NCBI RefSeq assembly: GCF_900218015.1
Contig: NZ_UFQQ01000002.1
Coordinates: forward strand, 203,688-267,687
DNA length: 64,000 nucleotides
From: Rhodopseudomonas pentothenatexigens
Lineage (GTDB): Bacteria > Pseudomonadota > Alphaproteobacteria > Rhizobiales > Xanthobacteraceae
Reading direction: 5' to 3'
Notes under the pieces: generated by a model
The model's database searches: none
What the model saw: only the letters and a program-made list of their open reading frames with translations
Told to the model about the DNA's origin: nothing
Shown here: positions 1 to 64,000 of the stretch, one piece after another
How the letters are laid out: every line of letters starts with the position of its first letter
Position numbering within the stretch: position 1 is the stretch's first letter
Program-made: the position numbers and the translations under genes

Positions 1-813
1 CGTGGCGAACGGCGTGCCGGGAAATGCCACCGTCATCACGTTCATGCCGGGCACCGCGGTGCGGACGTCGCGCAGTACGTCGTCGATCGATGCGTGCCGG
101 CTCTCGCCGGACGCCGGCTTCGCCTGCGATGCCATCTCGACGAGCTGGTTGGCCTGCCAGGCGAGCTCGACCGGCGCCGCCAGCGTATTGATGACGCCGG
201 TAAAGCTGACAACGCCGAACCAGGCGAGCGTCACGATGCCGAGCAGATTGTGCAGGTCGAGCCATGTCCGCCGGCGGCTGCCGTCCGTCCGGACGACGCC
301 GAACGCAAGACGCCGCGTGAACGGACCGTACAGCACCACGCCGGACACGATCGCAACCACCAGAAGAAGTCCCATGAAGCCGAGAAACAGCGTGCCCGGC
401 ACCCCGGCAAACAGATCGAGATGCAGCCGCGTCATCACATACAGGAAGCCCTCGTTCGGCTGCGGCACCTCAATCTGCTCTCCGGTGCGGGTGTCGAACA
501 CCTGATAGTGAAACGTCGCCGGATCGGCCGTCATCGAGGCTGCGGTCGGCACCTTCAGAATCGGATGATCCCGATCGTAGAACAGATACGGCACCACCTC
601 GCCGGGCCGCGCCGCCACGGCCTGCGTGATCATCGCGTCCACCGAGGCCGCGCCCGGCACCGCCGTCGTGGCTGCGAGCTTCAGGTCAGGACCAAGCTCG
701 TCCTTGAAGATCAGCGGCAGCCCGGTGAGGCAGAGCAGCAGCGCGAACAGCGTGCAGATCAGGCTGCTCCAGCGATGCACCCAGACCCAAGCTCGAACGG
801 CGCGCCGCGTCAT
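1..813 (-). CDS. PepSY-associated membrane protein, C-terminus cut by window edge
   Basis: The first 271 codons of an inner-membrane protein are visible; the frame is still open at base 1. It begins with a basic stretch and a histidine-containing first membrane segment (about residues 13-36), then a periplasmic PepSY-like region, a second segment (about 140-162) and a third (about 190-212), with histidines at the segment edges (H13, H131, H188). This is the layout of PepSY_TM proteins, which are often encoded beside TonB siderophore receptors and are thought to help release or reduce iron. It lies only 28 bases downstream of the receptor gene on the same strand, so the two are probably one operon. 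Family assignment is good; the exact role is inference. Confidence 0.8.
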   Translation of the reverse strand, partial: MTRRAVRAWVWVHRWSSLICTLFALLLCLTGLPLIFKDELGPDLKLAATTAVPGAASVDAMITQAVAARPGEVVPYLFYDRDHPILKVPTAASMTADPATFHYQVFDTRTGEQIEVPQPNEGFLYVMTRLHLDLFAGVPGTLFLGFMGLLLVVAIVSGVVLYGPFTRRLAFGVVRTDGSRRRTWLDLHNLLGIVTLAWFGVVSFTGVINTLAAPVELAWQANQLVEMASQAKPASGESRHASIDDVLRDVRTAVPGMNVMTVAFPGTPFAT

Positions 814-841
814 CGGCGGCGCGCCTTCCTGGCGGCGATCC

Positions 842-3103
842 TCACCACCGGTACCTGATCCCCGCCAGCACGGTGCGGCGATTGCCGAACTGGCAGTAGA
901 ATCCCGACGAGCAGCTCGAATAGTATTCCTTGTCGAACAGGTTGTTGACGTTGAGCGTCAGGGTCGTGCCCTTCAGACTCGGCGCGACGTTCGCGAGGTC
1001 GTATTTCAACGCCGCATCCACCACCGTATAGGCCGGTGTCCGCAGCGTGTTGGCGTCGTCGCCGTAGCTGGCGCCGACATGGCGGATGCCGCCGCCGAAG
1101 GTCAGGCCGCTGACCGGGCCTGACCGGAACGTGTAGTTCGCCCACATCGAGCCGAAGAAATCCGGCACGGCCTGCGGCCGGTTGCCGATGATCGACACAG
1201 TCGTGGATTTCGCCACACGTGTATCGAGGAAGGTCAAGGCGCCGATCAGCTCGAGGCTGTCGGTGACATTGCCGCGGGCTTCGAGCTCAACGCCCTTCGA
1301 GCGGATCTCGCCCTGCTGCACGTTGAAGCCCGGCACGGTCGACGGCGTCAGCACGTTCTGCTGGCGGATGTCGAACACGGACGCCGTGAACAGGATCGGC
1401 AGAAAGGTCGGCTGATATTTGATCCCGCCTTCGTATTGCTCGGCCGTTGTCGGGATGAACGGCTGCCCGTCGGCACCGACGCCGGTGACCGGCTCGAACG
1501 ACGTCGAATAGCTGACATAGGGCGCGACGCCGTTGTCCAACAGATACAGCAGGCCGGCCCGATAGGTGGTCTTGTCGTCCGACTGATTGGAGCGCGATCC
1601 GGCAAGACGGCTCTCGGTGCTCTGCTCGGCCCAATCATGGCGGACACCGAGCGTGGCGCGCCAGCCGCCCAGGCTGATCTGGTCCTGCGCATACAGCCCG
1701 GTCTGCGTGAGCTTCTGACCGCTGTCGATCAGCGAGGCGAGCGGGCCGACCGGCTGATTGTACTGCGGATTGACGACATCGAGCGAAGTCGCGCCGCCGA
1801 GCTGGTAGGTCCAGTTGCTGAGCGTGTTCTGATAGTCGACGCCGGTGATGATCTTGTGCTGCAGTGCGCCGGTGGCGAAATCGAACTGGACGCGGTTGTC
1901 GGTCGACAGCCCGCCGACGTCCTCGATCGAGCGCAATGCCCAGCGCGGGATCGTGCCGGTGGCGGTGAGCGGCGCGTTCATTTGCAGCGACTTGAAGTCG
2001 ACGTCGACGTGCGAATAGCGCAGGCTCGATTTGACGCTGACGACCTCGTTGAGCCGTTTGTCGAACTGATAGCCGATGCCGTATTGCTCGCGCTCGAACG
2101 AGTCGAAGCCGGGATCGCCGACATTGAGCTTGGAGTTCAGGTATGGCCGGTACTGCAGCGGGGCCAGCGAGGTCGGGTACAGCGAGTTGAAATAGCCGCC
2201 CTTCGGGTCCTTCTGATAGTAGCTCTGGATCGTGAAGCGCGTGTCCATGTCCGGCGACCAGGTCAATGCCGGCGCGACGGCGAAGCGCTGCTCGTCGACA
2301 TTGTCGTAGCGCGTGCCGGACGACCGGCCGATCGCGCTCAGGCTGTACAGCCAATGCCCGTCCTTATCGAGCGCGCCCTGGCTGGTGACGCCGGACTGAA
2401 ACCGGCCATAGCTGCCGCCCTCGACGCGGACCTCGTTGTACGGGACCGCACTCGGCATCCGGCTGATCTGATTGACGAGACCGCCCGGGCTGGTCTGGCC
2501 GTACAGCACCGCCGAAGGCCCTTTCAGCACCTCGACACGGTCGAGCAGGAACGGATCGATCGCGGTGTTGGCGAAGGCCTGACCGCGCGGCAGCTTCAAG
2601 CCATCGAGGAAGCTCACATAGTTGGTCGCGGTGCCGAACGCGCCGAAGCCGCGGATGAACACGCTGTCGTAGCGCGAATTGGTGTCGGCGTCCGACAGCA
2701 CGCCGGCGCTGTAGCGTAGCGCATTGGCAACCGTCTGAACGTTCTGATCGTCCATCTGCCGGCGGGTGACGGTCGAGATCGACTGCGGCGTTTCCAGCAC
2801 CGGCGTGTCGGTCTTGGTCGCGGTCGCCGTTGTACGGGCGACGTAGCGATCGGAGGTGTTGCTGACGTTGACCGGGCGCGCCGCCGGTGCCGCCTGTTCA
2901 CGCGCCGAAGTGCGTGTCGGCACGGCGCGCTGAGCCGCAGGAGCTGGCGGCGCACGGCGCACTGCGCGACGCTCGGCGGGCTGCACAGTAACCGGCGGCA
3001 GCGCCACTGACGCTTCGCGCGCGCTCTGTGCCAGCACTTCGGAGCCGCCACTCAGCGACAGCGCAATCGCGACGCCGGCGGCGATCTTGTTCTCGTTTCC
3101 CAT
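842..3103 (-). CDS. TonB-dependent siderophore receptor
   Basis: A 753-residue outer-membrane receptor that would import a ferric siderophore using TonB energy. It has an N-terminal signal peptide (about residues 1-25, ending near VLAQ), a proline- and alanine-rich linker, a plug domain (about 95-200) containing a GPSAVLYGQTSPGGLVNQ-like stretch typical of FhuA/FhuE/FoxA-type receptors, and a long beta-barrel ending in a C-terminal tryptophan as outer-membrane barrels require. Length is normal for the family. It is divergent from the TetR gene at 3253 and is followed by the PepSY membrane gene, so it probably forms an iron-uptake operon. The siderophore cannot be named from sequence. Confidence 0.92.
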   Translation of the reverse strand: MGNENKIAAGVAIALSLSGGSEVLAQSAREASVALPPVTVQPAERRAVRRAPPAPAAQRAVPTRTSAREQAAPAARPVNVSNTSDRYVARTTATATKTDTPVLETPQSISTVTRRQMDDQNVQTVANALRYSAGVLSDADTNSRYDSVFIRGFGAFGTATNYVSFLDGLKLPRGQAFANTAIDPFLLDRVEVLKGPSAVLYGQTSPGGLVNQISRMPSAVPYNEVRVEGGSYGRFQSGVTSQGALDKDGHWLYSLSAIGRSSGTRYDNVDEQRFAVAPALTWSPDMDTRFTIQSYYQKDPKGGYFNSLYPTSLAPLQYRPYLNSKLNVGDPGFDSFEREQYGIGYQFDKRLNEVVSVKSSLRYSHVDVDFKSLQMNAPLTATGTIPRWALRSIEDVGGLSTDNRVQFDFATGALQHKIITGVDYQNTLSNWTYQLGGATSLDVVNPQYNQPVGPLASLIDSGQKLTQTGLYAQDQISLGGWRATLGVRHDWAEQSTESRLAGSRSNQSDDKTTYRAGLLYLLDNGVAPYVSYSTSFEPVTGVGADGQPFIPTTAEQYEGGIKYQPTFLPILFTASVFDIRQQNVLTPSTVPGFNVQQGEIRSKGVELEARGNVTDSLELIGALTFLDTRVAKSTTVSIIGNRPQAVPDFFGSMWANYTFRSGPVSGLTFGGGIRHVGASYGDDANTLRTPAYTVVDAALKYDLANVAPSLKGTTLTLNVNNLFDKEYYSSCSSGFYCQFGNRRTVLAGIRYRW

Positions 3104-3150
3104 CCGCTATCCCCCAGATACCTCGCCTCGAGGCCGGCGGGAAATAAACG

Positions 3151-3164
3151 GGACGGGACCGTCC
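3151..3164. promoter_or_regulatory. 14-bp palindrome between receptor and TetR genes
   Basis: GGACGG-GA-CCGTCC is an inverted repeat with 6-bp arms. It is 47 bases before the receptor start and 88 bases before the divergent TetR start. Placement and symmetry fit a TetR operator controlling both genes. The regulatory role is inference. Confidence 0.4.
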
Positions 3165-3252
3165 TGTCCAGATCGATTGCCAAGTGAATACAAATCTGGG
3201 ATTGGAATTGCTCGAAAGACTCGCCTCGTCGTAGCGACGATCAAGGATCGCA

Positions 3253-3888
3253 ATGCCGACTTCGACCACTCCTTCCAAAGGCGGCCGCCCGCGCAAAAGC
3301 GATGTCGAGGCCAAGTCGCTTCACATCATCGAGACCGCGTCGCGGCTGTTCGCGCAGCAGGGCTTCGCGGCGACTTCGGTCGAACAGGTCGTGGCCGCGT
3401 GCGGCGTCGGCAAGGACACCGTGTATCGACGCTTCCCGTCCAAGCTGGCGTTGTTCGAAGGCGTGGTCGAGCACGCCCGCGTGCAGACGCTGGCGCATTT
3501 CCAGACCACGATGGCAACACAGACAGGCGACGCACTGACGCAGCTCCGTGCTGCGGCGCGCTGGCTGCTCGCCGTCAACCTCGATCCGACGCTGATCGCG
3601 TTCAAGCGGATCGCGTTCAGCGAGGCGCTCGTGGTCGGACAGGCCGTCGCGAACCGGACCGACGATCCGATCATGGACCGGCTGCTGTCGCTGATCGGCG
3701 AGGCGCAGAAAGCCGGCGCACTCGCGCGCGGCGACGCACGCTTTCTCGCCGCGCAGCTGATCAACTGCATTGCGGTCGGACCGATGCTCGACGCCATGCT
3801 GGGCGGCACGACCTACGCATCGTCCCGCGCCCAGAATGTCTATTTCGACAAAGCCTGGACGCTGTTCCTCGACGGCGCGGGCGCCTGA
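3253..3888 (+). CDS. TetR family transcriptional regulator
   Basis: A 211-residue regulator. Residues about 12-60 form the TetR helix-turn-helix: an IIETASRLFAQQGF helix, then a TSVEQVVAACGV and KDTVYRRFPSK recognition region that closely follows the family consensus. The C-terminal two thirds is the all-helical ligand and dimer domain, whose inducer cannot be predicted. It is divergent from the siderophore receptor with 149 bases between, and a palindrome at 3151-3164 sits in that gap, suggesting control of the receptor and of itself. The ligand and regulated genes are inference. Confidence 0.9.
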   Translation: MPTSTTPSKGGRPRKSDVEAKSLHIIETASRLFAQQGFAATSVEQVVAACGVGKDTVYRRFPSKLALFEGVVEHARVQTLAHFQTTMATQTGDALTQLRAAARWLLAVNLDPTLIAFKRIAFSEALVVGQAVANRTDDPIMDRLLSLIGEAQKAGALARGDARFLAAQLINCIAVGPMLDAMLGGTTYASSRAQNVYFDKAWTLFLDGAGA

Positions 3889-3909
3889 GTCACAGTCCGG
3901 CCGCTGCCG

Positions 3910-4338
3910 TCAGGCCGACTTGATGTAGTCGTGCAGAGCCTGCTGCTCGTGTTCGTATTCGGTCAGGCGCGATTTGACGATGTCGCCGATCGAGATCAGG
4001 CCGACGACGCGGTCCTGCTCCATCACCGGCAAATGCCGGAACTTGCCCGCCGTCATCCGTTCCATGATCTGGCCGACGGTGTCGTCCTGGCGACAGGTCA
4101 TGACGTCGCGCGTCATCACCGTGCCGACGGGTGCGTCCAGCATCGCGGCGCCGCGCTCGGCGAGCACGCGAACCACGTCACGCTCAGACAGAATGCCCTC
4201 GAGCCGCGCCCCGTTCATCACCAGCACCGCGCCGATGCGACGCTCGGCCAGCGTCTTCACCGCCACCGCGAGCCGGGCATCGGCCTCGACGGTGTGGATG
4301 TAACGGCCCTTCGATTCCAGAATTGCACGCACGGTCAT
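3910..4338 (-). CDS. CBS domain-pair protein
   Basis: A 142-residue stand-alone pair of CBS domains, about residues 10-65 and 75-130, with the repeated pattern of an RRIGAVLVM strand followed by a GILSERDVVR turn and, in the second copy, a FRHLPVM strand and a GLISIGDIVK turn. Such proteins bind adenine nucleotides and act as energy sensors for a partner. The start at 4338 is chosen because a strong GGAGG ribosome-binding site precedes it; an upstream in-frame start would add 23 poorly conserved residues. It is convergent with the TetR gene and shows no obvious partner nearby. Confidence 0.88.
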   Translation of the reverse strand: MTVRAILESKGRYIHTVEADARLAVAVKTLAERRIGAVLVMNGARLEGILSERDVVRVLAERGAAMLDAPVGTVMTRDVMTCRQDDTVGQIMERMTAGKFRHLPVMEQDRVVGLISIGDIVKSRLTEYEHEQQALHDYIKSA

Positions 4339-4571
4339 GGTCGCCTCCCATAGGCCGCCGGCCGAGCCGGACGGCTCTCGTTGTGACGCTTGCAGCGGAT
4401 CAGTCACGGCGGTGGGCGGAATGGGCGCTCGACCAGATCGGCGCTACTGATCGCGCCAATCCCCACTCCGAGCCCGGCGCTAATCAGCGCCGGGTGTAAT
4501 GACACCGCAAGATTGCGGCGTTTCAGCGGTAAGTCAAAACTCTCGCAACTGCGAATGTCAGTTGCAGCGCA

Positions 4572-5339
4572 TCACAGCACGGGCGTGTCGGGCGTGCGCG
4601 GTACAGGATCGAACAGCGAGAACAGCAACAGGCCGGCGAAGAAGCCGCCGATATGCGCCTGCCAGGCGACGCTGGCGCCCTCGTTGCCGATCGCGATCGA
4701 GCCGATCCCGAAGATGATGTTGATGCCGAACCAGATGCCGAGGAACGCCAGCACCCGGGGATCGCGCAGCGCCCGCAGCAGCGGCTGCGCCGGCACTTTC
4801 GCAGCCGCGTCGGCATCGCCCCGACGCAGCGACAGGAAACTGCCGCGGACGAAGGCAAAGCGGATCGCCGCCGCCATCGCGCCGGACACCGACGCGGACG
4901 CTCCGATCATCGGCGCCATCTCGTGGGCATGGGTGAGCAGATGCGCGAATGCGCCGGCCGCGGCCGTCACCGCCATGAACACGAAGAACCGCAAGCCGCC
5001 GAAACGTCGCGCCAGCGCACTGCCGAACGGCAGCAACCACAGCACGTTGAACACGATGTGGCTGAGATTGGCGTGCAGCAGCGAATAGCTGACGAAGGTC
5101 CAGATCTTCGCGCCGGTGCCGCCGGGGAACGGCGAGTCGAGCAGCGTCTGGTCGTAGCGCATCGGGATGAAGCCGAACATCTCGATGGTCCAGTACTCGA
5201 ACTCCGGCGAGAGCAGAGTGCGCAGATGGATCACCGCCAACAGCACGATGTAGGCGGTCACCGCCCCGGGCAGCGTCAAAATCGGTTCGCGCTGCGGCGG
5301 CTGCGGCGGCAACGACGACGATACGAGCGGGGAATCCAA
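4572..5339 (-). CDS. Rhomboid family intramembrane serine protease
   Basis: A polytopic membrane protein of about 255 residues from the TTG at 5339; an in-frame extension to 5522 runs through repeat-like intergenic DNA and is probably not translated. Rhomboid hallmarks are visible: the H-x4-H-x3-N motif (LLHANLSHIVFNVLW) in an early core helix, the GASA(S) motif carrying the serine nucleophile (canonical GASG, so one substitution), and a late helix with AHIGGFFAGLL supplying the catalytic histidine. It would cleave membrane proteins within the bilayer; no substrate is suggested by the neighbours. Start assignment is uncertain. Confidence 0.82.
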   Translation of the reverse strand: MDSPLVSSSLPPQPPQREPILTLPGAVTAYIVLLAVIHLRTLLSPEFEYWTIEMFGFIPMRYDQTLLDSPFPGGTGAKIWTFVSYSLLHANLSHIVFNVLWLLPFGSALARRFGGLRFFVFMAVTAAAGAFAHLLTHAHEMAPMIGASASVSGAMAAAIRFAFVRGSFLSLRRGDADAAAKVPAQPLLRALRDPRVLAFLGIWFGINIIFGIGSIAIGNEGASVAWQAHIGGFFAGLLLFSLFDPVPRTPDTPVL

Positions 5340-5829
5340 CGGCCTGCAACCTGCTGCGAACGGCTCGGGCGAGCGATCCGCACCCTTAGAGCATTTTCCG
5401 GCAAAGTGGAATTCGGACGGCCGCGCCGGTACTCCGCGCAGCCAGCCTCCAAAACGGGAGAAGGGAGAGGCCCTGAGAAAGCCTCTCCCCCGATTCGTCC
5501 CGGCCGCCGTTCGCATCGGCAAAAGGGCCGCCTATCCGATGCGTCGGCCGCCTGTTTTGCAGCCACCCTGTATCTCGCCAGCGCCGGCGGTCTGGAGTCC
5601 TCCGACGCTGGAACACCGACACCTTAGCGGCAGTTCCGCGGGCCGCAACGCCATAGTTAATTTAACCTTAACGACGCAAAGCCGGGTATGACGGCGCCAT
5701 TCGCGCCGGCCGGCATGGACGCTGCAACGGCCCTCCTGCACAACACTCTTCGAGCGTCGCGCCGGGCGATTTCGGGACAGCCCTGTCCCAATGCCGTCCG
5801 GCCGCGACGACCGCGAACCAAGGTCGTCC
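5340..5829. other. Intergenic region with hairpin and repeat remnant
   Basis: I see no convincing gene here. At 5463-5488 a 9-bp inverted repeat (GGGAGAGGC / GCCTCTCCC) forms a hairpin with no T-run. At about 5391-5411 the sequence AGAGCATTTTCCGGCAAAGT matches a short interspersed motif that I recall as common in Bradyrhizobium and Rhodopseudomonas. The tail before 5830 must carry the promoter of the PAS gene. Confidence 0.5.
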
Positions 5830-6387
5830 ATGAAGCATCCGTCGAGCCGGGCATTCTTCGCCTATTGGGACAAGCAACGCGACGGCGCACCCGCGCCGGA
5901 TCGCAGTGCGATCGAACCCGACGCTCTGCGCAGTCTGCTCGGGGACGTGTTCGTGGTGTCGTGCGACGCGACCGGCTATCCGTTCCGCTTCGCCGGCACC
6001 CGGCTGAACGCCCTGCTCGGACGCGAGCTGAAGGGCGAGAAACTGACCACGCAGTTCGTGCTGGACCAGCGTCTGGCGGTGCAGCAGGTGCTGGACGTCG
6101 TCGCCGGCGACACCGTCGCGGTGGTGGCGGGCATCATCGCGACGGCGCCGACCGCCAGCCCGGTCGCCCTCGAATTGTTGCTGCTGCCGTTCGCGCCGCG
6201 CCCCCACACGCCGTTGAGCATGACCGGGCTGCTGGCGCCGCTCGGCGGCCGTGTTCTCGGGCCGCTGAGCAGCCTCCGGCTGACATCGTGGCGCACGATC
6301 GGCCAGCAGCCGCGCCGGTTGGCGCCGCGCAAGCTGCGCAAGCTGCAGGTGGTGGGCGGCCTGACCGTCTATGAAGGCAGCCGCTGA
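5830..6387 (+). CDS. PAS-domain protein (PAS_5 type)
   Basis: A 185-residue soluble protein that looks like the stand-alone PAS_5 proteins of rhizobia and their relatives. Residues about 1-60 carry the SSRAFFAYWDKQRDG and RSAIEPDALRSLLGDVFVV stretches typical of the group, followed by a PAS-like core (YPFRFAGTRLNALLGREL). It has no output domain, so it is probably a small sensor or adaptor of unknown partner. The ATG at 5830 gives the conserved N-terminus; an upstream ATG at 5791 is less likely. Its 3' end overlaps the end of the convergent Crp/Fnr gene by 19 bases. Confidence 0.75.
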   Translation: MKHPSSRAFFAYWDKQRDGAPAPDRSAIEPDALRSLLGDVFVVSCDATGYPFRFAGTRLNALLGRELKGEKLTTQFVLDQRLAVQQVLDVVAGDTVAVVAGIIATAPTASPVALELLLLPFAPRPHTPLSMTGLLAPLGGRVLGPLSSLRLTSWRTIGQQPRRLAPRKLRKLQVVGGLTVYEGSR

Positions 6388-7133
6388 GGCGCGGCGTAGT
6401 CCGTCGCCATTCGCGACCTCACCACGCCCGGCTGGCGCTCGACGACGGCGGCAGCGAACGCACCGCGGTCCGCCTTGTAGCAGCCGCAGGTCCGCTGCAT
6501 CAGCCCCTCGACATCGGTGATCGCCAGCCGGCCGCGGCTGTACCGGATCAGCCCCTGCTGCTGCAGCGCATGCGCGATCAGCGAGATGGTGTTGCGCTTC
6601 ACGCCCAGCATCCGCCCCATCAGGTCCTGGCCGAGTTGCAGGCAATCACTGCCGGCCATGTCACGCAAGTCCAGCAGCCGGCGGCACAGCCGGGCTTCGG
6701 CGGAGTGGGCGGCGTTGCAAGCCGCGATCTTTTCGGCACGGACCGAACGCTCCCAGTGATAGCGCAGCAGCACGCTGCGCAGCATCGGGCTGGCGCCGAC
6801 GGCACGGCGGAAATGCAGCACGTCGACGACGGATGCCGTCGTCGGATGGCGCACCACCGCGGTGGTCGCAGCCTGGGTCTCGTGCACCGCCTCGCCGCCG
6901 AGCACGCCGTCCCGGCCGATCGCCGCGGCTTCGATCGCCTCGTCGCTGCCGAGTTCGACGACGCTGGAAATCACCCCGCCGTGGGGAAACACCGCCTGCT
7001 CGAGCGGCGCACCGGCTTCGATCAGCACCTGACCGACCTTCAGCTCGACCGTGCGCAGATGCGGCCGCAGCAGATCGAAATCCGCCACTGGTAAGGCCGC
7101 GAGCAATTCGTTGGCCGATTGACTGATCGCCAT
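6369..7133 (-). CDS. Crp/Fnr family transcriptional regulator
   Basis: A 254-residue regulator with an N-terminal cyclic-nucleotide-binding-like beta-roll (about residues 15-130, including KVGQVLIEAGAPLEQAVFPHGG) and a C-terminal winged helix (about 165-235) with the LMGRMLGVKRNTISLIAHAL recognition helix region. There is no N-terminal four-cysteine Fe-S set, so it is not a classical FNR; it resembles the Crp-like stress and light regulators of alphaproteobacteria. It is convergent with, and overlaps, the PAS gene. Effector and targets are not evident. Confidence 0.88.
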   Translation of the reverse strand: MAISQSANELLAALPVADFDLLRPHLRTVELKVGQVLIEAGAPLEQAVFPHGGVISSVVELGSDEAIEAAAIGRDGVLGGEAVHETQAATTAVVRHPTTASVVDVLHFRRAVGASPMLRSVLLRYHWERSVRAEKIAACNAAHSAEARLCRRLLDLRDMAGSDCLQLGQDLMGRMLGVKRNTISLIAHALQQQGLIRYSRGRLAITDVEGLMQRTCGCYKADRGAFAAAVVERQPGVVRSRMATDYAAPQRLPS

Positions 7134-7527
7134 GGTGTGTCTGCCCCGGGACCAGGCACGCCGCGCGAAACGGTGCGCCCCGTCTCCTCAATCAAGCCGC
7201 TGCAATTGCGGCCCCCTGGAAACCTAATCGATTGAGCGAGCAAAAATGTCCACTTCGTACAACTACGCGGCGAGTAAATCGGACTATAATCGCAATCTAC
7301 GAACCGCGCTGCCCTAGGGTGCGCATGCGCACATCGCCCGACCTCCGCGACGACGTCGCCTCTCGCGCAGGTCCGTCGAGCCCGCCCAAATCCGAGACGC
7401 AATGGGCGCCTGCAACCTGCGGGCGGCGGAGTGCTAACGAGCCGTTAACTGTGCCGGTCGTAGGTTGAAATCTACGGCAGCTCGACCGGCTCTCGGATTC
7501 CCTGTTTTGTTGTTGCAGAAACCAAAG
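7134..7527. other. Intergenic region, no gene seen
   Basis: This 394-base gap separates the divergent Crp/Fnr and PilZ genes and must contain both promoters. I found no convincing coding sequence, RNA gene or strong palindrome. Confidence 0.5.
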
Positions 7528-8118
7528 ATGCAGCCGGCGTCGCTCGAGCGGCGTCGCTTCCAGCGGGTGAAGGTTCACCTGCTCGGCCGCTATATGCTGC
7601 CGGATCGCCGGGAGTTTCCGTGTCAGGTGATCAACATGTCGCCCGGCGGCCTGGCGCTGCTGGCGCCCGGCATCGGCAATGTCGGCGACCGTGTGATCGC
7701 GTATCTCGACCATGTCGGCCGCGTCGAAGGCAAGATCACCAGGATCATCGACAACGGCTTCGCGATGACTCTGGCCGCGACGCCGCGCAAGCGCGACAAG
7801 CTCGCCGCACAGCTCACCTGGCTCGCCAATCGCGACATCCTCAACCTGCCGGAAGACCGCCGCCACGACCGTATCGTGCCGCGCAATCCGATCGCCGTGC
7901 TGACGCTCGACGACGGCAGCAAGATGAGTTGCCGCATCATCGACATGTCGCGCTCCGGCGCCGCGATCGCCGCCGAGCAGCGGCCGCCGCTGAACGCGCA
8001 GGTGCTGCTCGGCCGCGTCGCCTCCCGCGTCGTGCGTCACCTCGACGACGGCTTCGCGCTGGAGTTCATCCACGAGCAGCTCGAAGAAACGCTCGAAGAC
8101 AGCGTTACCGCGCGGTGA
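7528..8118 (+). CDS. Tandem PilZ-domain protein (c-di-GMP receptor)
   Basis: A 196-residue cytoplasmic protein with two PilZ modules, about residues 6-100 and 108-190. The first shows the arginine-rich switch (RRRFQRV) and the NMSPGG form of the (D/N)xSxxG motif; the second shows RRHDRIVPR and DMSRSG. Both are the residues that bind cyclic di-GMP in this family, so both halves could bind ligand. The ATG at 7528 places the first RxxxR box near the N-terminus as usual. It has no enzymatic domain, so it probably signals through protein contacts affecting motility or surface polymers; that part is inference. Confidence 0.85.
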   Translation: MQPASLERRRFQRVKVHLLGRYMLPDRREFPCQVINMSPGGLALLAPGIGNVGDRVIAYLDHVGRVEGKITRIIDNGFAMTLAATPRKRDKLAAQLTWLANRDILNLPEDRRHDRIVPRNPIAVLTLDDGSKMSCRIIDMSRSGAAIAAEQRPPLNAQVLLGRVASRVVRHLDDGFALEFIHEQLEETLEDSVTAR

Positions 8119-8449
8119 ACGGATCGCGGCGATCCACAGCCGCGTAGCACCGCACTTTCCCAGCGCCTGCCTGCTTCCATCGCTTCAACTTCGCCCCGAG
8201 CCGGGCGCGCCGTGCGGTTAACGCGCGCCGTGTGACGATGGAAAACCGCGCGTGCCGCAGCGACGCGCGCGTTAATCGTTCAAATTTGAATCGATCGCCG
8301 ATGTCTCGCATTTTACGCAAATTCGATTCAAGTATAGATCGAATTCGCCGACAGTTTTACTTGTATTCGCCTCGACTTTACTTGGTCGACTTAGCGGCCC
8401 TGCAAATCGTTTGTGCAAATGATGGTCCCAACAAGAAACGGGGGCCACA
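8119..8449. other. Intergenic region, no gene seen
   Basis: This 331-base stretch is AT-richer than its surroundings in its second half. It presumably carries the promoter of the cysteine-proteinase gene; I see no RNA gene or clear operator. Confidence 0.45.
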
Positions 8450-9067
8450 ATGTCGGGCAACAGGGGATTTCGGGGGCTTGCGGTGATCGCCGCCGTCGTC
8501 GCGCTGACCGCGACGGCACGAGCCGAAGACAGAGTTCGCTACGCCAGCGTCGGCGACGAGACGCGTGCACCAATCGGCTGGATCGACTTCTGCACCGACA
8601 ATCCGTCGGAGTGCAGGAGCGGCCGCAGCCAGCCGCGCGACATCGTCCTGACTCAGATCGCCTGGCAGGATCTGCTGAAGGTCAATCGCTGGGTCAACGA
8701 CAACATCAAGCCGCTGACCGACTCCGACCATTGGGGCGTGATCGAGAAATGGTCGCTGCCGACCGACGGCTACGGCGATTGCGAAGACTACGTGCTGCTG
8801 AAGCGCAAGATGCTGATCGACGCCGGCTGGCCGCGCGAAGCGCTGCTGATCACCGTCGTCCGCGACAAGAAAAACGAAGGCCACGCCGTGCTGACGGTGA
8901 AGACCGACAAGGGTGAGTTCGTGCTCGACAATCAGAACGAGGAGGTCGTCGCCTGGACCGAGACCGGCTACCGCTTCGTCAAGCGGCAGTCGCAAAGCGA
9001 TCCCAATGCATGGGTCGCGCTCGGCGATGGTCGTGCCGTCGCCACCGCCAGCGCCAAGCAGCGCTGA
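8450..9067 (+). CDS. Transglutaminase-like cysteine proteinase (BTLCP, DUF920)
   Basis: A 205-residue exported protein with a signal peptide ending near ATARA. The transglutaminase-like catalytic triad is visible in order: Cys in YGDCEDYVLLK, His in EGHAVL and Asp in FVLDNQ. Bacterial transglutaminase-like cysteine proteinases of this size are common in alphaproteobacteria; the best-studied relative, LapG, cleaves surface adhesins under c-di-GMP control, and a PilZ protein is encoded immediately upstream. Whether this copy is LapG-like or one of the many paralogues of unknown substrate cannot be told. A purine-rich GGGGG box precedes the ATG. Confidence 0.9.
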   Translation: MSGNRGFRGLAVIAAVVALTATARAEDRVRYASVGDETRAPIGWIDFCTDNPSECRSGRSQPRDIVLTQIAWQDLLKVNRWVNDNIKPLTDSDHWGVIEKWSLPTDGYGDCEDYVLLKRKMLIDAGWPREALLITVVRDKKNEGHAVLTVKTDKGEFVLDNQNEEVVAWTETGYRFVKRQSQSDPNAWVALGDGRAVATASAKQR

Positions 9068-9140
9068 GCGCAACCGAGACAACAGGAGAAACGCGACCCG
9101 GTCGAATCCCCACCCCTCCCCGTCCCAGACCGGATCGTGC

Positions 9141-9178
9141 GTGGCCAGCCTCCCCCAAGGCTGGCCACACCCCGTTTT
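9141..9178. terminator. Perfect 11-bp hairpin with short T-run
   Basis: GTGGCCAGCCT (9141-9151) and AGGCTGGCCAC (9158-9168) form a perfect stem with a 6-base loop, followed after six bases by TTTT. It could terminate transcription of the proteinase gene. The right half is also the left copy of the 33-bp direct repeat, so it may instead be a recombination site. Confidence 0.5.
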
Positions 9179-9180
9179 AA
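9148..9180. repeat. 33-bp direct repeat, left copy (candidate att site)
   Basis: These 33 bases recur without mismatch at 11960-11992 in the same orientation. The two copies bracket a recombinase pseudogene and two AT-richer genes, which is the layout of attL and attR of an integrated element. Confidence 0.8.
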
Positions 9181-9199
9181 GCGCCAGAACGGCGATTTT

Positions 9200-10002
9200 A
9201 TTGGGGTTCCAGAAAGAGCAGGCAGAGCTTATTGATCATTTCGGCGAAACGCCGATCGACGAAATCGACCAAGCGGCAATCGACCAAGCCGCCCTCCCCC
9301 TCTTTCCGACAGCAACGCCAGCCACCCGCAATCGGAAAGTCTACACGCCTATTTCAGAGCGCGGGCCGGGATATCCGGCTGAAACGGCCGAAGGGCGCAA
9401 AGGGAAAGATCGTCACCGAGTTTCTGAGTGTGGACGATGCGTTTGGGATCATCGCCGGGGCGGACAGCGAGAACCGCGCTTTCGGCATGCTGCTGCGCCT
9501 CCTACTCTACACCGGCTGCCGCATCAGCGAGCGATGGCGCTGCGCTGGGAGAACGTGCAATTCGATCAGGGGCTCGCCTACTTCGTCACGAGCAAGAACG
9601 ACGATGCGCGTACGGTGAAGCTGGAGCGCGATCTGTGCGAGGAAATGCCAGCCTTTGCCGGCGGTGCTACGCAAGGGCCGGTCTTCCCGTTCCGCTGCGG
9701 TGGCGGCCTGGAGGATAGGCTTGTTCGCGCCAAGCTCGCCGTATGCGGCATCAAGCCTAAGCCGCGCAAGCGGACCGAGACGAAGGCCTCATCGCCTGTT
9801 GTGGGTCGGCTTCCATACGTCCTGCCACACGTGGGCAACTTGGATGCGGCGCTATGGCGGCGCTGACCTTCAGGGGTTGGTCGCCACTGGCCGGTGGCGC
9901 GATCCACGCTCAGCCGCCCACTATGCCCACGTCGCTTCGCGCGAGGAATGGAGCCGGGTCGATCTGCTGCCGAGATCAGACAAAAAGATAACTGAGAGGT
10001 GA
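9200..10002 (+). pseudogene. Tyrosine recombinase (phage-type integrase), frameshifted
   Basis: Integrase-like sequence is spread over three reading frames. The core-binding part (ELIDHFGETPIDEIDQAA, then TRNRKVYTPIS) is in one frame. The catalytic domain begins in a second frame (FLSVDDAFGIIAGADSENRA, then LLLYTGCRISE with the first arginine), returns to the first frame (RWENVQFDQG, SKNDDARTVKL), and ends in the third (FHTSCHTWATWMRRYGG, GRWRDPRSAAHYAHV with the tyrosine). At least three frameshifts and loss of the N-terminal arm make it inactive. It starts just inside the left 33-bp repeat and probably once mobilised the element. Confidence 0.85.
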
Positions 10003-10047
10003 ACGCTCATCGGCGACGAACTACCAGCTTTGGAGAATTGATCAACG

Positions 10048-11370
10048 TCATCCAAACGAGATTGTAACTCCATTGTTAGAGGCCTGCTTACGAACCACGT
10101 CAGGACTCACGCGAAGCTCATCGGCCAACTCTCGTATATCGGATTGAGTGAACTTCCTTTTCTTCCCACGGAAACGCGATCGAATCAGCGCCTTTGGCGC
10201 CGTTAATTCCGCTGCAAACGCGCGGTTTGCCTGCTGATCCCTCGTTACAGCTGATGTAAGAAGCCTACTCTCCGTTGGAGTCTCGGAAGACCAAGCGGAA
10301 AAAACCGCTCGCGCTGCGGCGAAGCGCCTCTTCGCTTCTGTTTGCTGCAGCAAGGCAACTTTCATCTCATTTTCAAATCGAACAACCGCTCCGGTAACTG
10401 CAACATCATCGTTACGTTGAACTGATTTAGTCTGGAGCGTCGTGTCGATTTCCAGCATATCAAATATCCGACTGGCAGCGTTCGGATCAGTATCGCTGAT
10501 CCCCAGTCTCTTTCGCAGGATTTCCGCCGCCTGCAGTCCTCGCCGGAACGCCGGAACTGCGTAGTTGTCCTGGGGAACGGAAATAGCTTCGATTGGCGAC
10601 AGTGTAGACTTCTCAACCGTCCTCGTGAGAGCAACAGCCTCTTCCGCAACCTTAGAAACAGAAGCGAAGTCGCTCTCCGATGAAGCCAAACACAGGTCCA
10701 TAAGGAGGCGCTCGCCAAGCGCAACTTCGAGCCGCTCTATCAGTTTGGCGAACCCATCGTCGATATCGTACGGAGACATACCTAGTGCTCCGATAAAGCG
10801 ACAGAAACTCAGCTCATCATCTTTGGTTTCAGTTATTAGCGACCAAGTATCTTGTAGCCAAGTTTCGGAAACGCGACGATCGTTCAACCGGTCGACGACC
10901 GACTGCACGAACCGTCTCAACTCGGACTCGACCTTTTCTCTCGGCGCTGTTGCGCGCGCAGAATTGCAAAAACGAACATCAGAAAATTTTGGATCTCGCG
11001 CTCTCGCCGAAATCTGTAGTGTCCCTCCCGACGCCACAAATTCCAACCGTGGCAGGGAGAATCCATGCTGAGCAGTTAGCAACGAATGACGCGACAGGAA
11101 CTCGTCGTCATCGGCTTCTTCTTCGTTCTTTCGCGGCTCCCATAAAATGGACCACCAGTTATCGGCAATCCACTCTGCGACGAAGTAAGCGGGGATTTGG
11201 ACCGCCTTGCATTTGTTTCGTAGCGGACCGCCAAATTTGTTCATATGCCGAGCAGTAAATTCGGTCACAGCAACGCCGCCCACCTGGATCAGCAGGCTTG
11301 CAAGAGTAGCGTCGGATTGGTTCCGCCCCTCTTGGTCGACCCAATCGACTTGCAGCTCAAAATCGCTCAT
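10048..11370 (-). CDS. ImmA/IrrE-like protein lacking the HExxH motif, unknown function
   Basis: A 440-residue protein that I do not recognise by name. Its last 110 residues follow the ImmA/IrrE pattern: an RRFAAARAVFSAW helix where these peptidases carry HELGH, then RDQQANRAFAAEL with the usual post-catalytic helix, and a C-terminal helix-turn-helix-like end (IRELADELRVSPDVVRKQA). The zinc-binding HExxH is absent, so it is probably not a peptidase. The N-terminal 300 residues show no recognisable domain. The gene is AT-richer than the chromosome, has a different codon mix, and starts inside the stop region of the upstream gene (4-base overlap), so the pair is translationally coupled. It lies inside the repeat-bounded element. 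A stress or defence role is possible but unproven. Confidence 0.7.
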   Translation of the reverse strand: MSDFELQVDWVDQEGRNQSDATLASLLIQVGGVAVTEFTARHMNKFGGPLRNKCKAVQIPAYFVAEWIADNWWSILWEPRKNEEEADDDEFLSRHSLLTAQHGFSLPRLEFVASGGTLQISARARDPKFSDVRFCNSARATAPREKVESELRRFVQSVVDRLNDRRVSETWLQDTWSLITETKDDELSFCRFIGALGMSPYDIDDGFAKLIERLEVALGERLLMDLCLASSESDFASVSKVAEEAVALTRTVEKSTLSPIEAISVPQDNYAVPAFRRGLQAAEILRKRLGISDTDPNAASRIFDMLEIDTTLQTKSVQRNDDVAVTGAVVRFENEMKVALLQQTEAKRRFAAARAVFSAWSSETPTESRLLTSAVTRDQQANRAFAAELTAPKALIRSRFRGKKRKFTQSDIRELADELRVSPDVVRKQASNNGVTISFG

Positions 11371-11756
11371 GATCTCATTAGCTCTGGCGGCACGACCTCA
11401 ACTGGGTAAGCGTGGTAGGTGCCAGCAGTTCCAGCTTCCGTACACGCTTCGTACCAGACATCCCCATCTCGATGCCATACGTGTTTGGGGAATCCGTTAA
11501 CCCATCGAACCGAAACGCGTCCTTTTCGGATCGCCTCTCGAATTGCCATTCCCGCTTCAGGAAGTGAGAACTCTTTTGGGCAAGGCGTCGCGGGCTTTAA
11601 ACGACGAGCCAATTTTCCATCGATTTTACAGTGATAGTTGCTCGGCGCGTACAGAGCGGCAGAGGCAGCAACCTCCAGCTCCTCCGCGCTAACGTTCTTG
11701 CGCAACACGCGTTGTTTACCGGGAAAACGAACTTCCCGGCCTTTCGGCCTCCCCAT
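11367..11756 (-). CDS. Hypothetical protein of the two-gene cassette
   Basis: A basic soluble protein of about 129 residues from the ATG at 11756; a longer form from 11816 is also open. It contains distinct conserved-looking stretches (YAPSNYHCKIDGKLARR, KPATPCPKEF, FPKHVWHRDGDVWYEA, GTYHAYPVE) rich in His, Cys and Trp, but no family I can name. Its stop codon overlaps the start of the ImmA/IrrE-like gene by 4 bases. The two are transcribed together away from the right 33-bp repeat. The function is unknown; the fixed pairing suggests a partner or effector of the larger protein. Confidence 0.6.
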   Translation of the reverse strand: MGRPKGREVRFPGKQRVLRKNVSAEELEVAASAALYAPSNYHCKIDGKLARRLKPATPCPKEFSLPEAGMAIREAIRKGRVSVRWVNGFPKHVWHRDGDVWYEACTEAGTAGTYHAYPVEVVPPELMRS

Positions 11757-11959
11757 TCCGACGCCCCATGCCGTTACAGCCTCGCAACCATATGTCGCAG
11801 CTCTCGGAAAACACAACCCCTCCGAAGGGGCGAGTTTAGACCGTCGCCCCGGATGATCCGCAAATCGAACGCGAATGGTGGTCCCACCGCGGGCGTGGAA
11901 AAGGCGCTGAAGTGTAAGCTGTCACCCCGCAACCAATTGATATTGCTCACCACCGCCTC

Positions 11960-11992
11960 GCCTCCCCCAAGGCTGGCCACACCCCGTTTTAA
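11960..11992. repeat. 33-bp direct repeat, right copy (candidate att site)
   Basis: This is identical to 9148-9180. Here the left arm of the hairpin seen at the other copy is missing, so only the 33-base core is shared. It ends 42 bases before the MarR gene and marks the right edge of the inserted element. Confidence 0.8.
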
Positions 11993-12034
11993 GGACCGGC
12001 GGCTCTAAGGACCGGCGGCGCGGACGACGGCGCT

Positions 12035-12622
12035 TCAGGTCTGTTCGACGACGCGCTGCATCGCCAGCTTGGTGCGATGCTTCAGCATCTCGAGCTTGGC
12101 CTTGACGTCGGCGAGCGCCTCGGCGTCGAAGTCCCGGAAGATGTATTCGTGCAACGCCTCCCAGCGCGGCGACAAGTGGTCGATCTTGCACCGCGCGTCT
12201 TCCGACAGCGACATCAGCACCACCCGGGCGTCCTCGGTCGACGGCACGCGGTTGAGCAGGCCCATCCGCTCCAGGATCTTGGTCTGCGTGGTCACGAAGG
12301 TCGAGACGGCGTGGATCTTCTGCGACACGTCGCCGACAGAGACGCCTTTCCCCTGGTCGAGATCGGCGATCGCCATCAGGATCAGCCATTGCGAGCCGCT
12401 GATCCCGAACAGCTTGGCCCAGGCGCGGCGCATATCCTCGAGATTGTTGCTGATCGAAACGAAATCCCAGATCACCTGGTAAGACAGGCCGAAATCGCGG
12501 TGCCCGCAGGCCTGCGGAGCTGCGGCCGGCTCCTCGCGCGGCGCGGGCGGAGACAGTGTCGTCACCACGGAGGGCTCCTCAACGGCATCGCCGCGGCGCT
12601 GCTCCCTACTTCGATGCGACAT
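12035..12622 (-). CDS. MarR family transcriptional regulator
   Basis: A 195-residue regulator. After a long, proline- and alanine-rich N-terminal tail, residues about 50-185 form a MarR winged helix: WAKLFGISGSQWLILMAI, the VSVGDVSQKIHAV recognition region and the wing in LLNRVPSTEDARVVLMSLSE. MarR proteins respond to phenolic or acyl-CoA ligands, and several in R. palustris control aromatic-acid degradation, but the ligand here is unknown. The ATG at 12622 has GGCGGAG directly upstream; a GTG at 12643 is the alternative. A small palindrome at 12703-12713 may be its operator. Confidence 0.87.
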   Translation of the reverse strand: MSHRSREQRRGDAVEEPSVVTTLSPPAPREEPAAAPQACGHRDFGLSYQVIWDFVSISNNLEDMRRAWAKLFGISGSQWLILMAIADLDQGKGVSVGDVSQKIHAVSTFVTTQTKILERMGLLNRVPSTEDARVVLMSLSEDARCKIDHLSPRWEALHEYIFRDFDAEALADVKAKLEMLKHRTKLAMQRVVEQT

Positions 12623-12702
12623 ACTCCGCCCTTCTCGAATCACCCCTGGACCATTTGTTCTTGCTTGTCGACTCGTGCGCCCGAAAACGGCACGACCGAG
12701 TC

Positions 12703-12713
12703 TGCATTATGCA
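12703..12713. promoter_or_regulatory. TGCAT-T-ATGCA palindrome upstream of MarR gene
   Basis: This perfect 5-bp inverted repeat with one central base lies about 80 bases upstream of the MarR start, the usual size and position for an autoregulatory MarR operator. The function is inferred from placement only. Confidence 0.35.
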
Positions 12714-13143
12714 TGGAAACATGAGCAGAGACCAAAGGTGCCAAATTCTGCCGTGTCGGTATCCTCGATCGCTGAAGCCCCTCGCTGAGGGCCCAGTTCG
12801 CAGGGAAACCCCTTAATCTTCAATAATATCCCCAAGCGGATCAGCCAACCGACCACGGCACCGGTGGGCCCGCAGGGCGGAATTTTCACGTGACAGAATC
12901 GTGACACCCTGTTGCTTCAATACCACAGGTTCCCCGGATGAAGCCCGGCAGCGTCCTTCGATCCTTTCGTTAGCTATTTTTGTTATGTATCTAAAGCCCT
13001 GACGGAGGGGGGCAACCTCGAAGTCGTCCCGGCTCAAGCTGCCGATCACTGCGGCGAACGGCAGTCGGGTTCACGGGCGGGCCGTATCCCGGTGCACAGC
13101 GCCGGTCCGGCAGGCCCTTCGAAGGCAAACTTGGAGGTTTACG
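12714..13143. other. Intergenic region upstream of porin, no gene seen
   Basis: These 430 bases separate the MarR and porin genes. A short open frame on the minus strand (12707-12907) has no recognisable features. The porin promoter and leader must lie here, and a good ribosome-binding site (TTGGAGG) ends at 13138. Confidence 0.45.
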
Positions 13144-14637
13144 ATGAATTTTGCGAAGAGCCTTATGCTCGGTGGTGCGGCGCTCCTCGTCGCCACCGCC
13201 GGCGCGCAGGCGGCCGATCTTCCGCTCAAGGCCAAGGCGGTCGAATACGTGAAGGTCTGCTCGCTGTACGGCGCCGGCTTCTACTACATCCCGGGCACCG
13301 ACACCTGCATCAAGCTCGGCGGCTACATCCGCGCCGAGTACGCGTTCAACGCCGGCGGCATGACGGAAACCCCGTCGTGGAACGGCAATGCCGGTCAGGG
13401 CAACCGGCTGTCGAACAACACCATCTACCGTTCGCGCGCCGACCTGAACATCGACACCCGCACCGCGACCGAATACGGCGTGGTCCGCACCTATTTCGAC
13501 TCGGTGTTCACCTGGACCACCGGCAGCGATACGACTGCCAACGGCAGCCTGGGCGTGTTCTTCGCTTTCGTGCAGTTCGCCGGCTTCACCTTCGGTAAGG
13601 CGGTCTCGCAGTTCTCGACCCCGTGGCACGGTTCGCCGGGCAACATCACTTCGAACCTGCTCGGCGGCGACGACACTTCGACCGGCATCAATCAGGTCAG
13701 CTACACTGCCGAATTCGGCAATGGCGTGTCGGCCTCGATCAGCCTCGAAGACCAGAGCAGCTATCGCACCGCCTCGGGCGTTTCCAACGTGGTCAACACC
13801 ACTGGCGGAGCCGCATCCGCTTGGCTGCAGGGCACCGGTAACGGCACCAACTACACTGCCGGCACCAACGTTCCGGACATCGTCGGCAAGATCCGCGTCG
13901 ACCAGGCCTGGGGCCTGTTCCAGGTGTCGGCCGCGGCCCACCAGATCCGCGCCAGCTACTACACCCCGACACTGGAGACCTCGGGTCATCCGAGCGACAA
14001 GTGGGGCTTCGCGGTGCTCGCCGCCCTGTCGCTCAAGAATCTGCCGACCGGCCCGGGCGACTCGATCAACCTCGATGCCACCTACGCTGACGGCGCGACC
14101 CGTTACGTGATCGGCGGCACCAGCCCGAACGCGTTCGCGATGTACAGCGACAGCAGCGCTGGCGTGTACCAGAGCGTCGGCTTCGGCTCGGCGCCGGACG
14201 GCGTGTTCGGCGGCACCAACAACCTGAACGGCACCGGCATCTCCACCGTCAAGGCCTGGGGTATCCGCGGCGCGTTCAACCACAACTGGAACCCGAACTG
14301 GTCGACTTCGCTGTTCGGCGCCTATTCGTCGGTCGACTTCGGTGGCACCGGCGGCGCGCTGTACAACGCGGGTCTTGCCGCGGCCGTCCCGGGCTTCGGC
14401 ACCACCTACACCGGCAACCCGAACTTCAACATCGCGCAGGTCGGTCTCCGCACCGCCTGGACCCCGGTCAAGAACCTGACGTTCTCGGGCGAAGTGATGT
14501 GGATGCGCCTCGACCAGAACTACTCGGGCGTGACCGCCGCCAACGTGCAGCCGACCGGAACCAAGCCGTTTGCTCGGTACGAGTTCAAGGATCAGGACAC
14601 GGTGGTGGGCGCGGTTCGCGTTCAGCGCACTTTCTAA
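13144..14637 (+). CDS. Outer-membrane porin (Porin_2 family)
   Basis: A 497-residue porin with a signal peptide cleaved after AGAQA. The mature start (ADLPLKAKAVEYVKVCSLYG), the Cys pair around GFYYIPGTDTC and the next strand KLGGYIRAEY are the signature of alphaproteobacterial general porins. The rest is alternating beta strands with Gly/Asn/Thr-rich loops, ending in the C-terminal phenylalanine needed for barrel insertion. Codon use is strongly biased and the gene has a strong ribosome-binding site and a strong terminator, all consistent with very high expression. It forms trimeric diffusion channels for small solutes. Confidence 0.95.
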   Translation: MNFAKSLMLGGAALLVATAGAQAADLPLKAKAVEYVKVCSLYGAGFYYIPGTDTCIKLGGYIRAEYAFNAGGMTETPSWNGNAGQGNRLSNNTIYRSRADLNIDTRTATEYGVVRTYFDSVFTWTTGSDTTANGSLGVFFAFVQFAGFTFGKAVSQFSTPWHGSPGNITSNLLGGDDTSTGINQVSYTAEFGNGVSASISLEDQSSYRTASGVSNVVNTTGGAASAWLQGTGNGTNYTAGTNVPDIVGKIRVDQAWGLFQVSAAAHQIRASYYTPTLETSGHPSDKWGFAVLAALSLKNLPTGPGDSINLDATYADGATRYVIGGTSPNAFAMYSDSSAGVYQSVGFGSAPDGVFGGTNNLNGTGISTVKAWGIRGAFNHNWNPNWSTSLFGAYSSVDFGGTGGALYNAGLAAAVPGFGTTYTGNPNFNIAQVGLRTAWTPVKNLTFSGEVMWMRLDQNYSGVTAANVQPTGTKPFARYEFKDQDTVVGAVRVQRTF

Positions 14638-14670
14638 GTCCACACGAAAGGAACTTGTAAACCTCCAAGG

Positions 14671-14706
14671 AACCTCCGGCGATGCCCCGCCGGAGGTTTT
14701 CTTTTT
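14671..14706 (+). terminator. Rho-independent terminator of porin gene
   Basis: An 11-bp perfect stem (AACCTCCGGCG at 14671-14681 with CGCCGGAGGTT at 14688-14698) has a 6-base loop and runs into TTTTCTTTTT. It lies 34 bases after the porin stop. Confidence 0.93.
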
Positions 14707-14842
14707 GGGCTCTGCTGTCGGCAGTTCGCATCGTTTCCCCGAGGTGAATACTCATCGCCAAGGAGGAATCGAGCTCTCGCGTCTCCCTGCCTCGGCCGGA
14801 ACGTTTTGCCGGCACGGAACTTGACGTCGCGGAGACCCCGCG

Positions 14843-15034
14843 ATGCGCAAGCTGATCGGTTTCGACGACGACACTTTCGACAAGCTGAAGCAACTCGGCC
14901 GCGATCGGATGGCGAGCCTGCAGGAGCTCGCCGACGAAGCCTTCGCCGATCTGCTGAAGAAGCACGGCGTGCCGATCGACCTGAAGGACGCACTGCGCAA
15001 GAGCGCGGCGGCCGCCTCGCATCGCAAGCATTGA
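14843..15034 (+). CDS. Small conserved-type protein, possible ribbon-helix-helix-like
   Basis: A 63-residue protein, acidic and helical at first (MRKLIGFDDDTFDKLKQLGR) and basic at the end. A short strand followed by two predicted helices (SLQELADEAFADLLKKHG) resembles small ribbon-helix-helix DNA-binding or antitoxin proteins, but it has no toxin partner. It is followed after 10 bases by another small gene in the same direction, so both are probably co-transcribed. The GC content and codon use match the chromosome. Function unknown. Confidence 0.65.
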   Translation: MRKLIGFDDDTFDKLKQLGRDRMASLQELADEAFADLLKKHGVPIDLKDALRKSAAAASHRKH

Positions 15035-15044
15035 GGAGCAGCCG

Positions 15045-15212
15045 ATGTCAGCCGATCCGGATCCGTTCACGCTGGGCGAACGCGCCGCACGCCAGAACAT
15101 TCCCGCCGAAGCCAATCCGTATCACGACGGCAGCGAAGAACACGCGCTGTGGGCCGCCGGTCACGAGCGGATCGCGACCGCGATCGAAGCGAACGAATCG
15201 GAAGGAACGTGA
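15045..15212 (+). CDS. RMF/CrpP-like small protein
   Basis: A 55-residue protein starting at ATG 15045 just after GAGGAGCAGC. The pattern ERAARQNIPAEANPYHDGSE followed by ALWAAGHERIA matches small ribosome-modulation-factor-like (RMF/CrpP fold) proteins, which share an AA-x-G/N, NPY and W-x2-G arrangement. Relatives bind ribosomes or other nucleic-acid-linked targets under stress, but many alphaproteobacterial copies are uncharacterised. It sits 10 bases after the 63-residue gene. The assignment rests on the motif alone and is moderate. Confidence 0.6.
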   Translation: MSADPDPFTLGERAARQNIPAEANPYHDGSEEHALWAAGHERIATAIEANESEGT

Positions 15213-15232
15213 GAGAGCGGCTTCGCCGCAAC

Positions 15233-15763
15233 TCAGCCGATCTTCTTCAAACCCTTGGCGTAGCGCTGGCCGTTGGCGACGTAGAACCCGGCGCCGGCGA
15301 GCATCGCCTGCACCTGCTCCGGCGCCAGCGTCCGCGCGACCTTGGCCGGCGCACCGAGGATCAGCGAATTCTCCGGAAACGATTTGCCTTCGGTGACCAC
15401 GGCGCCGGCGCCGACCACGCAGCCGCGCGCCAGTTTGGCGCCGTTCATCACGATCGCGCCCATCCCGATCAGCACGCTGTCCTCGATCGTACAGCCGTGC
15501 AGGATGACGTTGTGGCCGATGGTGCAGCCTTTGCCGACCTTGAGCGGAAAGCCCGGGTCGGTGTGGCAGGTGGTGCCGTCCTGGATGTTCGAGCCTTCGC
15601 CGATCTCGATCCACTCGTTGTCGCCGCGCAGCACCGCGCCGAACCACACCGACACCGAGTTGCCGAGCCGCACCTTGCCGATCACCGACGCGCTGTCAGC
15701 GACGAAGTAATTTCCATCCGCCGGAAGATCCGGCCGCTGCCCGTCGAGTTCGTAGATCGCCAT
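15233..15763 (-). CDS. Gamma-class carbonic anhydrase family protein
   Basis: A 176-residue left-handed beta-helix protein built of hexapeptide repeats (for example IGKVRLGNSVSVWFGAVLRG and VGKGCTIGHNVILHGCTI). The three zinc ligands of gamma-carbonic anhydrases are in place: His in TTCHTDPG and two His in IGHNVILHGC. A C-terminal amphipathic helix follows the beta-helix, as usual. It could hydrate CO2 or act as a related metal enzyme; many such proteins have no proven activity. Length is typical. It stands alone, convergent with the small-protein pair. Confidence 0.9.
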   Translation of the reverse strand: MAIYELDGQRPDLPADGNYFVADSASVIGKVRLGNSVSVWFGAVLRGDNEWIEIGEGSNIQDGTTCHTDPGFPLKVGKGCTIGHNVILHGCTIEDSVLIGMGAIVMNGAKLARGCVVGAGAVVTEGKSFPENSLILGAPAKVARTLAPEQVQAMLAGAGFYVANGQRYAKGLKKIG

Positions 15764-15821
15764 CGCTGTCTCCTGTCGTCCGCTCCGTCATCGCAATGCG
15801 GGCCGGACGACGCAACGATTT

Positions 15822-16160
15822 TCAGGCGATCAGCCCGACCGCGTGCAGCGCCATCAGCACGACGGTTCCGGACATCAGGCTCCAGGTGCCCGCCAGCACC
15901 GTCGCCAGCGCCACGAATTCGGTGCGCCGCCGCGCCGTCGTGGTGGTGCGGGGCCCCAGCAAGGTGTTGCGCATGATGATGAAGGGGGCTGCGAACATCA
16001 GAAACGGCACGGCGGCGAAGCTCTGCGCCACCACCCCCTGTTGCAGCAGGCCGAAGCCGGCCGGCCGCTGCGCCAGCGACTGATAGGCGCTGGTCAAGGC
16101 TCCGGCGACGGCGAAGCCGATCAGCAGCGAGAACAGGTTGGTGAAGGCTTCGGGCGACAT
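15822..16160 (-). CDS. Small integral membrane protein (DUF6949-like)
   Basis: A 112-residue protein with three hydrophobic segments, about residues 8-28, 47-67 and 84-109, joined by short polar loops, one with a basic TTTTARRR stretch. It resembles an uncharacterised family confined to Bradyrhizobiaceae and relatives, which I believe is DUF6949. No catalytic residues are evident. It is upstream of the carbonic anhydrase gene on the same strand with a 58-base gap and could share its transcript. Confidence 0.65.
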   Translation of the reverse strand: MSPEAFTNLFSLLIGFAVAGALTSAYQSLAQRPAGFGLLQQGVVAQSFAAVPFLMFAAPFIIMRNTLLGPRTTTTARRRTEFVALATVLAGTWSLMSGTVVLMALHAVGLIA

Positions 16161-16353
16161 CTGCGGCCTCCGGCTGAATCGCGGACGACCGATCTGTCGC
16201 AGAAACCGGCAACGGCCGCCACGACATCCTTAAGAAAGGGTTAACGTGCCCGGTAAGAATTGCTGCCCTGCATCGCACAATCCCGTTCGGCGGCGATTCG
16301 GCGCGTGGCATAGTCGGAAACGATTCGTGTGGGTACAGACATCTCGCGTTGTC

Positions 16354-17061
16354 ATGACTTTGGTCTCGTCGCTTACCGACCGCCGGCGCGGCCGCCGCGC
16401 AGTGCGGAGTTCGTCCCGGATTCCCCTGCTGATCGGCGGCGCCATCGGCGCGGCGTCGATCGCCGCGGTCGCCTATCTGCTGTGGCCGACCTGGCACGTG
16501 CAGAGCGCCGGGGATCCCGACCGGACGCCGGTGACGATCGGCGACACCCTGTTCAACGTGCCGACCAAGGCGTTCCGGGTGAAGTACCAAAGGCGGTCAG
16601 GACCGCAGGAGCGCGTCGATCTCGCCTTCCTCTATCCGTCGCTCAATCCGCCGGAGCGCGCCGCGCACAAGACCGCAGGCGAGATCGCCGAGTTTCAGCC
16701 GATCGACCGCATCTTCGTCAGCATCGCCGCGCATCAGGAGACGCTGGCTCCCGAGACCCGGCTCCGCACCATCTATCCGCGCTATCTGGCTCAGGTCGCG
16801 CCGCAGACGGTCGACGGGCTGACCATGCGGCCGTTCGTCGACGGCTCGCCCTACGCCGGCGAAGACCTGTTCACCGCCGAGCAGCCCGAACTGGCGGCGC
16901 GCTGTACCCGCGACCGTCAGACCCCGGGGATGTGTCTCAGCGAAGTGCGGATCGAAGGCGCCGACGTCACCTTCCGGTTTCCGCGTCAGTGGCTGAACCA
17001 GTGGCGCGACGTCGCGAGTGCGATCGCGCGGCTCGCCGCGCAGATCCACGTGCGCGGCTGA
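16354..17061 (+). CDS. Hypothetical membrane-anchored periplasmic protein
   Basis: A protein of about 235 residues starting at ATG 16354. A basic N-terminus (DRRRGRRAVR) precedes one membrane segment (about residues 22-44), leaving about 190 residues in the periplasm. The periplasmic part has no motif I recognise; it contains two cysteines in RCTRDRQTPGMCLSE that may form a disulfide. Codon use matches the chromosome. Nothing around it points to a function. Confidence 0.65.
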   Translation: MTLVSSLTDRRRGRRAVRSSSRIPLLIGGAIGAASIAAVAYLLWPTWHVQSAGDPDRTPVTIGDTLFNVPTKAFRVKYQRRSGPQERVDLAFLYPSLNPPERAAHKTAGEIAEFQPIDRIFVSIAAHQETLAPETRLRTIYPRYLAQVAPQTVDGLTMRPFVDGSPYAGEDLFTAEQPELAARCTRDRQTPGMCLSEVRIEGADVTFRFPRQWLNQWRDVASAIARLAAQIHVRG

Positions 17062-17076
17062 GGGCGACGGTTCGGC

Positions 17077-17295
17077 TCAGTCGACGTCGGCGAGATCGTC
17101 TTCGAGGATCGCCATCTGGAACTGGAACGAGCGATCGTCGTCCTCGTCGTCGACGAACAGCACGCCGATGAACTCCTCGCCGATATAGACTTCGGCGGAG
17201 TCTTCCTTCTTCGGACGCGGCACGACGCGGATCTTCGGATTGCCGAACACCCGCTTGAGATAGGCATCGAGCTTTCTGACTTCCTGAACGTCCAC
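17077..17295 (-). CDS. DUF3126 family protein
   Basis: A 72-residue acidic protein. Starting at the GTG at 17295, after GGAGATCACC, it reads VDVQEVRKLDAYLKRVFG and then alternates strands (IRVVPRPKK, AEVYIGEEFIGVLFVDDEDD), a pattern I associate with DUF3126, a small single-domain family of alphaproteobacteria often next to cysE. Longer in-frame starts up to 17367 add unconserved sequence. It lies 157 bases downstream of cysE on the same strand. The function is unknown; a link to cysteine synthesis is suggested only by position. Confidence 0.8.
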   Translation of the reverse strand: MDVQEVRKLDAYLKRVFGNPKIRVVPRPKKEDSAEVYIGEEFIGVLFVDDEDDDRSFQFQMAILEDDLADVD

Positions 17296-17452
17296 GGTGA
17301 TCTCCAATTCAATTGAACGGCAACGCGACGAGGCCACGGACGTTACGTCCATCGCACGATCGGTCACGGCCGGGGTCGCCGTCAGTACTTTCTCGCGGCC
17401 GCTGCCGCAACCCCTCGCCGCGAGTTGCGAACCGCAATCGGGCGACCGCCGA

Positions 17453-18280
17453 TCACAGCCCGATCGCGTTGAGCATCTGGTCCATGGTGCGCGACGGTTC
17501 GGCGCAGCCGGCCTCGCCCACCACCTTGGCCGGAACGCCGGCCACCGTCATGTTGTGCGGCACCGGCTTCAGCACCACCGAACCGGCGGCGATGCGGGCG
17601 CAATGGCCGACTTCGATGTTGCCGAGGATCTTGGCGCCGGCGCCGATCATCACGCCGTGACGGATCTTCGGATGGCGATCCTCGTGCTCTTTGCCGGTGC
17701 CGCCGAGCGTGACGCCGTGCAGGATCGACACGTCGTCCTCGATCACCGCGGTCTCGCCGACCACCAGCCCGGTGGCGTGATCGAGGAAGATGCCGCGGCC
17801 GATCTTGGCCGCCGGATTGATATCGGTCTGGAACACGGCGGAAGCGCGGCTCTGCAGATACAGCGCGAAATCCTTGCGACCCTTGCCGTGAAGCCAATGC
17901 GCCAGACGATGAGTCTGGATCGCGTGAAAGCCCTTGTAGTACAGCAGCGGATCGATGAAGCGCGCGGTCGCCGGATCGCGGTCGAAGATCGCCACCATGT
18001 CGGCGCGAAACGCGTTGCCGAGATCCGGCTGGTCGCGCAGCGCGTCTTCGAAGGTCTGGCGGATCAGATCGCCGGACAGCGCCGAATGATCGAGGCGCTC
18101 GGCGACCCGGTGCACCACCGCGTCTTCGAGGCGGTCGTGATGCAGCACGGTGGCGAAGATGAACGACGCCAATTCCGGCTCGCGACGCACAATGTCGTCG
18201 GCTTCGCTACGCACCCGCTCCCAGATCGGATCGAGAGTCGCGACTGTCGCATTGTGCGGATTGATCTGATGCATCACCAT
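17453..18280 (-). CDS. cysE: Serine O-acetyltransferase
   Basis: A 275-residue enzyme that acetylates L-serine with acetyl-CoA to make O-acetylserine, the first step of cysteine synthesis. The helical N-terminal domain (PIWERVRSEADDIVRREPEL, LLYYKGFHAIQTHRLAHWL) is followed by a left-handed beta-helix with the hallmark DINPAAKIGRGIFLDHATG (catalytic Asp/His), VVGETAVIEDDVSILHGVTLGG and a C-terminal tail that carries the regulatory region. All features match CysE of alphaproteobacteria. It is probably co-transcribed with the DUF3126 gene. Confidence 0.96.
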   Translation of the reverse strand: MVMHQINPHNATVATLDPIWERVRSEADDIVRREPELASFIFATVLHHDRLEDAVVHRVAERLDHSALSGDLIRQTFEDALRDQPDLGNAFRADMVAIFDRDPATARFIDPLLYYKGFHAIQTHRLAHWLHGKGRKDFALYLQSRASAVFQTDINPAAKIGRGIFLDHATGLVVGETAVIEDDVSILHGVTLGGTGKEHEDRHPKIRHGVMIGAGAKILGNIEVGHCARIAAGSVVLKPVPHNMTVAGVPAKVVGEAGCAEPSRTMDQMLNAIGL

Positions 18281-18493
18281 GCCGGCTCTCTCGATCGGTC
18301 GTTACAAAACTATAGCACGGCGGCTGCCACGCTGTCGCGGCGCCTCGAAGGCGCCGCGGATGGCTTCGCGCCGGCTCCTTAAGCCATTGAACCTGGCCGA
18401 CATTCCAAAAATCGGCGAGGCTCTGTGGCTGACGCACCTCCCGATCAACCTGGGTGCGATGCGGTCGGAATCAAGAGCGCGGAGCGGCGGCGC

Positions 18494-19249
18494 TCACGGC
18501 CGGCGCTCCAGGAATGCGACCACGCCTTCCTTGTAGACCCTGTCGCCGACCGCGCGCATGTGGTCGCGCCGCGGGATATCGAGCACCTGTGAGCCGGGAA
18601 TGATCCCGCCGAGCTCGTGTGCCGAGCCGGCGACGTCGTCGTCGGTGCCGACCGCGATCAGCACCGGCACCGCAATCTGCGCGGCATCGTCACGGCTCAT
18701 CAGTCCGCGCGACCCGCGCATGCAGGCGGCGAGCGCTCTGCGATCGGAACGGGTCTGGTCGGCAAAGGCGCGAAAGGTGCGACCGACCGGATCGGTGACG
18801 TCGTCGAGCGAGTCGGCCTCGAGCGCGCGCGCGACGTTCTCGCCGGGACGGCCCTCGTTGCTGAGCAGCCCCATGCCGAGGCCGCCGAGCACCAGCGAGC
18901 GCACCCGCTGCGACCGCCATCGCGCCATATTGGCGCCGATCCGCGCGCCCATCGAGTAGCCCATGACGTCGGCGCGCGCGATGCCGAGATGATCCATCAG
19001 CGCCGCGGCGTCTGCCGCCATCGCTTCGAGCGTGTAGTCGTGCGGATCGTACAGCTTGCTGGACTCGCCATGGCCGCGATTGTCGATCGCGATGACGCGA
19101 CGTCCGGCGCGCTTCAACTCCGACAGCCAGGACGGATACACCCAGTTGACGTTCTTGTTGGAGGCGAAGCCGTGAACCAGCAAAATCGGCTCGCCCTCGC
19201 CTTCGTCGAGGTAAGCGATGGTGAGTCCGGCGTGATCGAAGCTCGGCAT
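18494..19249 (-). CDS. Alpha/beta hydrolase
   Basis: A 251-residue alpha/beta-fold hydrolase. Visible features are the oxyanion-hole strand ILLVHGFASNK, the strand RVIAIDNRGHGESS, the nucleophile elbow MGYSMGAR (Ser about residue 97), an acid region in VLIAVGTDDDVAG and the catalytic His in PRRDHMRAVGD. The length and layout fit small esterases and epoxide- or lactone-hydrolase-like enzymes, but the substrate cannot be named. It is alone between cysE and the membrane-protein gene. Confidence 0.88.
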   Translation of the reverse strand: MPSFDHAGLTIAYLDEGEGEPILLVHGFASNKNVNWVYPSWLSELKRAGRRVIAIDNRGHGESSKLYDPHDYTLEAMAADAAALMDHLGIARADVMGYSMGARIGANMARWRSQRVRSLVLGGLGMGLLSNEGRPGENVARALEADSLDDVTDPVGRTFRAFADQTRSDRRALAACMRGSRGLMSRDDAAQIAVPVLIAVGTDDDVAGSAHELGGIIPGSQVLDIPRRDHMRAVGDRVYKEGVVAFLERRP

Positions 19250-19418
19250 CAGGTATCCGTCGTTGATGATGGGAATGAGCGTGGCGGGTTACGTCGTCAG
19301 GCCCGGACGGCGAGCGCAGCCGGGCCACACGATCCGTCGCTTCGGCAAGCGAGCACGGCCGCGATCGGCGCCGTCGTATCGAACAGGAGAGAACGTTATC
19401 ATTGTGGCGGCGCTCGCA

Positions 19419-20579
19419 CTATGCCTCGACCGCGGCAGAGGCCACGCCGACGGACGGCTGCGGCTGTGTCTCGGCGGCGAGCACGCGTTTGGCAGCCTTG
19501 CGTCTGCGGCGGTCGAGCCAGCGCTGCGTCAGCCGCTCGGTGCCGGCCTTCAGCGAAGTGACGAATCCGATCAGCATCAGCAGCGCGCTGAAGATCCACG
19601 AGGCGAAATTCCACGCCCCGGTGGCGAGCAGCAATGCGCCGCGCCCGAGCAGCTTGATGATGGCGCGGGTCTGGCCGCCCTTGGCCTCGGCGAGCTTGGC
19701 GGCGCGCGCGACCTCCTTCGGATTGTCGGCGACTTTCAGCGCATCGAATGCGCCGCGGGTGCCGGCCTTCTCGCCGATCTTGCCGACATCCTTGGCGAGC
19801 CGCAGCAGGCCGCCGGCCTTGTCGGTGCGGACTGCCGCCTTCACGGCGTCGAGCGTCTGCGCCGGGCGCAGCAGCGAAGCGTCGGCGACCGCGCGGCGCA
19901 GCGCCGGCGTATCGACCATCTCGCGCGCCGACCGCCCGGCCCATGTCGCCAGCCCCTCGCTGATGCGGCCGACCTTGCGCGCATCCTTGACCAGCGTCAG
20001 CCCGGCACGCGCCGGCGCGGCGGCGCCGATGCTGACATAGGTCGCAGCCGTCACCGCGATGCCCGCGGCGGCGAGGCCGAGCAGCAGATGATCGGTCGCC
20101 TCCCCGGTGGCCAGATGCTTGCCCTCGCGGACCACGTCGCGGACATCGCCGAACACGAACAGATCGCCGGCAACGGTGCCGGACAGTCCGGCCAGATCAT
20201 CGGCCTGGCCGGTGACCAGCCCGGTCGCAAACCGGGTCGCGACTTGCGCCGGTGCACGCTCCGCCGCGACGGCGTCGTCGACCCGGCGGGTGAGCTGCTC
20301 GGGAAGCGCGACCTGGTGCGCGCCGGCCAGTTCGACCAGGCTTCGCGCGAGATCGGCGTCGCCAGCCGCCAGCGCCGCCTCGGCCTGGCGCGCGATCAGG
20401 CCTTGGTCCCGCCGCAATGCCTCAGTGATCTGCAGCTCGGACAGCCGGGCGGGGTCGTCCCGGGCGGCCAGCATCGCGGCGCCGTGCCGGGCCTGCGGCC
20501 ACGCGACAACCAGCGCCACAGCGCTGATTGCAAGGCCGAGCTTCGCCACGCCGAGTTGCAGTCGCATTGGGATCCTCAT
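19419..20579 (-). CDS. Hypothetical integral membrane protein
   Basis: A protein of about 386 residues from ATG 20579, preceded by GGAAGACCC; a second ATG lies four codons later. The N-terminus is a membrane segment (about residues 10-28), the middle has an Ala/Gly-rich segment near HLLLGLAAAGIAVTAATYVS and the end has another (ALLLATGAWNFASWIFSALL plus MLIGFVTSL). The rest is Ala- and charge-rich helix. I recognise no family or catalytic motif. An inverted repeat at 20612-20670 lies just upstream. Confidence 0.65.
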   Translation of the reverse strand: MRIPMRLQLGVAKLGLAISAVALVVAWPQARHGAAMLAARDDPARLSELQITEALRRDQGLIARQAEAALAAGDADLARSLVELAGAHQVALPEQLTRRVDDAVAAERAPAQVATRFATGLVTGQADDLAGLSGTVAGDLFVFGDVRDVVREGKHLATGEATDHLLLGLAAAGIAVTAATYVSIGAAAPARAGLTLVKDARKVGRISEGLATWAGRSAREMVDTPALRRAVADASLLRPAQTLDAVKAAVRTDKAGGLLRLAKDVGKIGEKAGTRGAFDALKVADNPKEVARAAKLAEAKGGQTRAIIKLLGRGALLLATGAWNFASWIFSALLMLIGFVTSLKAGTERLTQRWLDRRRRKAAKRVLAAETQPQPSVGVASAAVEA

Positions 20580-20611
20580 GGGTCTTCCGGAAGGATGTGG
20601 TGCGTCATCAC

Positions 20612-20670
20612 TTCGACACAACCGATCAGACGAAAGAAGGGCTTCTCCCACACCACGGGATTGTGTCGAA
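20612..20670. repeat. Inverted repeat upstream of membrane-protein gene
   Basis: TTCGACACAA (20612-20621) and TTGTGTCGAA (20661-20670) are perfect 10-bp inverted repeats with a 39-base spacer, 33 bases before the membrane-protein start. They could form a long hairpin in the leader or a split operator. Confidence 0.4.
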
Positions 20671-20777
20671 TTTCGCCGGGCAATTGCTATTCGGCCGCTC
20701 TAGGAATCAGGCGACGGCGCCGGTATGGTGCGCTGCACCGTGTTAGTTGCCCTCCGCTGTCAGCAAAGGTGAGCTGA

Positions 20778-21023
20778 ATGTCCGACCACGTGGTTCCCCA
20801 CTTCCAGAACGATGCCGGCGTTGCGACGATCGAGATCGGCTCGCGGGAATTCATGTGCGTCGGCGCCGCCCCACCGTTCGATCATCCGCACGTGTTTCTC
20901 GACCTCGGCAACGACAACGAGATCATCTGCCCGTACTGCTCGACGCTGTATCGCTACGCGCCGGACTTGAAACCGGGCGAGGCTCGGCCGCCGGAATGCG
21001 TGCTGAAGGACAAGGTCGCCTGA
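20778..21023 (+). CDS. CHCC-type zinc-finger protein
   Basis: An 81-residue protein of the zf-CHCC family, related to the 13-kDa (NDUFS6) subunit of mitochondrial complex I. The zinc ligands appear as MCVG, PFDHPHVFLDLG and IICPYCSTLYRY. Such short proteins are typical of alphaproteobacteria and are thought to accompany complex I or act as small zinc proteins. It ends directly before the next gene, so the two are probably translated together. Confidence 0.88.
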   Translation: MSDHVVPHFQNDAGVATIEIGSREFMCVGAAPPFDHPHVFLDLGNDNEIICPYCSTLYRYAPDLKPGEARPPECVLKDKVA

Positions 21024-22235
21024 TTGGACGCTGACCGCGGCGTGGCGGTCTCCCGAACCATCATCGTCGCCGGCGCAGGGATCGGCGGCCTGACGGCGGC
21101 GCTGGCACTCGCCGCCAAAGGGTTCCGCATCGTCGTGCTGGAGCGCACCGAACGCCTCGACGAGGTCGGCGCCGGCCTGCAGCTCTCCCCCAACGCCTCC
21201 CGCATCCTGGTCGATCTCGGCCTGCAATCCCGGCTCCAGGACTGCGCGGTGGCACCCGACGCTGTCACCGCCATCAACGCACGCTCCGGCCGCGCCATCG
21301 TGCGGATGCCGATCGGCGATGTCGCCGCCCGCACCGGCGCGCCGTATTGGGTGGTGCATCGCGCCGATCTGCAGGCGGCGCTGGCCGCCCAGGTGGCGGC
21401 ACACCCCTCGATCGAGCTGCGGCTTGGCTGCGCCGTCGACGACATCGCGCCCCATGCCAACGGCGTCACCGTGTCGGCCGGCGGCGCCCAGGAGCCGGGG
21501 CTGGCGCTGATCGGCGCCGACGGCATCTGGTCGGCGGTGCGCGGCCTGACGTTTGCCGATACCCAGCCGCTGTTCTCCGGCCTGATCGCCTGGCGCGGCA
21601 CGCTCCCGGCCGAGGCGATGCCGGACGGCGCGACGCTGCGCGGGGTGCAGCTGTGGCTGGGGCCGGAAGCGCATCTGGTGGTGTACCCGATCTCCGGCGG
21701 CCGCCGGATCAATCTGGTGGCGGTGGTCGACGGCTCGTGGAACCAGCGCGGCTGGAGCGCGCGCGGCGAGCCGACCGAGATCATCGCGAGGTTCGCCCAT
21801 TGGGACGGAGCAGCCCGGGCGCTGATCGGGGCGGTGGACGCCTGGACCCGCTGGGCGCTGTTTGGAATGCCGGACGGCGGGGTGTGGAACCGCGGACCGG
21901 TCACCCTGCTCGGCGACGCCGCGCACGGCATGCTGCCGTTCGCGGCGCAGGGCGCCGGTATGGCGATCGAAGACGCCGCGGTGCTGGCCGACTGCCTCGC
22001 CGCCAGCCATGGCGAGGGCCGCGGCGGCAGCGCCGCCGAGGTGCCGGCGACTTTGCAGCGCTACGCGGCGCTGCGCCGGCCCCGGGTCAAGCGGGTGCAG
22101 CAGCTCGCCCGGCAGAACGGCGTGATCTACCACCTGCCCGGCGTCGCGGCGCTCGCCCGCGACGTCGCGATGCGGGCACTCGGCCCGGACCGGCTGCTGG
22201 CACGGCAGAGCTGGATCTACGACTGGCGCCGCTGA
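21024..22235 (+). CDS. FAD-dependent monooxygenase (salicylate hydroxylase-like)
   Basis: A flavin monooxygenase of about 403 residues. The Rossmann GxGxxG is at the N-terminus (IIVAGAGIGGLTAALALA), the DG motif that binds FAD and NAD(P)H is in ALIGADGIWSAVRG, and the GD motif is in TLLGDAAHGMLPFAAQGAG. These three in order identify class A flavoprotein aromatic or enolic hydroxylases. The start is uncertain: a TTG at 21024 abuts the previous stop, while a GTG at 21042 gives a more usual N-terminus. The substrate is unknown; neighbours do not indicate a pathway. Confidence 0.88.
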   Translation: MDADRGVAVSRTIIVAGAGIGGLTAALALAAKGFRIVVLERTERLDEVGAGLQLSPNASRILVDLGLQSRLQDCAVAPDAVTAINARSGRAIVRMPIGDVAARTGAPYWVVHRADLQAALAAQVAAHPSIELRLGCAVDDIAPHANGVTVSAGGAQEPGLALIGADGIWSAVRGLTFADTQPLFSGLIAWRGTLPAEAMPDGATLRGVQLWLGPEAHLVVYPISGGRRINLVAVVDGSWNQRGWSARGEPTEIIARFAHWDGAARALIGAVDAWTRWALFGMPDGGVWNRGPVTLLGDAAHGMLPFAAQGAGMAIEDAAVLADCLAASHGEGRGGSAAEVPATLQRYAALRRPRVKRVQQLARQNGVIYHLPGVAALARDVAMRALGPDRLLARQSWIYDWRR

Positions 22236-22245
22236 GGCGGCCGCC

Positions 22246-22650
22246 TCAGCGCGTGGCGCGCCCCGCCCGCTTGGGCGCGGCCGGCTCGGTCGGCGGCGGC
22301 TCCGGGGACTCGGTGCAGCGGTTGTCGCGCCAGGTCTGCTCGGCGAGCCGGGATTGCGCCTTCAGGTTGATGTAGTCGTTGCGGTAGGCCATCTCGGACA
22401 CCACCGGCCCGGCGACGCCGGTCTGCGCCTTGCGCATCAGGCCGTCGAGCTTGGCGAGCCGCTCATCGAGCGATTTGCGCTCCGTCTCGAGCTGCTTGCA
22501 GTCGTACAGCGCGTATTTGGCCGGATCGACGAACGCCTGCGACAGCGCGCTGTCGCCGATCCCGGCGCAGCCGGACAGGGCGAGCGCGGCCAACGTAGCG
22601 GCGGCAGCGGCGCGGGCTGCGGGGAAAGCGGGCGAGCGTTGCGATGTCAT
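22246..22650 (-). CDS. Small lipoprotein
   Basis: A 134-residue secreted lipoprotein. The N-terminus is hydrophobic and ends in a lipobox (LALSGCAG), so the cysteine at about residue 28 should be lipidated. The mature part is helical, with YALYDCKQLETERKSLDERL and MAYRNDYINLKAQSRLAEQTW resembling small alphaproteobacterial lipoproteins of unknown function, and ends in a Pro/Ala/Arg-rich tail. It is convergent with the monooxygenase gene, 10 bases away. Confidence 0.8.
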   Translation of the reverse strand: MTSQRSPAFPAARAAAAATLAALALSGCAGIGDSALSQAFVDPAKYALYDCKQLETERKSLDERLAKLDGLMRKAQTGVAGPVVSEMAYRNDYINLKAQSRLAEQTWRDNRCTESPEPPPTEPAAPKRAGRATR

Positions 22651-22749
22651 GGTGACCGGCTGTGTGAACCAGGTTGAGGTTTCGGTCAAATCAGGCTGTG
22701 ATGACCGCAGTGTGGCCGGCCGCAAGCCCCCACCAGCAGGACGCGACCG

Positions 22750-23178
22750 ATGCCCAAGATCCTCCTCCCCTACGACGGCTCCGCCAATGCCGGCCGCGCG
22801 CTGGACTGGGTGATCGCCCTCGCCCACGACAACGTGCCGATCGAGCTGGTGCTGGTCTACGCCCACCCCGAGCCGGCGCTGTACGGCGAGATCGCCGTGT
22901 ACGTCTCCCAGGAGAAGATGGAGGAGCTGCAGCGCGCGCACGGCGACGACATCCTGCAGCCGGCGATCGCCAAGCTCACCGCCGCCAAGATCCCGTTCAC
23001 CGCCGAAGTGCTGACCGGCGATACCGCCCAGCGCATCGTCAAGCGCGCCGAGGAGCTGAACTGCAGCGGCATCGTGATGGGCACCCGCGGCCGCAGCGCG
23101 ATCGGCAATCTGGTACTCGGCTCGGTCGCCAACAAGGTCGTCCACCTGACCAAACTACCAGTGACGCTGGTGAAGTAA
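22750..23178 (+). CDS. Universal stress protein (UspA family)
   Basis: A 142-residue single-domain universal stress protein. The N-terminal strand ILLPYDGSANAGRALDW and the C-terminal nucleotide-binding motif GTRGRSAIGNLVLGSVANKV (G-2x-G-9x-G-S/T) indicate the ATP-binding type. Such proteins help survival under starvation or stress; the partner is unknown. It is divergent from the lipoprotein gene. Confidence 0.92.
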   Translation: MPKILLPYDGSANAGRALDWVIALAHDNVPIELVLVYAHPEPALYGEIAVYVSQEKMEELQRAHGDDILQPAIAKLTAAKIPFTAEVLTGDTAQRIVKRAEELNCSGIVMGTRGRSAIGNLVLGSVANKVVHLTKLPVTLVK

Positions 23179-23268
23179 CCGCCCACTCGCGCCGCGCTCG
23201 CCTTGCCAAACCGGCGGGTTTGGAACAGTGTCCCGCCGCGATCGATCGGACTTACCAAGGAGCGACCC

Positions 23269-24129
23269 GTGTCGGGATTGAAGCAAATGCTGCGTGCCCC
23301 CTGGGTGTGGCGGGCGCAGGCGCGCGACCGCCTCGTCGCGCAGCGCGACGTGCCGACACTGGCGGTGGTGGCGATCTTCCGCGAAGAGGCGCCGTTCCTC
23401 GACGAATGGCTGCGCTTCCACGAAGCGGTCGGCGTCGGCCATTTCTACCTCTACAACAATTTCAGCACCGATCACTTCCGCGAGGTGCTGGCGCCGTGGA
23501 TCGCGCGCGGGCTGGTGACGCTGACCGACTGGCCGGTCGAGGTCGGGCAGCTGCCGGCGTATCGCCACTGCATCAAGCAGCACATGCTGGATGCGAAGTG
23601 GATGGCGTTCATCGACATCGACGAGTTTCTGTTCTCGCCGGTCGCGGACAAGGTCACCGACGTGCTCGGCCGGTTCGACGGCGCGCCCGCGGTCGGCGTG
23701 TTCTCGCCGTATTTCGGTTCGGCCGGTCACGAGCAGCGGCCGCCGGTGCCGATCAGCCGCGCCTTCACCAAGCGCTCGCCGCTGTCGAAGATCTCGGCCA
23801 AGACCATCGCCAACCCGCGCTGGATCCGCGCCATCCGCAACGTGCATCTCTACAAATACTGGCAGGGCGACACCATCGACACCATGGGCCGGCCGTTCCA
23901 GGGCGACCGCCCGGTGCTCGACCTGCTCCGCCTCAATCACTACTGGTCGCGCTCGCTGTCCGACCTGCAGACCAAGATCCAGCGCGGCGACGCCTCGACG
24001 CCGGTGCCGCGCGACAGCGACTGGCACTTCGCCGCCGAGAAAGACATGAACGCCGAAGACGACACCTCGATCCTGCCGGTGCTGGATCGGGTATTCGGCA
24101 AGGCGGAGGACGCGGCGAAGGCGGGCTGA
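23269..24129 (+). CDS. Glycosyltransferase, family 92-like
   Basis: A 286-residue cytoplasmic glycosyltransferase of the DUF23/GT92 type. The start of the fold is LAVVAIFREEAPFLDEWLRF, followed by VGHFYLYNNFSTD and the metal-binding acidic motif MAFIDIDEFLF (the DxD equivalent), then a C-terminal LNHYWSRS element, all characteristic of these GT-A enzymes. Starting at GTG 23269 places an AAGGAG site six bases upstream; an ATG at 23203 is less likely. The acceptor is unknown, possibly a surface polysaccharide. Confidence 0.85.
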   Translation: MSGLKQMLRAPWVWRAQARDRLVAQRDVPTLAVVAIFREEAPFLDEWLRFHEAVGVGHFYLYNNFSTDHFREVLAPWIARGLVTLTDWPVEVGQLPAYRHCIKQHMLDAKWMAFIDIDEFLFSPVADKVTDVLGRFDGAPAVGVFSPYFGSAGHEQRPPVPISRAFTKRSPLSKISAKTIANPRWIRAIRNVHLYKYWQGDTIDTMGRPFQGDRPVLDLLRLNHYWSRSLSDLQTKIQRGDASTPVPRDSDWHFAAEKDMNAEDDTSILPVLDRVFGKAEDAAKAG

Positions 24130-24155
24130 CCACGCCAGGAGACGAAAGCCATCGC

Positions 24156-24611
24156 ATGCCTGTATTGATCCGGCGCGGCACGCCCGCCGACGTCGCGGCG
24201 ATCACCGACCTGACGATGCGTGCCTACGCCAAATGGCTCGCGCTGATCGGCTACGAGCCGCTGCCGATGCTCGCCGACTACGCGGCGGCGATCGCGCAGC
24301 ATCGCTTCGACCTGCTGGAGGTCGATGGCGAACTCGCCGCGCTGATCGAGACCGAGCTGCGCGACGACGATCTGTTGATCGTCAACGTCGCGGTCTCACC
24401 GGACGCCCAGAAACGCGGCCACGGCCGCCGCCTGATGGCACTCGCCGAACAGATTGCCACCGAGGCCGGTCGCACCACGCTGCGGCTCTACACCAACGAA
24501 CGCTTCGAAGAAAACACCCGGCTCTACGCATCGCTCGGCTACGCACAGGAACGGCTGGAGACGCGGGCCAACGGAGCACGGGTGGTGCATATGGTGAAAC
24601 GGATGGGGTAG
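24156..24611 (+). CDS. GNAT family N-acetyltransferase
   Basis: A 151-residue acetyltransferase. The beta4-alpha3 acetyl-CoA signature is clear (LIVNVAVSPDAQKRGHGRRL), with the C-terminal TRLYASLGYAQE motif of GNAT enzymes. The substrate is unknown. The stop codon TAG overlaps the first bases of an IS630-derived end, so the gene borders the 24.6-31.4 kb island. The ending MVKRMG looks native, so the protein is probably intact. Confidence 0.88.
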   Translation: MPVLIRRGTPADVAAITDLTMRAYAKWLALIGYEPLPMLADYAAAIAQHRFDLLEVDGELAALIETELRDDDLLIVNVAVSPDAQKRGHGRRLMALAEQIATEAGRTTLRLYTNERFEENTRLYASLGYAQERLETRANGARVVHMVKRMG

Positions 24612-24870
24612 AGCATTTCATGTTTTGATTGAAGCGTATCCTGCGTTGACGAAGTAGTTGGTGCATTCGTCTGGAAGGATAGTTCCGACGAGGTGGCCAA
24701 TGTGATTGCAGACGGCGTCGATCGTGCACTTCTGGGATATGCGCATCCAGTGCTTGATCTTGGCGAAGACCTGCTCGATCGGGTTGAGGTCGGGCGAGTA
24801 TGGCGGCAGATACCATAGCCTGGCGCCAGCTGCTTTGATCATCTGGCGTACGGCCGGCTCGTCACGCCAA
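24609..24870 (-). mobile_element. IS630-family remnant, left edge of island
   Basis: Only the 3' part of an IS630 element remains. Its terminus (TAGAGCATTTCATGTTTTGA at 24609) begins at the TAG stop of the GNAT gene, consistent with IS630 insertion at TA, and the transposase piece breaks off near 24854 where the kinase gene's end begins. No right end is present. Confidence 0.75.
24618..24854 (-). pseudogene. IS630-family transposase, C-terminal fragment
   Basis: About 79 residues of the DDE domain end remain, from AVRQMIKAAGARLWYLPPYS through PDLNPIEQVFAKIKHWMR (the conserved motif with the final acidic residue) to a normal C-terminus. The N-terminal helix-turn-helix and first catalytic aspartates are missing, so it is inactive. 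The sequence upstream of AVRQ no longer matches a transposase. Confidence 0.82.
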
Positions 24871-24874
24871 CTCA

Positions 24875-27800
24875 TTACTGACCATTTTTGCGCGGACATC
24901 TATAGTATATTGCCCTACCCTTCCTGTCACTCACCCACGAGAGCGTCGACCCGCTGAGAGAAAGGCGCACTTCCGAATCCCACTTATCTCCGTTTGCATT
25001 GCATTCTGCACCGACTCTCCAAGCACGAAACCCACTCCCCTCCAGCGCTCGAAATACACAGCTTCCCGCTGCGGTGCTTGCCTTGTCCGTGTTGATGCTG
25101 GCAATTTCATCAGTTCCGTTTGTCGCGCAGGCAGAAGGGTTCGCGGCCCAGGTACCGATGAAAGTGTCATCCCCATGGACTCGCGGCGGCCGCTTCAGTG
25201 CATCTTCAACACGACCATCATATCCATCAGTCTGACCAAGACCATTGAAAACTTTGTAGTCCCTTAGCGCGCTCCTCGATCTCAAGCCCCACACTCCGTC
25301 TACACTGCCAACTAGATACCCAGATGAGCGGAGCCTTTCCTGTATCCACCTAGCGTCCCCCTCATTCAGAGGACTAAGATATGCGCCCTGCACACCCGGA
25401 AAGCTGAACTCCTCAAACGGACTCTCCGGTTCTTCCGAAATGCGGCTCCCAGACCGTGCGCTCGTAGCGAACAGGGACGCTTGCGTTTCAAGATCCCATT
25501 GATCATCCTGCCCTAACCCGGCACCAATTCGGAATTCACGCAAAGCTCGCCTTGAGCGAGGCCCCCACAAGCCGTCAGGAATTCCTAAAAAATACCCCAA
25601 TACCCGCAACCTCTCCTGAACCCGGCGAGCCGCATCGGAATCCACTAAATCAACCAGAACCGCCTCTTCGTTGGGACGCCAAGCAGTAGACGGCACCAAC
25701 ACGGCCGGTGTGGCAATCAAGGGGCCAGGGAAAACGCATGATGCCAGAAACTCGCCTATTGCCTTCGATGGCCGTGGTACACGCAACACTTGCCGAGTAT
25801 TTGATTCTACGATCTCGACTTCGATTACAGCAAACTCACTTCGCGACAATGCAAGCCGCAACGAACTGACAAGATTCCGAACAACACTTTCGTCCTGCCT
25901 CGATTCGCGAAAGGAAAACGTCGCCGCCCCTCCGGATCTTAGTGTCACGCGCAAGGTGGTCGTTTCCGATCGCTGGTTAACACCAACAGGATCCACCCCC
26001 AAAGATTGGCTGCACCTAATCGTGAGCCCCCGCAATCGTTCCTGTGGGAATGGACCCGCGGCAAGGCCAATCACACCATCCGCAATCTTGTCTTCAAACC
26101 ACAATGCGTCTTCAAGACTCGGCCTATTTTCATCGGCCTTGCCGTCCACTTTGCCGCGATTTGGGGGGGCTGCAACTCCGCCAGAGGGGGCTGTCGCGGG
26201 AACGGAGCCGGGCTCACGGTTTGTCCCGTTGACACCATCTTCTTTTGACCTATCTCCGTTATCACTCAGGTTGAACAGAACGAGCGCACCGAGCAATCCG
26301 CCAATCAAAAGTACCGTCACCAAGCTTAAAAGATGCCTGAGCGCCCGCGGAGCACTCCATGCAGGCGGCATCGGCTTAACGGGCCCCTTAATCACAGGCG
26401 GTGCCACAGCTTGAGTGCCACCGAACGACGGAGCACTCGGCGCCGCCGCCTTTGCATCTACTCCTTGACTTCTTAAACCACTCAAAACTGCTCGATTGGA
26501 CTTTGACACTGCGGCCGCCGCACGGCGACCGCCGGCGGTTGCCCCCGCCAAGTTTCGAACTGAACGCAGAATGCCGAAATTTGTCGATCGCTCTCGAACA
26601 CCTAGCCTGAAAAGGGCTTCTTGCTCCTCTATTCGTTCAATTTGGCCATTCTCGGAAATGGTGATACCGACAACTAAACGTGTGTTATCAAGGTAACTGA
26701 TCAATCCCGATACGCTGACCCACGTCGACTCCCACGTCTCGTCCGGCTCTGGATTCAGCTTTGCCAACCCATCCGCCCCAATCTCTGCCCGAACGTGCCT
26801 CTGTTGCGAATTGCCGAAGCAAATAAATTTATACCGTCGACCGACAAATCTCCCTTTTCGATTCTGCCGCTTTGTGAAACCACCCTTCACACTGACAATC
26901 TTGCCAACCAACTCGACAGTGTCACCAACGCACCGAACCACCTCTTCAACATCGGACGCGTTGAGGACTGGATAGACACCGAGGTAATCCCGGCATTGCG
27001 AAAGCACGCTGCCGTTGCTCCCTCCCCCGCTAGCATTCCAACTACCGCTCCGGAACTGCTCAAGGTTAGGCAGATCGCGAACCGGCAACCCACATATGCC
27101 CCTCAGACGCGCCGTCGTCTCGGACAGAGTTGGTACGCCTTCAAGATATTGAAAAACATCGGAGCCTGCAGGGTCCCGAAAGTCCTTGGCTTGGAATATA
27201 ATGGCCTGCCCGCCGGCATTGAACCGCTTGTGTAGACTCCCGTCAAATGAGAGAGCTTGGAGGCTAGCGTCTACCACTGCGAATGAAAATCTATCAATGG
27301 AAGGACCGAAATCAGTAGTCTTGCGGAGCGGATGCTGAAAATGTGGCTGGCCAATTTCCGTACCGTCTCCCAACGTCATGCCAGGCACGAACATCCCATC
27401 GTAATCGATCAAACGCAGTGACCCATCCGGCGCAACAATTACATTCTCGTTTTGGATGTCTCCATGCGCCACACCAACGGATCGAAGGAATCTCTCTAGC
27501 TTCGCAAACTCCTCTCTAAGCGCCTCTATTTTCTTTCTGTCTGCCGCATTTCGCTCTAAGTAGACAAACAGGGTATCACCCTTTGCCCAATCCATCTTTA
27601 AGATCGGAAAGCGCTTACCTTTCACCAGAATTCCAGACGGCTGAAAATCGAACCTAACGAAATAATCGGACGACAGGGATTTCAGGGCATTGGAAATACG
27701 ATCGTATCGCTGCTCGATCTGCGGAATTTCGCGATGAAAGCAACGCACCGCGTACTCTTTTGCCCCGACATTCAGTCGATACGTGATCGCGAAACCGCCC

Positions 27801-27925
27801 GACAGTGCCAATGGCAGACCAAGGGGTGTTGTCCGCAACTTTCCCCTTGCAAGCTCCCTATCAGCTAGCGCATGAGCCACATCCTGAATGGCTTCGCTAT
27901 AGTCCGTGTTATCCGGGTAGGACAT
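24875..27925 (-). CDS. Membrane-spanning protein kinase-like protein with peptidoglycan-binding repeats (TerY-P triad kinase)
   Basis: A 1016-residue protein. Residues about 35-290 are a protein-kinase fold: a glycine loop SGGFAITY (42-49), an AVR strand at 59-61 where most kinases have the AxK lysine, a catalytic loop HGDIQNEN (154-161) and DYDG (174-177) in place of DFG. Residues about 330-430 are beta-rich and OB-like. A single membrane segment spans 529-552. The presumed periplasmic part holds two peptidoglycan-binding-type repeats (about 763-815 and 855-908, each with IQERLR-like and DG-x-WG-x-RSR motifs) and a final domain starting FIGTWAANPSAC. The gene overlaps the PP2C gene by 17 bases. 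It is the kinase member of a VWA-PP2C-kinase triad. The base composition is AT-rich compared with the chromosome. Kinase activity is probable, not certain. Confidence 0.8.
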   Translation of the reverse strand: MSYPDNTDYSEAIQDVAHALADRELARGKLRTTPLGLPLALSGGFAITYRLNVGAKEYAVRCFHREIPQIEQRYDRISNALKSLSSDYFVRFDFQPSGILVKGKRFPILKMDWAKGDTLFVYLERNAADRKKIEALREEFAKLERFLRSVGVAHGDIQNENVIVAPDGSLRLIDYDGMFVPGMTLGDGTEIGQPHFQHPLRKTTDFGPSIDRFSFAVVDASLQALSFDGSLHKRFNAGGQAIIFQAKDFRDPAGSDVFQYLEGVPTLSETTARLRGICGLPVRDLPNLEQFRSGSWNASGGGSNGSVLSQCRDYLGVYPVLNASDVEEVVRCVGDTVELVGKIVSVKGGFTKRQNRKGRFVGRRYKFICFGNSQQRHVRAEIGADGLAKLNPEPDETWESTWVSVSGLISYLDNTRLVVGITISENGQIERIEEQEALFRLGVRERSTNFGILRSVRNLAGATAGGRRAAAAVSKSNRAVLSGLRSQGVDAKAAAPSAPSFGGTQAVAPPVIKGPVKPMPPAWSAPRALRHLLSLVTVLLIGGLLGALVLFNLSDNGDRSKEDGVNGTNREPGSVPATAPSGGVAAPPNRGKVDGKADENRPSLEDALWFEDKIADGVIGLAAGPFPQERLRGLTIRCSQSLGVDPVGVNQRSETTTLRVTLRSGGAATFSFRESRQDESVVRNLVSSLRLALSRSEFAVIEVEIVESNTRQVLRVPRPSKAIGEFLASCVFPGPLIATPAVLVPSTAWRPNEEAVLVDLVDSDAARRVQERLRVLGYFLGIPDGLWGPRSRRALREFRIGAGLGQDDQWDLETQASLFATSARSGSRISEEPESPFEEFSFPGVQGAYLSPLNEGDARWIQERLRSSGYLVGSVDGVWGLRSRSALRDYKVFNGLGQTDGYDGRVEDALKRPPRVHGDDTFIGTWAANPSACATNGTDEIASINTDKASTAAGSCVFRALEGSGFRAWRVGAECNANGDKWDSEVRLSLSGSTLSWVSDRKGRAIYYRCPRKNGQ

Positions 27926-28667
27926 CGGTGGCGATCACAAGCAGTGTGGTGTCATCACGTCTAAGCCGCCCTATGGCGCGTTCCGCTTCGACGAATTCCT
28001 CAAAATCAGCCTCCGAATAGTTCATAACGCGATCGGCGAAGCAGTCCCGATTGTCCGACGACAGGAGCCACTCACCTAGCGCGTCACTCATTAATAGCAG
28101 CACAGGATCTTTGAGCTGCCACAATTGAATTGACTCTCTAAACGACGATCTGGCCGAAAGATAGAAATCGTTATCAACTAAGTTGGTCGATAATAGTTTC
28201 GGACGCTGCTTAAATTGCTCTTCGCTTTGATATGGAAAAGAGCTAACAAATCGACTTCCATCATAACAGACACCTAGGCTATCGCCAATTGCCAGCAGCA
28301 TAACCGTTGCGCCAGGTTCATAAACGACAACACCAAGAAGCGATGCAAACGTTCCTACGTCGTAAGCAGCCTGGAGATTCCAAGGCATCGCTTCACGATC
28401 GAAGTACTCGCTAAACTCGAGCTGCGCCTCCTTCAGCCAACTGTGCGTTACGAACGGATCTGCAACAAATTTTCTTGCGAGAATATCAGACCACCGCGCT
28501 GGATCAAATGAGACAGACGCCCCATCACTGATGGCATGGAGGGAGCCAAATGGAAACTCCCTGCTGCACCAACTGTCCTCGTTTGGATCGCGTACAGACT
28601 TTGGTACACTGAACGCCTTCCTAAGAATCAGTTTAGTCGCCTGCTCGGCTGTCTCGTTAGACGACAA
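27909..28667 (-). CDS. PP2C-like protein phosphatase (TerY-P triad)
   Basis: A 252-residue PPM/PP2C-type serine/threonine phosphatase. Metal-binding acidic motifs appear near the N-terminus (DPNEDSWC and HAISDGAS), in LLLMSDALGEWLL and at the end (RRDDTTLLVIAT). It starts at a TTG immediately after the VWA gene's stop and overlaps the kinase gene by 17 bases, so all three are one tightly coupled operon. In TerY-P triads the phosphatase is expected to reverse kinase phosphorylation of the VWA partner; that is family knowledge, not shown here. Confidence 0.85.
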   Translation of the reverse strand: MSSNETAEQATKLILRKAFSVPKSVRDPNEDSWCSREFPFGSLHAISDGASVSFDPARWSDILARKFVADPFVTHSWLKEAQLEFSEYFDREAMPWNLQAAYDVGTFASLLGVVVYEPGATVMLLAIGDSLGVCYDGSRFVSSFPYQSEEQFKQRPKLLSTNLVDNDFYLSARSSFRESIQLWQLKDPVLLLMSDALGEWLLSSDNRDCFADRVMNYSEADFEEFVEAERAIGRLRRDDTTLLVIATDVLPG

Positions 28668-29507
28668 TTACCTATCCATTGTAAGTCTTGGACGAGTCCC
28701 AATCTCGAAGAAATTCACGATATCCCGGGGATCTGCATTAAATATGTACCCTCGCGCTCCTTCAGGCACATTGTACCCACGATCGACCGCCATATGAGCA
28801 ATATGGGACGGGAGCACGCTTGACATATTGAATAGCGTGCTTGCGAATTTATCTTGAACGGCGGGAAGCACCGACGGAAACTGTACTGCCCGCCCCGCAT
28901 CACTTGAAACATGGGCATTGAACAACAAGCACGGACCATCGTTGGTCGAAATCTGCCTTAGAGCGGCAGCAACATCCGATGGATCGCCATCCCCGGACTC
29001 CCCGTCAGTAACGTGCAGGACGGTCGGTGGATAGCAGGTGGGGTATGTTTCGCACCACTCCGCAAGCACTTCAGTTGCCATCAGCAGAGCTGCGTTCATA
29101 GGCGTTCCGTTGTTTCCCTTGGCTTCAAACCAAACGGGAAATTTTACTTTGCGCTCAATTATTCCACCCGCACCATCATCTTCCGATCGAAGGCGATCTT
29201 CAACTCGTAGCGGTGCAGCGGCTACAGCCGAAATTGGGTGGAAGACGGCCCCCGCTAGGACGCCGCCTAGGCCGGGTGACGCACCACCTTCTCCATAACC
29301 TATCACGCCGAGGTGAAAATAGTCGCGAATCCCTTCCGATCGACTGCAGTTAGTCACAAGCGTGTAGATCGTTCGGTTTAGAACGTCAGCTACGAAAGAG
29401 GCTTTAGAATTTTGAGTACTCATTTTGTCATTCATTGAATGCGACTGGTCAATGACAAAAAGAATCGCTGTAGGATTGTCGCGGCTAATCTCGGATGAGT
29501 AGGTCAT
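28668..29507 (-). CDS. TerY-like VWA-domain protein (TerY-P triad)
   Basis: A 279-residue cytoplasmic VWA domain. The MIDAS metal site is intact: DQSHSM near residue 20 gives DxSxS, a threonine-bearing loop follows around GTPMNAALLM, and the aspartate is in VLHVTDGESGDGDPSD. This is the arrangement of TerY-type VWA proteins. It is the first gene of a three-gene operon with PP2C and kinase. TerY-P triads have been linked to phage defence and stress responses. Low GC and flanking mobile elements indicate horizontal transfer. Confidence 0.85.
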   Translation of the reverse strand: MTYSSEISRDNPTAILFVIDQSHSMNDKMSTQNSKASFVADVLNRTIYTLVTNCSRSEGIRDYFHLGVIGYGEGGASPGLGGVLAGAVFHPISAVAAAPLRVEDRLRSEDDGAGGIIERKVKFPVWFEAKGNNGTPMNAALLMATEVLAEWCETYPTCYPPTVLHVTDGESGDGDPSDVAAALRQISTNDGPCLLFNAHVSSDAGRAVQFPSVLPAVQDKFASTLFNMSSVLPSHIAHMAVDRGYNVPEGARGYIFNADPRDIVNFFEIGTRPRLTMDR

Positions 29508-29773
29508 TCAATGGAGCCCCTTTTTCGGAGTAAATCTGCCGTTTGACGAAGCGCGAGTAAACATCCAAATTGCTCCCATTCGACAAATTGACAATTGAAA
29601 GGCACGTCTAGCGGGAACAGTGGGAAGCCTGCGGTAATATTCTAAGCAACGATGTATTCGGCGAATGTTTCGGTGGTCGATATTTGGCCACCGCGCGACA
29701 AGAGCGGAAGCCTATCCAACAGAAGGACAAACGATAATACCATTGACGTATATGGTAGCTCTTCTCGCAATAT

Positions 29774-29802
29774 TGGTGGGGCGCACTAGGGCTCGAACCT
29801 GG
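29774..29802 (-). other. tRNA 3'-end fragment (Lys-like)
   Basis: On the minus strand these bases read as a T-arm with GGTTCGAGCC followed by a TGCGCCC-like acceptor strand and CCACCA. This resembles the 3' end of an alphaproteobacterial tRNA-Lys with one T-stem mismatch and one extra C. There is no 5' half on either side of the adjoining IS481 element. Such 3' ends are typical attachment-site relics. Confidence 0.5.
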
Positions 29803-31083
29803 TGTACAGAGGAGGGTAATCGGCTGACAGTGCCGTGGTGAGCGGGCAGCGTCAGGCACTACTTTGGCGACTTGTTTTTCGGCTTTCTTTCCCTCCTTCC
29901 TTTGCTGTGACGCGGGCAGGCCTTCGACGAAGGCGGTGTCGGGCGTGCGGCCGTTCATGCCGCGGCCCTGGTGCGGCCTCCGCTGATTGTAACCGACCAG
30001 GTAGTCGTCGAGAACGGTCTGCATCTCGTCCACGGTCTCGAACCAAGTGCGGCGGTCCTCGGCCCGGAAGTGCTCGTCGAGCAGCGTGCGATGCAGCCGC
30101 TCGACGATGCCGTTGGACTGCGGCCGCTTCACCCGTGTGGCGCGATGGTCGATGTCCTCGAGCTGCAGGAACAGCTCATAGGGATCCTGGTCGGGGCGAC
30201 CGCAGAACTCCCGGCCGTTGTCGGACAGCACGGTCTCGATTCTGGCGTCGTGCGCCTCGAAGGTCGGTAGCGCGTCGTGGTTCATCAGATGCACCGCGGT
30301 GACCGGCAGCTTGCTGGTGTAGAGCCTGGCCCATGCGTAGCGACTGTGACAGTCGATCGCTGTCTGCAGATAGACCTTGCCGACGCCCTTCAGCGAGCCG
30401 ACGAAGGAGGTGTCGATGGCGACCAAACTGCCGGTGTGCGGGGCCTCGATGTGACGCTCCCGGAACTCCGGCGAGAACCGTTCGAGCAGCCTCGTCTGTT
30501 CTTCGGACAGCTCGATGGTGCGTTCGGCGGCGGTCTTCTCCAGCCGCAGCAGGCGCTCGTGCTTGGTCAGCAGGCCATGGCGCTGCCACACTCCGCGGAC
30601 CGCCGCCGGCGGAGACCTGCAGGCCCTTCAGGCGCAGCTCCTGCTCGACCCGCAAAGCGCCGTGGCAGGGATGGACCAGCGCGTGGTCGAGCACGGCGGC
30701 CTCGATCTCGGCCGAGACCCGGTTGGGGTGCGGGCCAGCTGGCGCCGGGCAGCCGGTCGATCAGCCCTTCGGCGCCAAAGGTCTGGAAGTTGCGGCGGAT
30801 CTCGTAGAACTGCTACGGGAATAGCCCATCAGCTTGCAGTCGCGGCTGACTTTCTGAAGATCGGTCGCCAGTTCCAGCAGCGAGAGCTTGCGCCGTGCTA
30901 TCTTGTCCTTGGAGGTCATGATCGTTTGTCCTTTGGGTTCGATTGGTCGTTTGGCGACGCCATCAAACCCGCTCGGACGCGGCGCGACCACCGGAACCGG
31001 ACTCTCGGACTCTCGGACTCATGCGGTCCGCCCCCGGTTCTTTCGGGGCCGAACTGTCAGGTGATTACGATCTCAGGACGTTC
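29803..31083 (-). mobile_element. IS481-family insertion sequence, decayed
   Basis: The ends carry imperfect inverted repeats sharing GTAATC-nn-CTGACAGT (inner part at 29816-29831 and, inverted, at 31053-31068). The left end starts TGTACAGAGG. The body encodes a frameshifted DDE transposase. The element abuts the tRNA-Lys-like fragment and closes the TerY-P island on the right. The outer bases of the right end are diverged, so its exact edge is uncertain. Confidence 0.72.
29830..30919 (-). pseudogene. IS481-family transposase, frameshifted
   Basis: The natural start at ATG 30919 begins MTSKDKIARRKLSLLELA and continues through a helix-turn-helix, but the frame breaks near 30815 (CGTAGCAGTTCTACGAG, apparently one T lost), again near 30735 and near 30605. 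The catalytic core is readable from 30591: LVAIDTSFVGSL (first Asp), TVLSDNGREFCG (second Asp) and SNGIVERLHRTLLDE (Glu), ending near RRPHQGRGMNGRTPD. The open frame running on to 29608 is read-through beyond the element. At least two frameshifts inactivate it. Confidence 0.8.
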
Positions 31084-31150
31084 AAGAAGAGCTTGATAGA
31101 GTAGCGCCTGTCGGCTGTCGTACCCAGTTTGATCAGGAAGCGTATTGGCG

Positions 31151-31236
31151 TGGTGGCCGCTGTGGGACTCGAACCCACACGGGCATTGCCCGAGGCATTT
31201 TAAGTGCCTTCCGTCTACCAGTTTCGGCAAGCGGCC
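31151..31236 (-). tRNA. tRNA-Leu (anticodon UAA)
   Basis: A complete class II tRNA of 86 bases with encoded CCA. The acceptor stem is GGCCGCT paired with AGCGGCC, the anticodon arm is AGGCA-CTTAAAA-TGCCT giving UAA, a long variable arm (CGGGCAATGCCCG) follows, and the T-arm is GTGGG-TTCGAGT-CCCAC. All stems pair. Its acceptor sequence differs from the broken tRNA-Leu(UAA) at 31360-31411. Confidence 0.95.
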
Positions 31237-31359
31237 ATTCAGTTTTCCAGCCCAATAACCCACGCCCGAGACTCGTTCGAGTCACGCGCAGCGGGCCTAT
31301 GTCAGGTTTGATATAGCGAGATCGGATTCAAGTATATGTTCCGATTGTGCTTTTGTCGC

Positions 31360-31411
31360 CGACACGACCGAATCTTAAGTCCCTTGCGTCTACCAATTTC
31401 GCCACGCCCGC
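31360..31411 (-). pseudogene. Broken second tRNA-Leu(UAA), 5' half only
   Basis: The 5' half of a typical alphaproteobacterial tRNA-Leu is present: GCGGGCG acceptor strand, TGGCGAAATTGGTAGACGC D-arm and an anticodon arm with GGGACTTAAGATTC. The 3' anticodon strand no longer pairs fully, a short GGTCGTGTC resembles the variable arm, and the T-arm and 3' acceptor strand are lost. It cannot be functional. Confidence 0.75.
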
Positions 31412-31763
31412 ATCCCGGACCGCGACGCCGCCTTCACGGTGGCGGCTGCGGTGGTGGCTGTCCGGCTCGGCGGCCGTGATGGTGCCGGGTTCCGCGCCAG
31501 TGCGCCGCATTCATAATCGACCCGGCGGCGCAACGCAAAGCGGGGTTGCAGCCGTGTGGCGGCTTCGCCGTCCGCGCGCTTTGACATCGCCCCGCATTGT
31601 CGGCTGGAATACGCACGGCGCCTGCGGCGTCGGGCGCGGCGGTCTGTCTTTAAGCCGATGCCGATTCCGCTCTCCTTCTGCCCTGCCCCGCTGTTGCCCG
31701 TTCCTTGCATGCAGGCCGCCCGAGACGTCCCATACAGCCCGCCACAGCCGAGGTGACCCGCGC
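31412..31763. other. Intergenic region, no gene seen
   Basis: This gap between the tRNA fragment and the amidohydrolase gene contains an in-frame extension of the latter without conserved sequence. I see no RNA gene or clear operator. The promoter of the amidohydrolase-amidase operon should lie here. Confidence 0.4.
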
Positions 31764-32951
31764 ATGCCGACCATCGACCGTATCGACGCCTTCGCCGACG
31801 AACTGACTGCGATCCGCCGTGACCTCCACGCCCATCCCGAGATCGGGTTCGAAGAGGTGCGGACCTCGGGCATCGTCGCCGACAAGCTCGGGCAATGGGG
31901 CATCGAGGTGCATCGCGGCATCGGCGGCACCGGGGTCGTCGGCGTGCTCAAGGGCAAAGGCGACGGCGGCCGCCGCATCGGGCTGCGCGCCGACATGGAC
32001 GCGCTGCCGATGGACGAAGCCACCAACCTGCCGTGGCGTTCGACCATTCCCGGCCGCTTCCACGGCTGCGGCCACGACGCCCACACCACCATGCTGCTCG
32101 GCACCGCGCGCTATCTCGCCGAGACCCGCAATTTCGACGGCACCGTGCATTTCATCTTCCAGCCCGCCGAGGAAGGCCTCGGCGGCGCGCGCGCGATGCT
32201 GAAGGACGGCTTGTTCGAGAAATTTCCGTGCGACGAAGTGTACGGCCTGCACAACGCGCCGGACCTCGGCCATGGCGAGATCGCGATCCGGCCCGGCCCG
32301 GCGATGGCCGGCGCCGATTTCTTCGACATCACCATCTCGGGCTACGGCGCCCACGGCGCGATGCCGGAGCGCTCCAAGGACCCGGTGGTGATCGCGATGA
32401 CGCTCGGCCAGGCGCTGCAGACCATCGTCAGCCGCAACGTCGATCCGCTGCAGTCGGCGGTGCTGTCGATTACCCAGATCCATTCCGGCTCGGCCTACAA
32501 CGTGATCCCCGGCGAAGCCCGGCTCGCCGGCACGGTGCGCGCGTTCTCCGACGAGATCCGCAACCTGATCCGCACCCGGATGCGCGCGGTCGCGGCCGGC
32601 ATCGCCGCGGCGTTCGAGGTCGACATCAAGGTCGACATCCGCGACATCTTCAGCGTGCTGGTGAACGCCCCCGAGCACAGCGAGCGCGTCGCCGAAGTGG
32701 CGAGCAGCATCGTCGGCGAAGCCAATGTGAAGACCCGCGAAACGCCGAAGATGGGCAGCGAGGATTTCGCCGACATGCTGCAGGCGGTGCCCGGCGCGTA
32801 TTTCTGGATCGGCCACGACGGCAACGTGCCGCTGCACAATCCCGGCTTTGTGCTCGACGACAAGATCCTTCCGGTCGGCGCCAGCATGTTCGCCCGGCTG
32901 ATCGAAACCCGGCTGCCGCTCGGCGGCGACAACGGAGCTGCGCATGTCTGA
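31764..32951 (+). CDS. M20 family amidohydrolase (hippurate hydrolase-like)
   Basis: A 395-residue metallo-amidohydrolase of the M20D/amidohydrolase type that removes acyl groups from N-acyl amino acids or similar amides. Metal-binding motifs are in order: HAHPEIGFEE, GLRADMDALPM, FHGCGHDAHTTM, PAEEGLGGARAM (catalytic Glu) and the final His in PLHNPGF. The ATG at 31764, eight bases after GAGGTG, gives the expected short N-terminus. It overlaps the amidase start by 8 bases, so both enzymes are made together and probably act on related amides. Confidence 0.93.
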   Translation: MPTIDRIDAFADELTAIRRDLHAHPEIGFEEVRTSGIVADKLGQWGIEVHRGIGGTGVVGVLKGKGDGGRRIGLRADMDALPMDEATNLPWRSTIPGRFHGCGHDAHTTMLLGTARYLAETRNFDGTVHFIFQPAEEGLGGARAMLKDGLFEKFPCDEVYGLHNAPDLGHGEIAIRPGPAMAGADFFDITISGYGAHGAMPERSKDPVVIAMTLGQALQTIVSRNVDPLQSAVLSITQIHSGSAYNVIPGEARLAGTVRAFSDEIRNLIRTRMRAVAAGIAAAFEVDIKVDIRDIFSVLVNAPEHSERVAEVASSIVGEANVKTRETPKMGSEDFADMLQAVPGAYFWIGHDGNVPLHNPGFVLDDKILPVGASMFARLIETRLPLGGDNGAAHV

Positions 32952-34362
32952 CGGCCTCGCCACCACCGCCACCGCGCTGCACGACCTCTCCGCCACCGAA
33001 TTGCTCGCCGGTTACTACGGCAAGCAGTTCTCGCCGAGCGAGGTGATGGAGGCGGTGATCGCCCAGGCGACGCGCTGGGAGCCGCATATCAACGCGCTGT
33101 ACGGATTCGACCCCGATGCCGCGCGCAAGGCGGCGCAGGCCTCGACCGCGCGCTGGGCCAAGGGCGAGCCGATCGGCCTGCTCGACGGCGTGCCGGTGAC
33201 GATCAAGGAGAACGTCGCCACCGCAGGCGTGCCGGTGCCGCTCGGCGTGCCGATCACGCCGCTGACGCCGGCCACGGCCGATGCGCCGCCCGCCGCGCGG
33301 CTGCGCGAAGCCGGCGGCATCCTGTGGAGCAAGACGACGATGCCGGATTTCGGCATGCTGTCGTCGGGCCTGTCGAGCTTCCACGGCGTCACCCGCAATC
33401 CGTGGGACGTGTCGCAGAACACCGGCGGCTCGTCGGCCGGCGCCGGAGCCGCGGGCGCGGCCGGCTACGGGCCGCTGCATCTCGGCACCGACATCGGCGG
33501 CTCGGTGCGGCTGCCGGCGAACTGGTGCGGCATCTTCGCGCTGAAGCCGAGCCTCGGCCGGGTGCCGATCGATCCGCCCTATGTCGGCCGCTGCGCCGGG
33601 CCGATGACCCGCACCGTCGACGACGCCGCGCTGATGATGAGCGTGCTGTCGCAGCCCGACGGCCGCGACGGCATGAGCCTGCCGCCGCACGATTTCGACT
33701 GGAGCGAGCTCGACGTCGATGTGCGCGGCAAGACAATCGGCCTGCTCACCGATCTCGGCTTCGGCATGGCGCTGGAAGACGAGGTTCGCGACGTCGTCAC
33801 GCAGGCGGCGCGCACCTTCGAGGCGCAGGGCGCGATCGTCGAGCCGGTCGAACTCGGCTTCACCCGCGAGATGATGGACGGGCTCGACAATTTCTGGCGG
33901 GCGCGGATGTGGAGCGATCTGGCGCTGTTCTCCGACGAGCAGCGCGCACGCGTGCTGCCCTACATCGTGCGCTGGGCCGAGCCCGGCGCGCGGCTGAGCG
34001 GCGTCGACGTGGTCCGCGGCTTCAACCAGACCATGGCGGTGCGCGCGCTCGGCGCCAAGCTGTTTGCCGATATCGACTATCTGATCTCGCCGGTGGCGCC
34101 GGTGGTGAGCTTCGCCGCCGACGTCGCCTCGCCGTGGAATGATCCGGACCGGCCGTTCGATCACATCCTCTATACCGTGCCCTGGAATATGGCGGAGAAT
34201 CCCGCCGCTTCGATCAACGCCGGCTATAGCGCCAAGGGCTTCCCGATCGGCGTGCAGATCGTCGGCAAGCGCTTCGACGATCTCGGCGTGCTGCGGATGG
34301 CGAAGGCGTTCGAAGGCCTGCGCGGCGAACAGAAACCGTGGCCGGTGCCGCCGCGCGCTTGA
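32944..34362 (+). CDS. Amidase (amidase signature family)
   Basis: A 472-residue amidase-signature hydrolase. The Ser-cisSer-Lys triad is visible: Lys in GVPVTIKENVA, the cis-Ser in NTGGSSAGAGAAGA and the nucleophile Ser in TDIGGSVRLPANWCG. It would hydrolyse a carboxamide to acid and ammonia. It is translationally coupled to the M20 amidohydrolase by an 8-base overlap. The substrate is not known. Confidence 0.93.
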   Translation: MSDGLATTATALHDLSATELLAGYYGKQFSPSEVMEAVIAQATRWEPHINALYGFDPDAARKAAQASTARWAKGEPIGLLDGVPVTIKENVATAGVPVPLGVPITPLTPATADAPPAARLREAGGILWSKTTMPDFGMLSSGLSSFHGVTRNPWDVSQNTGGSSAGAGAAGAAGYGPLHLGTDIGGSVRLPANWCGIFALKPSLGRVPIDPPYVGRCAGPMTRTVDDAALMMSVLSQPDGRDGMSLPPHDFDWSELDVDVRGKTIGLLTDLGFGMALEDEVRDVVTQAARTFEAQGAIVEPVELGFTREMMDGLDNFWRARMWSDLALFSDEQRARVLPYIVRWAEPGARLSGVDVVRGFNQTMAVRALGAKLFADIDYLISPVAPVVSFAADVASPWNDPDRPFDHILYTVPWNMAENPAASINAGYSAKGFPIGVQIVGKRFDDLGVLRMAKAFEGLRGEQKPWPVPPRA

Positions 34363-34390
34363 CCAAGGCCGCACACACCTCCTAACCATT

Positions 34391-34493
34391 GTCATTCCGG
34401 GGCGCGAGCGCCAGCTCGCGAGCCCGGAATCCATACGCACCGACAGGGGCTATGGATTCCGGGCCTGCGCGCGAGCGCGCATCCCGGAATGAC
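34391..34493. repeat. Palindromic intergenic repeat, CATTCCGGG family
   Basis: A two-part inverted repeat begins GTCATTCCGGGGCGCGAGCG, has an internal CCCGGAATCCATA with its complement TATGGATTCCGGG, and ends CCCGGAATGAC. The same family occurs at 35451, 55631 and 62588. Confidence 0.85.
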
Positions 34494-34540
34494 GCGCCGA
34501 AAGGCATCAACAAGAACAACAACGGGCGAAGGAAACACCC

Positions 34541-35431
34541 ATGAGTTTCGAGACCATCAAATACGAGGTCGCCGATCAGATCCTCACCATCACGCTGAAC
34601 CGCCCGGACAAGCTCAACGCCTTCAACCCGGCGATGCAGCACGAGCTGATCGAGGCGTTCGACAAGGCCGACGCCGACGACGACATCCGCGCCATCATCG
34701 TCACCGGCGAAGGCCGCGCGTTCTGCGCCGGCGCGGACCTGTCGTCCGGCGCCGACACCTTCGATCGCGACGCCCGCCGCGGCCCGGTGCGCCGCAACGC
34801 CGACGGCTCGGCGGACTATTCCGACCCGCAGGTGCGCGACGGCGGCGGCCAGGTGACGCTGCGGATCTTCAAGTGCCTGAAGCCGGTGATCGCGGCGGTG
34901 AACGGCCCGGCGGTCGGCATCGGCGTCACCATGCAGCTCGCGATGGACATCCGCATCGCGTCCGAAGCCGCGCGGTTCGGCTTCGTGTTCTCGCAGCGCG
35001 GCATCGTGCCGGAAGCGGCGTCGAGCTGGTTCCTGCCGCGCATCGTCGGCATCGCCCAGGCGTTGGAGTGGTGCTACACCGGCCGCGTGTTCCCGGCGCA
35101 GGAAGCGCTCGACGGCAAGCTGGTCAGCCGCGTCGTCCCGGCCGATCAGCTGCTGGAGACCGCGCGCACGCTCGCCAAGGAGATCGCCGCCAAGACCGCG
35201 CCGGTGTCGGTGGCGCTGATCCGGCAGATGATGTGGCGGATGCTCGGCGCCGACGATCCGATGGAAGCCCACAAGATCGACAGCCGCGGCATCTACGAGC
35301 GCGGCCGCTCCGACGACGTCAAGGAAGGCGTGTCTTCGTTCCTGGAAAAGCGCCCGGCGCAGTTCAAGAACAAGATCACCACCGACATGCCGCCCTACTT
35401 CCCGTGGTGGGACGAGCGCGAATACAAGTAA
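34541..35431 (+). CDS. Enoyl-CoA hydratase/isomerase family protein
   Basis: A 296-residue crotonase. The oxyanion-hole regions are visible in GRAFCAGADLSSGADTF and in AVNGPAVGIGVTMQLAMDIRIA, with a later EAASSWFLPRIVG segment. It is slightly longer than a standard hydratase owing to inserts around residue 75-105. Crotonases of this type act on enoyl-CoA in fatty-acid or branched-acid catabolism. Repeats flank it on both sides, so it is probably monocistronic. The specific substrate is not evident. Confidence 0.9.
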   Translation: MSFETIKYEVADQILTITLNRPDKLNAFNPAMQHELIEAFDKADADDDIRAIIVTGEGRAFCAGADLSSGADTFDRDARRGPVRRNADGSADYSDPQVRDGGGQVTLRIFKCLKPVIAAVNGPAVGIGVTMQLAMDIRIASEAARFGFVFSQRGIVPEAASSWFLPRIVGIAQALEWCYTGRVFPAQEALDGKLVSRVVPADQLLETARTLAKEIAAKTAPVSVALIRQMMWRMLGADDPMEAHKIDSRGIYERGRSDDVKEGVSSFLEKRPAQFKNKITTDMPPYFPWWDEREYK

Positions 35432-35450
35432 GCGCCGTCTCCAAAGCACG

Positions 35451-35735
35451 TCATTCCGGGGCGCGAGCGCCAGCTCGCGAACCCGGAATCCAGCAGTTAC
35501 CAGCACAGCCTCACCGCGTCATTCCGGGGCGCGCGTAGCGCGAGCCCGGAATCCATACGCCGCAGCAGCGGCACTGGGGCACGGCGGCGGAACGCTGTTA
35601 TCAGGACGATAGCGCAGGGGTTATGGATTCCGGGCCTGCGCCCTCACGGGCGCATCCCGGAATGACGAACGAGAGCTTGTTTTCGTGGCGAGATTCCGGG
35701 TTCGCGCGTTTCGGGCGCCCCGGAATGACGGTGAG
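35451..35735. repeat. Cluster of CATTCCGGG-family repeats
   Basis: Several repeat units follow each other between convergent genes: GTCATTCCGGGGCGCGAGCG, a second GTCATTCCGGGGCGCGCG unit, then TATGGATTCCGGG with CCCGGAATGAC and a last GATTCCGGGTTCGCG with CCCCGGAATGACG. I see no gene in this 323-base gap. Confidence 0.85.
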
Positions 35736-35754
35736 AGGTTTGGCGCGCCAACCC

Positions 35755-37476
35755 TCACCCCTCCTTCGCCGGCGCGGCTTTCAGCTCCGGAAAATCCTCT
35801 TCGGAGAAGGCGAGCCCGCGCAAGCTGTCGGCCTGGTCGTGTTCGTGCTCGATGCGGCGGAGCTGGACGCGGCGGATCTTGCCGGAGATGGTCTTCGGCA
35901 GTTCGCTGACGATCTCCAGCTTGCGGATGCGCTTGAACGGCGCCAGCCGGCCCTGCATGTGCTTGAAGATCGACAGCGCGGTGTCGCGCGAGCGCTCCGC
36001 CTCGGCGGTGAGCAGCACATAGGCTTTCGGGATCGCCAGCTTGATCGGATCCGGGCTCGGCACCACCGCGGCCTCCGCCACCAGATTGTGCTCGAGTAGT
36101 ACACTTTCCAGTTCGAACGGCGAGATCCGGTAGTCGGAGGATTTGAACACGTCGTCGGTGCGCCCGACGAAGGTCAGATAGCCGTCCTCGTCGGCGAAGG
36201 CGACGTCGCCGGAGCGATACACCTCGCCGTCGGCGCCCGAAAGCTTGCCGCCCTCGCCCTGATAGCCCTGCATCAGGCCGGCGGGGCGCGCGTCACCGAG
36301 CGCCAGCGTGATCTCGCCTTCTTTGGCCGGATGGCCGTCGGCATCGGTGATCCTGACCACATAGCCCGGCAGCGGCCGGCCCATCGAGCCGATCTTCACG
36401 GTCTGGCCCGGCGAATTGCCGACCATCGCGGTGGTTTCGGTCTGGCCATAGCCGTCGCGGATGGTGACGCCCCAGGCCGCCTTGACCTGATCGATCACTT
36501 CCGGATTGAGCGGCTCGCCGGCGCCGCAGACTTCGCGCAACACGACCTGATAGTCCGCCAGCTTCTCCTGGATGAACATCCGCCACACCGTCGGCGGCGC
36601 ACACAGCGTGGTGACGCCGCAGCGGCCGATCGTCGTCAGCAGGCTCTTGGCGTCGAACCGCGGCTGGTTGACCACGAACACGGTGGCGCCGGCGTTCCAC
36701 GGCGCGAACAGGCAGCTCCAGGCGTGCTTGGCCCAGCCCGGCGAGGAGATGTTGAGATGCACGTCGCCGGGCTGCAGCCCGAGCCAGAACATCGTCGACA
36801 GCGCACCGACCGGATAGGAGCGCTGGCTGTGCCGCACCAGCTTCGGCTTCGCGGTGGTGCCGGAGGTGAAGTACAGCAGCATCGGATCGTCGGCCTGTGT
36901 CGGCCCGTCCGGCGTGAAGACGTCAGGCTGCAGCGCGGTCCCGTCGTAAGCGAGCCAGCCGTCCTGGGCGTCGCCGACCACGACGCGCAGCAGATCGTCG
37001 CCGCCGAGGCCCTTGAATTTGGCGATCTGGTCGGGCGCAGCGACCACCGCCTTGGCGCGGCCGCGGTCGAGCCGGTCGCGCAATTCCTCCGGCGTCAGCA
37101 GCGTGGTCGCCGGGATGGTGACGAGGCCGAGCTTGATCGCCGCCAGCATCACCTCCCACAACGGCACGACGTTGCCGAGCAGCAGCAGCAAATGATCGCC
37201 GCGCTTCAGGCCCTTGGCGCGCAGATAGTTCGCGACCTGGTTGGAGCGCTTCGACAGATGCGCGAAGCTCGGCTTTTCCTCCCGGCCGCTGGTGCCGTCG
37301 ACGATCCACAGCGCCGGACGGTTGCGGCTGTCCGGATTGCTTGCCAGCTCGGCGTCGAACCAGTCGAGCGCCCAGTTGAACGGCACCGGATCGGGCCAGC
37401 GGAAGCCGGCGACCGCGGCTGCGTAGTCGGTGCGGTGTTGGAGCAGAAAGGAACGGGCTTGCTGGAACGTGGTCAT
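35755..37476 (-). CDS. AMP-dependent acyl-CoA synthetase
   Basis: A 573-residue acyl-adenylate-forming enzyme that would activate a carboxylic acid with ATP and CoA. The P-loop-like motif is LLYFTSGTTAKPKLVRHS, the A5 motif DGYGQTETTAM, the A7 motif YRSGDVAFADEDGYLTFVGR and the A10 lysine in PKTISGKIRRVQLR. It resembles medium-chain and acetoacetyl/aryl-type synthetases. It is upstream of nothing on its strand in the valine cluster order but lies just downstream of mmsB, with a repeat between, so it may serve branched short-chain acids; that is inference. Confidence 0.9.
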   Translation of the reverse strand: MTTFQQARSFLLQHRTDYAAAVAGFRWPDPVPFNWALDWFDAELASNPDSRNRPALWIVDGTSGREEKPSFAHLSKRSNQVANYLRAKGLKRGDHLLLLLGNVVPLWEVMLAAIKLGLVTIPATTLLTPEELRDRLDRGRAKAVVAAPDQIAKFKGLGGDDLLRVVVGDAQDGWLAYDGTALQPDVFTPDGPTQADDPMLLYFTSGTTAKPKLVRHSQRSYPVGALSTMFWLGLQPGDVHLNISSPGWAKHAWSCLFAPWNAGATVFVVNQPRFDAKSLLTTIGRCGVTTLCAPPTVWRMFIQEKLADYQVVLREVCGAGEPLNPEVIDQVKAAWGVTIRDGYGQTETTAMVGNSPGQTVKIGSMGRPLPGYVVRITDADGHPAKEGEITLALGDARPAGLMQGYQGEGGKLSGADGEVYRSGDVAFADEDGYLTFVGRTDDVFKSSDYRISPFELESVLLEHNLVAEAAVVPSPDPIKLAIPKAYVLLTAEAERSRDTALSIFKHMQGRLAPFKRIRKLEIVSELPKTISGKIRRVQLRRIEHEHDQADSLRGLAFSEEDFPELKAAPAKEG

Positions 37477-37520
37477 GAAGCACCTCGCTTACGAGGCACA
37501 CCCGCAACCACTTCCTCATC

Positions 37521-37599
37521 CGTCATGGCCGGACTTGATCCGGCCATCCATCATCCTTGCGAAAGCGATGGATGCGCGGGTCGAGCCCGCGCATGACGG
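37521..37599. repeat. Palindromic repeat, GTCATGGCCGG family
   Basis: An inverted pair of CGTCATGGCCGGACTTGATC-CGGCCATCC and GGATGCGCGGGTCGAG-CCCGCGCATGACGG units lies between mmsB and the synthetase gene. Related units occur at 58146-58456 and 60060-60148. Confidence 0.8.
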
Positions 37600-37636
37600 C
37601 TGGATCGGGGAGCGGTCGTGCCAGACATCGGATTGA

Positions 37637-38524
37637 TTACTTCCGCCCCTGCTCGCGCAGGTAGTTGATGATTCCGGAAAAATCCGTGCCGCCGTGGCCG
37701 GCCTGTTCGAACGCGGCGTAGATCTCGGCGGCGTGCTGGCCGAGCGGGGTCGCGGCGCCGGCGGCCTTGGCGGCTTCCTGCGACAGCTTCAGATCCTTCA
37801 GCATCAGCGCTGCGGCGAAGCCCGGCTTGTAGCTGTTGTTGGCGGGCGACGCCGGCACCGGGCCGGGCACCGGGCAATAGCTGGTGAGCGACCAGCACTG
37901 ACCCGACGAGGTCGAGGCGACATCGAACAGCGCCTGATGCGACAGGCCGAGCTTCTCGGCCAGCGTGAACGCCTCCGACACGCCGATCATCGAAATGCCG
38001 AGGATCATGTTGTTGCAGATCTTCGCCGCCTGCCCTGCGCCGGCACCGCCGCAATGCACGATCTTCTTGCCCATCTTTTCGAGCACCGGCTTGGCCGCCG
38101 CGAACGCCGCCTCGCTGCCGCCGGCCATGAAGGTCAGCGTCGCGCCCTTGGCACCACCGGTGCCGCCGGAGACCGGCGCATCGACAGACGCGATGTCGTG
38201 CTTGGCGGCGAGCGCATGCGCCTGCACGGCGCTTTCGACGTCGATGGTCGAGCAATCGATGATCAGCGCGCCCTTGGCGGCGTGCGGTAGGATCTCGTTC
38301 CACACCGCCAGCACATGCTTGCCGGCCGGCAGCATGGTGACGATCACGCCGGCGCCCTTCACCGCGTCGATCGCGGTGGGCGCAATGCTGACGCCCTCGG
38401 CCTTGGCCGCTTCGCACGAGGCCGCCACCAGATCGAAGCCGGCGACCTTGCGGCCGGCCTTGACCAGATTGCCGGCCATCGGCCCGCCCATATTGCCGAG
38501 ACCGATGAATGCGATCTCCGTCAT
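37637..38524 (-). CDS. mmsB: 3-hydroxyisobutyrate dehydrogenase
   Basis: A 295-residue NAD-dependent dehydrogenase that oxidises 3-hydroxyisobutyrate to methylmalonate semialdehyde in valine breakdown. Residues 1-25 show the Rossmann start IAFIGLGNMGGPMAGNLVKAG, a DAPVSGGTGGAKGATLTFMAG substrate loop follows, and the catalytic lysine lies in GQAAKICNNM. The end (LREQGRK) is typical. It is the last gene of the mmsA-dehydrogenase-hydrolase-mmsB operon, 34 bases after the hydrolase gene. Confidence 0.95.
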   Translation of the reverse strand: MTEIAFIGLGNMGGPMAGNLVKAGRKVAGFDLVAASCEAAKAEGVSIAPTAIDAVKGAGVIVTMLPAGKHVLAVWNEILPHAAKGALIIDCSTIDVESAVQAHALAAKHDIASVDAPVSGGTGGAKGATLTFMAGGSEAAFAAAKPVLEKMGKKIVHCGGAGAGQAAKICNNMILGISMIGVSEAFTLAEKLGLSHQALFDVASTSSGQCWSLTSYCPVPGPVPASPANNSYKPGFAAALMLKDLKLSQEAAKAAGAATPLGQHAAEIYAAFEQAGHGGTDFSGIINYLREQGRK

Positions 38525-38558
38525 GTCCCCTTCCTCCCCTTTGTCTGTCTCCGGCGCT

Positions 38559-39632
38559 TCAGCCCGGAAATTTCAGCTCGTCGTCGCCGCGATCTTCAAA
38601 GTAGCGCGCCACGATCTCCGGCGTCACCTCTGCGATCGTCGCAGGCCGCCATTTCGGCTTGCGGTCCTTGTCGATCACCGCGGCGCGAACGCCTTCGACG
38701 AAATCGTCGCTGACGAACACCTGCAGCGCGGCGCGATATTCATGCACCAGACATTCTTCCAGCGACGCCCTGTGCCGCGCGGCGCGCAGCAGCTTCAGCG
38801 TCACCTTCAGGCTGGTCGGCGACTTGATGCGCAGTGTCTTCAGCGCGGCCTGCGCAAACTCAGACGCGTCGTTCTGCAGCGCGGCGACGATCTGTTCGAT
38901 CGTTTCGTGCCCGAAGCAGCGGTCGATCTCGGCCTGATGCAGTTCGGCGGGGCCCTTGGCCGGCTGCCCCGCGAAGCGCGCGATGATGCCGCCGACCTGC
39001 GCGGCCGACGCGCCGCTCGGCGCCTCGGTGAGCGCCTGGCGCAGCGCCGCCCAGTTCACGGTCGGCACATAGGCGTCGGCGAATTGCGCGTGGATCGCGT
39101 CGGCGCCGTTCATGATGTCGCCGGTCAGGCCGAAATACGTCCCGATCTCGCCGGGCGATCGGGTCAGCAGCCAGGTGCCGCCGACATCGGGAAAGAAGCC
39201 GATGCCGACTTCCGGCATCGCGATCTTGGTCTTGTCGGTGACAATGCGGTGGCTGCCGTGGCCGGCGATGCCGACGCCGCCGCCCATCACCAAGCCGTCC
39301 ATGAACGCCACGTAGGGCTTCGGATACTTAGCGATCTTGGCGTTGGTGATATATTCCTCGCGCCAGAACACCTTGCCGAGATCGCCGCCCTCGCGGGCGC
39401 TGTTGTAGAGGCCGACGATGTCGCCGCCGGCGCACAGCCCGCGCTCGCCGGCGCCCTCGACCAGGATCAGCGCGACGTTCGGATCGGCGGCGAAGTCGTC
39501 GAGCGCGTTATCGAGGTCACGCGCCATCTCCAGCGTCAGCGCGTTGATCGCCTTCGGCCGGTTGAGCCGGATCACACCGGCGGCGCCTTCGCGCCGAACA
39601 ATCAGATCGGGTTCGGTGACGGCCCCATTCAT
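38559..39632 (-). CDS. 3-hydroxyisobutyryl-CoA hydrolase-like crotonase
   Basis: A 357-residue crotonase. The length and motifs GAGERGLCAGGDIVGLYNSA and DGLVMGGGVGIAGHGSHRIV followed by MPEVGIGFFPDVGGTWLL match 3-hydroxyisobutyryl-CoA hydrolases, which carry an extra C-terminal domain absent from simple hydratases. It would release 3-hydroxyisobutyrate from its CoA ester in valine catabolism. It starts inside the end of the acyl-CoA dehydrogenase gene (4-base overlap). Database labels often call such proteins enoyl-CoA hydratase. Confidence 0.9.
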   Translation of the reverse strand: MNGAVTEPDLIVRREGAAGVIRLNRPKAINALTLEMARDLDNALDDFAADPNVALILVEGAGERGLCAGGDIVGLYNSAREGGDLGKVFWREEYITNAKIAKYPKPYVAFMDGLVMGGGVGIAGHGSHRIVTDKTKIAMPEVGIGFFPDVGGTWLLTRSPGEIGTYFGLTGDIMNGADAIHAQFADAYVPTVNWAALRQALTEAPSGASAAQVGGIIARFAGQPAKGPAELHQAEIDRCFGHETIEQIVAALQNDASEFAQAALKTLRIKSPTSLKVTLKLLRAARHRASLEECLVHEYRAALQVFVSDDFVEGVRAAVIDKDRKPKWRPATIAEVTPEIVARYFEDRGDDELKFPG

Positions 39633-40777
39633 CGATTGGCCTCGAGCAGCTTGCGCGACACGATCAGCCGCATGATTTCGTTGGTGCCTTCGAGGATCTG
39701 GTGGACGCGCAGGTCACGCACCAGTTTCTCGATGCCGTATTCGGCCAGATAGCCGTAGCCGCCGTGCAGTTGCAGTGCCTCGTTGGCGACGCCGAAGCCG
39801 GCATCGGTGGCGAAGCGCTTGGCCATCGCGCACAGCTTGGTGGCGTCGGCGTCCTTGCGGTCGAGCGCGGCGGCGGCGCGCCACAGCAACGTCCGCGCGG
39901 CCTCCAATTCGGTCGCCATGTCGGCGAGCCGGAACTGCAGCGCCTGGAATTCGTCGAGCCGTTTGCCGAACGCCTTGCGCTCCTTCATGTAAGCGAGCGT
40001 CTTGTCGAGCGCGGCCTGGGCGCCGCCGAGCGAACAGGCGCCGATGTTGAGGCGGCCGCCGTCGAGCCCGGCCATCGCGATCTTGAAGCCGATGCCTTCG
40101 TCGCCGAGCCGATTGGCGACCGGCACCCGCGCGTTTTCGAAAATCACGGTACGGGTCGGCTGCGCGTTCCAGCCCATCTTGCGCTCGTTGGCGCCGAACG
40201 ACAGGCCCGGCGTGTCCTTGTCGACCACCAGCGTCGAGATGCCGCCAGGGCCGTCGCCGCCGGTGCGGACCATCACGACGTAGAGGTCGTTGGCGCCGGC
40301 GCCGGAGATGAACTGCTTCTGGCCGTTGAGGACGTAAGTGTCGCCGTCGCGCACCGCGCGGGTGCGCAGTGCCGCGGCATCCGAGCCGGAGCCCGGTTCG
40401 GTCAGGCAGTAGCTCGCGACCTGCTCCATGCTGCACAGCTTCGGCAGCCAGCGCCGGCGCTGCGCGTCGGAGCCGTAGCTGTCGATCATCCACGCCGCCA
40501 TGTTGTGGATCGAGATGAAGGCAGATACCGCCGGGCAACCGGTCGCCAGCGCTTCGAAGATCAGCGCCGCGTCGAACCGCGTCATCGCGCTGCCGCCGAC
40601 ATCGTCGCGGATGTAGATGCCGCCGATGCCCAGCGCCGCCGCTTCGCGGATCACGTCCAGCGGCAGGTGCTTGTCTTCATCCCACTTCAGCGCATGCGGC
40701 GCGATCTTCTCGGCCGCGAAGTCGCGCGCCATGTCGCGGATGGCGATCTGGTCTTCGTTGAGGTCGAACTGCATCAT
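39629..40777 (-). CDS. Acyl-CoA dehydrogenase (isobutyryl-CoA dehydrogenase-like)
   Basis: A 382-residue FAD-dependent acyl-CoA dehydrogenase. The FAD signature YCLTEPGSGSDAAALRT and the C-terminal LHGGYGYLAEYGIEKLVRDL followed by EGTNEIMRLIVSRKLL are diagnostic. The catalytic base should be the Glu in QILEGTNE, the position used by short and medium-chain enzymes. Operon context points to isobutyryl-CoA or 2-methylacyl-CoA. Two adjacent ATGs are possible; the first overlaps the toxin gene stop by 4 bases (ATGA), so translation would be coupled to a toxin-antitoxin pair. Confidence 0.92.
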   Translation of the reverse strand: MMQFDLNEDQIAIRDMARDFAAEKIAPHALKWDEDKHLPLDVIREAAALGIGGIYIRDDVGGSAMTRFDAALIFEALATGCPAVSAFISIHNMAAWMIDSYGSDAQRRRWLPKLCSMEQVASYCLTEPGSGSDAAALRTRAVRDGDTYVLNGQKQFISGAGANDLYVVMVRTGGDGPGGISTLVVDKDTPGLSFGANERKMGWNAQPTRTVIFENARVPVANRLGDEGIGFKIAMAGLDGGRLNIGACSLGGAQAALDKTLAYMKERKAFGKRLDEFQALQFRLADMATELEAARTLLWRAAAALDRKDADATKLCAMAKRFATDAGFGVANEALQLHGGYGYLAEYGIEKLVRDLRVHQILEGTNEIMRLIVSRKLLEANR

Positions 40778-41202
40778 TCAGGCTGCCAGTCGGAAAGGAG
40801 CGTGACGTACCGAGCATGCTCGGTGCCGGCAAGCTTGGCGGCGAACCGGCGGTCCGCGGTGACGAGCCGAGCACCGAGCTTGCGCGCTGTTTCGAGATAA
40901 ATCAGATCGTAGATCGGATGGCGAAGCGTGCAGCCCCTTCGAAGAGCTGCGGGAATGACGTCATCGATGGAGACGATTTCGTCGAAGAATAACGGCAACT
41001 TATCGTACTCGTGCATCGCCCTGTCCATCGAGAGCTCGCCGCGTGCAGCCTTCCGAACCAATGCGTTTGCGACTTCAATCAGTAAGAGACGTGGCGCAAG
41101 GAGCGGATTTCCACTGCGTGCGAGCGAGATGGCGTTAGTCGACAGGTCCTCGTAGACAAGCCATTTCACAGCGACGCTGGCGTCTACGACCAGGCTCGTC
41201 AC
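40774..41202 (-). CDS. vapC: VapC-like PIN-domain toxin
   Basis: A 142-residue PIN-domain ribonuclease. The acidic active-site residues are visible: Asp in VVDASVAVKWL, Glu in LLIEVANALVRKA, and Asp in YDLIYLETARKLG and RLVTADRRFA. VapC toxins cleave tRNA or rRNA when freed from antitoxin. It overlaps the antitoxin gene by 4 bases upstream and the acyl-CoA dehydrogenase gene by 4 bases downstream, an unusual position inside a catabolic operon. Confidence 0.88.
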   Translation of the reverse strand: MTSLVVDASVAVKWLVYEDLSTNAISLARSGNPLLAPRLLLIEVANALVRKAARGELSMDRAMHEYDKLPLFFDEIVSIDDVIPAALRRGCTLRHPIYDLIYLETARKLGARLVTADRRFAAKLAGTEHARYVTLLSDWQPE

Positions 41203-41426
41203 ATGAGACCTTCGCGTATTTCGTCGAGCGTCATAGACGGCTGAGGCTCCGAATATTGCGAGAGGAAATAGGCCGACACCGCAACGCGCTCAGCCGGAGT
41301 GTACGGACGCCCCTCGCCTCCGAGCGCGTCGATTTCCTCGCGCAACGTGCGCCCGTTCGCTTTGGCGCGCTCGACATAGGGCGCCAACGTCTCGTCGAGC
41401 TTCTGCTTGAATGCGGTGTCGGTCAT
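41199..41426 (-). CDS. VapB-like antitoxin
   Basis: A 75-residue protein starting at ATG 41426. The N-terminal half is helical and charged (KQKLDETLAPYVERAKANGR), with PYTPAERVAVSAYFLSQY in the middle and a C-terminal LDEIREGLM tail, which is the part that antitoxins use to block their toxins. Its stop overlaps the VapC start by 4 bases. The DNA-binding part is not an obvious AbrB or ribbon-helix-helix fold, so the antitoxin class is uncertain, but the pairing is clear. Confidence 0.78.
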   Translation of the reverse strand: MTDTAFKQKLDETLAPYVERAKANGRTLREEIDALGGEGRPYTPAERVAVSAYFLSQYSEPQPSMTLDEIREGLM

Positions 41427-41485
41427 TGCCTGATACCAATGCAAGCTGCGGGAAATGATCTTACATCATTCCCCGGCGTTTCGCC

Positions 41486-42982
41486 TCACTTCATCAGCGG
41501 GATCGAAAACTCCGCGCCTTCCTTGACGCCCGACGGCCAGCGCGAGGTGACGGTCTTGGTCTTGGTGTAGAACCGCACCGAATCCGGGCCGTGCTGGTTG
41601 AGGTCGCCGAAGCCGGACTTCTTCCAGCCGCCGAAGGTGTAGTAGGCGATCGGCACCGGGATCGGCACGTTGATGCCGACCATGCCGACATTCACCTTGG
41701 CGGCGAAGTCGCGGGCGGCGTCACCGTCGCGGGTGAAGATCGCGACGCCGTTGCCGTAGTCGTGATCGGACGGCAGCGCCAGCGCTTCGGCGTAGTCGTG
41801 GGCGCGAACGACGCTCAGGACGGGGCCGAAGATCTCTTCCTTGTAGATCCGCATGTCCTTGGTGACGTTGTCGAACAGACAGCCGCCCATGTAGAAGCCG
41901 TTCTCGTAGCCCTGCATCTTGAAGCCGCGGCCGTCGACCGCCAGCGTCGCGCCTTCCTTGACGCCGATCTCGACGTAGTTCTTGACGCGCTCCAGCGCTT
42001 CCTTGGTCACCAGCGGGCCGTAGTCGGCGGTCGGATCGGTCGACGGACCGATCTTCAGCGCCTCGACGCGCGGGATCAGCTTGCTCATCAGCGCGTCCGC
42101 GGTCGCCTTGCCGACCGGCACCGCGACCGAGATCGCCATGCAGCGCTCGCCCGCCGAGCCGTAGCCGGCGCCGATCAGCGCGTCGACGGTCTGGTCGATG
42201 TCGGCGTCCGGCATGATGATGGCGTGGTTCTTGGCGCCGCCGAAGCACTGCGCCCGCTTGCCGGTCTGCGCCGCGCGCTCGTAGATGTACTGCGCGATCG
42301 GCGAGGAGCCGACGAAGCCCACCGCCTTGATGTCCGGATCGTCGAGGATGGCGTCGACCGCTTCCTTGTCGCCGTTGACGACGTTGAGGATGCCCGGCGG
42401 CAGGCCGGCCTCGAGCATCAGCGCCGCCAGCGCCATCGGCACGCCGGGATCGCGCTCCGACGGCTTGAGGATGAACGCATTGCCGCAGGCGATCGCCGGG
42501 GCGAACTTCCACATCGGGATCATCGCCGGGAAGTTGAACGGGGTGATGCCGGCGACGACGCCGAGCGGCTGGCGCATCGAATAGATGTCGATGCCGGGGC
42601 CGGCACCCTCGGTGTATTCGCCCTTCATCAGATGCGGAATGCCGCAGGCGAATTCGGCCACTTCGAGGCCGCGCTGGATGTCGCCCTTGGCGTCGGGAAT
42701 GGTCTTGCCATGTTCGCGCGCCAGCAGCTCGGCGAGCTTATCGTAATCGCGCTGCACCAATTCGAGGAACTTCATCAGCACGCGGGCGCGGCGCTGCGGG
42801 TTGGTGGCGCCCCACTCCGGCTGCGCCGCCTTGGCGTTTTCGACCGCGGCGCGGAGCTCGGCCTTGGTGGCGAGGGCGACCTTGGCCTTCACCTCGCCGG
42901 TCATCGGCTCGAACACGTCGGCAAAACGCCCCGACTTGCCCTCGACCTCTTTGCCGCCGATGAAATGCCCGACCGTGCGCAT
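41486..42982 (-). CDS. mmsA: Methylmalonate semialdehyde dehydrogenase (CoA-acylating)
   Basis: A 498-residue aldehyde dehydrogenase that converts methylmalonate semialdehyde with CoA and NAD to propionyl-CoA, releasing CO2. The NAD-binding GFVGSSPIAQYIYERAA and the nucleophile C281 in GYGSAGERCMAISVAV are in place; the PFNFPAMIPMWKFAPAIACG segment and the C-terminal TFGGWKKSGFGDLNQHG match MmsA. The ATG at 42982 has a strong AGGAGGA site; upstream in-frame sequence is not conserved. It is the first enzyme gene of the valine operon, before the VapBC pair. Confidence 0.95.
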   Translation of the reverse strand: MRTVGHFIGGKEVEGKSGRFADVFEPMTGEVKAKVALATKAELRAAVENAKAAQPEWGATNPQRRARVLMKFLELVQRDYDKLAELLAREHGKTIPDAKGDIQRGLEVAEFACGIPHLMKGEYTEGAGPGIDIYSMRQPLGVVAGITPFNFPAMIPMWKFAPAIACGNAFILKPSERDPGVPMALAALMLEAGLPPGILNVVNGDKEAVDAILDDPDIKAVGFVGSSPIAQYIYERAAQTGKRAQCFGGAKNHAIIMPDADIDQTVDALIGAGYGSAGERCMAISVAVPVGKATADALMSKLIPRVEALKIGPSTDPTADYGPLVTKEALERVKNYVEIGVKEGATLAVDGRGFKMQGYENGFYMGGCLFDNVTKDMRIYKEEIFGPVLSVVRAHDYAEALALPSDHDYGNGVAIFTRDGDAARDFAAKVNVGMVGINVPIPVPIAYYTFGGWKKSGFGDLNQHGPDSVRFYTKTKTVTSRWPSGVKEGAEFSIPLMK

Positions 42983-43140
42983 GGACTTCCTCCTGAAAGG
43001 CTGTGTTCTCGTCCCCTTGAACAGAATTTTTTCAGGTTTGGGAAGGCCCCGCACGCGCGACACCTGTGCCGAAATAGCGATGCGGCCGCGCTGCGGCATG
43101 CGGCCACCGTTCGCGGTGGCGCGAGGCGATTGCAGGCGGT

Positions 43141-43809
43141 TCAATCCTGCGCGGCAGGCCTCGCCGCCGCCTTGATGGCGGTCTTTCTCGACCTCGCCGT
43201 GGCCGCCTGGGGCGGCCGTTTCGGTCCGCCCGGAGCACAATCCGCCAGCGCCGCAGCGCGCCCGGCGGCGAGAATGTCGTCGGACAATTCGCCGCTGCCG
43301 GCGATCCGCGCCAGCACCAGCGTTCCCATCATCGTCGCCAGCGTCGCCATCGCCTGCCTGCGCGCGGCCTTCGGGGTCGAGCCGACATACTCGGCGGCGA
43401 TCATGTCGATCATTTCGTCGAGCTTGGCGGCGAACGCCTTGCGGGTCTTCGGGCTTTCACGCGCAATCTCGGCGCCGAGCGCCGGCACCGCGCAGCCACG
43501 GCCGGGATCATCACGATGGCTGGCGCTGAGATAGCCGTCGACCAGCGCGGCCAGCCGCTGCTCCGGCGGCAGTTCCTCCGCCAGCTTGCGCCAGCGCTCG
43601 GTGGAGCGGTCCATCGCGTAGCTGAAGGCTTCGATCACCAGCGCCTCGCGCGAGGCGAAATGCGCGTAGAACCCGCCGTGGGTGAGGCCCGCGTCCTTCA
43701 TCAGATCGGCGACGCCGATGCCGTGGGCGCCCTTTTCACGCAGCTTCACCGACGCCCGCCGGACGATGCGGTCGTGGGTTTCCTGCTTGTGTTCCTTCGA
43801 ATAGCGCAT
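43141..43809 (-). CDS. TetR family regulator of the valine operon (predicted)
   Basis: A 222-residue TetR protein. Residues about 8-58 are the helix-turn-helix domain (THDRIVRRASVKLREKGAHG, VADLMKDAGLTHGGFYAHFA); the SREALVIEAF joint is typical. The C-terminal tail is Arg/Lys/Ala-rich. It is 158 bases upstream of mmsA on the same strand, so it could be the first gene of the valine operon or control it from a separate promoter. Its effector may be an acyl-CoA intermediate; that is inference. Confidence 0.88.
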   Translation of the reverse strand: MRYSKEHKQETHDRIVRRASVKLREKGAHGIGVADLMKDAGLTHGGFYAHFASREALVIEAFSYAMDRSTERWRKLAEELPPEQRLAALVDGYLSASHRDDPGRGCAVPALGAEIARESPKTRKAFAAKLDEMIDMIAAEYVGSTPKAARRQAMATLATMMGTLVLARIAGSGELSDDILAAGRAAALADCAPGGPKRPPQAATARSRKTAIKAAARPAAQD

Positions 43810-43832
43810 CGGCGATCCATGCCATGTTCAGG

Positions 43833-43844
43833 ATCATATTATGA
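43833..43844. promoter_or_regulatory. AT-rich near-palindrome upstream of TetR gene
   Basis: ATCATATTATGA lies 24 bases before the TetR start. A near-identical ATCATATAAT occurs at 44486-44495 and, inverted, at 45424-45433. The shared sequence at three nearby promoters suggests one regulator, possibly this TetR protein. Confidence 0.35.
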
Positions 43845-43881
43845 CACGAACGCGGGCGTTTGCCTCAAGTTTCGCATCGCC

Positions 43882-44457
43882 TCAGGAATCGTGCGGATAT
43901 GGCGTCGCAGCAGGCGCGCCGCCGAGCATCGCAAAGGTTGCGGTGGCGTGCACCGCCAATTTGCCGGCGCCGTCATAGACGAAGCCCTCGGTGTAGCTCG
44001 ACTGCCGGCCGAGCTTCACCACCCGCCCCTCGGCCACGATCGTGCCGGAGCGCACCGACAGCGGCCGCAGATAGCTGAGCTTCAGGTCCATCGTCACCGA
44101 GCCCTGCCCGGCCGGCTGCCGTGTCGAGATCGCACAGCCCATCGCGGTGTCGAGCAGCGCGGCAGCGATCGCACCGTGCAGCAGGCCCGCGGTGTTCTCC
44201 AGGCTCTGCTCCGGATCGAGCTGCATCACGATCCGGCCGGGATGCACCTCGGCCATCTTGAAGCCGATCAGCCGCGCCAGCGGCGGCGGCGGCAACCGGC
44301 CGTCGCGGATCGCCTGCATCGCCTCGAGGCCTGACATCGCCATCGCGGCGCGGGCGACCGGCCCCGGCTCCTGCCAGTCGACGGTGCGGCTGCGGCGCTG
44401 AGCCGGCGCGAACAACTCGGCGGGATCGTGCGGTACGGCGGAATCGAGCAGCGTCAT
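43882..44457 (-). CDS. PaaI-type hotdog thioesterase
   Basis: A 191-residue hotdog-fold acyl-CoA thioesterase. The active-site motif NTAGLLHGAIAAALLDTAMG, the later SVTMDLKLSYLRPL and GTIVAEGRVVKLGRQ are characteristic of PaaI/YbgC-like enzymes that hydrolyse aryl- or acyl-CoA. A 40-residue N-terminal extension before the fold is unusual. The start at 44457 follows GGAGTTCGCCG. It is divergent from the enoyl-CoA hydratase at 44602 and shares an AT-rich element in the gap. Confidence 0.85.
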   Translation of the reverse strand: MTLLDSAVPHDPAELFAPAQRRSRTVDWQEPGPVARAAMAMSGLEAMQAIRDGRLPPPPLARLIGFKMAEVHPGRIVMQLDPEQSLENTAGLLHGAIAAALLDTAMGCAISTRQPAGQGSVTMDLKLSYLRPLSVRSGTIVAEGRVVKLGRQSSYTEGFVYDGAGKLAVHATATFAMLGGAPAATPYPHDS

Positions 44458-44485
44458 CGGCGAACTCCAGTTTGGAATTACGTAT

Positions 44486-44495
44486 ATCATATAAT
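44486..44495. promoter_or_regulatory. ATCATATAAT element between divergent genes
   Basis: This AT-rich 10-mer lies 29 bases before the thioesterase start and 107 bases before the hydratase. Its complement ATTATATGAT is repeated exactly at 45424-45433 upstream of the MFS gene. It is either a shared operator or a -10-like promoter part. Confidence 0.35.
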
Positions 44496-44601
44496 CGATC
44501 AGCAATCGCGGCAAGCGGCCGGGCGGTGACGTGCTTGACAGCCCCCCAGCCTTGCCGGGCATGATGTCGCGCCTGTCCCGCCCTCGCCGAAGAGATCCAT
44601 C

Positions 44602-45372
44602 ATGCAGATGCTCAACACCCATTGCGGCGTCGACCGCGATTCCCGCGGCGTCGCCCGCCTCACCATCTGCAATGCCGGCAAGCTCAACATTCTGAACACC
44701 GCGGTGATCACCGGCGTCCGCGAAGGACTGCAGCAACTCGCCGAAGACGAAAGCCTGCGCGTGCTGATCGTCACCGGCCAGAGCGAGCGCAGCATGATCG
44801 GCGGCGCCGATATCAACGAGATGGCCACGCTGGATCAGAGTTCCGCCGAGCGCTTCATCACCGGCCTTGCGGAGCTTTGCGAGACGGTCCGCGCGGTGCC
44901 CTATCCGGTGATCGCGCGGATTCCCGGCTGGTGCCTCGGCGGCGGCCTGGAATTCGCCGCCGCCTGCGACTTCCGCGTCGCCGCCCACGACGCCAAATTC
45001 GGCATGCCCGAGGTCCGCGTCGGGATTCCGTCGGTGATCCACGCCGCCCTGCTGCCGCGACTGATCGGCTGGGCACGGGCACGCTTCCTGGTGATGGCCG
45101 CCGAAAACATCGATGCCGACACAGCGCTGGCCTGGGGCCTGATCGACAAGATCGCAGCGCCGGGCGAACTCGATGCCGCGGTCGAGCATCTGGTCGGCGC
45201 ATTGGTCGCCGGCGCACCGCAGGCGATGCGGGCGCAGAAGGCGCTGCTGGCGGCCTGGGAGGACATGCCGCTGCCGCAGGCGGTGGCGCATTCCGTCAAG
45301 GTGTTCGGCGAGGCTTACCTCACCGGCGAGCCGCAGGCGCTGATGGCGGATTTCGTCAACCGCAAACGCTGA
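44602..45372 (+). CDS. Enoyl-CoA hydratase/isomerase family protein
   Basis: A 256-residue crotonase of normal length. Oxyanion-hole motifs are ERSMIGGADINEM and IPGWCLGGGLEFAAACDFRV, then FGMPEVRVGIPSVIHAALLP. It probably hydrates or otherwise processes an enoyl-CoA. It is divergent from the thioesterase and followed by an MFS transporter in the same direction 127 bases on, which may import the organic acid that this region degrades. Confidence 0.9.
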   Translation: MQMLNTHCGVDRDSRGVARLTICNAGKLNILNTAVITGVREGLQQLAEDESLRVLIVTGQSERSMIGGADINEMATLDQSSAERFITGLAELCETVRAVPYPVIARIPGWCLGGGLEFAAACDFRVAAHDAKFGMPEVRVGIPSVIHAALLPRLIGWARARFLVMAAENIDADTALAWGLIDKIAAPGELDAAVEHLVGALVAGAPQAMRAQKALLAAWEDMPLPQAVAHSVKVFGEAYLTGEPQALMADFVNRKR

Positions 45373-45423
45373 GATCTAATCACGCGATCTTGGGAAATTC
45401 TCATATTGCTTTGCGGCCGACGA

Positions 45424-45442
45424 ATTATATGATGAGCATCAT
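45424..45442. promoter_or_regulatory. AT-rich element and inverted repeat upstream of MFS gene
   Basis: ATTATATGAT (45424-45433) matches the complement of 44486-44495, and overlaps the inverted repeat ATGATG-AG-CATCAT at 45429-45442. The site is 57 bases before the MFS start, a plausible operator position. Confidence 0.35.
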
Positions 45443-45498
45443 TTTCAACTAGCCGGCTCACGCCCGAGCGCCGGCGCGTTCGCCGACAGGATCGCCGC

Positions 45499-46782
45499 AT
45501 GATCTCCGACGCCCTCGCCGCCGCGCTGGCCCGCCGCAACATCCACTACGGCTGGGTGATGGTCGGCGTCACCTTCCTCACCGCGTTGGTCAATGCCGGT
45601 GCGGTCGGCGCACCCGGCGTGTTCATCGTGCCGCTGCAGCAGGAATTCGGCTGGAGCACCGCGGATATCTCGTCCGCGCTGTCGATCCGCTTCGTGCTGT
45701 TCGGCCTGATGGCGCCGTTCGCCGCGGCGCTGATGAACCGGTTCGGCCTGCGCCAGGTGACGCTGACCGCGCTCCTGGTGGTCGCGATCGGACTGATCGC
45801 GTCGCTGGCGATGACCTCGTTGTGGCAATTGATGCTGCTGTGGGGCGTGGTGGTCGGCGTCGGCACCGGCCTCACCGCGCTGGTGCTCGGCGCCACGGTG
45901 GCGACGCGCTGGTTCGTCGCCCGCCGCGGTCTGGTGATCGGCCTGATGACCGCCAGCGTCGCCACCGGCCAGCTCGTGTTCCTGCCGATCCTCGCCGCGC
46001 TCACCGAACGCTACGGCTGGCGGATCGCGATGGCTTACGTCTGCGCGCTGCTCGGCGTCGCCGCGGTCGCGGTGCTGATCGCGATGCGCAACCGGCCGAG
46101 CGATGTCGGACTGCGGCCCTATGGCGACACCAGCACCGAGGTGCCGCTGTCGGCGCAGGCTGCGCCAGGCTCGATCGCCGCCGCTGCGCTCGGCGCGCTG
46201 CGCGACGCGGCCAAGACGCGGGTGTTCTGGGTGCTGTTCGGCACCTTCTTCATCTGCGGCGCGTCGACCAACGGCCTAGTGCAGGTTCACCTGATTCCGC
46301 TGTGCGCGGATTTCAACATCCCGCAGGTGCAGGCCGCGGGACTGCTGGCGGCGATGGGCGTGTTCGATTTCATCGGCACCATCCTGTCGGGCTGGCTGGC
46401 CGACCGCTACGACAATCGCTGGCTGCTGTTCTGGTACTACGGCCTGCGCGGCCTCAGCCTGCTGGCGCTGCCGTTCACCGACTTCTCGTTCTACGGCCTG
46501 TCGCTGTTCGCGGTGTTTTACGGCCTGGACTGGGTCGCCACCGTGCCGCCGACGGTGCGGCTGACGGCGCAGAAGTTCGGCCCCGAGCGCGCCAATCTGG
46601 TGTTCGGCTGGATCTTCGCCGGCCACCAGCTCGGCGCCGCCACCGCCGCCTTCGGCGCCGGCCTGTCGCGCGACCTGCTGGCGAGCTACCTGCCGGCGTT
46701 CTTCATCGCCGGCGCCCTGTGCGTGATCGCCGCCGCGGCCGCGCTGACGATCAGCAAGGCGGCCAAGCCGGCGGCGGCGTGA
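45499..46782 (+). CDS. MFS transporter (organic acid type)
   Basis: A 427-residue major-facilitator protein with 12 predicted membrane segments. It resembles oxalate/formate-antiporter-like and monocarboxylate MFS proteins: an early HYGWVMVGVTFLTALVNAG, the loop motif FGLRQVTLTALL between helices 2 and 3, and a GWLADRYDNRWLLF motif in the second half. It probably imports a carboxylic acid for the nearby acyl-CoA genes. It has a hydratase gene upstream and a repeat cluster downstream. Confidence 0.88.
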   Translation: MISDALAAALARRNIHYGWVMVGVTFLTALVNAGAVGAPGVFIVPLQQEFGWSTADISSALSIRFVLFGLMAPFAAALMNRFGLRQVTLTALLVVAIGLIASLAMTSLWQLMLLWGVVVGVGTGLTALVLGATVATRWFVARRGLVIGLMTASVATGQLVFLPILAALTERYGWRIAMAYVCALLGVAAVAVLIAMRNRPSDVGLRPYGDTSTEVPLSAQAAPGSIAAAALGALRDAAKTRVFWVLFGTFFICGASTNGLVQVHLIPLCADFNIPQVQAAGLLAAMGVFDFIGTILSGWLADRYDNRWLLFWYYGLRGLSLLALPFTDFSFYGLSLFAVFYGLDWVATVPPTVRLTAQKFGPERANLVFGWIFAGHQLGAATAAFGAGLSRDLLASYLPAFFIAGALCVIAAAAALTISKAAKPAAA

Positions 46783-46798
46783 ACAGGAGCGTTGCCTG

Positions 46799-46988
46799 CT
46801 CCCTCTCTCCGCCCGTCGCGGGGAGAGGGTTGGGGTGAGGGGCAAGGCACGGCCCTTCAGCGCGTCCGAACTATCAGGAAGACAAGTCATCAGGCCCGAG
46901 AGGCTGCGCGTTCGGCAACCTCAGTGCCTGGCCCCTCACCCGACCGGCTGCGCCGGTCGACCTCTCCCCGCGCTGCGGGGAGAGGTCG
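46799..46988. repeat. Repeat cluster, CTCTCCCCGC family
   Basis: Units of the form CCCTCTCTCCGCCCGTCGCG-GGGAGAGG and CCTCTCCCCGCGCTGCGGGG-AGAGG are separated by a TTGGGGTGAGGGG / CCCCTCACCC inverted pair. This is an interspersed palindromic repeat between convergent genes; I see no gene. Confidence 0.75.
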
Positions 46989-46994
46989 AAAGGC

Positions 46995-48554
46995 CTACGG
47001 CCGCATCCGCATGCCGGTCGCGACGCCGGGCTTGCGCAGCGGTTCGGCCAAGCGGGCGAATTCGCACAGCAGCGAGCGCGTCTTGCGCGGATCGATGATT
47101 TCTTCGACCCAGAACTTTTCGGCCGAGCGGAACGGCGAGCGCAGCTTGTTCAGCCGGTCCTCGATCTCGCGCATCTTGGCGTCGCGATCGTCCGCGGCGT
47201 CGAGATCGGCGCGGTAGGCCGCCTCGATGCCGCCCTCGAGCGGCAGTGAGCCCCAATAGGCCGACGGCCAGGCGTAGCGCATCGAGAACCGGTTGGCCGG
47301 CTGGTGCACTACGCCGGCGACGCCGAAGGCGTTGCGGACGATGATCGTGCACCACGGCACGGTGGACTGATTGACCGCCGTCATCGCGCGCACGCCGTGG
47401 CGGATCGTCGCCGACTTCTCGGCCTCCAGCCCGATCATGAAGCCTGGACAGTCCATCAGATACACCACCGGCAGATGGAAGGTCTCGGCGAGATCGACGA
47501 AGCGAATCACCTTCTGGCAGGTGTCCGCCGTCCACGACCCGCCATAGTGATACGGATCGCCGGCCAGCAGCGCCACCGCCCGCCCTTCGAGCCGGGCGAG
47601 ACCGGTGATGATCGAACGGCCGAACGCCGAGCCGATCTCGAAGAACGAGCCCTGATCGACCACCGCTTCGATGATCGGCCGCATCTTGTAGACCTGCCGG
47701 CGATTGCGCGGCACCGCCTTCAGCAGCTTCTCATCGGTGCGATCGGGATCGTCGTCGCAGGCAATCGTCGGCGGCAGTTCGTGCACCGACGACGGCAGAT
47801 AGGACAGGAAGCGCCGCGCGCAGGCGAAGGCTTCTTCCTCGGTGTCGACCGCATGGTCGATCGCGCCGGCGCGGGTCTGGATGTCGGCGCCGCCGAGCTC
47901 CTGCTTGGTCAGATCCTGGCCGAGTCGCGCCACCACCGGCGGGCCGGCGACGAACATCGCCGAACTGCGGGTCATGATCGAATAGTGGCTGGCGGCGAGC
48001 CGCGCCGCGCCGAGGCCGGCGACCGAGCCGAGCCCGAGCGCCACCACCGGCACCTGCGCGAGGTTCGCCGTCGTGTACCAGTACCAGCGGGTGCCATCGA
48101 CGCCGCCCGGCAGATTGGCGGCGCCCTTGCTCTCGATCGTCTTCACCGAGCCGCCGCCGCCCGATCCTTCGATCACGCGAATGATCGGCAGGCGGTAGTC
48201 GTGCGCCATCTCCTCCGCCATCTGCGGCTTGGCGTGGATCGAGGCGTCGGCCGAGCCGCCGCGCACGGTGAAATCGTCGCCGACCACCACCACGGTGCGG
48301 CCGTCGATCTTCGCCCGGCCGAACACGCAGTTCGCCGGGGTCAGATCGATCAGTTCGCCATTGGCGTCGTACTCGCCGAGACCGGCGACGGCGCCGATCT
48401 CGTGGAAGCTGCCGGCGTCGCTCAGCCGGTCGATGCGCTCACGGACGGTGAGCCGGCCCTGGTCATGCTGGCGCTTGACCTTGTCGATGCCGCCCATCTG
48501 CCGCGCGAAGTTCTCGCGCCGGGCCAGCTCGTCGAGCTCCGGCTTCCAACTCAT
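46995..48554 (-). CDS. Acyl-CoA carboxylase, carboxyltransferase (beta) subunit
   Basis: A 519-residue biotin-dependent carboxyltransferase of the propionyl-/methylcrotonyl-/acyl-CoA type, with N and C crotonase-like halves. Motifs include RIDRLSDAGSFHEIGA, VVVGDDFTVRGGSADASIHA, SGGGGSVKTIE and the C-terminal YLMDCPGFMIGLEAE. It would carboxylate an acyl-CoA using a biotin carrier. No biotin carboxylase gene is seen nearby, only the orphan carrier at 49704. The ATG at 48554 follows GGAGGGAA and overlaps the end of the IclR gene by 92 bases. Confidence 0.9.
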   Translation of the reverse strand: MSWKPELDELARRENFARQMGGIDKVKRQHDQGRLTVRERIDRLSDAGSFHEIGAVAGLGEYDANGELIDLTPANCVFGRAKIDGRTVVVVGDDFTVRGGSADASIHAKPQMAEEMAHDYRLPIIRVIEGSGGGGSVKTIESKGAANLPGGVDGTRWYWYTTANLAQVPVVALGLGSVAGLGAARLAASHYSIMTRSSAMFVAGPPVVARLGQDLTKQELGGADIQTRAGAIDHAVDTEEEAFACARRFLSYLPSSVHELPPTIACDDDPDRTDEKLLKAVPRNRRQVYKMRPIIEAVVDQGSFFEIGSAFGRSIITGLARLEGRAVALLAGDPYHYGGSWTADTCQKVIRFVDLAETFHLPVVYLMDCPGFMIGLEAEKSATIRHGVRAMTAVNQSTVPWCTIIVRNAFGVAGVVHQPANRFSMRYAWPSAYWGSLPLEGGIEAAYRADLDAADDRDAKMREIEDRLNKLRSPFRSAEKFWVEEIIDPRKTRSLLCEFARLAEPLRKPGVATGMRMRP

Positions 48555-49428
48555 GCATTCCCTCCGGTCTGATCGTCTTCTTGTTATTGCTTGCCGATGG
48601 GCGCACCGCGACCAGACCGCCGTCCGCATTCTGCACCAGCGGTTCGATCGATCCGGCGAGCTTGAGCAGCACCGGCGCGATCTCTTCGTGCAGCCGCTGC
48701 TCGTCGTACATCGCGGCGAGCACGCCGATCGTCACCATCACGTAGGTCTGGTATTGCGGAGACCACATCGGCACGGCGATGCCGTTGATGTGGGGGCTGA
48801 ACAATCCGCAAGACACCACATAGCCGCGCTCACGCAGCATCGCGCGGCCGGCTTCGAGCCGCTCGCTCAACAGCGCCGCGTCGGCCGGGGCTTCGCGCCG
48901 GATGTCGGCCAGCAACGCGGCGGCGACGTTGTCGTCGAGCGAAGCAGCGTAGGCGTGGCCGGCCGCGGACCGGCTGATCGCGATCCGGCTGCCGGTGGTC
49001 GAATGCAGGCCGAGCGCATGCGGGGCGCGCGCGAATTCGAGATACACCAGATGAGAGCGGTCCGGGATCAGGAAGCCGACGGTGCCGGGGATCTGGTCGG
49101 CGACTTCCTGCAAACGGGTGCGGATCAGATTGCGCAGTTGCAGGCCGCGGGTCATCGACGTGCTCATCGCGACCGCTGAGGGACCGATCCGGTACTTCTG
49201 ATCGCGCGGCAGGTAGACCAGCTGGCCCATGCGAGTCAGCGTATGGGTGAGGCGCGACACCGTCGAGCGCGGCAAGCCGCAGCGATTGGAAATTTCGAGA
49301 TTGCCGAGCCGGACGTCGTGTCCTTCGAAGCAGCGCAGCACGTCGAAGGCGCGCGACACCACCTGAATCACATCGCCGTCACCGGCCACGTCCCCTTGCC
49401 TGCACAGTCGTTCCGAGCGTCGTCCCAT
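48463..49428 (-). CDS. IclR family transcriptional regulator
   Basis: A 321-residue regulator. Residues about 20-75 are the winged helix (VVSRAFDVLRCFEGHD, ISNRCGLPRSTVSRLTHTLT) and about 90-265 the effector domain. The last 45 or so residues after IEPLVQNADGG are basic and do not look like IclR; they read through the start of the carboxylase gene in another frame. A palindrome at 49536-49552 in the upstream gap is a likely operator. Typical IclR proteins are near 270 residues, so the tail is odd. Confidence 0.88.
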   Translation of the reverse strand: MGRRSERLCRQGDVAGDGDVIQVVSRAFDVLRCFEGHDVRLGNLEISNRCGLPRSTVSRLTHTLTRMGQLVYLPRDQKYRIGPSAVAMSTSMTRGLQLRNLIRTRLQEVADQIPGTVGFLIPDRSHLVYLEFARAPHALGLHSTTGSRIAISRSAAGHAYAASLDDNVAAALLADIRREAPADAALLSERLEAGRAMLRERGYVVSCGLFSPHINGIAVPMWSPQYQTYVMVTIGVLAAMYDEQRLHEEIAPVLLKLAGSIEPLVQNADGGLVAVRPSASNNKKTIRPEGMHELEAGARRAGPARELRAADGRHRQGQAPA

Positions 49429-49535
49429 GTCTTTTGTCCTGCGTGGTTATGATGCCCGATGCGCCGGGAGCGCCCACCTTCCCGACCCCGGCCCATCTTA
49501 CGTTCTTGGTTGTTATCGTCGTCTAGTTTCGCACA

Positions 49536-49552
49536 GCGGAATATAATTCCGC
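49536..49552. promoter_or_regulatory. Perfect 17-bp palindrome, probable IclR operator
   Basis: GCGGAAT-ATA-ATTCCGC is a perfect inverted repeat with 7-bp arms in the gap between the divergent IclR and biotin-carrier genes. The half-site GGAAT/ATTCC resembles published IclR-family operators. It is 107 bases before the IclR start and 151 bases before the carrier gene. Confidence 0.6.
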
Positions 49553-49703
49553 TTGAAGACAAAGCTACATCAGGCAAATTGCGAGGACAACATCGACGGG
49601 CGCCGCGCAACGCCCTACGCGCGACCACTCGGCGCAAGATTTTTCGCTGCGACCGCCGCAGCGGAACCGGCGCCGACAACAACAACACGACGGAGGAACA
49701 CCG

Positions 49704-49925
49704 ATGGCCGAGATCAAGATCGTCACCGAAGTCGCCGGCCGCGTCTGCGCGCTGCCGCTGTCGATCGGCGACGGCGTCGGTGAAGGCGACGACATCGCCT
49801 TTGTCGAAGCGATGAAAATGGAGATCCCGGTCGCCTCTCCCGCGGACGGCACGCTGAAGTCGCTGCACGTCGCGCTCGACGATGTGGTCGCCGAAGGCCA
49901 GCTCGTCGCCGTCATCGAAAGCTGA
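49704..49925 (+). CDS. Biotin carboxyl carrier/lipoyl-domain protein
   Basis: A 73-residue stand-alone biotinyl domain. The biotinylated lysine is in FVEAMKMEIPV, and the hairpin fold is complete (KIVTEVAGRVCALPLSIGDG at the start, VVAEGQLVAVIES at the end). Such short carriers serve the carboxyltransferase of multi-subunit acyl-CoA carboxylases. It lies divergent from IclR and the carboxyltransferase gene, so it probably works with the latter; the biotin carboxylase must come from elsewhere in the genome. Confidence 0.92.
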   Translation: MAEIKIVTEVAGRVCALPLSIGDGVGEGDDIAFVEAMKMEIPVASPADGTLKSLHVALDDVVAEGQLVAVIES

Positions 49926-50038
49926 AGCACGTCGCAGTTGCGTCACGTCGACATGCACGGCATCGCGACGAGACGTAATGCCGCATCACAGTTCGATCGG
50001 TACACACAGCCCCGCGGTAGTCCTCAGCACGTCGTTGC

Positions 50039-50056
50039 CATCACCGATCAGTGATG
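50039..50056. promoter_or_regulatory. Inverted repeat upstream of TAXI gene
   Basis: CATCAC-CGATCA-GTGATG has perfect 6-bp arms and a 6-base spacer, 57 bases before the TAXI start. This could be an operator for the transporter operon; evidence is symmetry and position only. Confidence 0.35.
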
Positions 50057-50113
50057 ACATGCTCTCTCCATAACAAAGCAATCCGCGAAGCGGATGCATT
50101 CCGGGAGAGAAAC

Positions 50114-51274
50114 ATGACGGGACGTTTCGGTCCGTTCGCGGCGCTCGCTGTCGGCTGTGCGCTGCTCACCACAACCCCTGCTGGTGCCGGCGACATCAAA
50201 CTACCCAGCACGATGGCGTTCACCGCCTACGACACCGGAACCGCCGGATTCAACATCGCGGTCGCGGTCGGCAAGATGATGAAGGACAAGCACGGCACCG
50301 ACGTGCGCGTGCTGCCGGCGGGTAACGACGTCGCCCGTCTGGCGCCGCTCCGCGCCGGCCGTGCCCAGCTCGCCTGGATGGGATCGGGGACTTACTTCGC
50401 GCAGGAAGGCGTGTTCGAATTCGGCGCCAAGGAATGGGGACCGCAGGCCCTGCAGATCACGCTGAGCGTGATCGACTGCAACGGCTCCTCGCTGGGCGTC
50501 GCCAAGGACACCGGCGTCAAGGAGATCAAGGACCTGCGCGGCAAGCGCGTCGGCTTCGTGGTCGGCTCGCCGGCTTTGAACCAGAACGCGCTCGGCATCA
50601 TGGCCTATGGCGGACTGACCAAGGACGACGTCAAGATCGTCGAATTCGCCAGCTACGGCGCGATGTGGAAGGGCCTGATCAACAACGACGTCGACGCCGC
50701 GTTCGGCACCACCATCACCGGTCCGGCCAAGGAGGCCGAGAGTTCGCCGCGCGGGCTGATCTGGCCGCCGATGCCGCACGCCGACAAGGCGGCGTGGGAG
50801 CGGGTCAAGAAGGTGACGCCGTTCTTCAACCCGGCGATGTCGACCTGCGGCGCGGCCCACGAGCCCGGCAAGCCGATCGAGCTGTCGAACTACCCCTACC
50901 CGATCGCCACCGTCTACGCGACGCAATCCGGCGATCAGGTGTATTCGATCACCAAGTCGATGATCGTCAACTACGACGCCTACAAGGACAGCGCTCCGGG
51001 CGCGACCGGGCTGGCGGTCAAGACCCAGACCATGAAATGGGTGGTGCCGTTCCACCCCGGCGCGGTGAAGGCGCTGCAGGAGGCCGGCCAGTGGAGCGCC
51101 GAGGATCAGGCCCACAATGACGGGCTGATCAAGCGCCAGGAAGTGCTCGCCGCCGCGTGGAAGCAATACGCAGCCGCGGCGCCGTCCGGTGAGCAGGACT
51201 TCCGCGACGGCTGGATGACGGCGCGCGCCGCTGCGCTGAAGCGGGCGGGCCTGCCGAACGGATTCGAGCAATAG
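50114..51274 (+). CDS. TAXI family TRAP transporter solute-binding protein
   Basis: A 386-residue periplasmic binding protein with a signal peptide ending near PAGAG. The fold is that of TAXI proteins (a start like FTAYDTGTAGFNIAVAVGKM, then LRGKRVGFVVGSPALNQNAL and later YPIATVYATQSGDQVYSI). It would capture an organic acid and deliver it to the permease encoded 28 bases downstream. The ATG at 50114 follows GGGAGAGAAAC; an in-frame GTG at 50051 is less likely. The substrate is unknown, probably a dicarboxylate or aromatic acid. Confidence 0.92.
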   Translation: MTGRFGPFAALAVGCALLTTTPAGAGDIKLPSTMAFTAYDTGTAGFNIAVAVGKMMKDKHGTDVRVLPAGNDVARLAPLRAGRAQLAWMGSGTYFAQEGVFEFGAKEWGPQALQITLSVIDCNGSSLGVAKDTGVKEIKDLRGKRVGFVVGSPALNQNALGIMAYGGLTKDDVKIVEFASYGAMWKGLINNDVDAAFGTTITGPAKEAESSPRGLIWPPMPHADKAAWERVKKVTPFFNPAMSTCGAAHEPGKPIELSNYPYPIATVYATQSGDQVYSITKSMIVNYDAYKDSAPGATGLAVKTQTMKWVVPFHPGAVKALQEAGQWSAEDQAHNDGLIKRQEVLAAAWKQYAAAAPSGEQDFRDGWMTARAAALKRAGLPNGFEQ

Positions 51275-51302
51275 CGTTCTCCTCCGCGCCGGGGACGTCG
51301 CC

Positions 51303-53369
51303 ATGCGTGCTGCCGAATCTGTCGCCCGCCCGACCAAGCGGATCGTGCTCGACGATCCGCACTCGGTCGACAACATGCAGGAAGCCGAAGTCACGCGGGT
51401 GCGCAGCCTGCGCGGCTTCTGGCGCTGGGCTCTGGTGGCCGCCGCCGCGGCCACCATCCTGCTGTGCATCAACCAGCAGTTCTCGCTGCGCTTCTTCGTC
51501 GGCCACACCCAGCTCAACACGGAGTATTTCTATCTCCTGATCGCGCTGATGCTGCCGTTCACCTTCCTGATCTTCCCGGCGTCACCGACGGCACGGCTCG
51601 ACCGCGTCCCGCTGTACGACGTCGCGCTGTTTCTGCTGACGATCGGCGCGGCGCTGGTGCTGATGAGCACCATCCGCAAGGCGGCGGAGGCCGGATGGGA
51701 ATTCGGCGGCGCGCCGACCCACGTCTTCATCGCCGGCCTGGTGATGTGGGCGCTGCTGATGGAGGCGCTGCGCCGCACCGGCGGCTGGAGCCTGCTGCTG
51801 TGCATCTTCCCGTTCACGGTGTATCCGCTGTTCGCCGGCGCGCGCTGGCTCGGCCCGCTCGGCGGCTCGCAGTCGACGCTGGAACAGGCCACCGCCTATC
51901 ACGTGCTGTCCGGCGAGAGCCTGCTCGGGATTCCGATCCAGGCCTTCGCCGACACCGTGATCGGCTTTCTGGTGTTCGGCACCGCGCTGATGCTGACCGG
52001 CGCCGGAAAGTTCTTCATCAATCTGGCGTTCGCGATCTGCGGCACCTTCCGCGGCGGCGCCGCCAAGGTCTGCATCTTCGCCTCGGCACTGCTCGGCATG
52101 ATGTCGGGCTCGATCATCTCGAACGTGCTGACCGCCGGCACCATGACCATCCCGGTGATGAAGAAGAGCGGCTTCCGCGCCTCCTACGCCGCGGCGATCG
52201 AAGCCTGCGCCTCCACCGGCGCGGTGCTGGCGCCGCCGGTGATGGGGGCCACCGCCTTCGTCATCGCGCAATTCGTCAACGTGTCCTACGCCGAAGTCGC
52301 GCTGGCGGCGATCCTGCCGGCGGCGCTGTATTACATCGGCCTGTTCATGCAAGTCGACGCCTATGCGGCCCGGCACGGACTCGAAGGCATCCCGCGCTCG
52401 GAGCTACCGAGCCTGTGGCAGACGCTGAAGGAAGGCTGGTACTACGCCTTCGTGATCGCGCTGCTGGTGGTGATGCTGCTGTATTTCAAGCGCGAGAGCC
52501 ACGCCCCGTTCTACGCCACCGCGCTGCTGCTGGTGCTCAACCAGATCTTCTCGAAAGACACCCGCTGGAATCTGGGCAGCATCGTCCGCTTCCTCGAAGT
52601 CAACGGCCGCACCTTCGTCGAGCTGATCGGCATCCTGGCCGGCTGCGGATTGCTGATCGGCGCGTTCTCGATGACCGGGGTGATCTCCAGCCTCGCGGCC
52701 GATCTGTTGCGGCTCGCCGGCGACAACGCCTTCCTGCTGCTGGCGATGTGCGCGATCACCAGCCTGATCCTCGGCCTCGGCCTCACCACCACCGCCTGCT
52801 ACATCTTCCTCGCCATCCTGGTGGCGCCGGCGCTGGAGAAGCTCGGGCTGAACCGGATGGCGGTGCACATGTTCATCTTCTATTGGGGCATGCTGTCGTC
52901 GATCACGCCCCCGGTCGCGATCGCCTCGTTCGCCGCAGCCGGCATCGCCGGCTCGCCGGCGATGAAGACGGGCTGGGAATCGATGTGGGTCGGCAGCATC
53001 ATCTACTTCATCCCGTTCTTCTTCGTGATGAACCCGGCGCTGGTGCTGCAGGGCCCGAGCCCGTATCTCGCCGCGCTCGGCCTGCTCGGGCTCGCGGCGC
53101 TCGGCACGGTGTGCATCTGCGGCGGCATCCAGGGCTATCAGGTCGGCGTCGGCGATCTGCGCCGCGCCGGCGCGCTGGAATGGCCGCTGCGCGTGGCCTT
53201 GGTGATCGGCGGCTTCGTGCTGGCGACCCCGGGCGGCGGCATCAATCCGCTGTCGCAGGTGCAGGTCACCTCGCTCGGGCTGTGCCTGCTGGTCCCGACG
53301 CTGGCGATCGCGCTGCTGCTGGTGCGCCGCGGCGACCCGCCCCGGCAGGCGGCACGGCCGGTGCTGTGA
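51303..53369 (+). CDS. Fused TRAP transporter permease (DctQM type)
   Basis: A 688-residue membrane protein that joins the small (about four segments) and large (about 12 segments) TRAP subunits, as is usual for TAXI systems. The cytoplasmic N-terminus is 40-50 residues long. The large part has GMMSGSIISNVLTAGTMTIP and, later, GLGLTTTACYIFLAILVAPA, two conserved DctM-like motifs of the sodium- and substrate-translocating core. It forms the transport system with the preceding TAXI binding protein; both probably share a transcript. Confidence 0.93.
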   Translation: MRAAESVARPTKRIVLDDPHSVDNMQEAEVTRVRSLRGFWRWALVAAAAATILLCINQQFSLRFFVGHTQLNTEYFYLLIALMLPFTFLIFPASPTARLDRVPLYDVALFLLTIGAALVLMSTIRKAAEAGWEFGGAPTHVFIAGLVMWALLMEALRRTGGWSLLLCIFPFTVYPLFAGARWLGPLGGSQSTLEQATAYHVLSGESLLGIPIQAFADTVIGFLVFGTALMLTGAGKFFINLAFAICGTFRGGAAKVCIFASALLGMMSGSIISNVLTAGTMTIPVMKKSGFRASYAAAIEACASTGAVLAPPVMGATAFVIAQFVNVSYAEVALAAILPAALYYIGLFMQVDAYAARHGLEGIPRSELPSLWQTLKEGWYYAFVIALLVVMLLYFKRESHAPFYATALLLVLNQIFSKDTRWNLGSIVRFLEVNGRTFVELIGILAGCGLLIGAFSMTGVISSLAADLLRLAGDNAFLLLAMCAITSLILGLGLTTTACYIFLAILVAPALEKLGLNRMAVHMFIFYWGMLSSITPPVAIASFAAAGIAGSPAMKTGWESMWVGSIIYFIPFFFVMNPALVLQGPSPYLAALGLLGLAALGTVCICGGIQGYQVGVGDLRRAGALEWPLRVALVIGGFVLATPGGGINPLSQVQVTSLGLCLLVPTLAIALLLVRRGDPPRQAARPVL

Positions 53370-53474
53370 GGACGATTGCGGCGGCGGGCCTCTGCCCCCC
53401 GTCGTTCAGATTTCACTGGACTTGCTACACGCACTGATTGAGCATCCTGGTGTTTCAAACCAAGGAGCTTTGCA

Positions 53475-54029
53475 ATGCAGCGTGTATTGGAAGTCACTTC
53501 GGTTGATCTCAGCCTGGTCAAGACCAAGCCTCCGCAGATTCACATCGTGACTCACGGGACCGTGCCGACCTCCGGATGGAAGCATCCGCGGCTGTCGCCG
53601 TGGTTCTACATCCGGCCGCCGGACGACGGCATCCAGGACTTCGACTTTGTCGCCGATGCCCCGACCGGCATCGTGCTGCCGATGATCACCACCATCGTCG
53701 CCGAAGCCACCATCCCCCGCGATCCCGAGGATTATTGGGGACCATGCAAGGCGCTCCGCGGCGTCCGGATCCACGCCCGCACCAACACCAAGGAAGCGAG
53801 CTTCAATGCGGCCGAGGATCTCGCCCAGGCGATCTCGCTGTTTCGCGGCGACGACGATCCGATTCCATGGCTGATCGTCACGGCGACGGCGTCCGACTGC
53901 GATCTGACCGGCAAGGTGCTCCGCGTCTATCACACCGGCGACGGGATCACTGACGACTATCGCACCGACCGCGGCAACATCGAGCTCGATCCCAAGACCG
54001 AGCGTGTCGTCCGGGTGTGGTGCGGCTGA
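53475..54029 (+). CDS. Hypothetical protein
   Basis: A 184-residue soluble protein with no signal peptide or membrane segment and no family I can name. It begins MQRVLEVTSVDLSLVKTKPP, has the proline- and tryptophan-rich stretch HPRLSPWFYIRPPDDG and ends in acidic and polar sequence with WCG. It follows the TRAP operon with AAGGAG upstream and is convergent with the next genes. Codon use is chromosomal, so it is a real gene of unknown function. Confidence 0.7.
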   Translation: MQRVLEVTSVDLSLVKTKPPQIHIVTHGTVPTSGWKHPRLSPWFYIRPPDDGIQDFDFVADAPTGIVLPMITTIVAEATIPRDPEDYWGPCKALRGVRIHARTNTKEASFNAAEDLAQAISLFRGDDDPIPWLIVTATASDCDLTGKVLRVYHTGDGITDDYRTDRGNIELDPKTERVVRVWCG

Positions 54030-54083
54030 GCTTCGCGACCAACGGCGGCGGCGGGCACTCCGGTGCCCGCTTGCCGCGCCGGC

Positions 54084-54449
54084 TCAGCGGTCCGCCTTCC
54101 CGAAGAACGGCACCAATTGCCCGGTGAATTGTGTAAAGCCGGCGCGAACGCGATCGCCGATCGCCAGGTCGACCGCGCCGTGGGCCATCATCCGAAACCC
54201 CTCGGCGCAATCGACCAGCACGATCTTGAACGGCACGTGCGCCCGCGCCTCGGCGGTCGCCGCGCGGTGAACCAGCGTCTCGGCGCAGATCACGCCCTCG
54301 CCGCTCGCGACCAGCGTGGACAGTTCCTCGCTGCCGCAGGCCGCGCAGAAGTCGCGGCGGAAATACTGCACCGCGCCGCAGCCGCCGCAGCGCTGATACA
54401 CGATCTTCGGTTCGCCGCAGGTCCAGTCGGGCATCGCCATCTCGCTCAT
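54084..54449 (-). CDS. Zn-ribbon/OB-fold (DUF35-type) protein
   Basis: A 121-residue acyl-CoA-associated protein. A rubredoxin-like zinc ribbon is at the N-terminus (YQRCGGCGAVQYF, FCAACGSEEL), followed by an OB fold (ICAETLVHRAATAEARAHVP, PFKIVLVDCAEGFRM). Such proteins bind thiolase-like partners; examples are the ChsH2 partner of the steroid aldolase Ltp2. It overlaps the thiolase-like gene by 4 bases, so the two products almost certainly form a complex. Confidence 0.88.
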   Translation of the reverse strand: MSEMAMPDWTCGEPKIVYQRCGGCGAVQYFRRDFCAACGSEELSTLVASGEGVICAETLVHRAATAEARAHVPFKIVLVDCAEGFRMMAHGAVDLAIGDRVRAGFTQFTGQLVPFFGKADR

Positions 54450-55582
54450 CGCACCCGCTCCAGGATCATGCTGACATGCGACGACAGCACGCCGCCGTCG
54501 CCGTGCAGCAGCGCCAGCGACGCATCGCGCACCTGACGGTCGCCGGCGCGCCCGGTCATCTGCAGATGGGTCTCGACCAGATGCGCCATCGCGCCGCCGA
54601 CGCCGCAATGGCCATAGCTCAACAGTCCACCATGGGTGTTCAGCGGCATCGCGCCGTCGCGCGAGAAATATCCGTCGCGCGCCCGCGCCGCCGCCTCGCC
54701 GCGGCCTGCGAGCCCGAGGTCTTCCAGCAGCATCAGCAGCGTGATGGTGAAGCTGTCGTACACCGCGGCATACTTGACGTCGGACACCGCGACGCCGCTC
54801 GCAGCCTTGGCGCGCGCGATCGACAGCTCGGCGCCGGACGGTCCCTCGGCCGGCATCGCGGTAACGTGCTGATGGGTGTGCGCCTGACCGCAGCCGCGCA
54901 CCTGGATGCGATGTTCGGTGGTCGGCTCGACGCTGACCACCAGCGCGGCGCCGCCGTCCGACACCGGGCAGCAATCGAGCAGCTTCAGCGGCGAAGCGAT
55001 CGGCTTCGACGCCATCACCTCGGCGACACTGATCGGCTCGTGGAACTGTGCGCCCGGATGGGTGAGTGCTTGGTTGCGCATCAGCACCGCGAGTTCGGCG
55101 AGGTCTTCCTCGGTGACCGCATGGTCGTGCATATAGCGCGACGCGACCAGGCCGTAATAGGCCGGGATCGTCGGCCCGAGCGGCACTTCGTAGACCGGGT
55201 GGCCGACCTGGGCCAGCGCCTGCACTGAGGCGTCGCGGCTCTGCCCGCTCAAGCGATTCTCGCCGCCGACGACCAGGATGTTGTTCGCCGCCCCGCTCTC
55301 GACCAGCTGATGCGCCAGCATCGCCATCGCCATCCCGGTGGCGCCGCCGACCTGCACCGCGTGGCAGTAATTCGGGCGAATCCCGAAATGCTCGGCGAAC
55401 ACCGTCGCCAGCATGATGTGCGGCATCGTGGTCGAGTAGCCGCACAGCAGCCCGTCGATGTCGCCGCGCTTCAAGCCCGCATCCGCAATCGCCGCCTCCG
55501 CCGCCTCGCGCATCAGGCCGAGCGTGGTCGAACCTTCGATCTTGCCGAACCGCGTGAGGCCGGCGCCGGTGATGTAGCTCAT
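54446..55582 (-). CDS. Thiolase-like protein without the catalytic cysteine (aldolase candidate)
   Basis: A 378-residue thiolase fold starting at ATG 55582. The usual nucleophilic cysteine region reads VQVGGATGMAMAM (77-89), so the cysteine is replaced by glycine. The HDCF motif of thiolases is YDSF (275-278), and the C-terminal motif is GHCG (324-327) where thiolases have GHPxGATG. This pattern matches thiolase-like retro-aldolases of the Ltp2 type, which also pair with a DUF35 protein, rather than true thiolases. It probably cleaves a beta-hydroxyacyl-CoA by retro-aldol reaction; this is inference. Confidence 0.85.
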   Translation of the reverse strand: MSYITGAGLTRFGKIEGSTTLGLMREAAEAAIADAGLKRGDIDGLLCGYSTTMPHIMLATVFAEHFGIRPNYCHAVQVGGATGMAMAMLAHQLVESGAANNILVVGGENRLSGQSRDASVQALAQVGHPVYEVPLGPTIPAYYGLVASRYMHDHAVTEEDLAELAVLMRNQALTHPGAQFHEPISVAEVMASKPIASPLKLLDCCPVSDGGAALVVSVEPTTEHRIQVRGCGQAHTHQHVTAMPAEGPSGAELSIARAKAASGVAVSDVKYAAVYDSFTITLLMLLEDLGLAGRGEAAARARDGYFSRDGAMPLNTHGGLLSYGHCGVGGAMAHLVETHLQMTGRAGDRQVRDASLALLHGDGGVLSSHVSMILERVR

Positions 55583-55630
55583 CGGATCACTTCCCACTTC
55601 GACGCTCGCGAGAAAGCAGAACCTATCAAC

Positions 55631-55730
55631 GTCATTCCGGGACGCGCCTCTTGGCGCGGGCCCGGAATCCATATCCCCTGACGGTGGTTATGGATTCCGG
55701 GCTCGCCGCTTCGCGGCGCCCCGGAATGAC
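55631..55730. repeat. Palindromic intergenic repeat, CATTCCGGG family
   Basis: GTCATTCCGGGACGCGCCTC and CCCGGAATCCATA, then TATGGATTCCGGG and CCCGGAATGAC, form the same two-part inverted repeat as at 34391. It lies between the CoA-transferase and thiolase-like genes. Confidence 0.85.
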
Positions 55731-55774
55731 GAACGAGAGACTTCGGAGAATTCGCACCGAACGCGTCACTTTCT

Positions 55775-56992
55775 TCAGCTCTCCTGCAGCAACTTCAGCG
55801 CCCCGCACGCCGCCAGCGCCGCGATCTCGCCGTCGCCATAGCCCGCCTCGCGCAGCACCTCGGCGCCGTGTTCGCCGAGCCGCGGCGCGAGGCGCTGGCG
55901 CTCGACCTTGCTGTCCGACCAGGTCGCCGACACCCGCATGTCGCGGATCGCGCCCTCGCTGGGATGCTCGACCACCGGGAAGAAATCGGTCGTCACCAGA
56001 TGCGGGTCGTGCAGCATGCTCTCGAGATCGTGCATCCGCATCGCCGGCACGTCGGCGACGTCGAGCAGCGCCACCCACTCCTCGGTGGTCCTGGTCAGGA
56101 AGATCCGCGCCAGCTCGGCATAGACCACGTCGATGTTCACCGCCCGCCGCGCGAAGCTGGTGTAGCGGTCGTCGGCGAGCAGGTCGTCGCGGCCGACCGC
56201 GGTGAGAAAGCTGATCCACTGCTTGTCGTTGTACACCATCGCGCAGATGTAGCCGTCGGCGGTCTGGTACGGCCGGCGATCCGGCGATAGATGCCGCGCG
56301 TAGCCGCCGCGATCGAGCGGCGGCTCGTAGGTGAGCCCTCCGAGGTGATCGCCCATCACGAAGCTGGCCATCGTCTCGAACATCGGAATGTCCAGCCGCT
56401 GGCCCTTGCCGGTGCGATCCCGATGCACCAGCGAGGCGCAGATTGCGCCGACCGCGGTGAGCCCGACGATGCGGTCCACCAGGGCATTGGGCACGTAGCG
56501 CGGCGTGCCGTCACCGATGCGCGCATTCAGCGCCGGCAGCGCGGTGGCGCCCTGAATCAGATCGTCGTAAGCGGGCTTGGCCGCGTACGGCCCGTCCTGG
56601 CCGAAGCCGAACACGCCGGCATAGATCAGCCGCGGATTGAGCGGCGCGACATCGTCATAGCCGAGCTTCAGCCGCGCCATCGCCTGCGGGCGGACGTTGT
56701 AGACCAGCACGTCGGCGCCTGCGATCAGCCGCAGCGCGGCGGCGCGGCCGGCGGCGTGCTTGAGATCGAGGCAGATGCTGCGCTTGTTGCGGTTTGCATT
56801 GAGGAACACCGGCCCCATGCCGGGATGCCGCGCCGGGCCGATCTGCCGGGTGACGTCGCCGTCCGGGGATTCGATCTTGATCACGTCGGCGCCGTAGTCG
56901 CCGAGCATCTGGGTGGCGTAAGGCCCCATCAGCACCGACGTCATGTCGACGATTGTCGTGCCCGCCAGTGGCCCCATCGCTGCGCTTCGCAT
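55775..56992 (-). CDS. CaiB/BaiF family CoA-transferase
   Basis: A 405-residue class III CoA-transferase that moves CoA between acids. The start of the fold is GTTIVDMTSVLMGPYATQML with GADVIKIESPDGD following, then NANRNKRSICLDLK, and the catalytic Asp is expected in the PAYDDLIQGATAL region. It begins upstream of the repeat and of the thiolase-like gene on the same strand. It probably activates the acid that the thiolase-like/DUF35 pair later cleaves. Confidence 0.92.
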   Translation of the reverse strand: MRSAAMGPLAGTTIVDMTSVLMGPYATQMLGDYGADVIKIESPDGDVTRQIGPARHPGMGPVFLNANRNKRSICLDLKHAAGRAAALRLIAGADVLVYNVRPQAMARLKLGYDDVAPLNPRLIYAGVFGFGQDGPYAAKPAYDDLIQGATALPALNARIGDGTPRYVPNALVDRIVGLTAVGAICASLVHRDRTGKGQRLDIPMFETMASFVMGDHLGGLTYEPPLDRGGYARHLSPDRRPYQTADGYICAMVYNDKQWISFLTAVGRDDLLADDRYTSFARRAVNIDVVYAELARIFLTRTTEEWVALLDVADVPAMRMHDLESMLHDPHLVTTDFFPVVEHPSEGAIRDMRVSATWSDSKVERQRLAPRLGEHGAEVLREAGYGDGEIAALAACGALKLLQES

Positions 56993-57205
56993 CCCTGGTT
57001 CGCGGCGCTCTCGTCCGGCGCCGCCGGTCGATGTAACGTTGCGATCGGGCGAAGATCAAGCGAGCCGCCCGGCATGGCGCCATGCGGTCGCCCGCCGGCG
57101 AATAGTTCGTGTAACGGAAGGTTTGACAGCGGTCATTGACCGCGCATGGTGGCGCCCGCATCAATCGGCCGCGACCGACGCCCGACCGATCGAAAGCACA
57201 GCGCC

Positions 57206-58084
57206 ATGACGCATCACGAGCGATACACCGCGCCGCCGTTCGGCCCGGCGATGATGCTGAACACGCTGTGGCCGTCCGCGGGCTGGAATCCGAAAGACGG
57301 TTTTCCGAGCTTCAGCTTCATCTGGCGCGGCTACGAGATCGCACGGCCGGTGCTGGCGACGCTGCAGCATCTCGCCGGCCGCGCCGACGATGCCACCAGC
57401 GAACGGCTGCTGCTGCTCGCGCCACACGTCACCGGCTTCCGCCTGAGCCTGGCCATGCTGATGCACCGCCACTGGCCGCTGCCGATCTGGCGCGCGCTGC
57501 AGCTGCGCAACCGGCTGATCCGCCGCGGCGAGATCCGTATCGCGTTTCCGTCCGACCTGATCGTGCGGTCCACCGGCTGGCGGGTCCACGACAGGGGCAT
57601 CGAGCTCGACATCCACGCTCATCTGCTGCAGGGCGACGACTGCGTCTGGGAGAGTATCACCACGTTCTACTATCGCGGCCGGTTCGCGGGACCGCCGCGG
57701 CACGGCGCCGACGACGGCGCCCCGATGACCTCCCCGGCGATCGACCCGGAGTTGGAGCCGGTGGCGCATTGGATCGCCGAGGGCGGCGATCGGCTGCGCT
57801 GGGCGCGGCTGACCGGCGACTACAATCCGCTGCACCTGCTCGACGCCTATGCGCGCCGCACCGGCTTCGCCGCCGCCTCGGCGCATCCGCAGCGCGTCGC
57901 CGCCGAATGCCTCGGCCACCTGACGAAGACCTCCGCTCCGAACCAGCTCGACCTCTGGCTCAAGGGGCCGGTCTACTACAACCGCGCGGTGACGCTGCGA
58001 CAGACGCATTCGGCCGACGGCGAAGATTTCGCGCTGTGGGTCGACGGCGACGAGCGCGCCGCGATGGTGGGGCGGATGAGCTAA
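57206..58084 (+). CDS. MaoC-like acyl dehydratase family protein
   Basis: A 292-residue protein from ATG 57206. The C-terminal half has a MaoC/hotdog motif (ARLTGDYNPLHLLDAYARRT), where D and H of the DYNPLH sequence match the hydratase-2 active-site pair. The N-terminal half (about residues 1-150) is a second, divergent hotdog-like unit without that motif, as in double-hotdog R-hydratases. It probably hydrates an enoyl-CoA in the same pathway as the neighbouring genes; specificity is unknown. It is divergent from the CoA-transferase gene. Confidence 0.78.
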   Translation: MTHHERYTAPPFGPAMMLNTLWPSAGWNPKDGFPSFSFIWRGYEIARPVLATLQHLAGRADDATSERLLLLAPHVTGFRLSLAMLMHRHWPLPIWRALQLRNRLIRRGEIRIAFPSDLIVRSTGWRVHDRGIELDIHAHLLQGDDCVWESITTFYYRGRFAGPPRHGADDGAPMTSPAIDPELEPVAHWIAEGGDRLRWARLTGDYNPLHLLDAYARRTGFAAASAHPQRVAAECLGHLTKTSAPNQLDLWLKGPVYYNRAVTLRQTHSADGEDFALWVDGDERAAMVGRMS

Positions 58085-58478
58085 GTCTCCGTCCCTGAGA
58101 GGAGGCGAAGCCGACGAAGCAATCCAGCTCTGGAACTATCAACTTGTCATGCCCGGCCTTGTGCCGGGCATCCACGCCTTTTAGACTAGTTCTGCTTTTT
58201 GTAGAATCAGAGCTGATCCGCACCGCGTGCCACACGCACAACCTCATGGTGAGGAGGCGCGTAGCGCCGTCTCGAACCATGTGACGCACGGAATGCGTTG
58301 CCCCATCCTTCGAGACGCCCGGCTTCGCCGGGCTCCTCGGGATGAGGACTCAGTGCCTTCGGAAACGTCGGATCGTTTCAATCAAACGATGAGCCGCTCT
58401 AGAATCCCGACGACCCCAAGGCGTGGATGGCCGGGACGAGCCCGGCCATGACGGGGAGAATCGGAAGTTGTTGCCGAA
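58085..58478. other. Intergenic region filled with repeats
   Basis: No gene is seen in this 394-base gap. It holds the repeat cluster at 58146-58456 and, at about 58372-58405, a sequence whose complement (AGAGC-n4-CAT-n2-TTTGATTGAAACG) resembles the IS630 terminus at 24609. Confidence 0.55.
58146..58456. repeat. Cluster of two palindromic repeat families
   Basis: A GTCATGCCCGGCCTTGTGCC-GGGCATCC unit comes first, then CCTCATGGTGAGGAGGCGCG with the complementary ATCCTTCGAGACGCCCGGCT and TCCTCGGGATGAGG, and finally GTGGATGGCCGGGACGAGCC-CGGCCATGACGG. Related units are at 37521, 60060 and 61468. Confidence 0.8.
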
Positions 58479-60005
58479 TTACTTCACCATCTTGCGCAAT
58501 TCCGTCTTCAGCACCTTGCCGTAGTTGTTCTTCGGCAGCGCGTCGAGATAGACGTAGCGCTTGGGGCGTTTGAAGCGGGCGATGGCGGCGAGGCAATGTT
58601 GGTCGAGCGCAGAGTCGCTCGGCTCCGCCCCCTCCGCCAGCACAACGCAGGCGACGACGCTCTCGCCCCATTCCGGATCGGCGACGCCGATCGCCGAGAC
58701 TTCGCGCACCAAGGGATGGGTCAGCAGCGCCTCTTCGACCTCGCGCGGATAGATGTTGGTGCCGCCGGAGATGATGACATCCTTGGAGCGGTCGGACAGC
58801 GTCAGGAAGCCGTCGTCGTCCAGCCGCCCGACGTCGCCGGTGCGCAGCCAGCCGTCTTTCAGCGCCTCGGCATTGGCCTGCGGATTGTTCCAGTAGCCGA
58901 GCATCACGGTCAGGCCCTTGACCTCGATCTCGCCGGTCTCGCCCGGCGGCAGCACCTCGCCGTTCGCCCCGGTGATCCGCACCGACACCACGCTCTGCGC
59001 GGTGCCGACGGAGGCGAGCCGCTGCAGATAGCGCGGATGATCGACGTCGGCGTGCAGCGCGCGCTTCAGCGAGGTGATGGTCATCGGCGACTCGCCCTGG
59101 CCGTAGATCTGCACGAAGCGCTGGCCCATCACGCTGAGCGCCTCGCGGATGTCGGCGAGATACATCGGCCCGCCGCCATAGACGATGGTGCGCAGCCCCT
59201 CGCCGGCTTCGCCGCGGCGCTTGGCGGCCTCCACCAGGCGTTTGATCATGGTCGGTGCCGCGAACATCGCGACGTTGCCGAGCTGCCGGCCGAGCGTCAG
59301 GACTTCGTCGGGATCGAACCCGCCGGACTCCGGCACGACGTGGCGCGCGCCGAACCGGACGTGGATCATGTTGTAGAGCCCGGCGCCGTGCGAGATCGGC
59401 GCGGCGTACAGCGCCGCATCCTCCGGCGTCACCGCGTCGACGTCGGCGAGATAGCACAGCGACATCGCGACGAGATTGCCGTGGCTGAGCATCACGCCCT
59501 TCGGCCGGCCGGTGGTGCCGGAGGTGTAGAACAGCCAGGCGAGATCGTCATCGTCACGCGGCACCGGCGCGCTGGGGCCGGTGCCGTTTCGGGCGCGGTC
59601 GTAACCGTCGCTGTCGATCGCCAGGGTCGCCATGCCGGCTGGAAAATCCGCCGCCGCCTCGTTGAAAGTGTCGGCGGTGTCGTCGCAGATCAGCGCCAGC
59701 CTGGCTTCGGCATTGCTGCAGATCCAGGCCGCTTCGCGGCCGTGCAGCTTGGCGTTGATCGGGACCGCCACCGCGCCGGCCCACCAGATGCCGTACAGCG
59801 CCTCGAGATAGCGCGTGCAGTTGTGCGCGAACAGCGCGACCCGGTGGCCGGGCGCGACACCGTAGTCGCGCGCCAGCCCGGCTGCGAACGACGCCGCACG
59901 CGCCGCGAAGGTCGCGTAGTCGGCATCGATCGTCGTGCCGGTCAGCAGCGCCGGGGCGTCCGGCCGCATCCGGGCGCTCGCGGCGAGCCATTCCGCCAAA
60001 TTCAT
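58479..60005 (-). CDS. AMP-dependent acyl-CoA ligase
   Basis: A 508-residue adenylate-forming ligase starting at ATG 60005 after GAGAGGCG. Motifs in order are FYTSGTTGRPKGVMLSHGN, YGQGESPMTITS, LRTGDVGRLDDDGFLTLSDR and the terminal KNNYGKVLKTELRK with the catalytic lysine. It would activate a fatty, aryl or alicyclic acid as its CoA ester. It is preceded on the same strand by a thiolase gene separated by a repeat, and fits the acid-degradation cluster of this region. Confidence 0.92.
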   Translation of the reverse strand: MNLAEWLAASARMRPDAPALLTGTTIDADYATFAARAASFAAGLARDYGVAPGHRVALFAHNCTRYLEALYGIWWAGAVAVPINAKLHGREAAWICSNAEARLALICDDTADTFNEAAADFPAGMATLAIDSDGYDRARNGTGPSAPVPRDDDDLAWLFYTSGTTGRPKGVMLSHGNLVAMSLCYLADVDAVTPEDAALYAAPISHGAGLYNMIHVRFGARHVVPESGGFDPDEVLTLGRQLGNVAMFAAPTMIKRLVEAAKRRGEAGEGLRTIVYGGGPMYLADIREALSVMGQRFVQIYGQGESPMTITSLKRALHADVDHPRYLQRLASVGTAQSVVSVRITGANGEVLPPGETGEIEVKGLTVMLGYWNNPQANAEALKDGWLRTGDVGRLDDDGFLTLSDRSKDVIISGGTNIYPREVEEALLTHPLVREVSAIGVADPEWGESVVACVVLAEGAEPSDSALDQHCLAAIARFKRPKRYVYLDALPKNNYGKVLKTELRKMVK

Positions 60006-60059
60006 CGCGCGCCTCTCAAGTGTAGGACGAAGGGGTCGTTGATGCCGACTCACTCACAC

Positions 60060-60148
60060 GTCATGGCCGGGCTCGTCCCGGCCATCCACGGCTTTTGCGC
60101 TGAAAGACCTTCAAGACGTGGATGCCCGGCACAAGGCCGGGCATGACG
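60060..60148. repeat. Palindromic repeat, GTCATGGCCGG family
   Basis: GTCATGGCCGGGCTCGTCCC-GGCCATCC is followed by GTGGATGCCCGGCACAAGGC-CGGGCATGACG. It lies between the ligase and thiolase genes. Confidence 0.8.
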
Positions 60149-60166
60149 AAAACGATGTTGGCGAGA

Positions 60167-61336
60167 CTACTTCGCCGGTTCGAGCACCGACACGTAGTTG
60201 GCGACGGCGGCGCCGCCCATGTTGAAGATTCCGGCGAGCTTGGCGTCCTTGATCTGCATGCCTTCCGGCGCCTGACCGAGCAGCTGCATCGCGCTCAGTA
60301 CGTGCATCGACACGCCGGTGGCGCCGATCGGATGGCCCTTGGCCTTGAGCCCGCCGGACGGATTGATCGGCAGCTTGCCGTCCTTCTGGGTCCAGCCTTC
60401 CTTGATGGCGCGGGCACCCTGGCCCTTCGGGGTCAGGCCCATCGCTTCGTATTCGATCAGCTCGGCGATGGTGAAGCAGTCGTGGGTTTCGACAAACGAC
60501 AGGTCGTTCAGCGTCACGCCGGCCTGTTCCAGCGCGCGCTGCCAGGCGACGGTGCAGCCTTCGAACTGCAGGATGTCGCGCTTGGACATCGGCAGGAAAT
60601 CCTGCGCGTGGGCGCGGGCACGGATGTTGACCGCCTTGCCCATCGCTTTGGCGTTCTCGGCCGAGGTCAGCACCAGCGCGGCGGCGCCGTCGGACACCAG
60701 CGAGCAGTCGGTGCGCTTCAAAGGACCGGCGACGAACGGGTTCTTCTCGCCTTCCGCACGGCAGAACTCGAAGCCGAAATCCTTGCGCATCTGCGCATAG
60801 GGATTGGCCACGCCGTTGTGGTGGTTCTTGGCGGCGATCATCGCCAGCGCGTCGGACTGGTCGCCGTATTTCTGGAAGTACTTCTGCGCGATGATGCCGA
60901 ACACGCCGGCGAAGCCGGCCGGGGTGTCGCCGTCTTCCGGCAGATAAGAGGCGCGCAGCAGGTTCTTGCCGATCTCGGGACCCGGGGTGCGGGTCATCTG
61001 CTCGACGCCGACCACCAGCACCACCTTGGCGGCGCCGGCCTCGATCGCGCGGATGCCCTGATGCACGGCGGCCGACCCGGTGGCGCAGGCGTTCTCCACC
61101 CGCGTCGCCGGCTTGAAGCGCAGCGCCGGATCGGCCTGCAGCACCAGCGCGGCGGTGAAATCCTGCGGCGAGAAGCCGGCATTGAAATGCCCGAGCACGA
61201 TCTCGTCGACATCGCCCGGCGCGATCCCGGCATCGGCGATCGCCTCACCCGCGACGCGGACGATCATGCTTTCCACGGTTTCGGCGTCGAACTTGCCGAA
61301 CGGCATATGGGCCCATCCGACGATGCTGGCGGTCAT
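60167..61336 (-). CDS. Thiolase (SCP2/SCP-x type acetyl-CoA acyltransferase)
   Basis: A 389-residue thiolase with the catalytic residues intact: the nucleophile Cys in VENACATGSAAVHQG, His in VETHDCFTIAELIEYEAMG and the second Cys/His region in NPSGGLKAKGHPIGATGVS. It would cleave a beta-ketoacyl-CoA with CoA. The sequence is of the SCP-x subgroup common in branched and aromatic acid catabolism. It contrasts with the cysteine-less thiolase-like protein at 54446. It is in the same strand orientation as the ligase. Confidence 0.94.
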   Translation of the reverse strand: MTASIVGWAHMPFGKFDAETVESMIVRVAGEAIADAGIAPGDVDEIVLGHFNAGFSPQDFTAALVLQADPALRFKPATRVENACATGSAAVHQGIRAIEAGAAKVVLVVGVEQMTRTPGPEIGKNLLRASYLPEDGDTPAGFAGVFGIIAQKYFQKYGDQSDALAMIAAKNHHNGVANPYAQMRKDFGFEFCRAEGEKNPFVAGPLKRTDCSLVSDGAAALVLTSAENAKAMGKAVNIRARAHAQDFLPMSKRDILQFEGCTVAWQRALEQAGVTLNDLSFVETHDCFTIAELIEYEAMGLTPKGQGARAIKEGWTQKDGKLPINPSGGLKAKGHPIGATGVSMHVLSAMQLLGQAPEGMQIKDAKLAGIFNMGGAAVANYVSVLEPAK

Positions 61337-61467
61337 GGCGTTTTCTCCTCGATCCCGGGTGACGGTTGATTGACGCGGAATATAGGACGACCGTCAGCCA
61401 AAAGCATCCCCCGTGGGACGCATAAAGACCCGCCATGCCCGCGCTTGACCCGGTCCCCAAGCACCAC

Positions 61468-61563
61468 CCTCATGGTGAGGAGGCGCGAAGCGCCGTCTCG
61501 AACCATGATGAGATTGTCGCCATCCTTCGAGACGCGGCCAAGTGGCCGCTCCTCAGGATGAGG
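61468..61563. repeat. Palindromic repeat, CCTCATGGTGAGG family
   Basis: CCTCATGGTGAGGAGGCGCG and TCTCGAACCATG are followed by CATCCTTCGAGACGCGGCCA and CTCCTCAGGATGAGG, an inverted arrangement also present at 58230-58350. It separates the thiolase and dehydrogenase genes. Confidence 0.8.
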
Positions 61564-61582
61564 GCGGTGTCGCGGAAATACT

Positions 61583-62569
61583 TCAGCGAGCGAACGTTCC
61601 GCCGAGTTCATCCTCGATATGGATGCGGATGATGTCGTCGAAGCTCTGTTCCGCCGTGGTGAAGCCGAGCTTCAGCGCCCGGTCGGTCGCAAAGTTGCGC
61701 GGCCAGCCGGAGACGATGCCGATGATGGTCGGATCGGGCTCGCGCTTGATCCGGGCCACGACGCCTTTGCCTGCGACCCGCTGCAGCGCGGCGATCTGCT
61801 CGCCGACGGTGGCGGCCAGCCCCGGCATCGACAGGCTGCGCCGCGGGCCGATCGCGGCAGTGTCCATCGTGGCGGCGTGGATCAGGAAGCCGACCGCCGA
61901 GCGCGGCGAAGCGTGCCAGTGCATCACGTCATCGCCGACCGGCAGCACCGCCTCCTGCCCGGCGAGCGGCTCGCGGATGATGTTCGAGAAGAAGCCGGAC
62001 GCCGCCTTGTTGGGCTTGCCGGGCCGGACGCAGATGGTCGGCAACCGGATGCCGACGCCGTCGAAGAAGCCTTTGCGGGTGTAGTCGGCGATCAACAGTT
62101 CGCAGATCGCCTTCTGCGTTCCGTAGCTGGTCAGCGGCGCGGACAGGAATTCGTCGCCGATCTTCTCCGGGAACGGCACGCCGAACACCGCGATCGACGA
62201 GGTGAACACCAGCCGCGGATGATAGTCGTCGCCCTCGGCGCGGATCGCGTCGATCAGATGCCGGGTGCCGTCGAGATTGATCCGGTAGCCCTTGTCGAAA
62301 TCGGCCTCGGCCTCGCCGGAGACGATCGCGGCGAGATGGAAGATCACCTCCGGCCGATGCGCCACCAGCGCCGCCGCCTGCCCCGGCTCGGCGAGGTCGG
62401 AGGTCACCGTGGACATCGCGATCGAGGCATGCGGCGGCCGCGCCGGCGCAACCACGTCCTGCAACGTCATCCGGGTGATGTCGCGGCTGCCGAGGCGGCC
62501 GTCCGCGAGCAAGCGGTCGGTGAGTTTGCGACCGACCATGCCGGCGGCGCCGAGGATGAGAATGTGCAA
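61583..62569 (-). CDS. denD: NAD-dependent epimerase/dehydratase family, D-erythronate dehydrogenase-like
   Basis: A 328-residue short-chain (extended SDR) enzyme. The N-terminal Rossmann motif is LILGAAGMVGRKLTDRLL, the active-site Ser and YxxxK are in VFTSSIAVFG and TSYGTQKAICELL, and the later RLPTICVRPGKPN resembles DenD proteins, which oxidise D-erythronate. It precedes a sugar ABC transporter on the same strand, so it probably works in catabolism of a four-carbon sugar acid. The specific name is a strong similarity judgement, not proven. Confidence 0.85.
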   Translation of the reverse strand: MHILILGAAGMVGRKLTDRLLADGRLGSRDITRMTLQDVVAPARPPHASIAMSTVTSDLAEPGQAAALVAHRPEVIFHLAAIVSGEAEADFDKGYRINLDGTRHLIDAIRAEGDDYHPRLVFTSSIAVFGVPFPEKIGDEFLSAPLTSYGTQKAICELLIADYTRKGFFDGVGIRLPTICVRPGKPNKAASGFFSNIIREPLAGQEAVLPVGDDVMHWHASPRSAVGFLIHAATMDTAAIGPRRSLSMPGLAATVGEQIAALQRVAGKGVVARIKREPDPTIIGIVSGWPRNFATDRALKLGFTTAEQSFDDIIRIHIEDELGGTFAR

Positions 62570-62587
62570 CGTGATCCCCTATCTTTT

Positions 62588-62701
62588 GTCATTCCGGGAT
62601 GGTCGTGAGGCGGCGCAGCCGACTCGCGGCCAGGCCCGGAATCCATATTCCCGGCGGTGGTTATGGATTCCGGGCTCGCGCTTCGCGCGCCCCGGAATGA
62701 C
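62588..62701. repeat. Palindromic intergenic repeat, CATTCCGGG family
   Basis: GTCATTCCGGGATGGTCGTG and CCCGGAATCCATA, then TATGGATTCCGGG and CCCCGGAATGAC, form a two-part inverted repeat between the ABC permease and dehydrogenase genes. Confidence 0.85.
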
Positions 62702-62743
62702 GAACTCTGATGTGGTTGAAAGTCAAGCCGCGAAGCCCACCGG

Positions 62744-63670
62744 CTATTCCTTCACCGCTCCGGTCATCGCCGACACATAGTGCTCGACGAAGAACGCGTA
62801 CAGGATCACCAGCGGCAGCGAGCCGACCAGGGCGCCGGCCATCAGCGAGCCCCATTTGTAGATGTCGCCGTCGACGAACTCGTTGACGATCGCCACCGGC
62901 ACGGTCTTGTTCGGCGTCGACTGCAGGAAGGTGAGCGCGTAGATGAATTCGTTCCAGCACAGCGTGAAGCAGAAGATGAAGGCCGAGATCAGCCCGGGGA
63001 CCGCCAGCGGAATGATGATCCTGACCAGGATCTGCCAGCGCGAGGCGCCGTCGATCAGCGCGCATTCCTCGAGCTCGAACGGGATCGTCTTGAAATAGCC
63101 CATCAGCAGCCAGGTCGAGAACGGGATCAGCAGCGTCGGATACACCAGGATCAGCGACAACGGCGAGTCGAACAGCCCGTAAGCCTGGATCACCGAGGCG
63201 AGCGGGATGAACAGGATCGACGGCGGCACCAGATAGGCGAGGAAGATCGCGCCGCCGACGGTGTCGGCGCCGCGGAAGCGCAGCCGGACGATCGCATAGG
63301 CGGCCAGCACGCTGGCGGCGATCGACAGCACGGTGGAAGCGGCGGCGACATACATCGTGTTCCAAAGCCAGCGCGGATATTGGGTTTCGAACAGCAGCTT
63401 CTCGATGTGCTTGAAGGTCGGATGCACCACCCAGAACGGGTTGTAGGTGTCCATGTCGATCAGCTGCTCGTCGGGTTTGATCGCGGTCAGCCCCATCCAG
63501 TAGAACGGGAACAGCAGCACGACGAGGATCACGAACAGCGGCAGATACAGCGTCACCAGCCGGCGCGGTAGCGACTCCAGATAGCTCATGCCCTCGCTGT
63601 CGTCGCTCTGCGCCACGGTGGCGGCGGCTTTGACGGCGAGCCGGGGATCGGAAGCGGTGGTCTCAGTCAT
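62744..63670 (-). CDS. Carbohydrate ABC transporter permease (MalG-like)
   Basis: A 308-residue inner-membrane permease with about six segments. The EAA-type coupling loop to the ATPase is ECALIDGASRWQILVRIIIP. An unusually long N-terminal tail (about 35 residues) precedes the first segment. It overlaps the upstream permease gene by 8 bases, so both are translated together as halves of a sugar or polyol importer. The ATPase and binding protein are not in the window. Confidence 0.92.
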   Translation of the reverse strand: MTETTASDPRLAVKAAATVAQSDDSEGMSYLESLPRRLVTLYLPLFVILVVLLFPFYWMGLTAIKPDEQLIDMDTYNPFWVVHPTFKHIEKLLFETQYPRWLWNTMYVAAASTVLSIAASVLAAYAIVRLRFRGADTVGGAIFLAYLVPPSILFIPLASVIQAYGLFDSPLSLILVYPTLLIPFSTWLLMGYFKTIPFELEECALIDGASRWQILVRIIIPLAVPGLISAFIFCFTLCWNEFIYALTFLQSTPNKTVPVAIVNEFVDGDIYKWGSLMAGALVGSLPLVILYAFFVEHYVSAMTGAVKE

Positions 63671-64000
63671 TGTCGGTCCCCTGCTGCCATTTGCGCCGCT
63701 GCATGCCGAACCACGAGATCGCGATCGCCGCCAAGAGGAACGGGATCATCGCGGTGGCGATCGCCGCCCCCTCGCCGAGCCGCCCCGACAGGATGCCGCG
63801 TTGATAGCTCAGCGTCGCCATCAGATGCGTGGCGTTGACCGGTCCGCCGCGGGTCAGCGCCCAGATCAGCTGGAAGTCCGTGAAGGTGAACAGCACCGAG
63901 AACGTCATCACCACGGCGATGATCGGCGTCAGCAGCGGATAGGTGATGTAGCGGAAGCGCTGCCACGCGGTGGCGCCGTCGAGCGTCGCGGCTTCGTACA
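63663..64000 (-). CDS. Carbohydrate ABC transporter permease (MalF-like), 5' end beyond window
   Basis: The last 112 codons or so of a second permease. The EAA motif reads YEAATLDGATAWQRFRYITY, followed by two membrane segments, the second about IATAMIPFLLAAIAISWFGM, and a charged end. It forms a heterodimer with the MalG-like permease. Its start lies outside the window. Confidence 0.9.
   Translation of the reverse strand, partial: YEAATLDGATAWQRFRYITYPLLTPIIAVVMTFSVLFTFTDFQLIWALTRGGPVNATHLMATLSYQRGILSGRLGEGAAIATAMIPFLLAAIAISWFGMQRRKWQQGTDND

Follow-up and report, generated by a model that had tools for sequence, protein, structure and literature searches.

The window (the whole stretch of 64,000 nucleotides that was analysed) carries three adjacent genes which sequence comparison identifies as a TerY-P triad of the STK-OB subtype, with phage protection as the predicted function, and whose kinase continues for 465 residues beyond its membrane helix. 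This arm is what is new here; membrane attachment itself is normal for STK-OB kinases.

The TerY-P triad and the kinase-OB half

All three genes lie on the minus strand. The first (28668..29507) encodes a TerY-like VWA protein of 279 aa (PADLOC TerY, E=8.7e-121), whose translation contains the MIDAS-type motif DQSHS and, further downstream, GTP and TDG. The second (27909..28667) encodes a PP2C-type phosphatase of 252 aa (PADLOC PP2C, E=2.4e-58) in which the motifs NEDS, SDGAS, GDS and DD are all present. The third (24875..27925) is a single ORF of 1016 codons with an ATG start that overlaps the phosphatase stop by 17 bases, and it encodes the membrane-spanning STK-OB kinase with the predicted wall-binding arm. 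Residues 1-492 of the kinase matched PADLOC STK_OB with E=7.1e-138, covering model positions 1-506 of 562. The genes are intact, adjacent and co-directed, and form one operon. When public genomes were searched with the kinase half, both a VWA and a PP2C partner were found nearby in 77 of the best 80 of 368 candidate loci, and it is on this result and the three PADLOC matches that the subtype assignment is based. The three genes and their order are the same as in the described STK-OB subtype (Gao et al. 2020; PADLOC TerY/PP2C/STK_OB).

The kinase domain (residues 1-295; 27041..27925, minus strand) is supported by the PADLOC match, by its motifs, by an AlphaFold model and by Foldseek, which matched the model to protein kinases with E about 2.5e-9. 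Over residues 1-440 of this model, which was built from a 65-sequence alignment, the block-mean pLDDT was mostly about 84-98 (about 90-98 over most blocks of the kinase domain) and fell to 61 at residues 301-310. The OB-fold domain (residues 318-435; 26621..26974, minus strand) shows an OB-like strand order at residues 336-423 with high confidence, and PF01336 was matched in five homologues. A linker joins this fold to the membrane helix.

The initial annotation had regarded the atypical AVR and DYDG motifs as a reason to doubt kinase activity. In STK-OB kinases arginine replaces the usual lysine (AVR, here residues 59-61) and DYDG (174-177) replaces DFG, while the HGD..N motif occupies residues 154-161. 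However, A59, R61, H154-G155-D156, N161 and D174-Y175-D176-G177 were invariant in 65/65 STK-OB kinases, including that of the window (best 80 of 368 loci). The two motifs are therefore ancestral and give no sign of lost activity, which rules out decay of the kinase on these grounds. The kinase-OB half and its family-wide AVR, HGD and DYDG motifs are thus features that the window kinase has in common with its subtype. Among viruses, a single contig was found to code for a protein related to the kinase half, whereas the tail had no viral relatives.

Membrane helix and predicted extracytoplasmic arm

The claim that the kinase spans the membrane was confirmed by one strongly predicted helix at residues 529-551 (26273..26341, minus strand), with its core at 532-550. 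The core has a KD hydropathy of 2.65 and a Hessa-type sum of -2.79, and it is the only favourable segment in the kinase; among 2000 shuffles, nine reached its hydropathy and one its insertion score. The flanks contain four K/R and no D/E before the helix and three K/R against five D/E after it, which fits the predicted N-in/C-out orientation. A second crossing at residues 726-744, which would place the repeats inside, was ruled out, as this second-best segment is proline-rich and unfavourable (+5.17).

The helix aligns with the C-terminal anchors of homologues; the anchor common in the STK-OB subtype thus sits at the position of the window helix. Among the homologues from the best 80 of 368 loci, the tail contains a membrane-type helix in 41 of 64, as opposed to 2.8% of shuffled tails. 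In 36 of these 41 the helix lies within 25 residues of the end, two further homologues fell just below the threshold, and most of the remaining ones terminate in a short amphipathic helix, e.g. GLFGRLIDWLFK. Judged from these sequences, membrane attachment is the rule among STK-OB kinases, and the surprise expressed earlier at a membrane crossing in TerY-P was therefore not warranted.

Several homologues deviate in other respects. Some STK-OB kinases are closed by a CFI-box-CTERM domain rather than by a membrane helix (L054, L111, L012 (P0006)). One STK-OB-type kinase (L088:4030-6513) has a helix and a 286-aa outside tail and no recognisable VWA or PP2C neighbour, and in a triad on an Acaryochloris plasmid (L013:4821-7220) the kinase is followed by a membrane helix and a long repeat-like tail, with no clear OB fold. 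Two alphaproteobacterial STK-OB loci (L037 and L039) each contain two tandem TerY-like VWA genes.

What separates the window kinase from its subtype is the 465 residues past the helix, with two peptidoglycan-binding repeats and a four-cysteine domain (all on the minus strand). Between the helix and repeat 1 lies an uncharacterised region of about 130 aa (residues 600-745; 25691..26128), which is predicted to be outside, produced no Pfam match and was modelled by AlphaFold with low confidence as beta-beta-alpha-beta-beta. Repeat 1 comprises residues 757-812 (25490..25657; PF01471/PF08823) and repeat 2 residues 851-911 (25193..25375; PF01471 at 856-901). PF01471 (PG_binding_1) matched these two stretches with E=2.6e-13 and 50.4 bits against a cutoff of 23. 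Among solved structures, a profile of six tails matched the peptidoglycan-binding domain of SleB (6tci) with E=6e-6, and repeat 2 aligns with this domain. The C-terminal domain (residues 918-1016; 24878..25174), delimited by alignment, is common to exported-type proteins and other TerY-P kinases, and its cysteines 933, 956, 975 and 1010 are invariant in six relatives. Since the C-terminal tail folded alone gave a pLDDT of only 33, its fold rests on sequence profiles.

With regard to the overall architecture, the initial annotation had listed a kinase, an OB-like region, a membrane segment, two peptidoglycan-binding-type repeats and a C-terminal domain. PADLOC, AlphaFold, helix prediction, PF01471 and alignment together support every one of these elements, to which the region at residues 600-745, absent from that list, must be added. 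The description of the C-terminal domain as secreted-type also held, as stand-alone relatives bear signal-peptide-like starts. We infer that the arm would lie in the periplasm and grip peptidoglycan.

Distribution of the arm and genomic setting

Among 65 STK-OB kinases from the best 80 of 368 loci, the window protein alone has the arm, i.e. PG_binding_1 after the helix. As judged by sequence searches, the arm is thus exceptional within the subtype. A whole-protein search nevertheless revealed arm homologues in relatives without STK-OB kinases. Four TerY-P kinases of the zinc-ribbon/HHH type from the same order carry the arm (G443, G1042, G967 and G526), and all four adjoin VWA and PP2C genes; Pfam matches confirmed both partners of G443 and of G526, and PF01471 was matched in G967 as well as in G526. 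In the family sample, three of the five complete zinc-ribbon/HHH kinases have the arm and two lack it. The zinc-ribbon/HHH triads (Anantharaman et al. 2012; found near CoCoNuTs) have the same layout as the window triad, whereas their kinases have a zinc-ribbon/HHH region where the window kinase has its OB domain. The earlier view that this architecture is unfamiliar for TerY-P consequently stands for the STK-OB subtype, with one instance in 65, but not for TerY-P as a whole.

The arms of G526 and the window kinase are colinear over 254 aa with 41% identity (E 7e-48), whereas the kinase halves of the window and the zinc-ribbon/HHH type match weakly (E about 9e-5 to 1e-3). As the arms align well and the kinase halves barely, the arm is carried by two TerY-P kinases that are only distantly related to each other. 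The tree of the arm had no support; the arm may have a single origin across TerY-P kinases, and it may have come to the two subtypes via transfer or repeated fusion.

Further carriers are proteins that consist of a helix and the arm alone, a DUF4236 protein, and a Microvirga protein in which a signal-peptide-like start accompanies a relative of the arm. The exported-type, stand-alone relatives support an outside location of the arm. The DUF4236 protein (G777, L132:4213-6114) combines membrane helices with the same wall-binding-type/four-cysteine tail. Small four-cysteine-domain proteins with signal-peptide-like starts, weakly similar to DUF3617, were also seen (L159 and L160).

The triad occupies a stretch of 47-57% GC within sequence of 65-70% GC. 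It is flanked on one side by an IS630-like transposase remnant (window 24620-24816), which was identified by eye and gave no Pfam match, and on the other by an rve-type transposase (window 29608-30933) with the inverted ends AAGGACAAACGAT/ATCGTTTGTCCTT. A tRNA-Leu(TAA) gene (window 31151-31236) lies beside the low-GC island, where no repeat indicating an attachment-site duplication was found. No STK-OB kinase was detected in 15 genomes of the same genus or in the 397 other genomes of a 398-genome sample of the order, which is consistent with horizontal acquisition of the triad.

Possible role of the arm and comparison with known systems

The literature searched yielded no account of the trigger of TerY-P. 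We give about even chances to a TerY-P variant with a wall-tethered kinase that phage entry switches by perturbing the envelope. The kinase and OB domains would be inside, and the arm in the periplasm would hold on to peptidoglycan. At rest, PP2C would keep the phosphorylation signal of the kinase low. Phage entry, or another disturbance of wall or membrane, would alter the load on the arm or its clustering and thereby the kinase, which would then phosphorylate targets and so stop phage growth, with the VWA protein as a putative scaffold for kinase, phosphatase or target. An ordinary family member might play the same role from its short C-terminal membrane anchor, which in the window kinase and its four zinc-ribbon-type relatives would have been lengthened into the wall.

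Envelope sensing is in our judgement the most plausible use of the arm, and its presence on unrelated TerY-P kinases suggests that such systems may monitor the envelope for arriving phage. Cells with TerY-P mostly survive infection at both low and high MOI (PMC10889362), which suits early detection. A precedent for a wall-binding part in defence is ZorB, whose peptidoglycan-binding domain is required for Zorya defence and has been proposed as a wall-damage sensor (PMC11890865). For defence by a kinase and a phosphatase the precedent is KKP, whose toxic kinases are restrained by a phosphatase (PMC11341870). Against wall sensing, the fusion of an STK-OB kinase to the arm occurs in only one genome of the 398-genome order sample, and the presence of an OB domain suggests that nucleic acids may be sensed in the cytoplasm. 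By analogy, KKP also speaks for an inside trigger, since within the cell a phage protein sets it off by binding its phosphatase (PMC11341870). Moreover, as most STK-OB members are without the arm, wall contact is not needed for TerY-P function in general.

The main rival to sensing is that the arm merely anchors the kinase at the wall or another cell site, while the trigger remains inside, where the OB domain, the VWA protein or the phosphatase would sense it. The retained OB domain, the KKP trigger and the family-wide attachment by a membrane or amphipathic helix all agree with such an anchor. Nevertheless, although a short anchor suffices for localisation, the kinase acquired 465 aa that comprise two wall-type repeats, the additional region and the four-cysteine domain, and another TerY-P subtype has a similar arm; we regard a pure anchor as unlikely. 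Less probable still is that the module is a general sensor of envelope or metal stress and not chiefly a phage defence. The arm domains do occur on non-defence proteins, and PMC11090510 cites Anantharaman 2012 for a link of TerY-P triads to tellurite resistance and for the hypothesis that they form a phosphorylation switch which senses metals. However, the same paper cites Gao 2020 for STK-OB triads that reportedly act against phage as stand-alone systems. The window triad lies between mobile-element remnants within an island of low GC, and its occurrence across relatives is patchy. These remnants on both sides, together with the single STK-OB instance among the best 80 of 368 loci, could also point to a chance fusion by mobile elements, with a neutral arm or a decaying system. 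This is very improbable, considering that the three ORFs are intact with catalytic motifs retained, that the arm stops where its family naturally ends and that a colinear arm is present on another TerY-P kinase.

The general membrane tethering of STK-OB kinases and the same arm on two TerY-P subtypes point to the envelope as a place of detection. A wider claim, which we put forward tentatively and consider somewhat less probable than the wall-tethered switch itself, is that TerY-P kinases act in the membrane as receptors of envelope damage, with the wall-binding arms of two subtypes directly reading phage penetration into a kinase/phosphatase switch; they would then be a bacterial counterpart of receptor-kinase immunity.

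Among known systems, Zorya (ZorAB) resembles the predicted architecture in that a defence protein crossing the inner membrane has a wall-binding domain needed for defence. The domain of ZorAB, however, is of the OmpA/Pal type and belongs to a MotAB-like motor that has no kinase; ZorAB is not homologous to the window kinase, and no ZorA or ZorB model was among the PADLOC matches of the triad. The PASTA kinases (PknB, StkP and PrkC) are one-pass Ser/Thr kinases with wall-binding repeats outside and are often paired with a PP2C phosphatase; they have typical kinase motifs, act as core growth regulators and have no VWA partner. Where these kinases have PASTA repeats, the window kinase has PF01471, and Pfam detected no PASTA repeats in it. 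In KKP a phosphatase keeps the kinase toxicity in check until infection releases it, as we propose for the window triad; KKP differs in having two kinases, no VWA protein and a cytoplasmic phage protein as trigger. If TerY-P does detect phage at the envelope, a class of kinases would join the small set of defence systems for which surveillance of the wall has been proposed.
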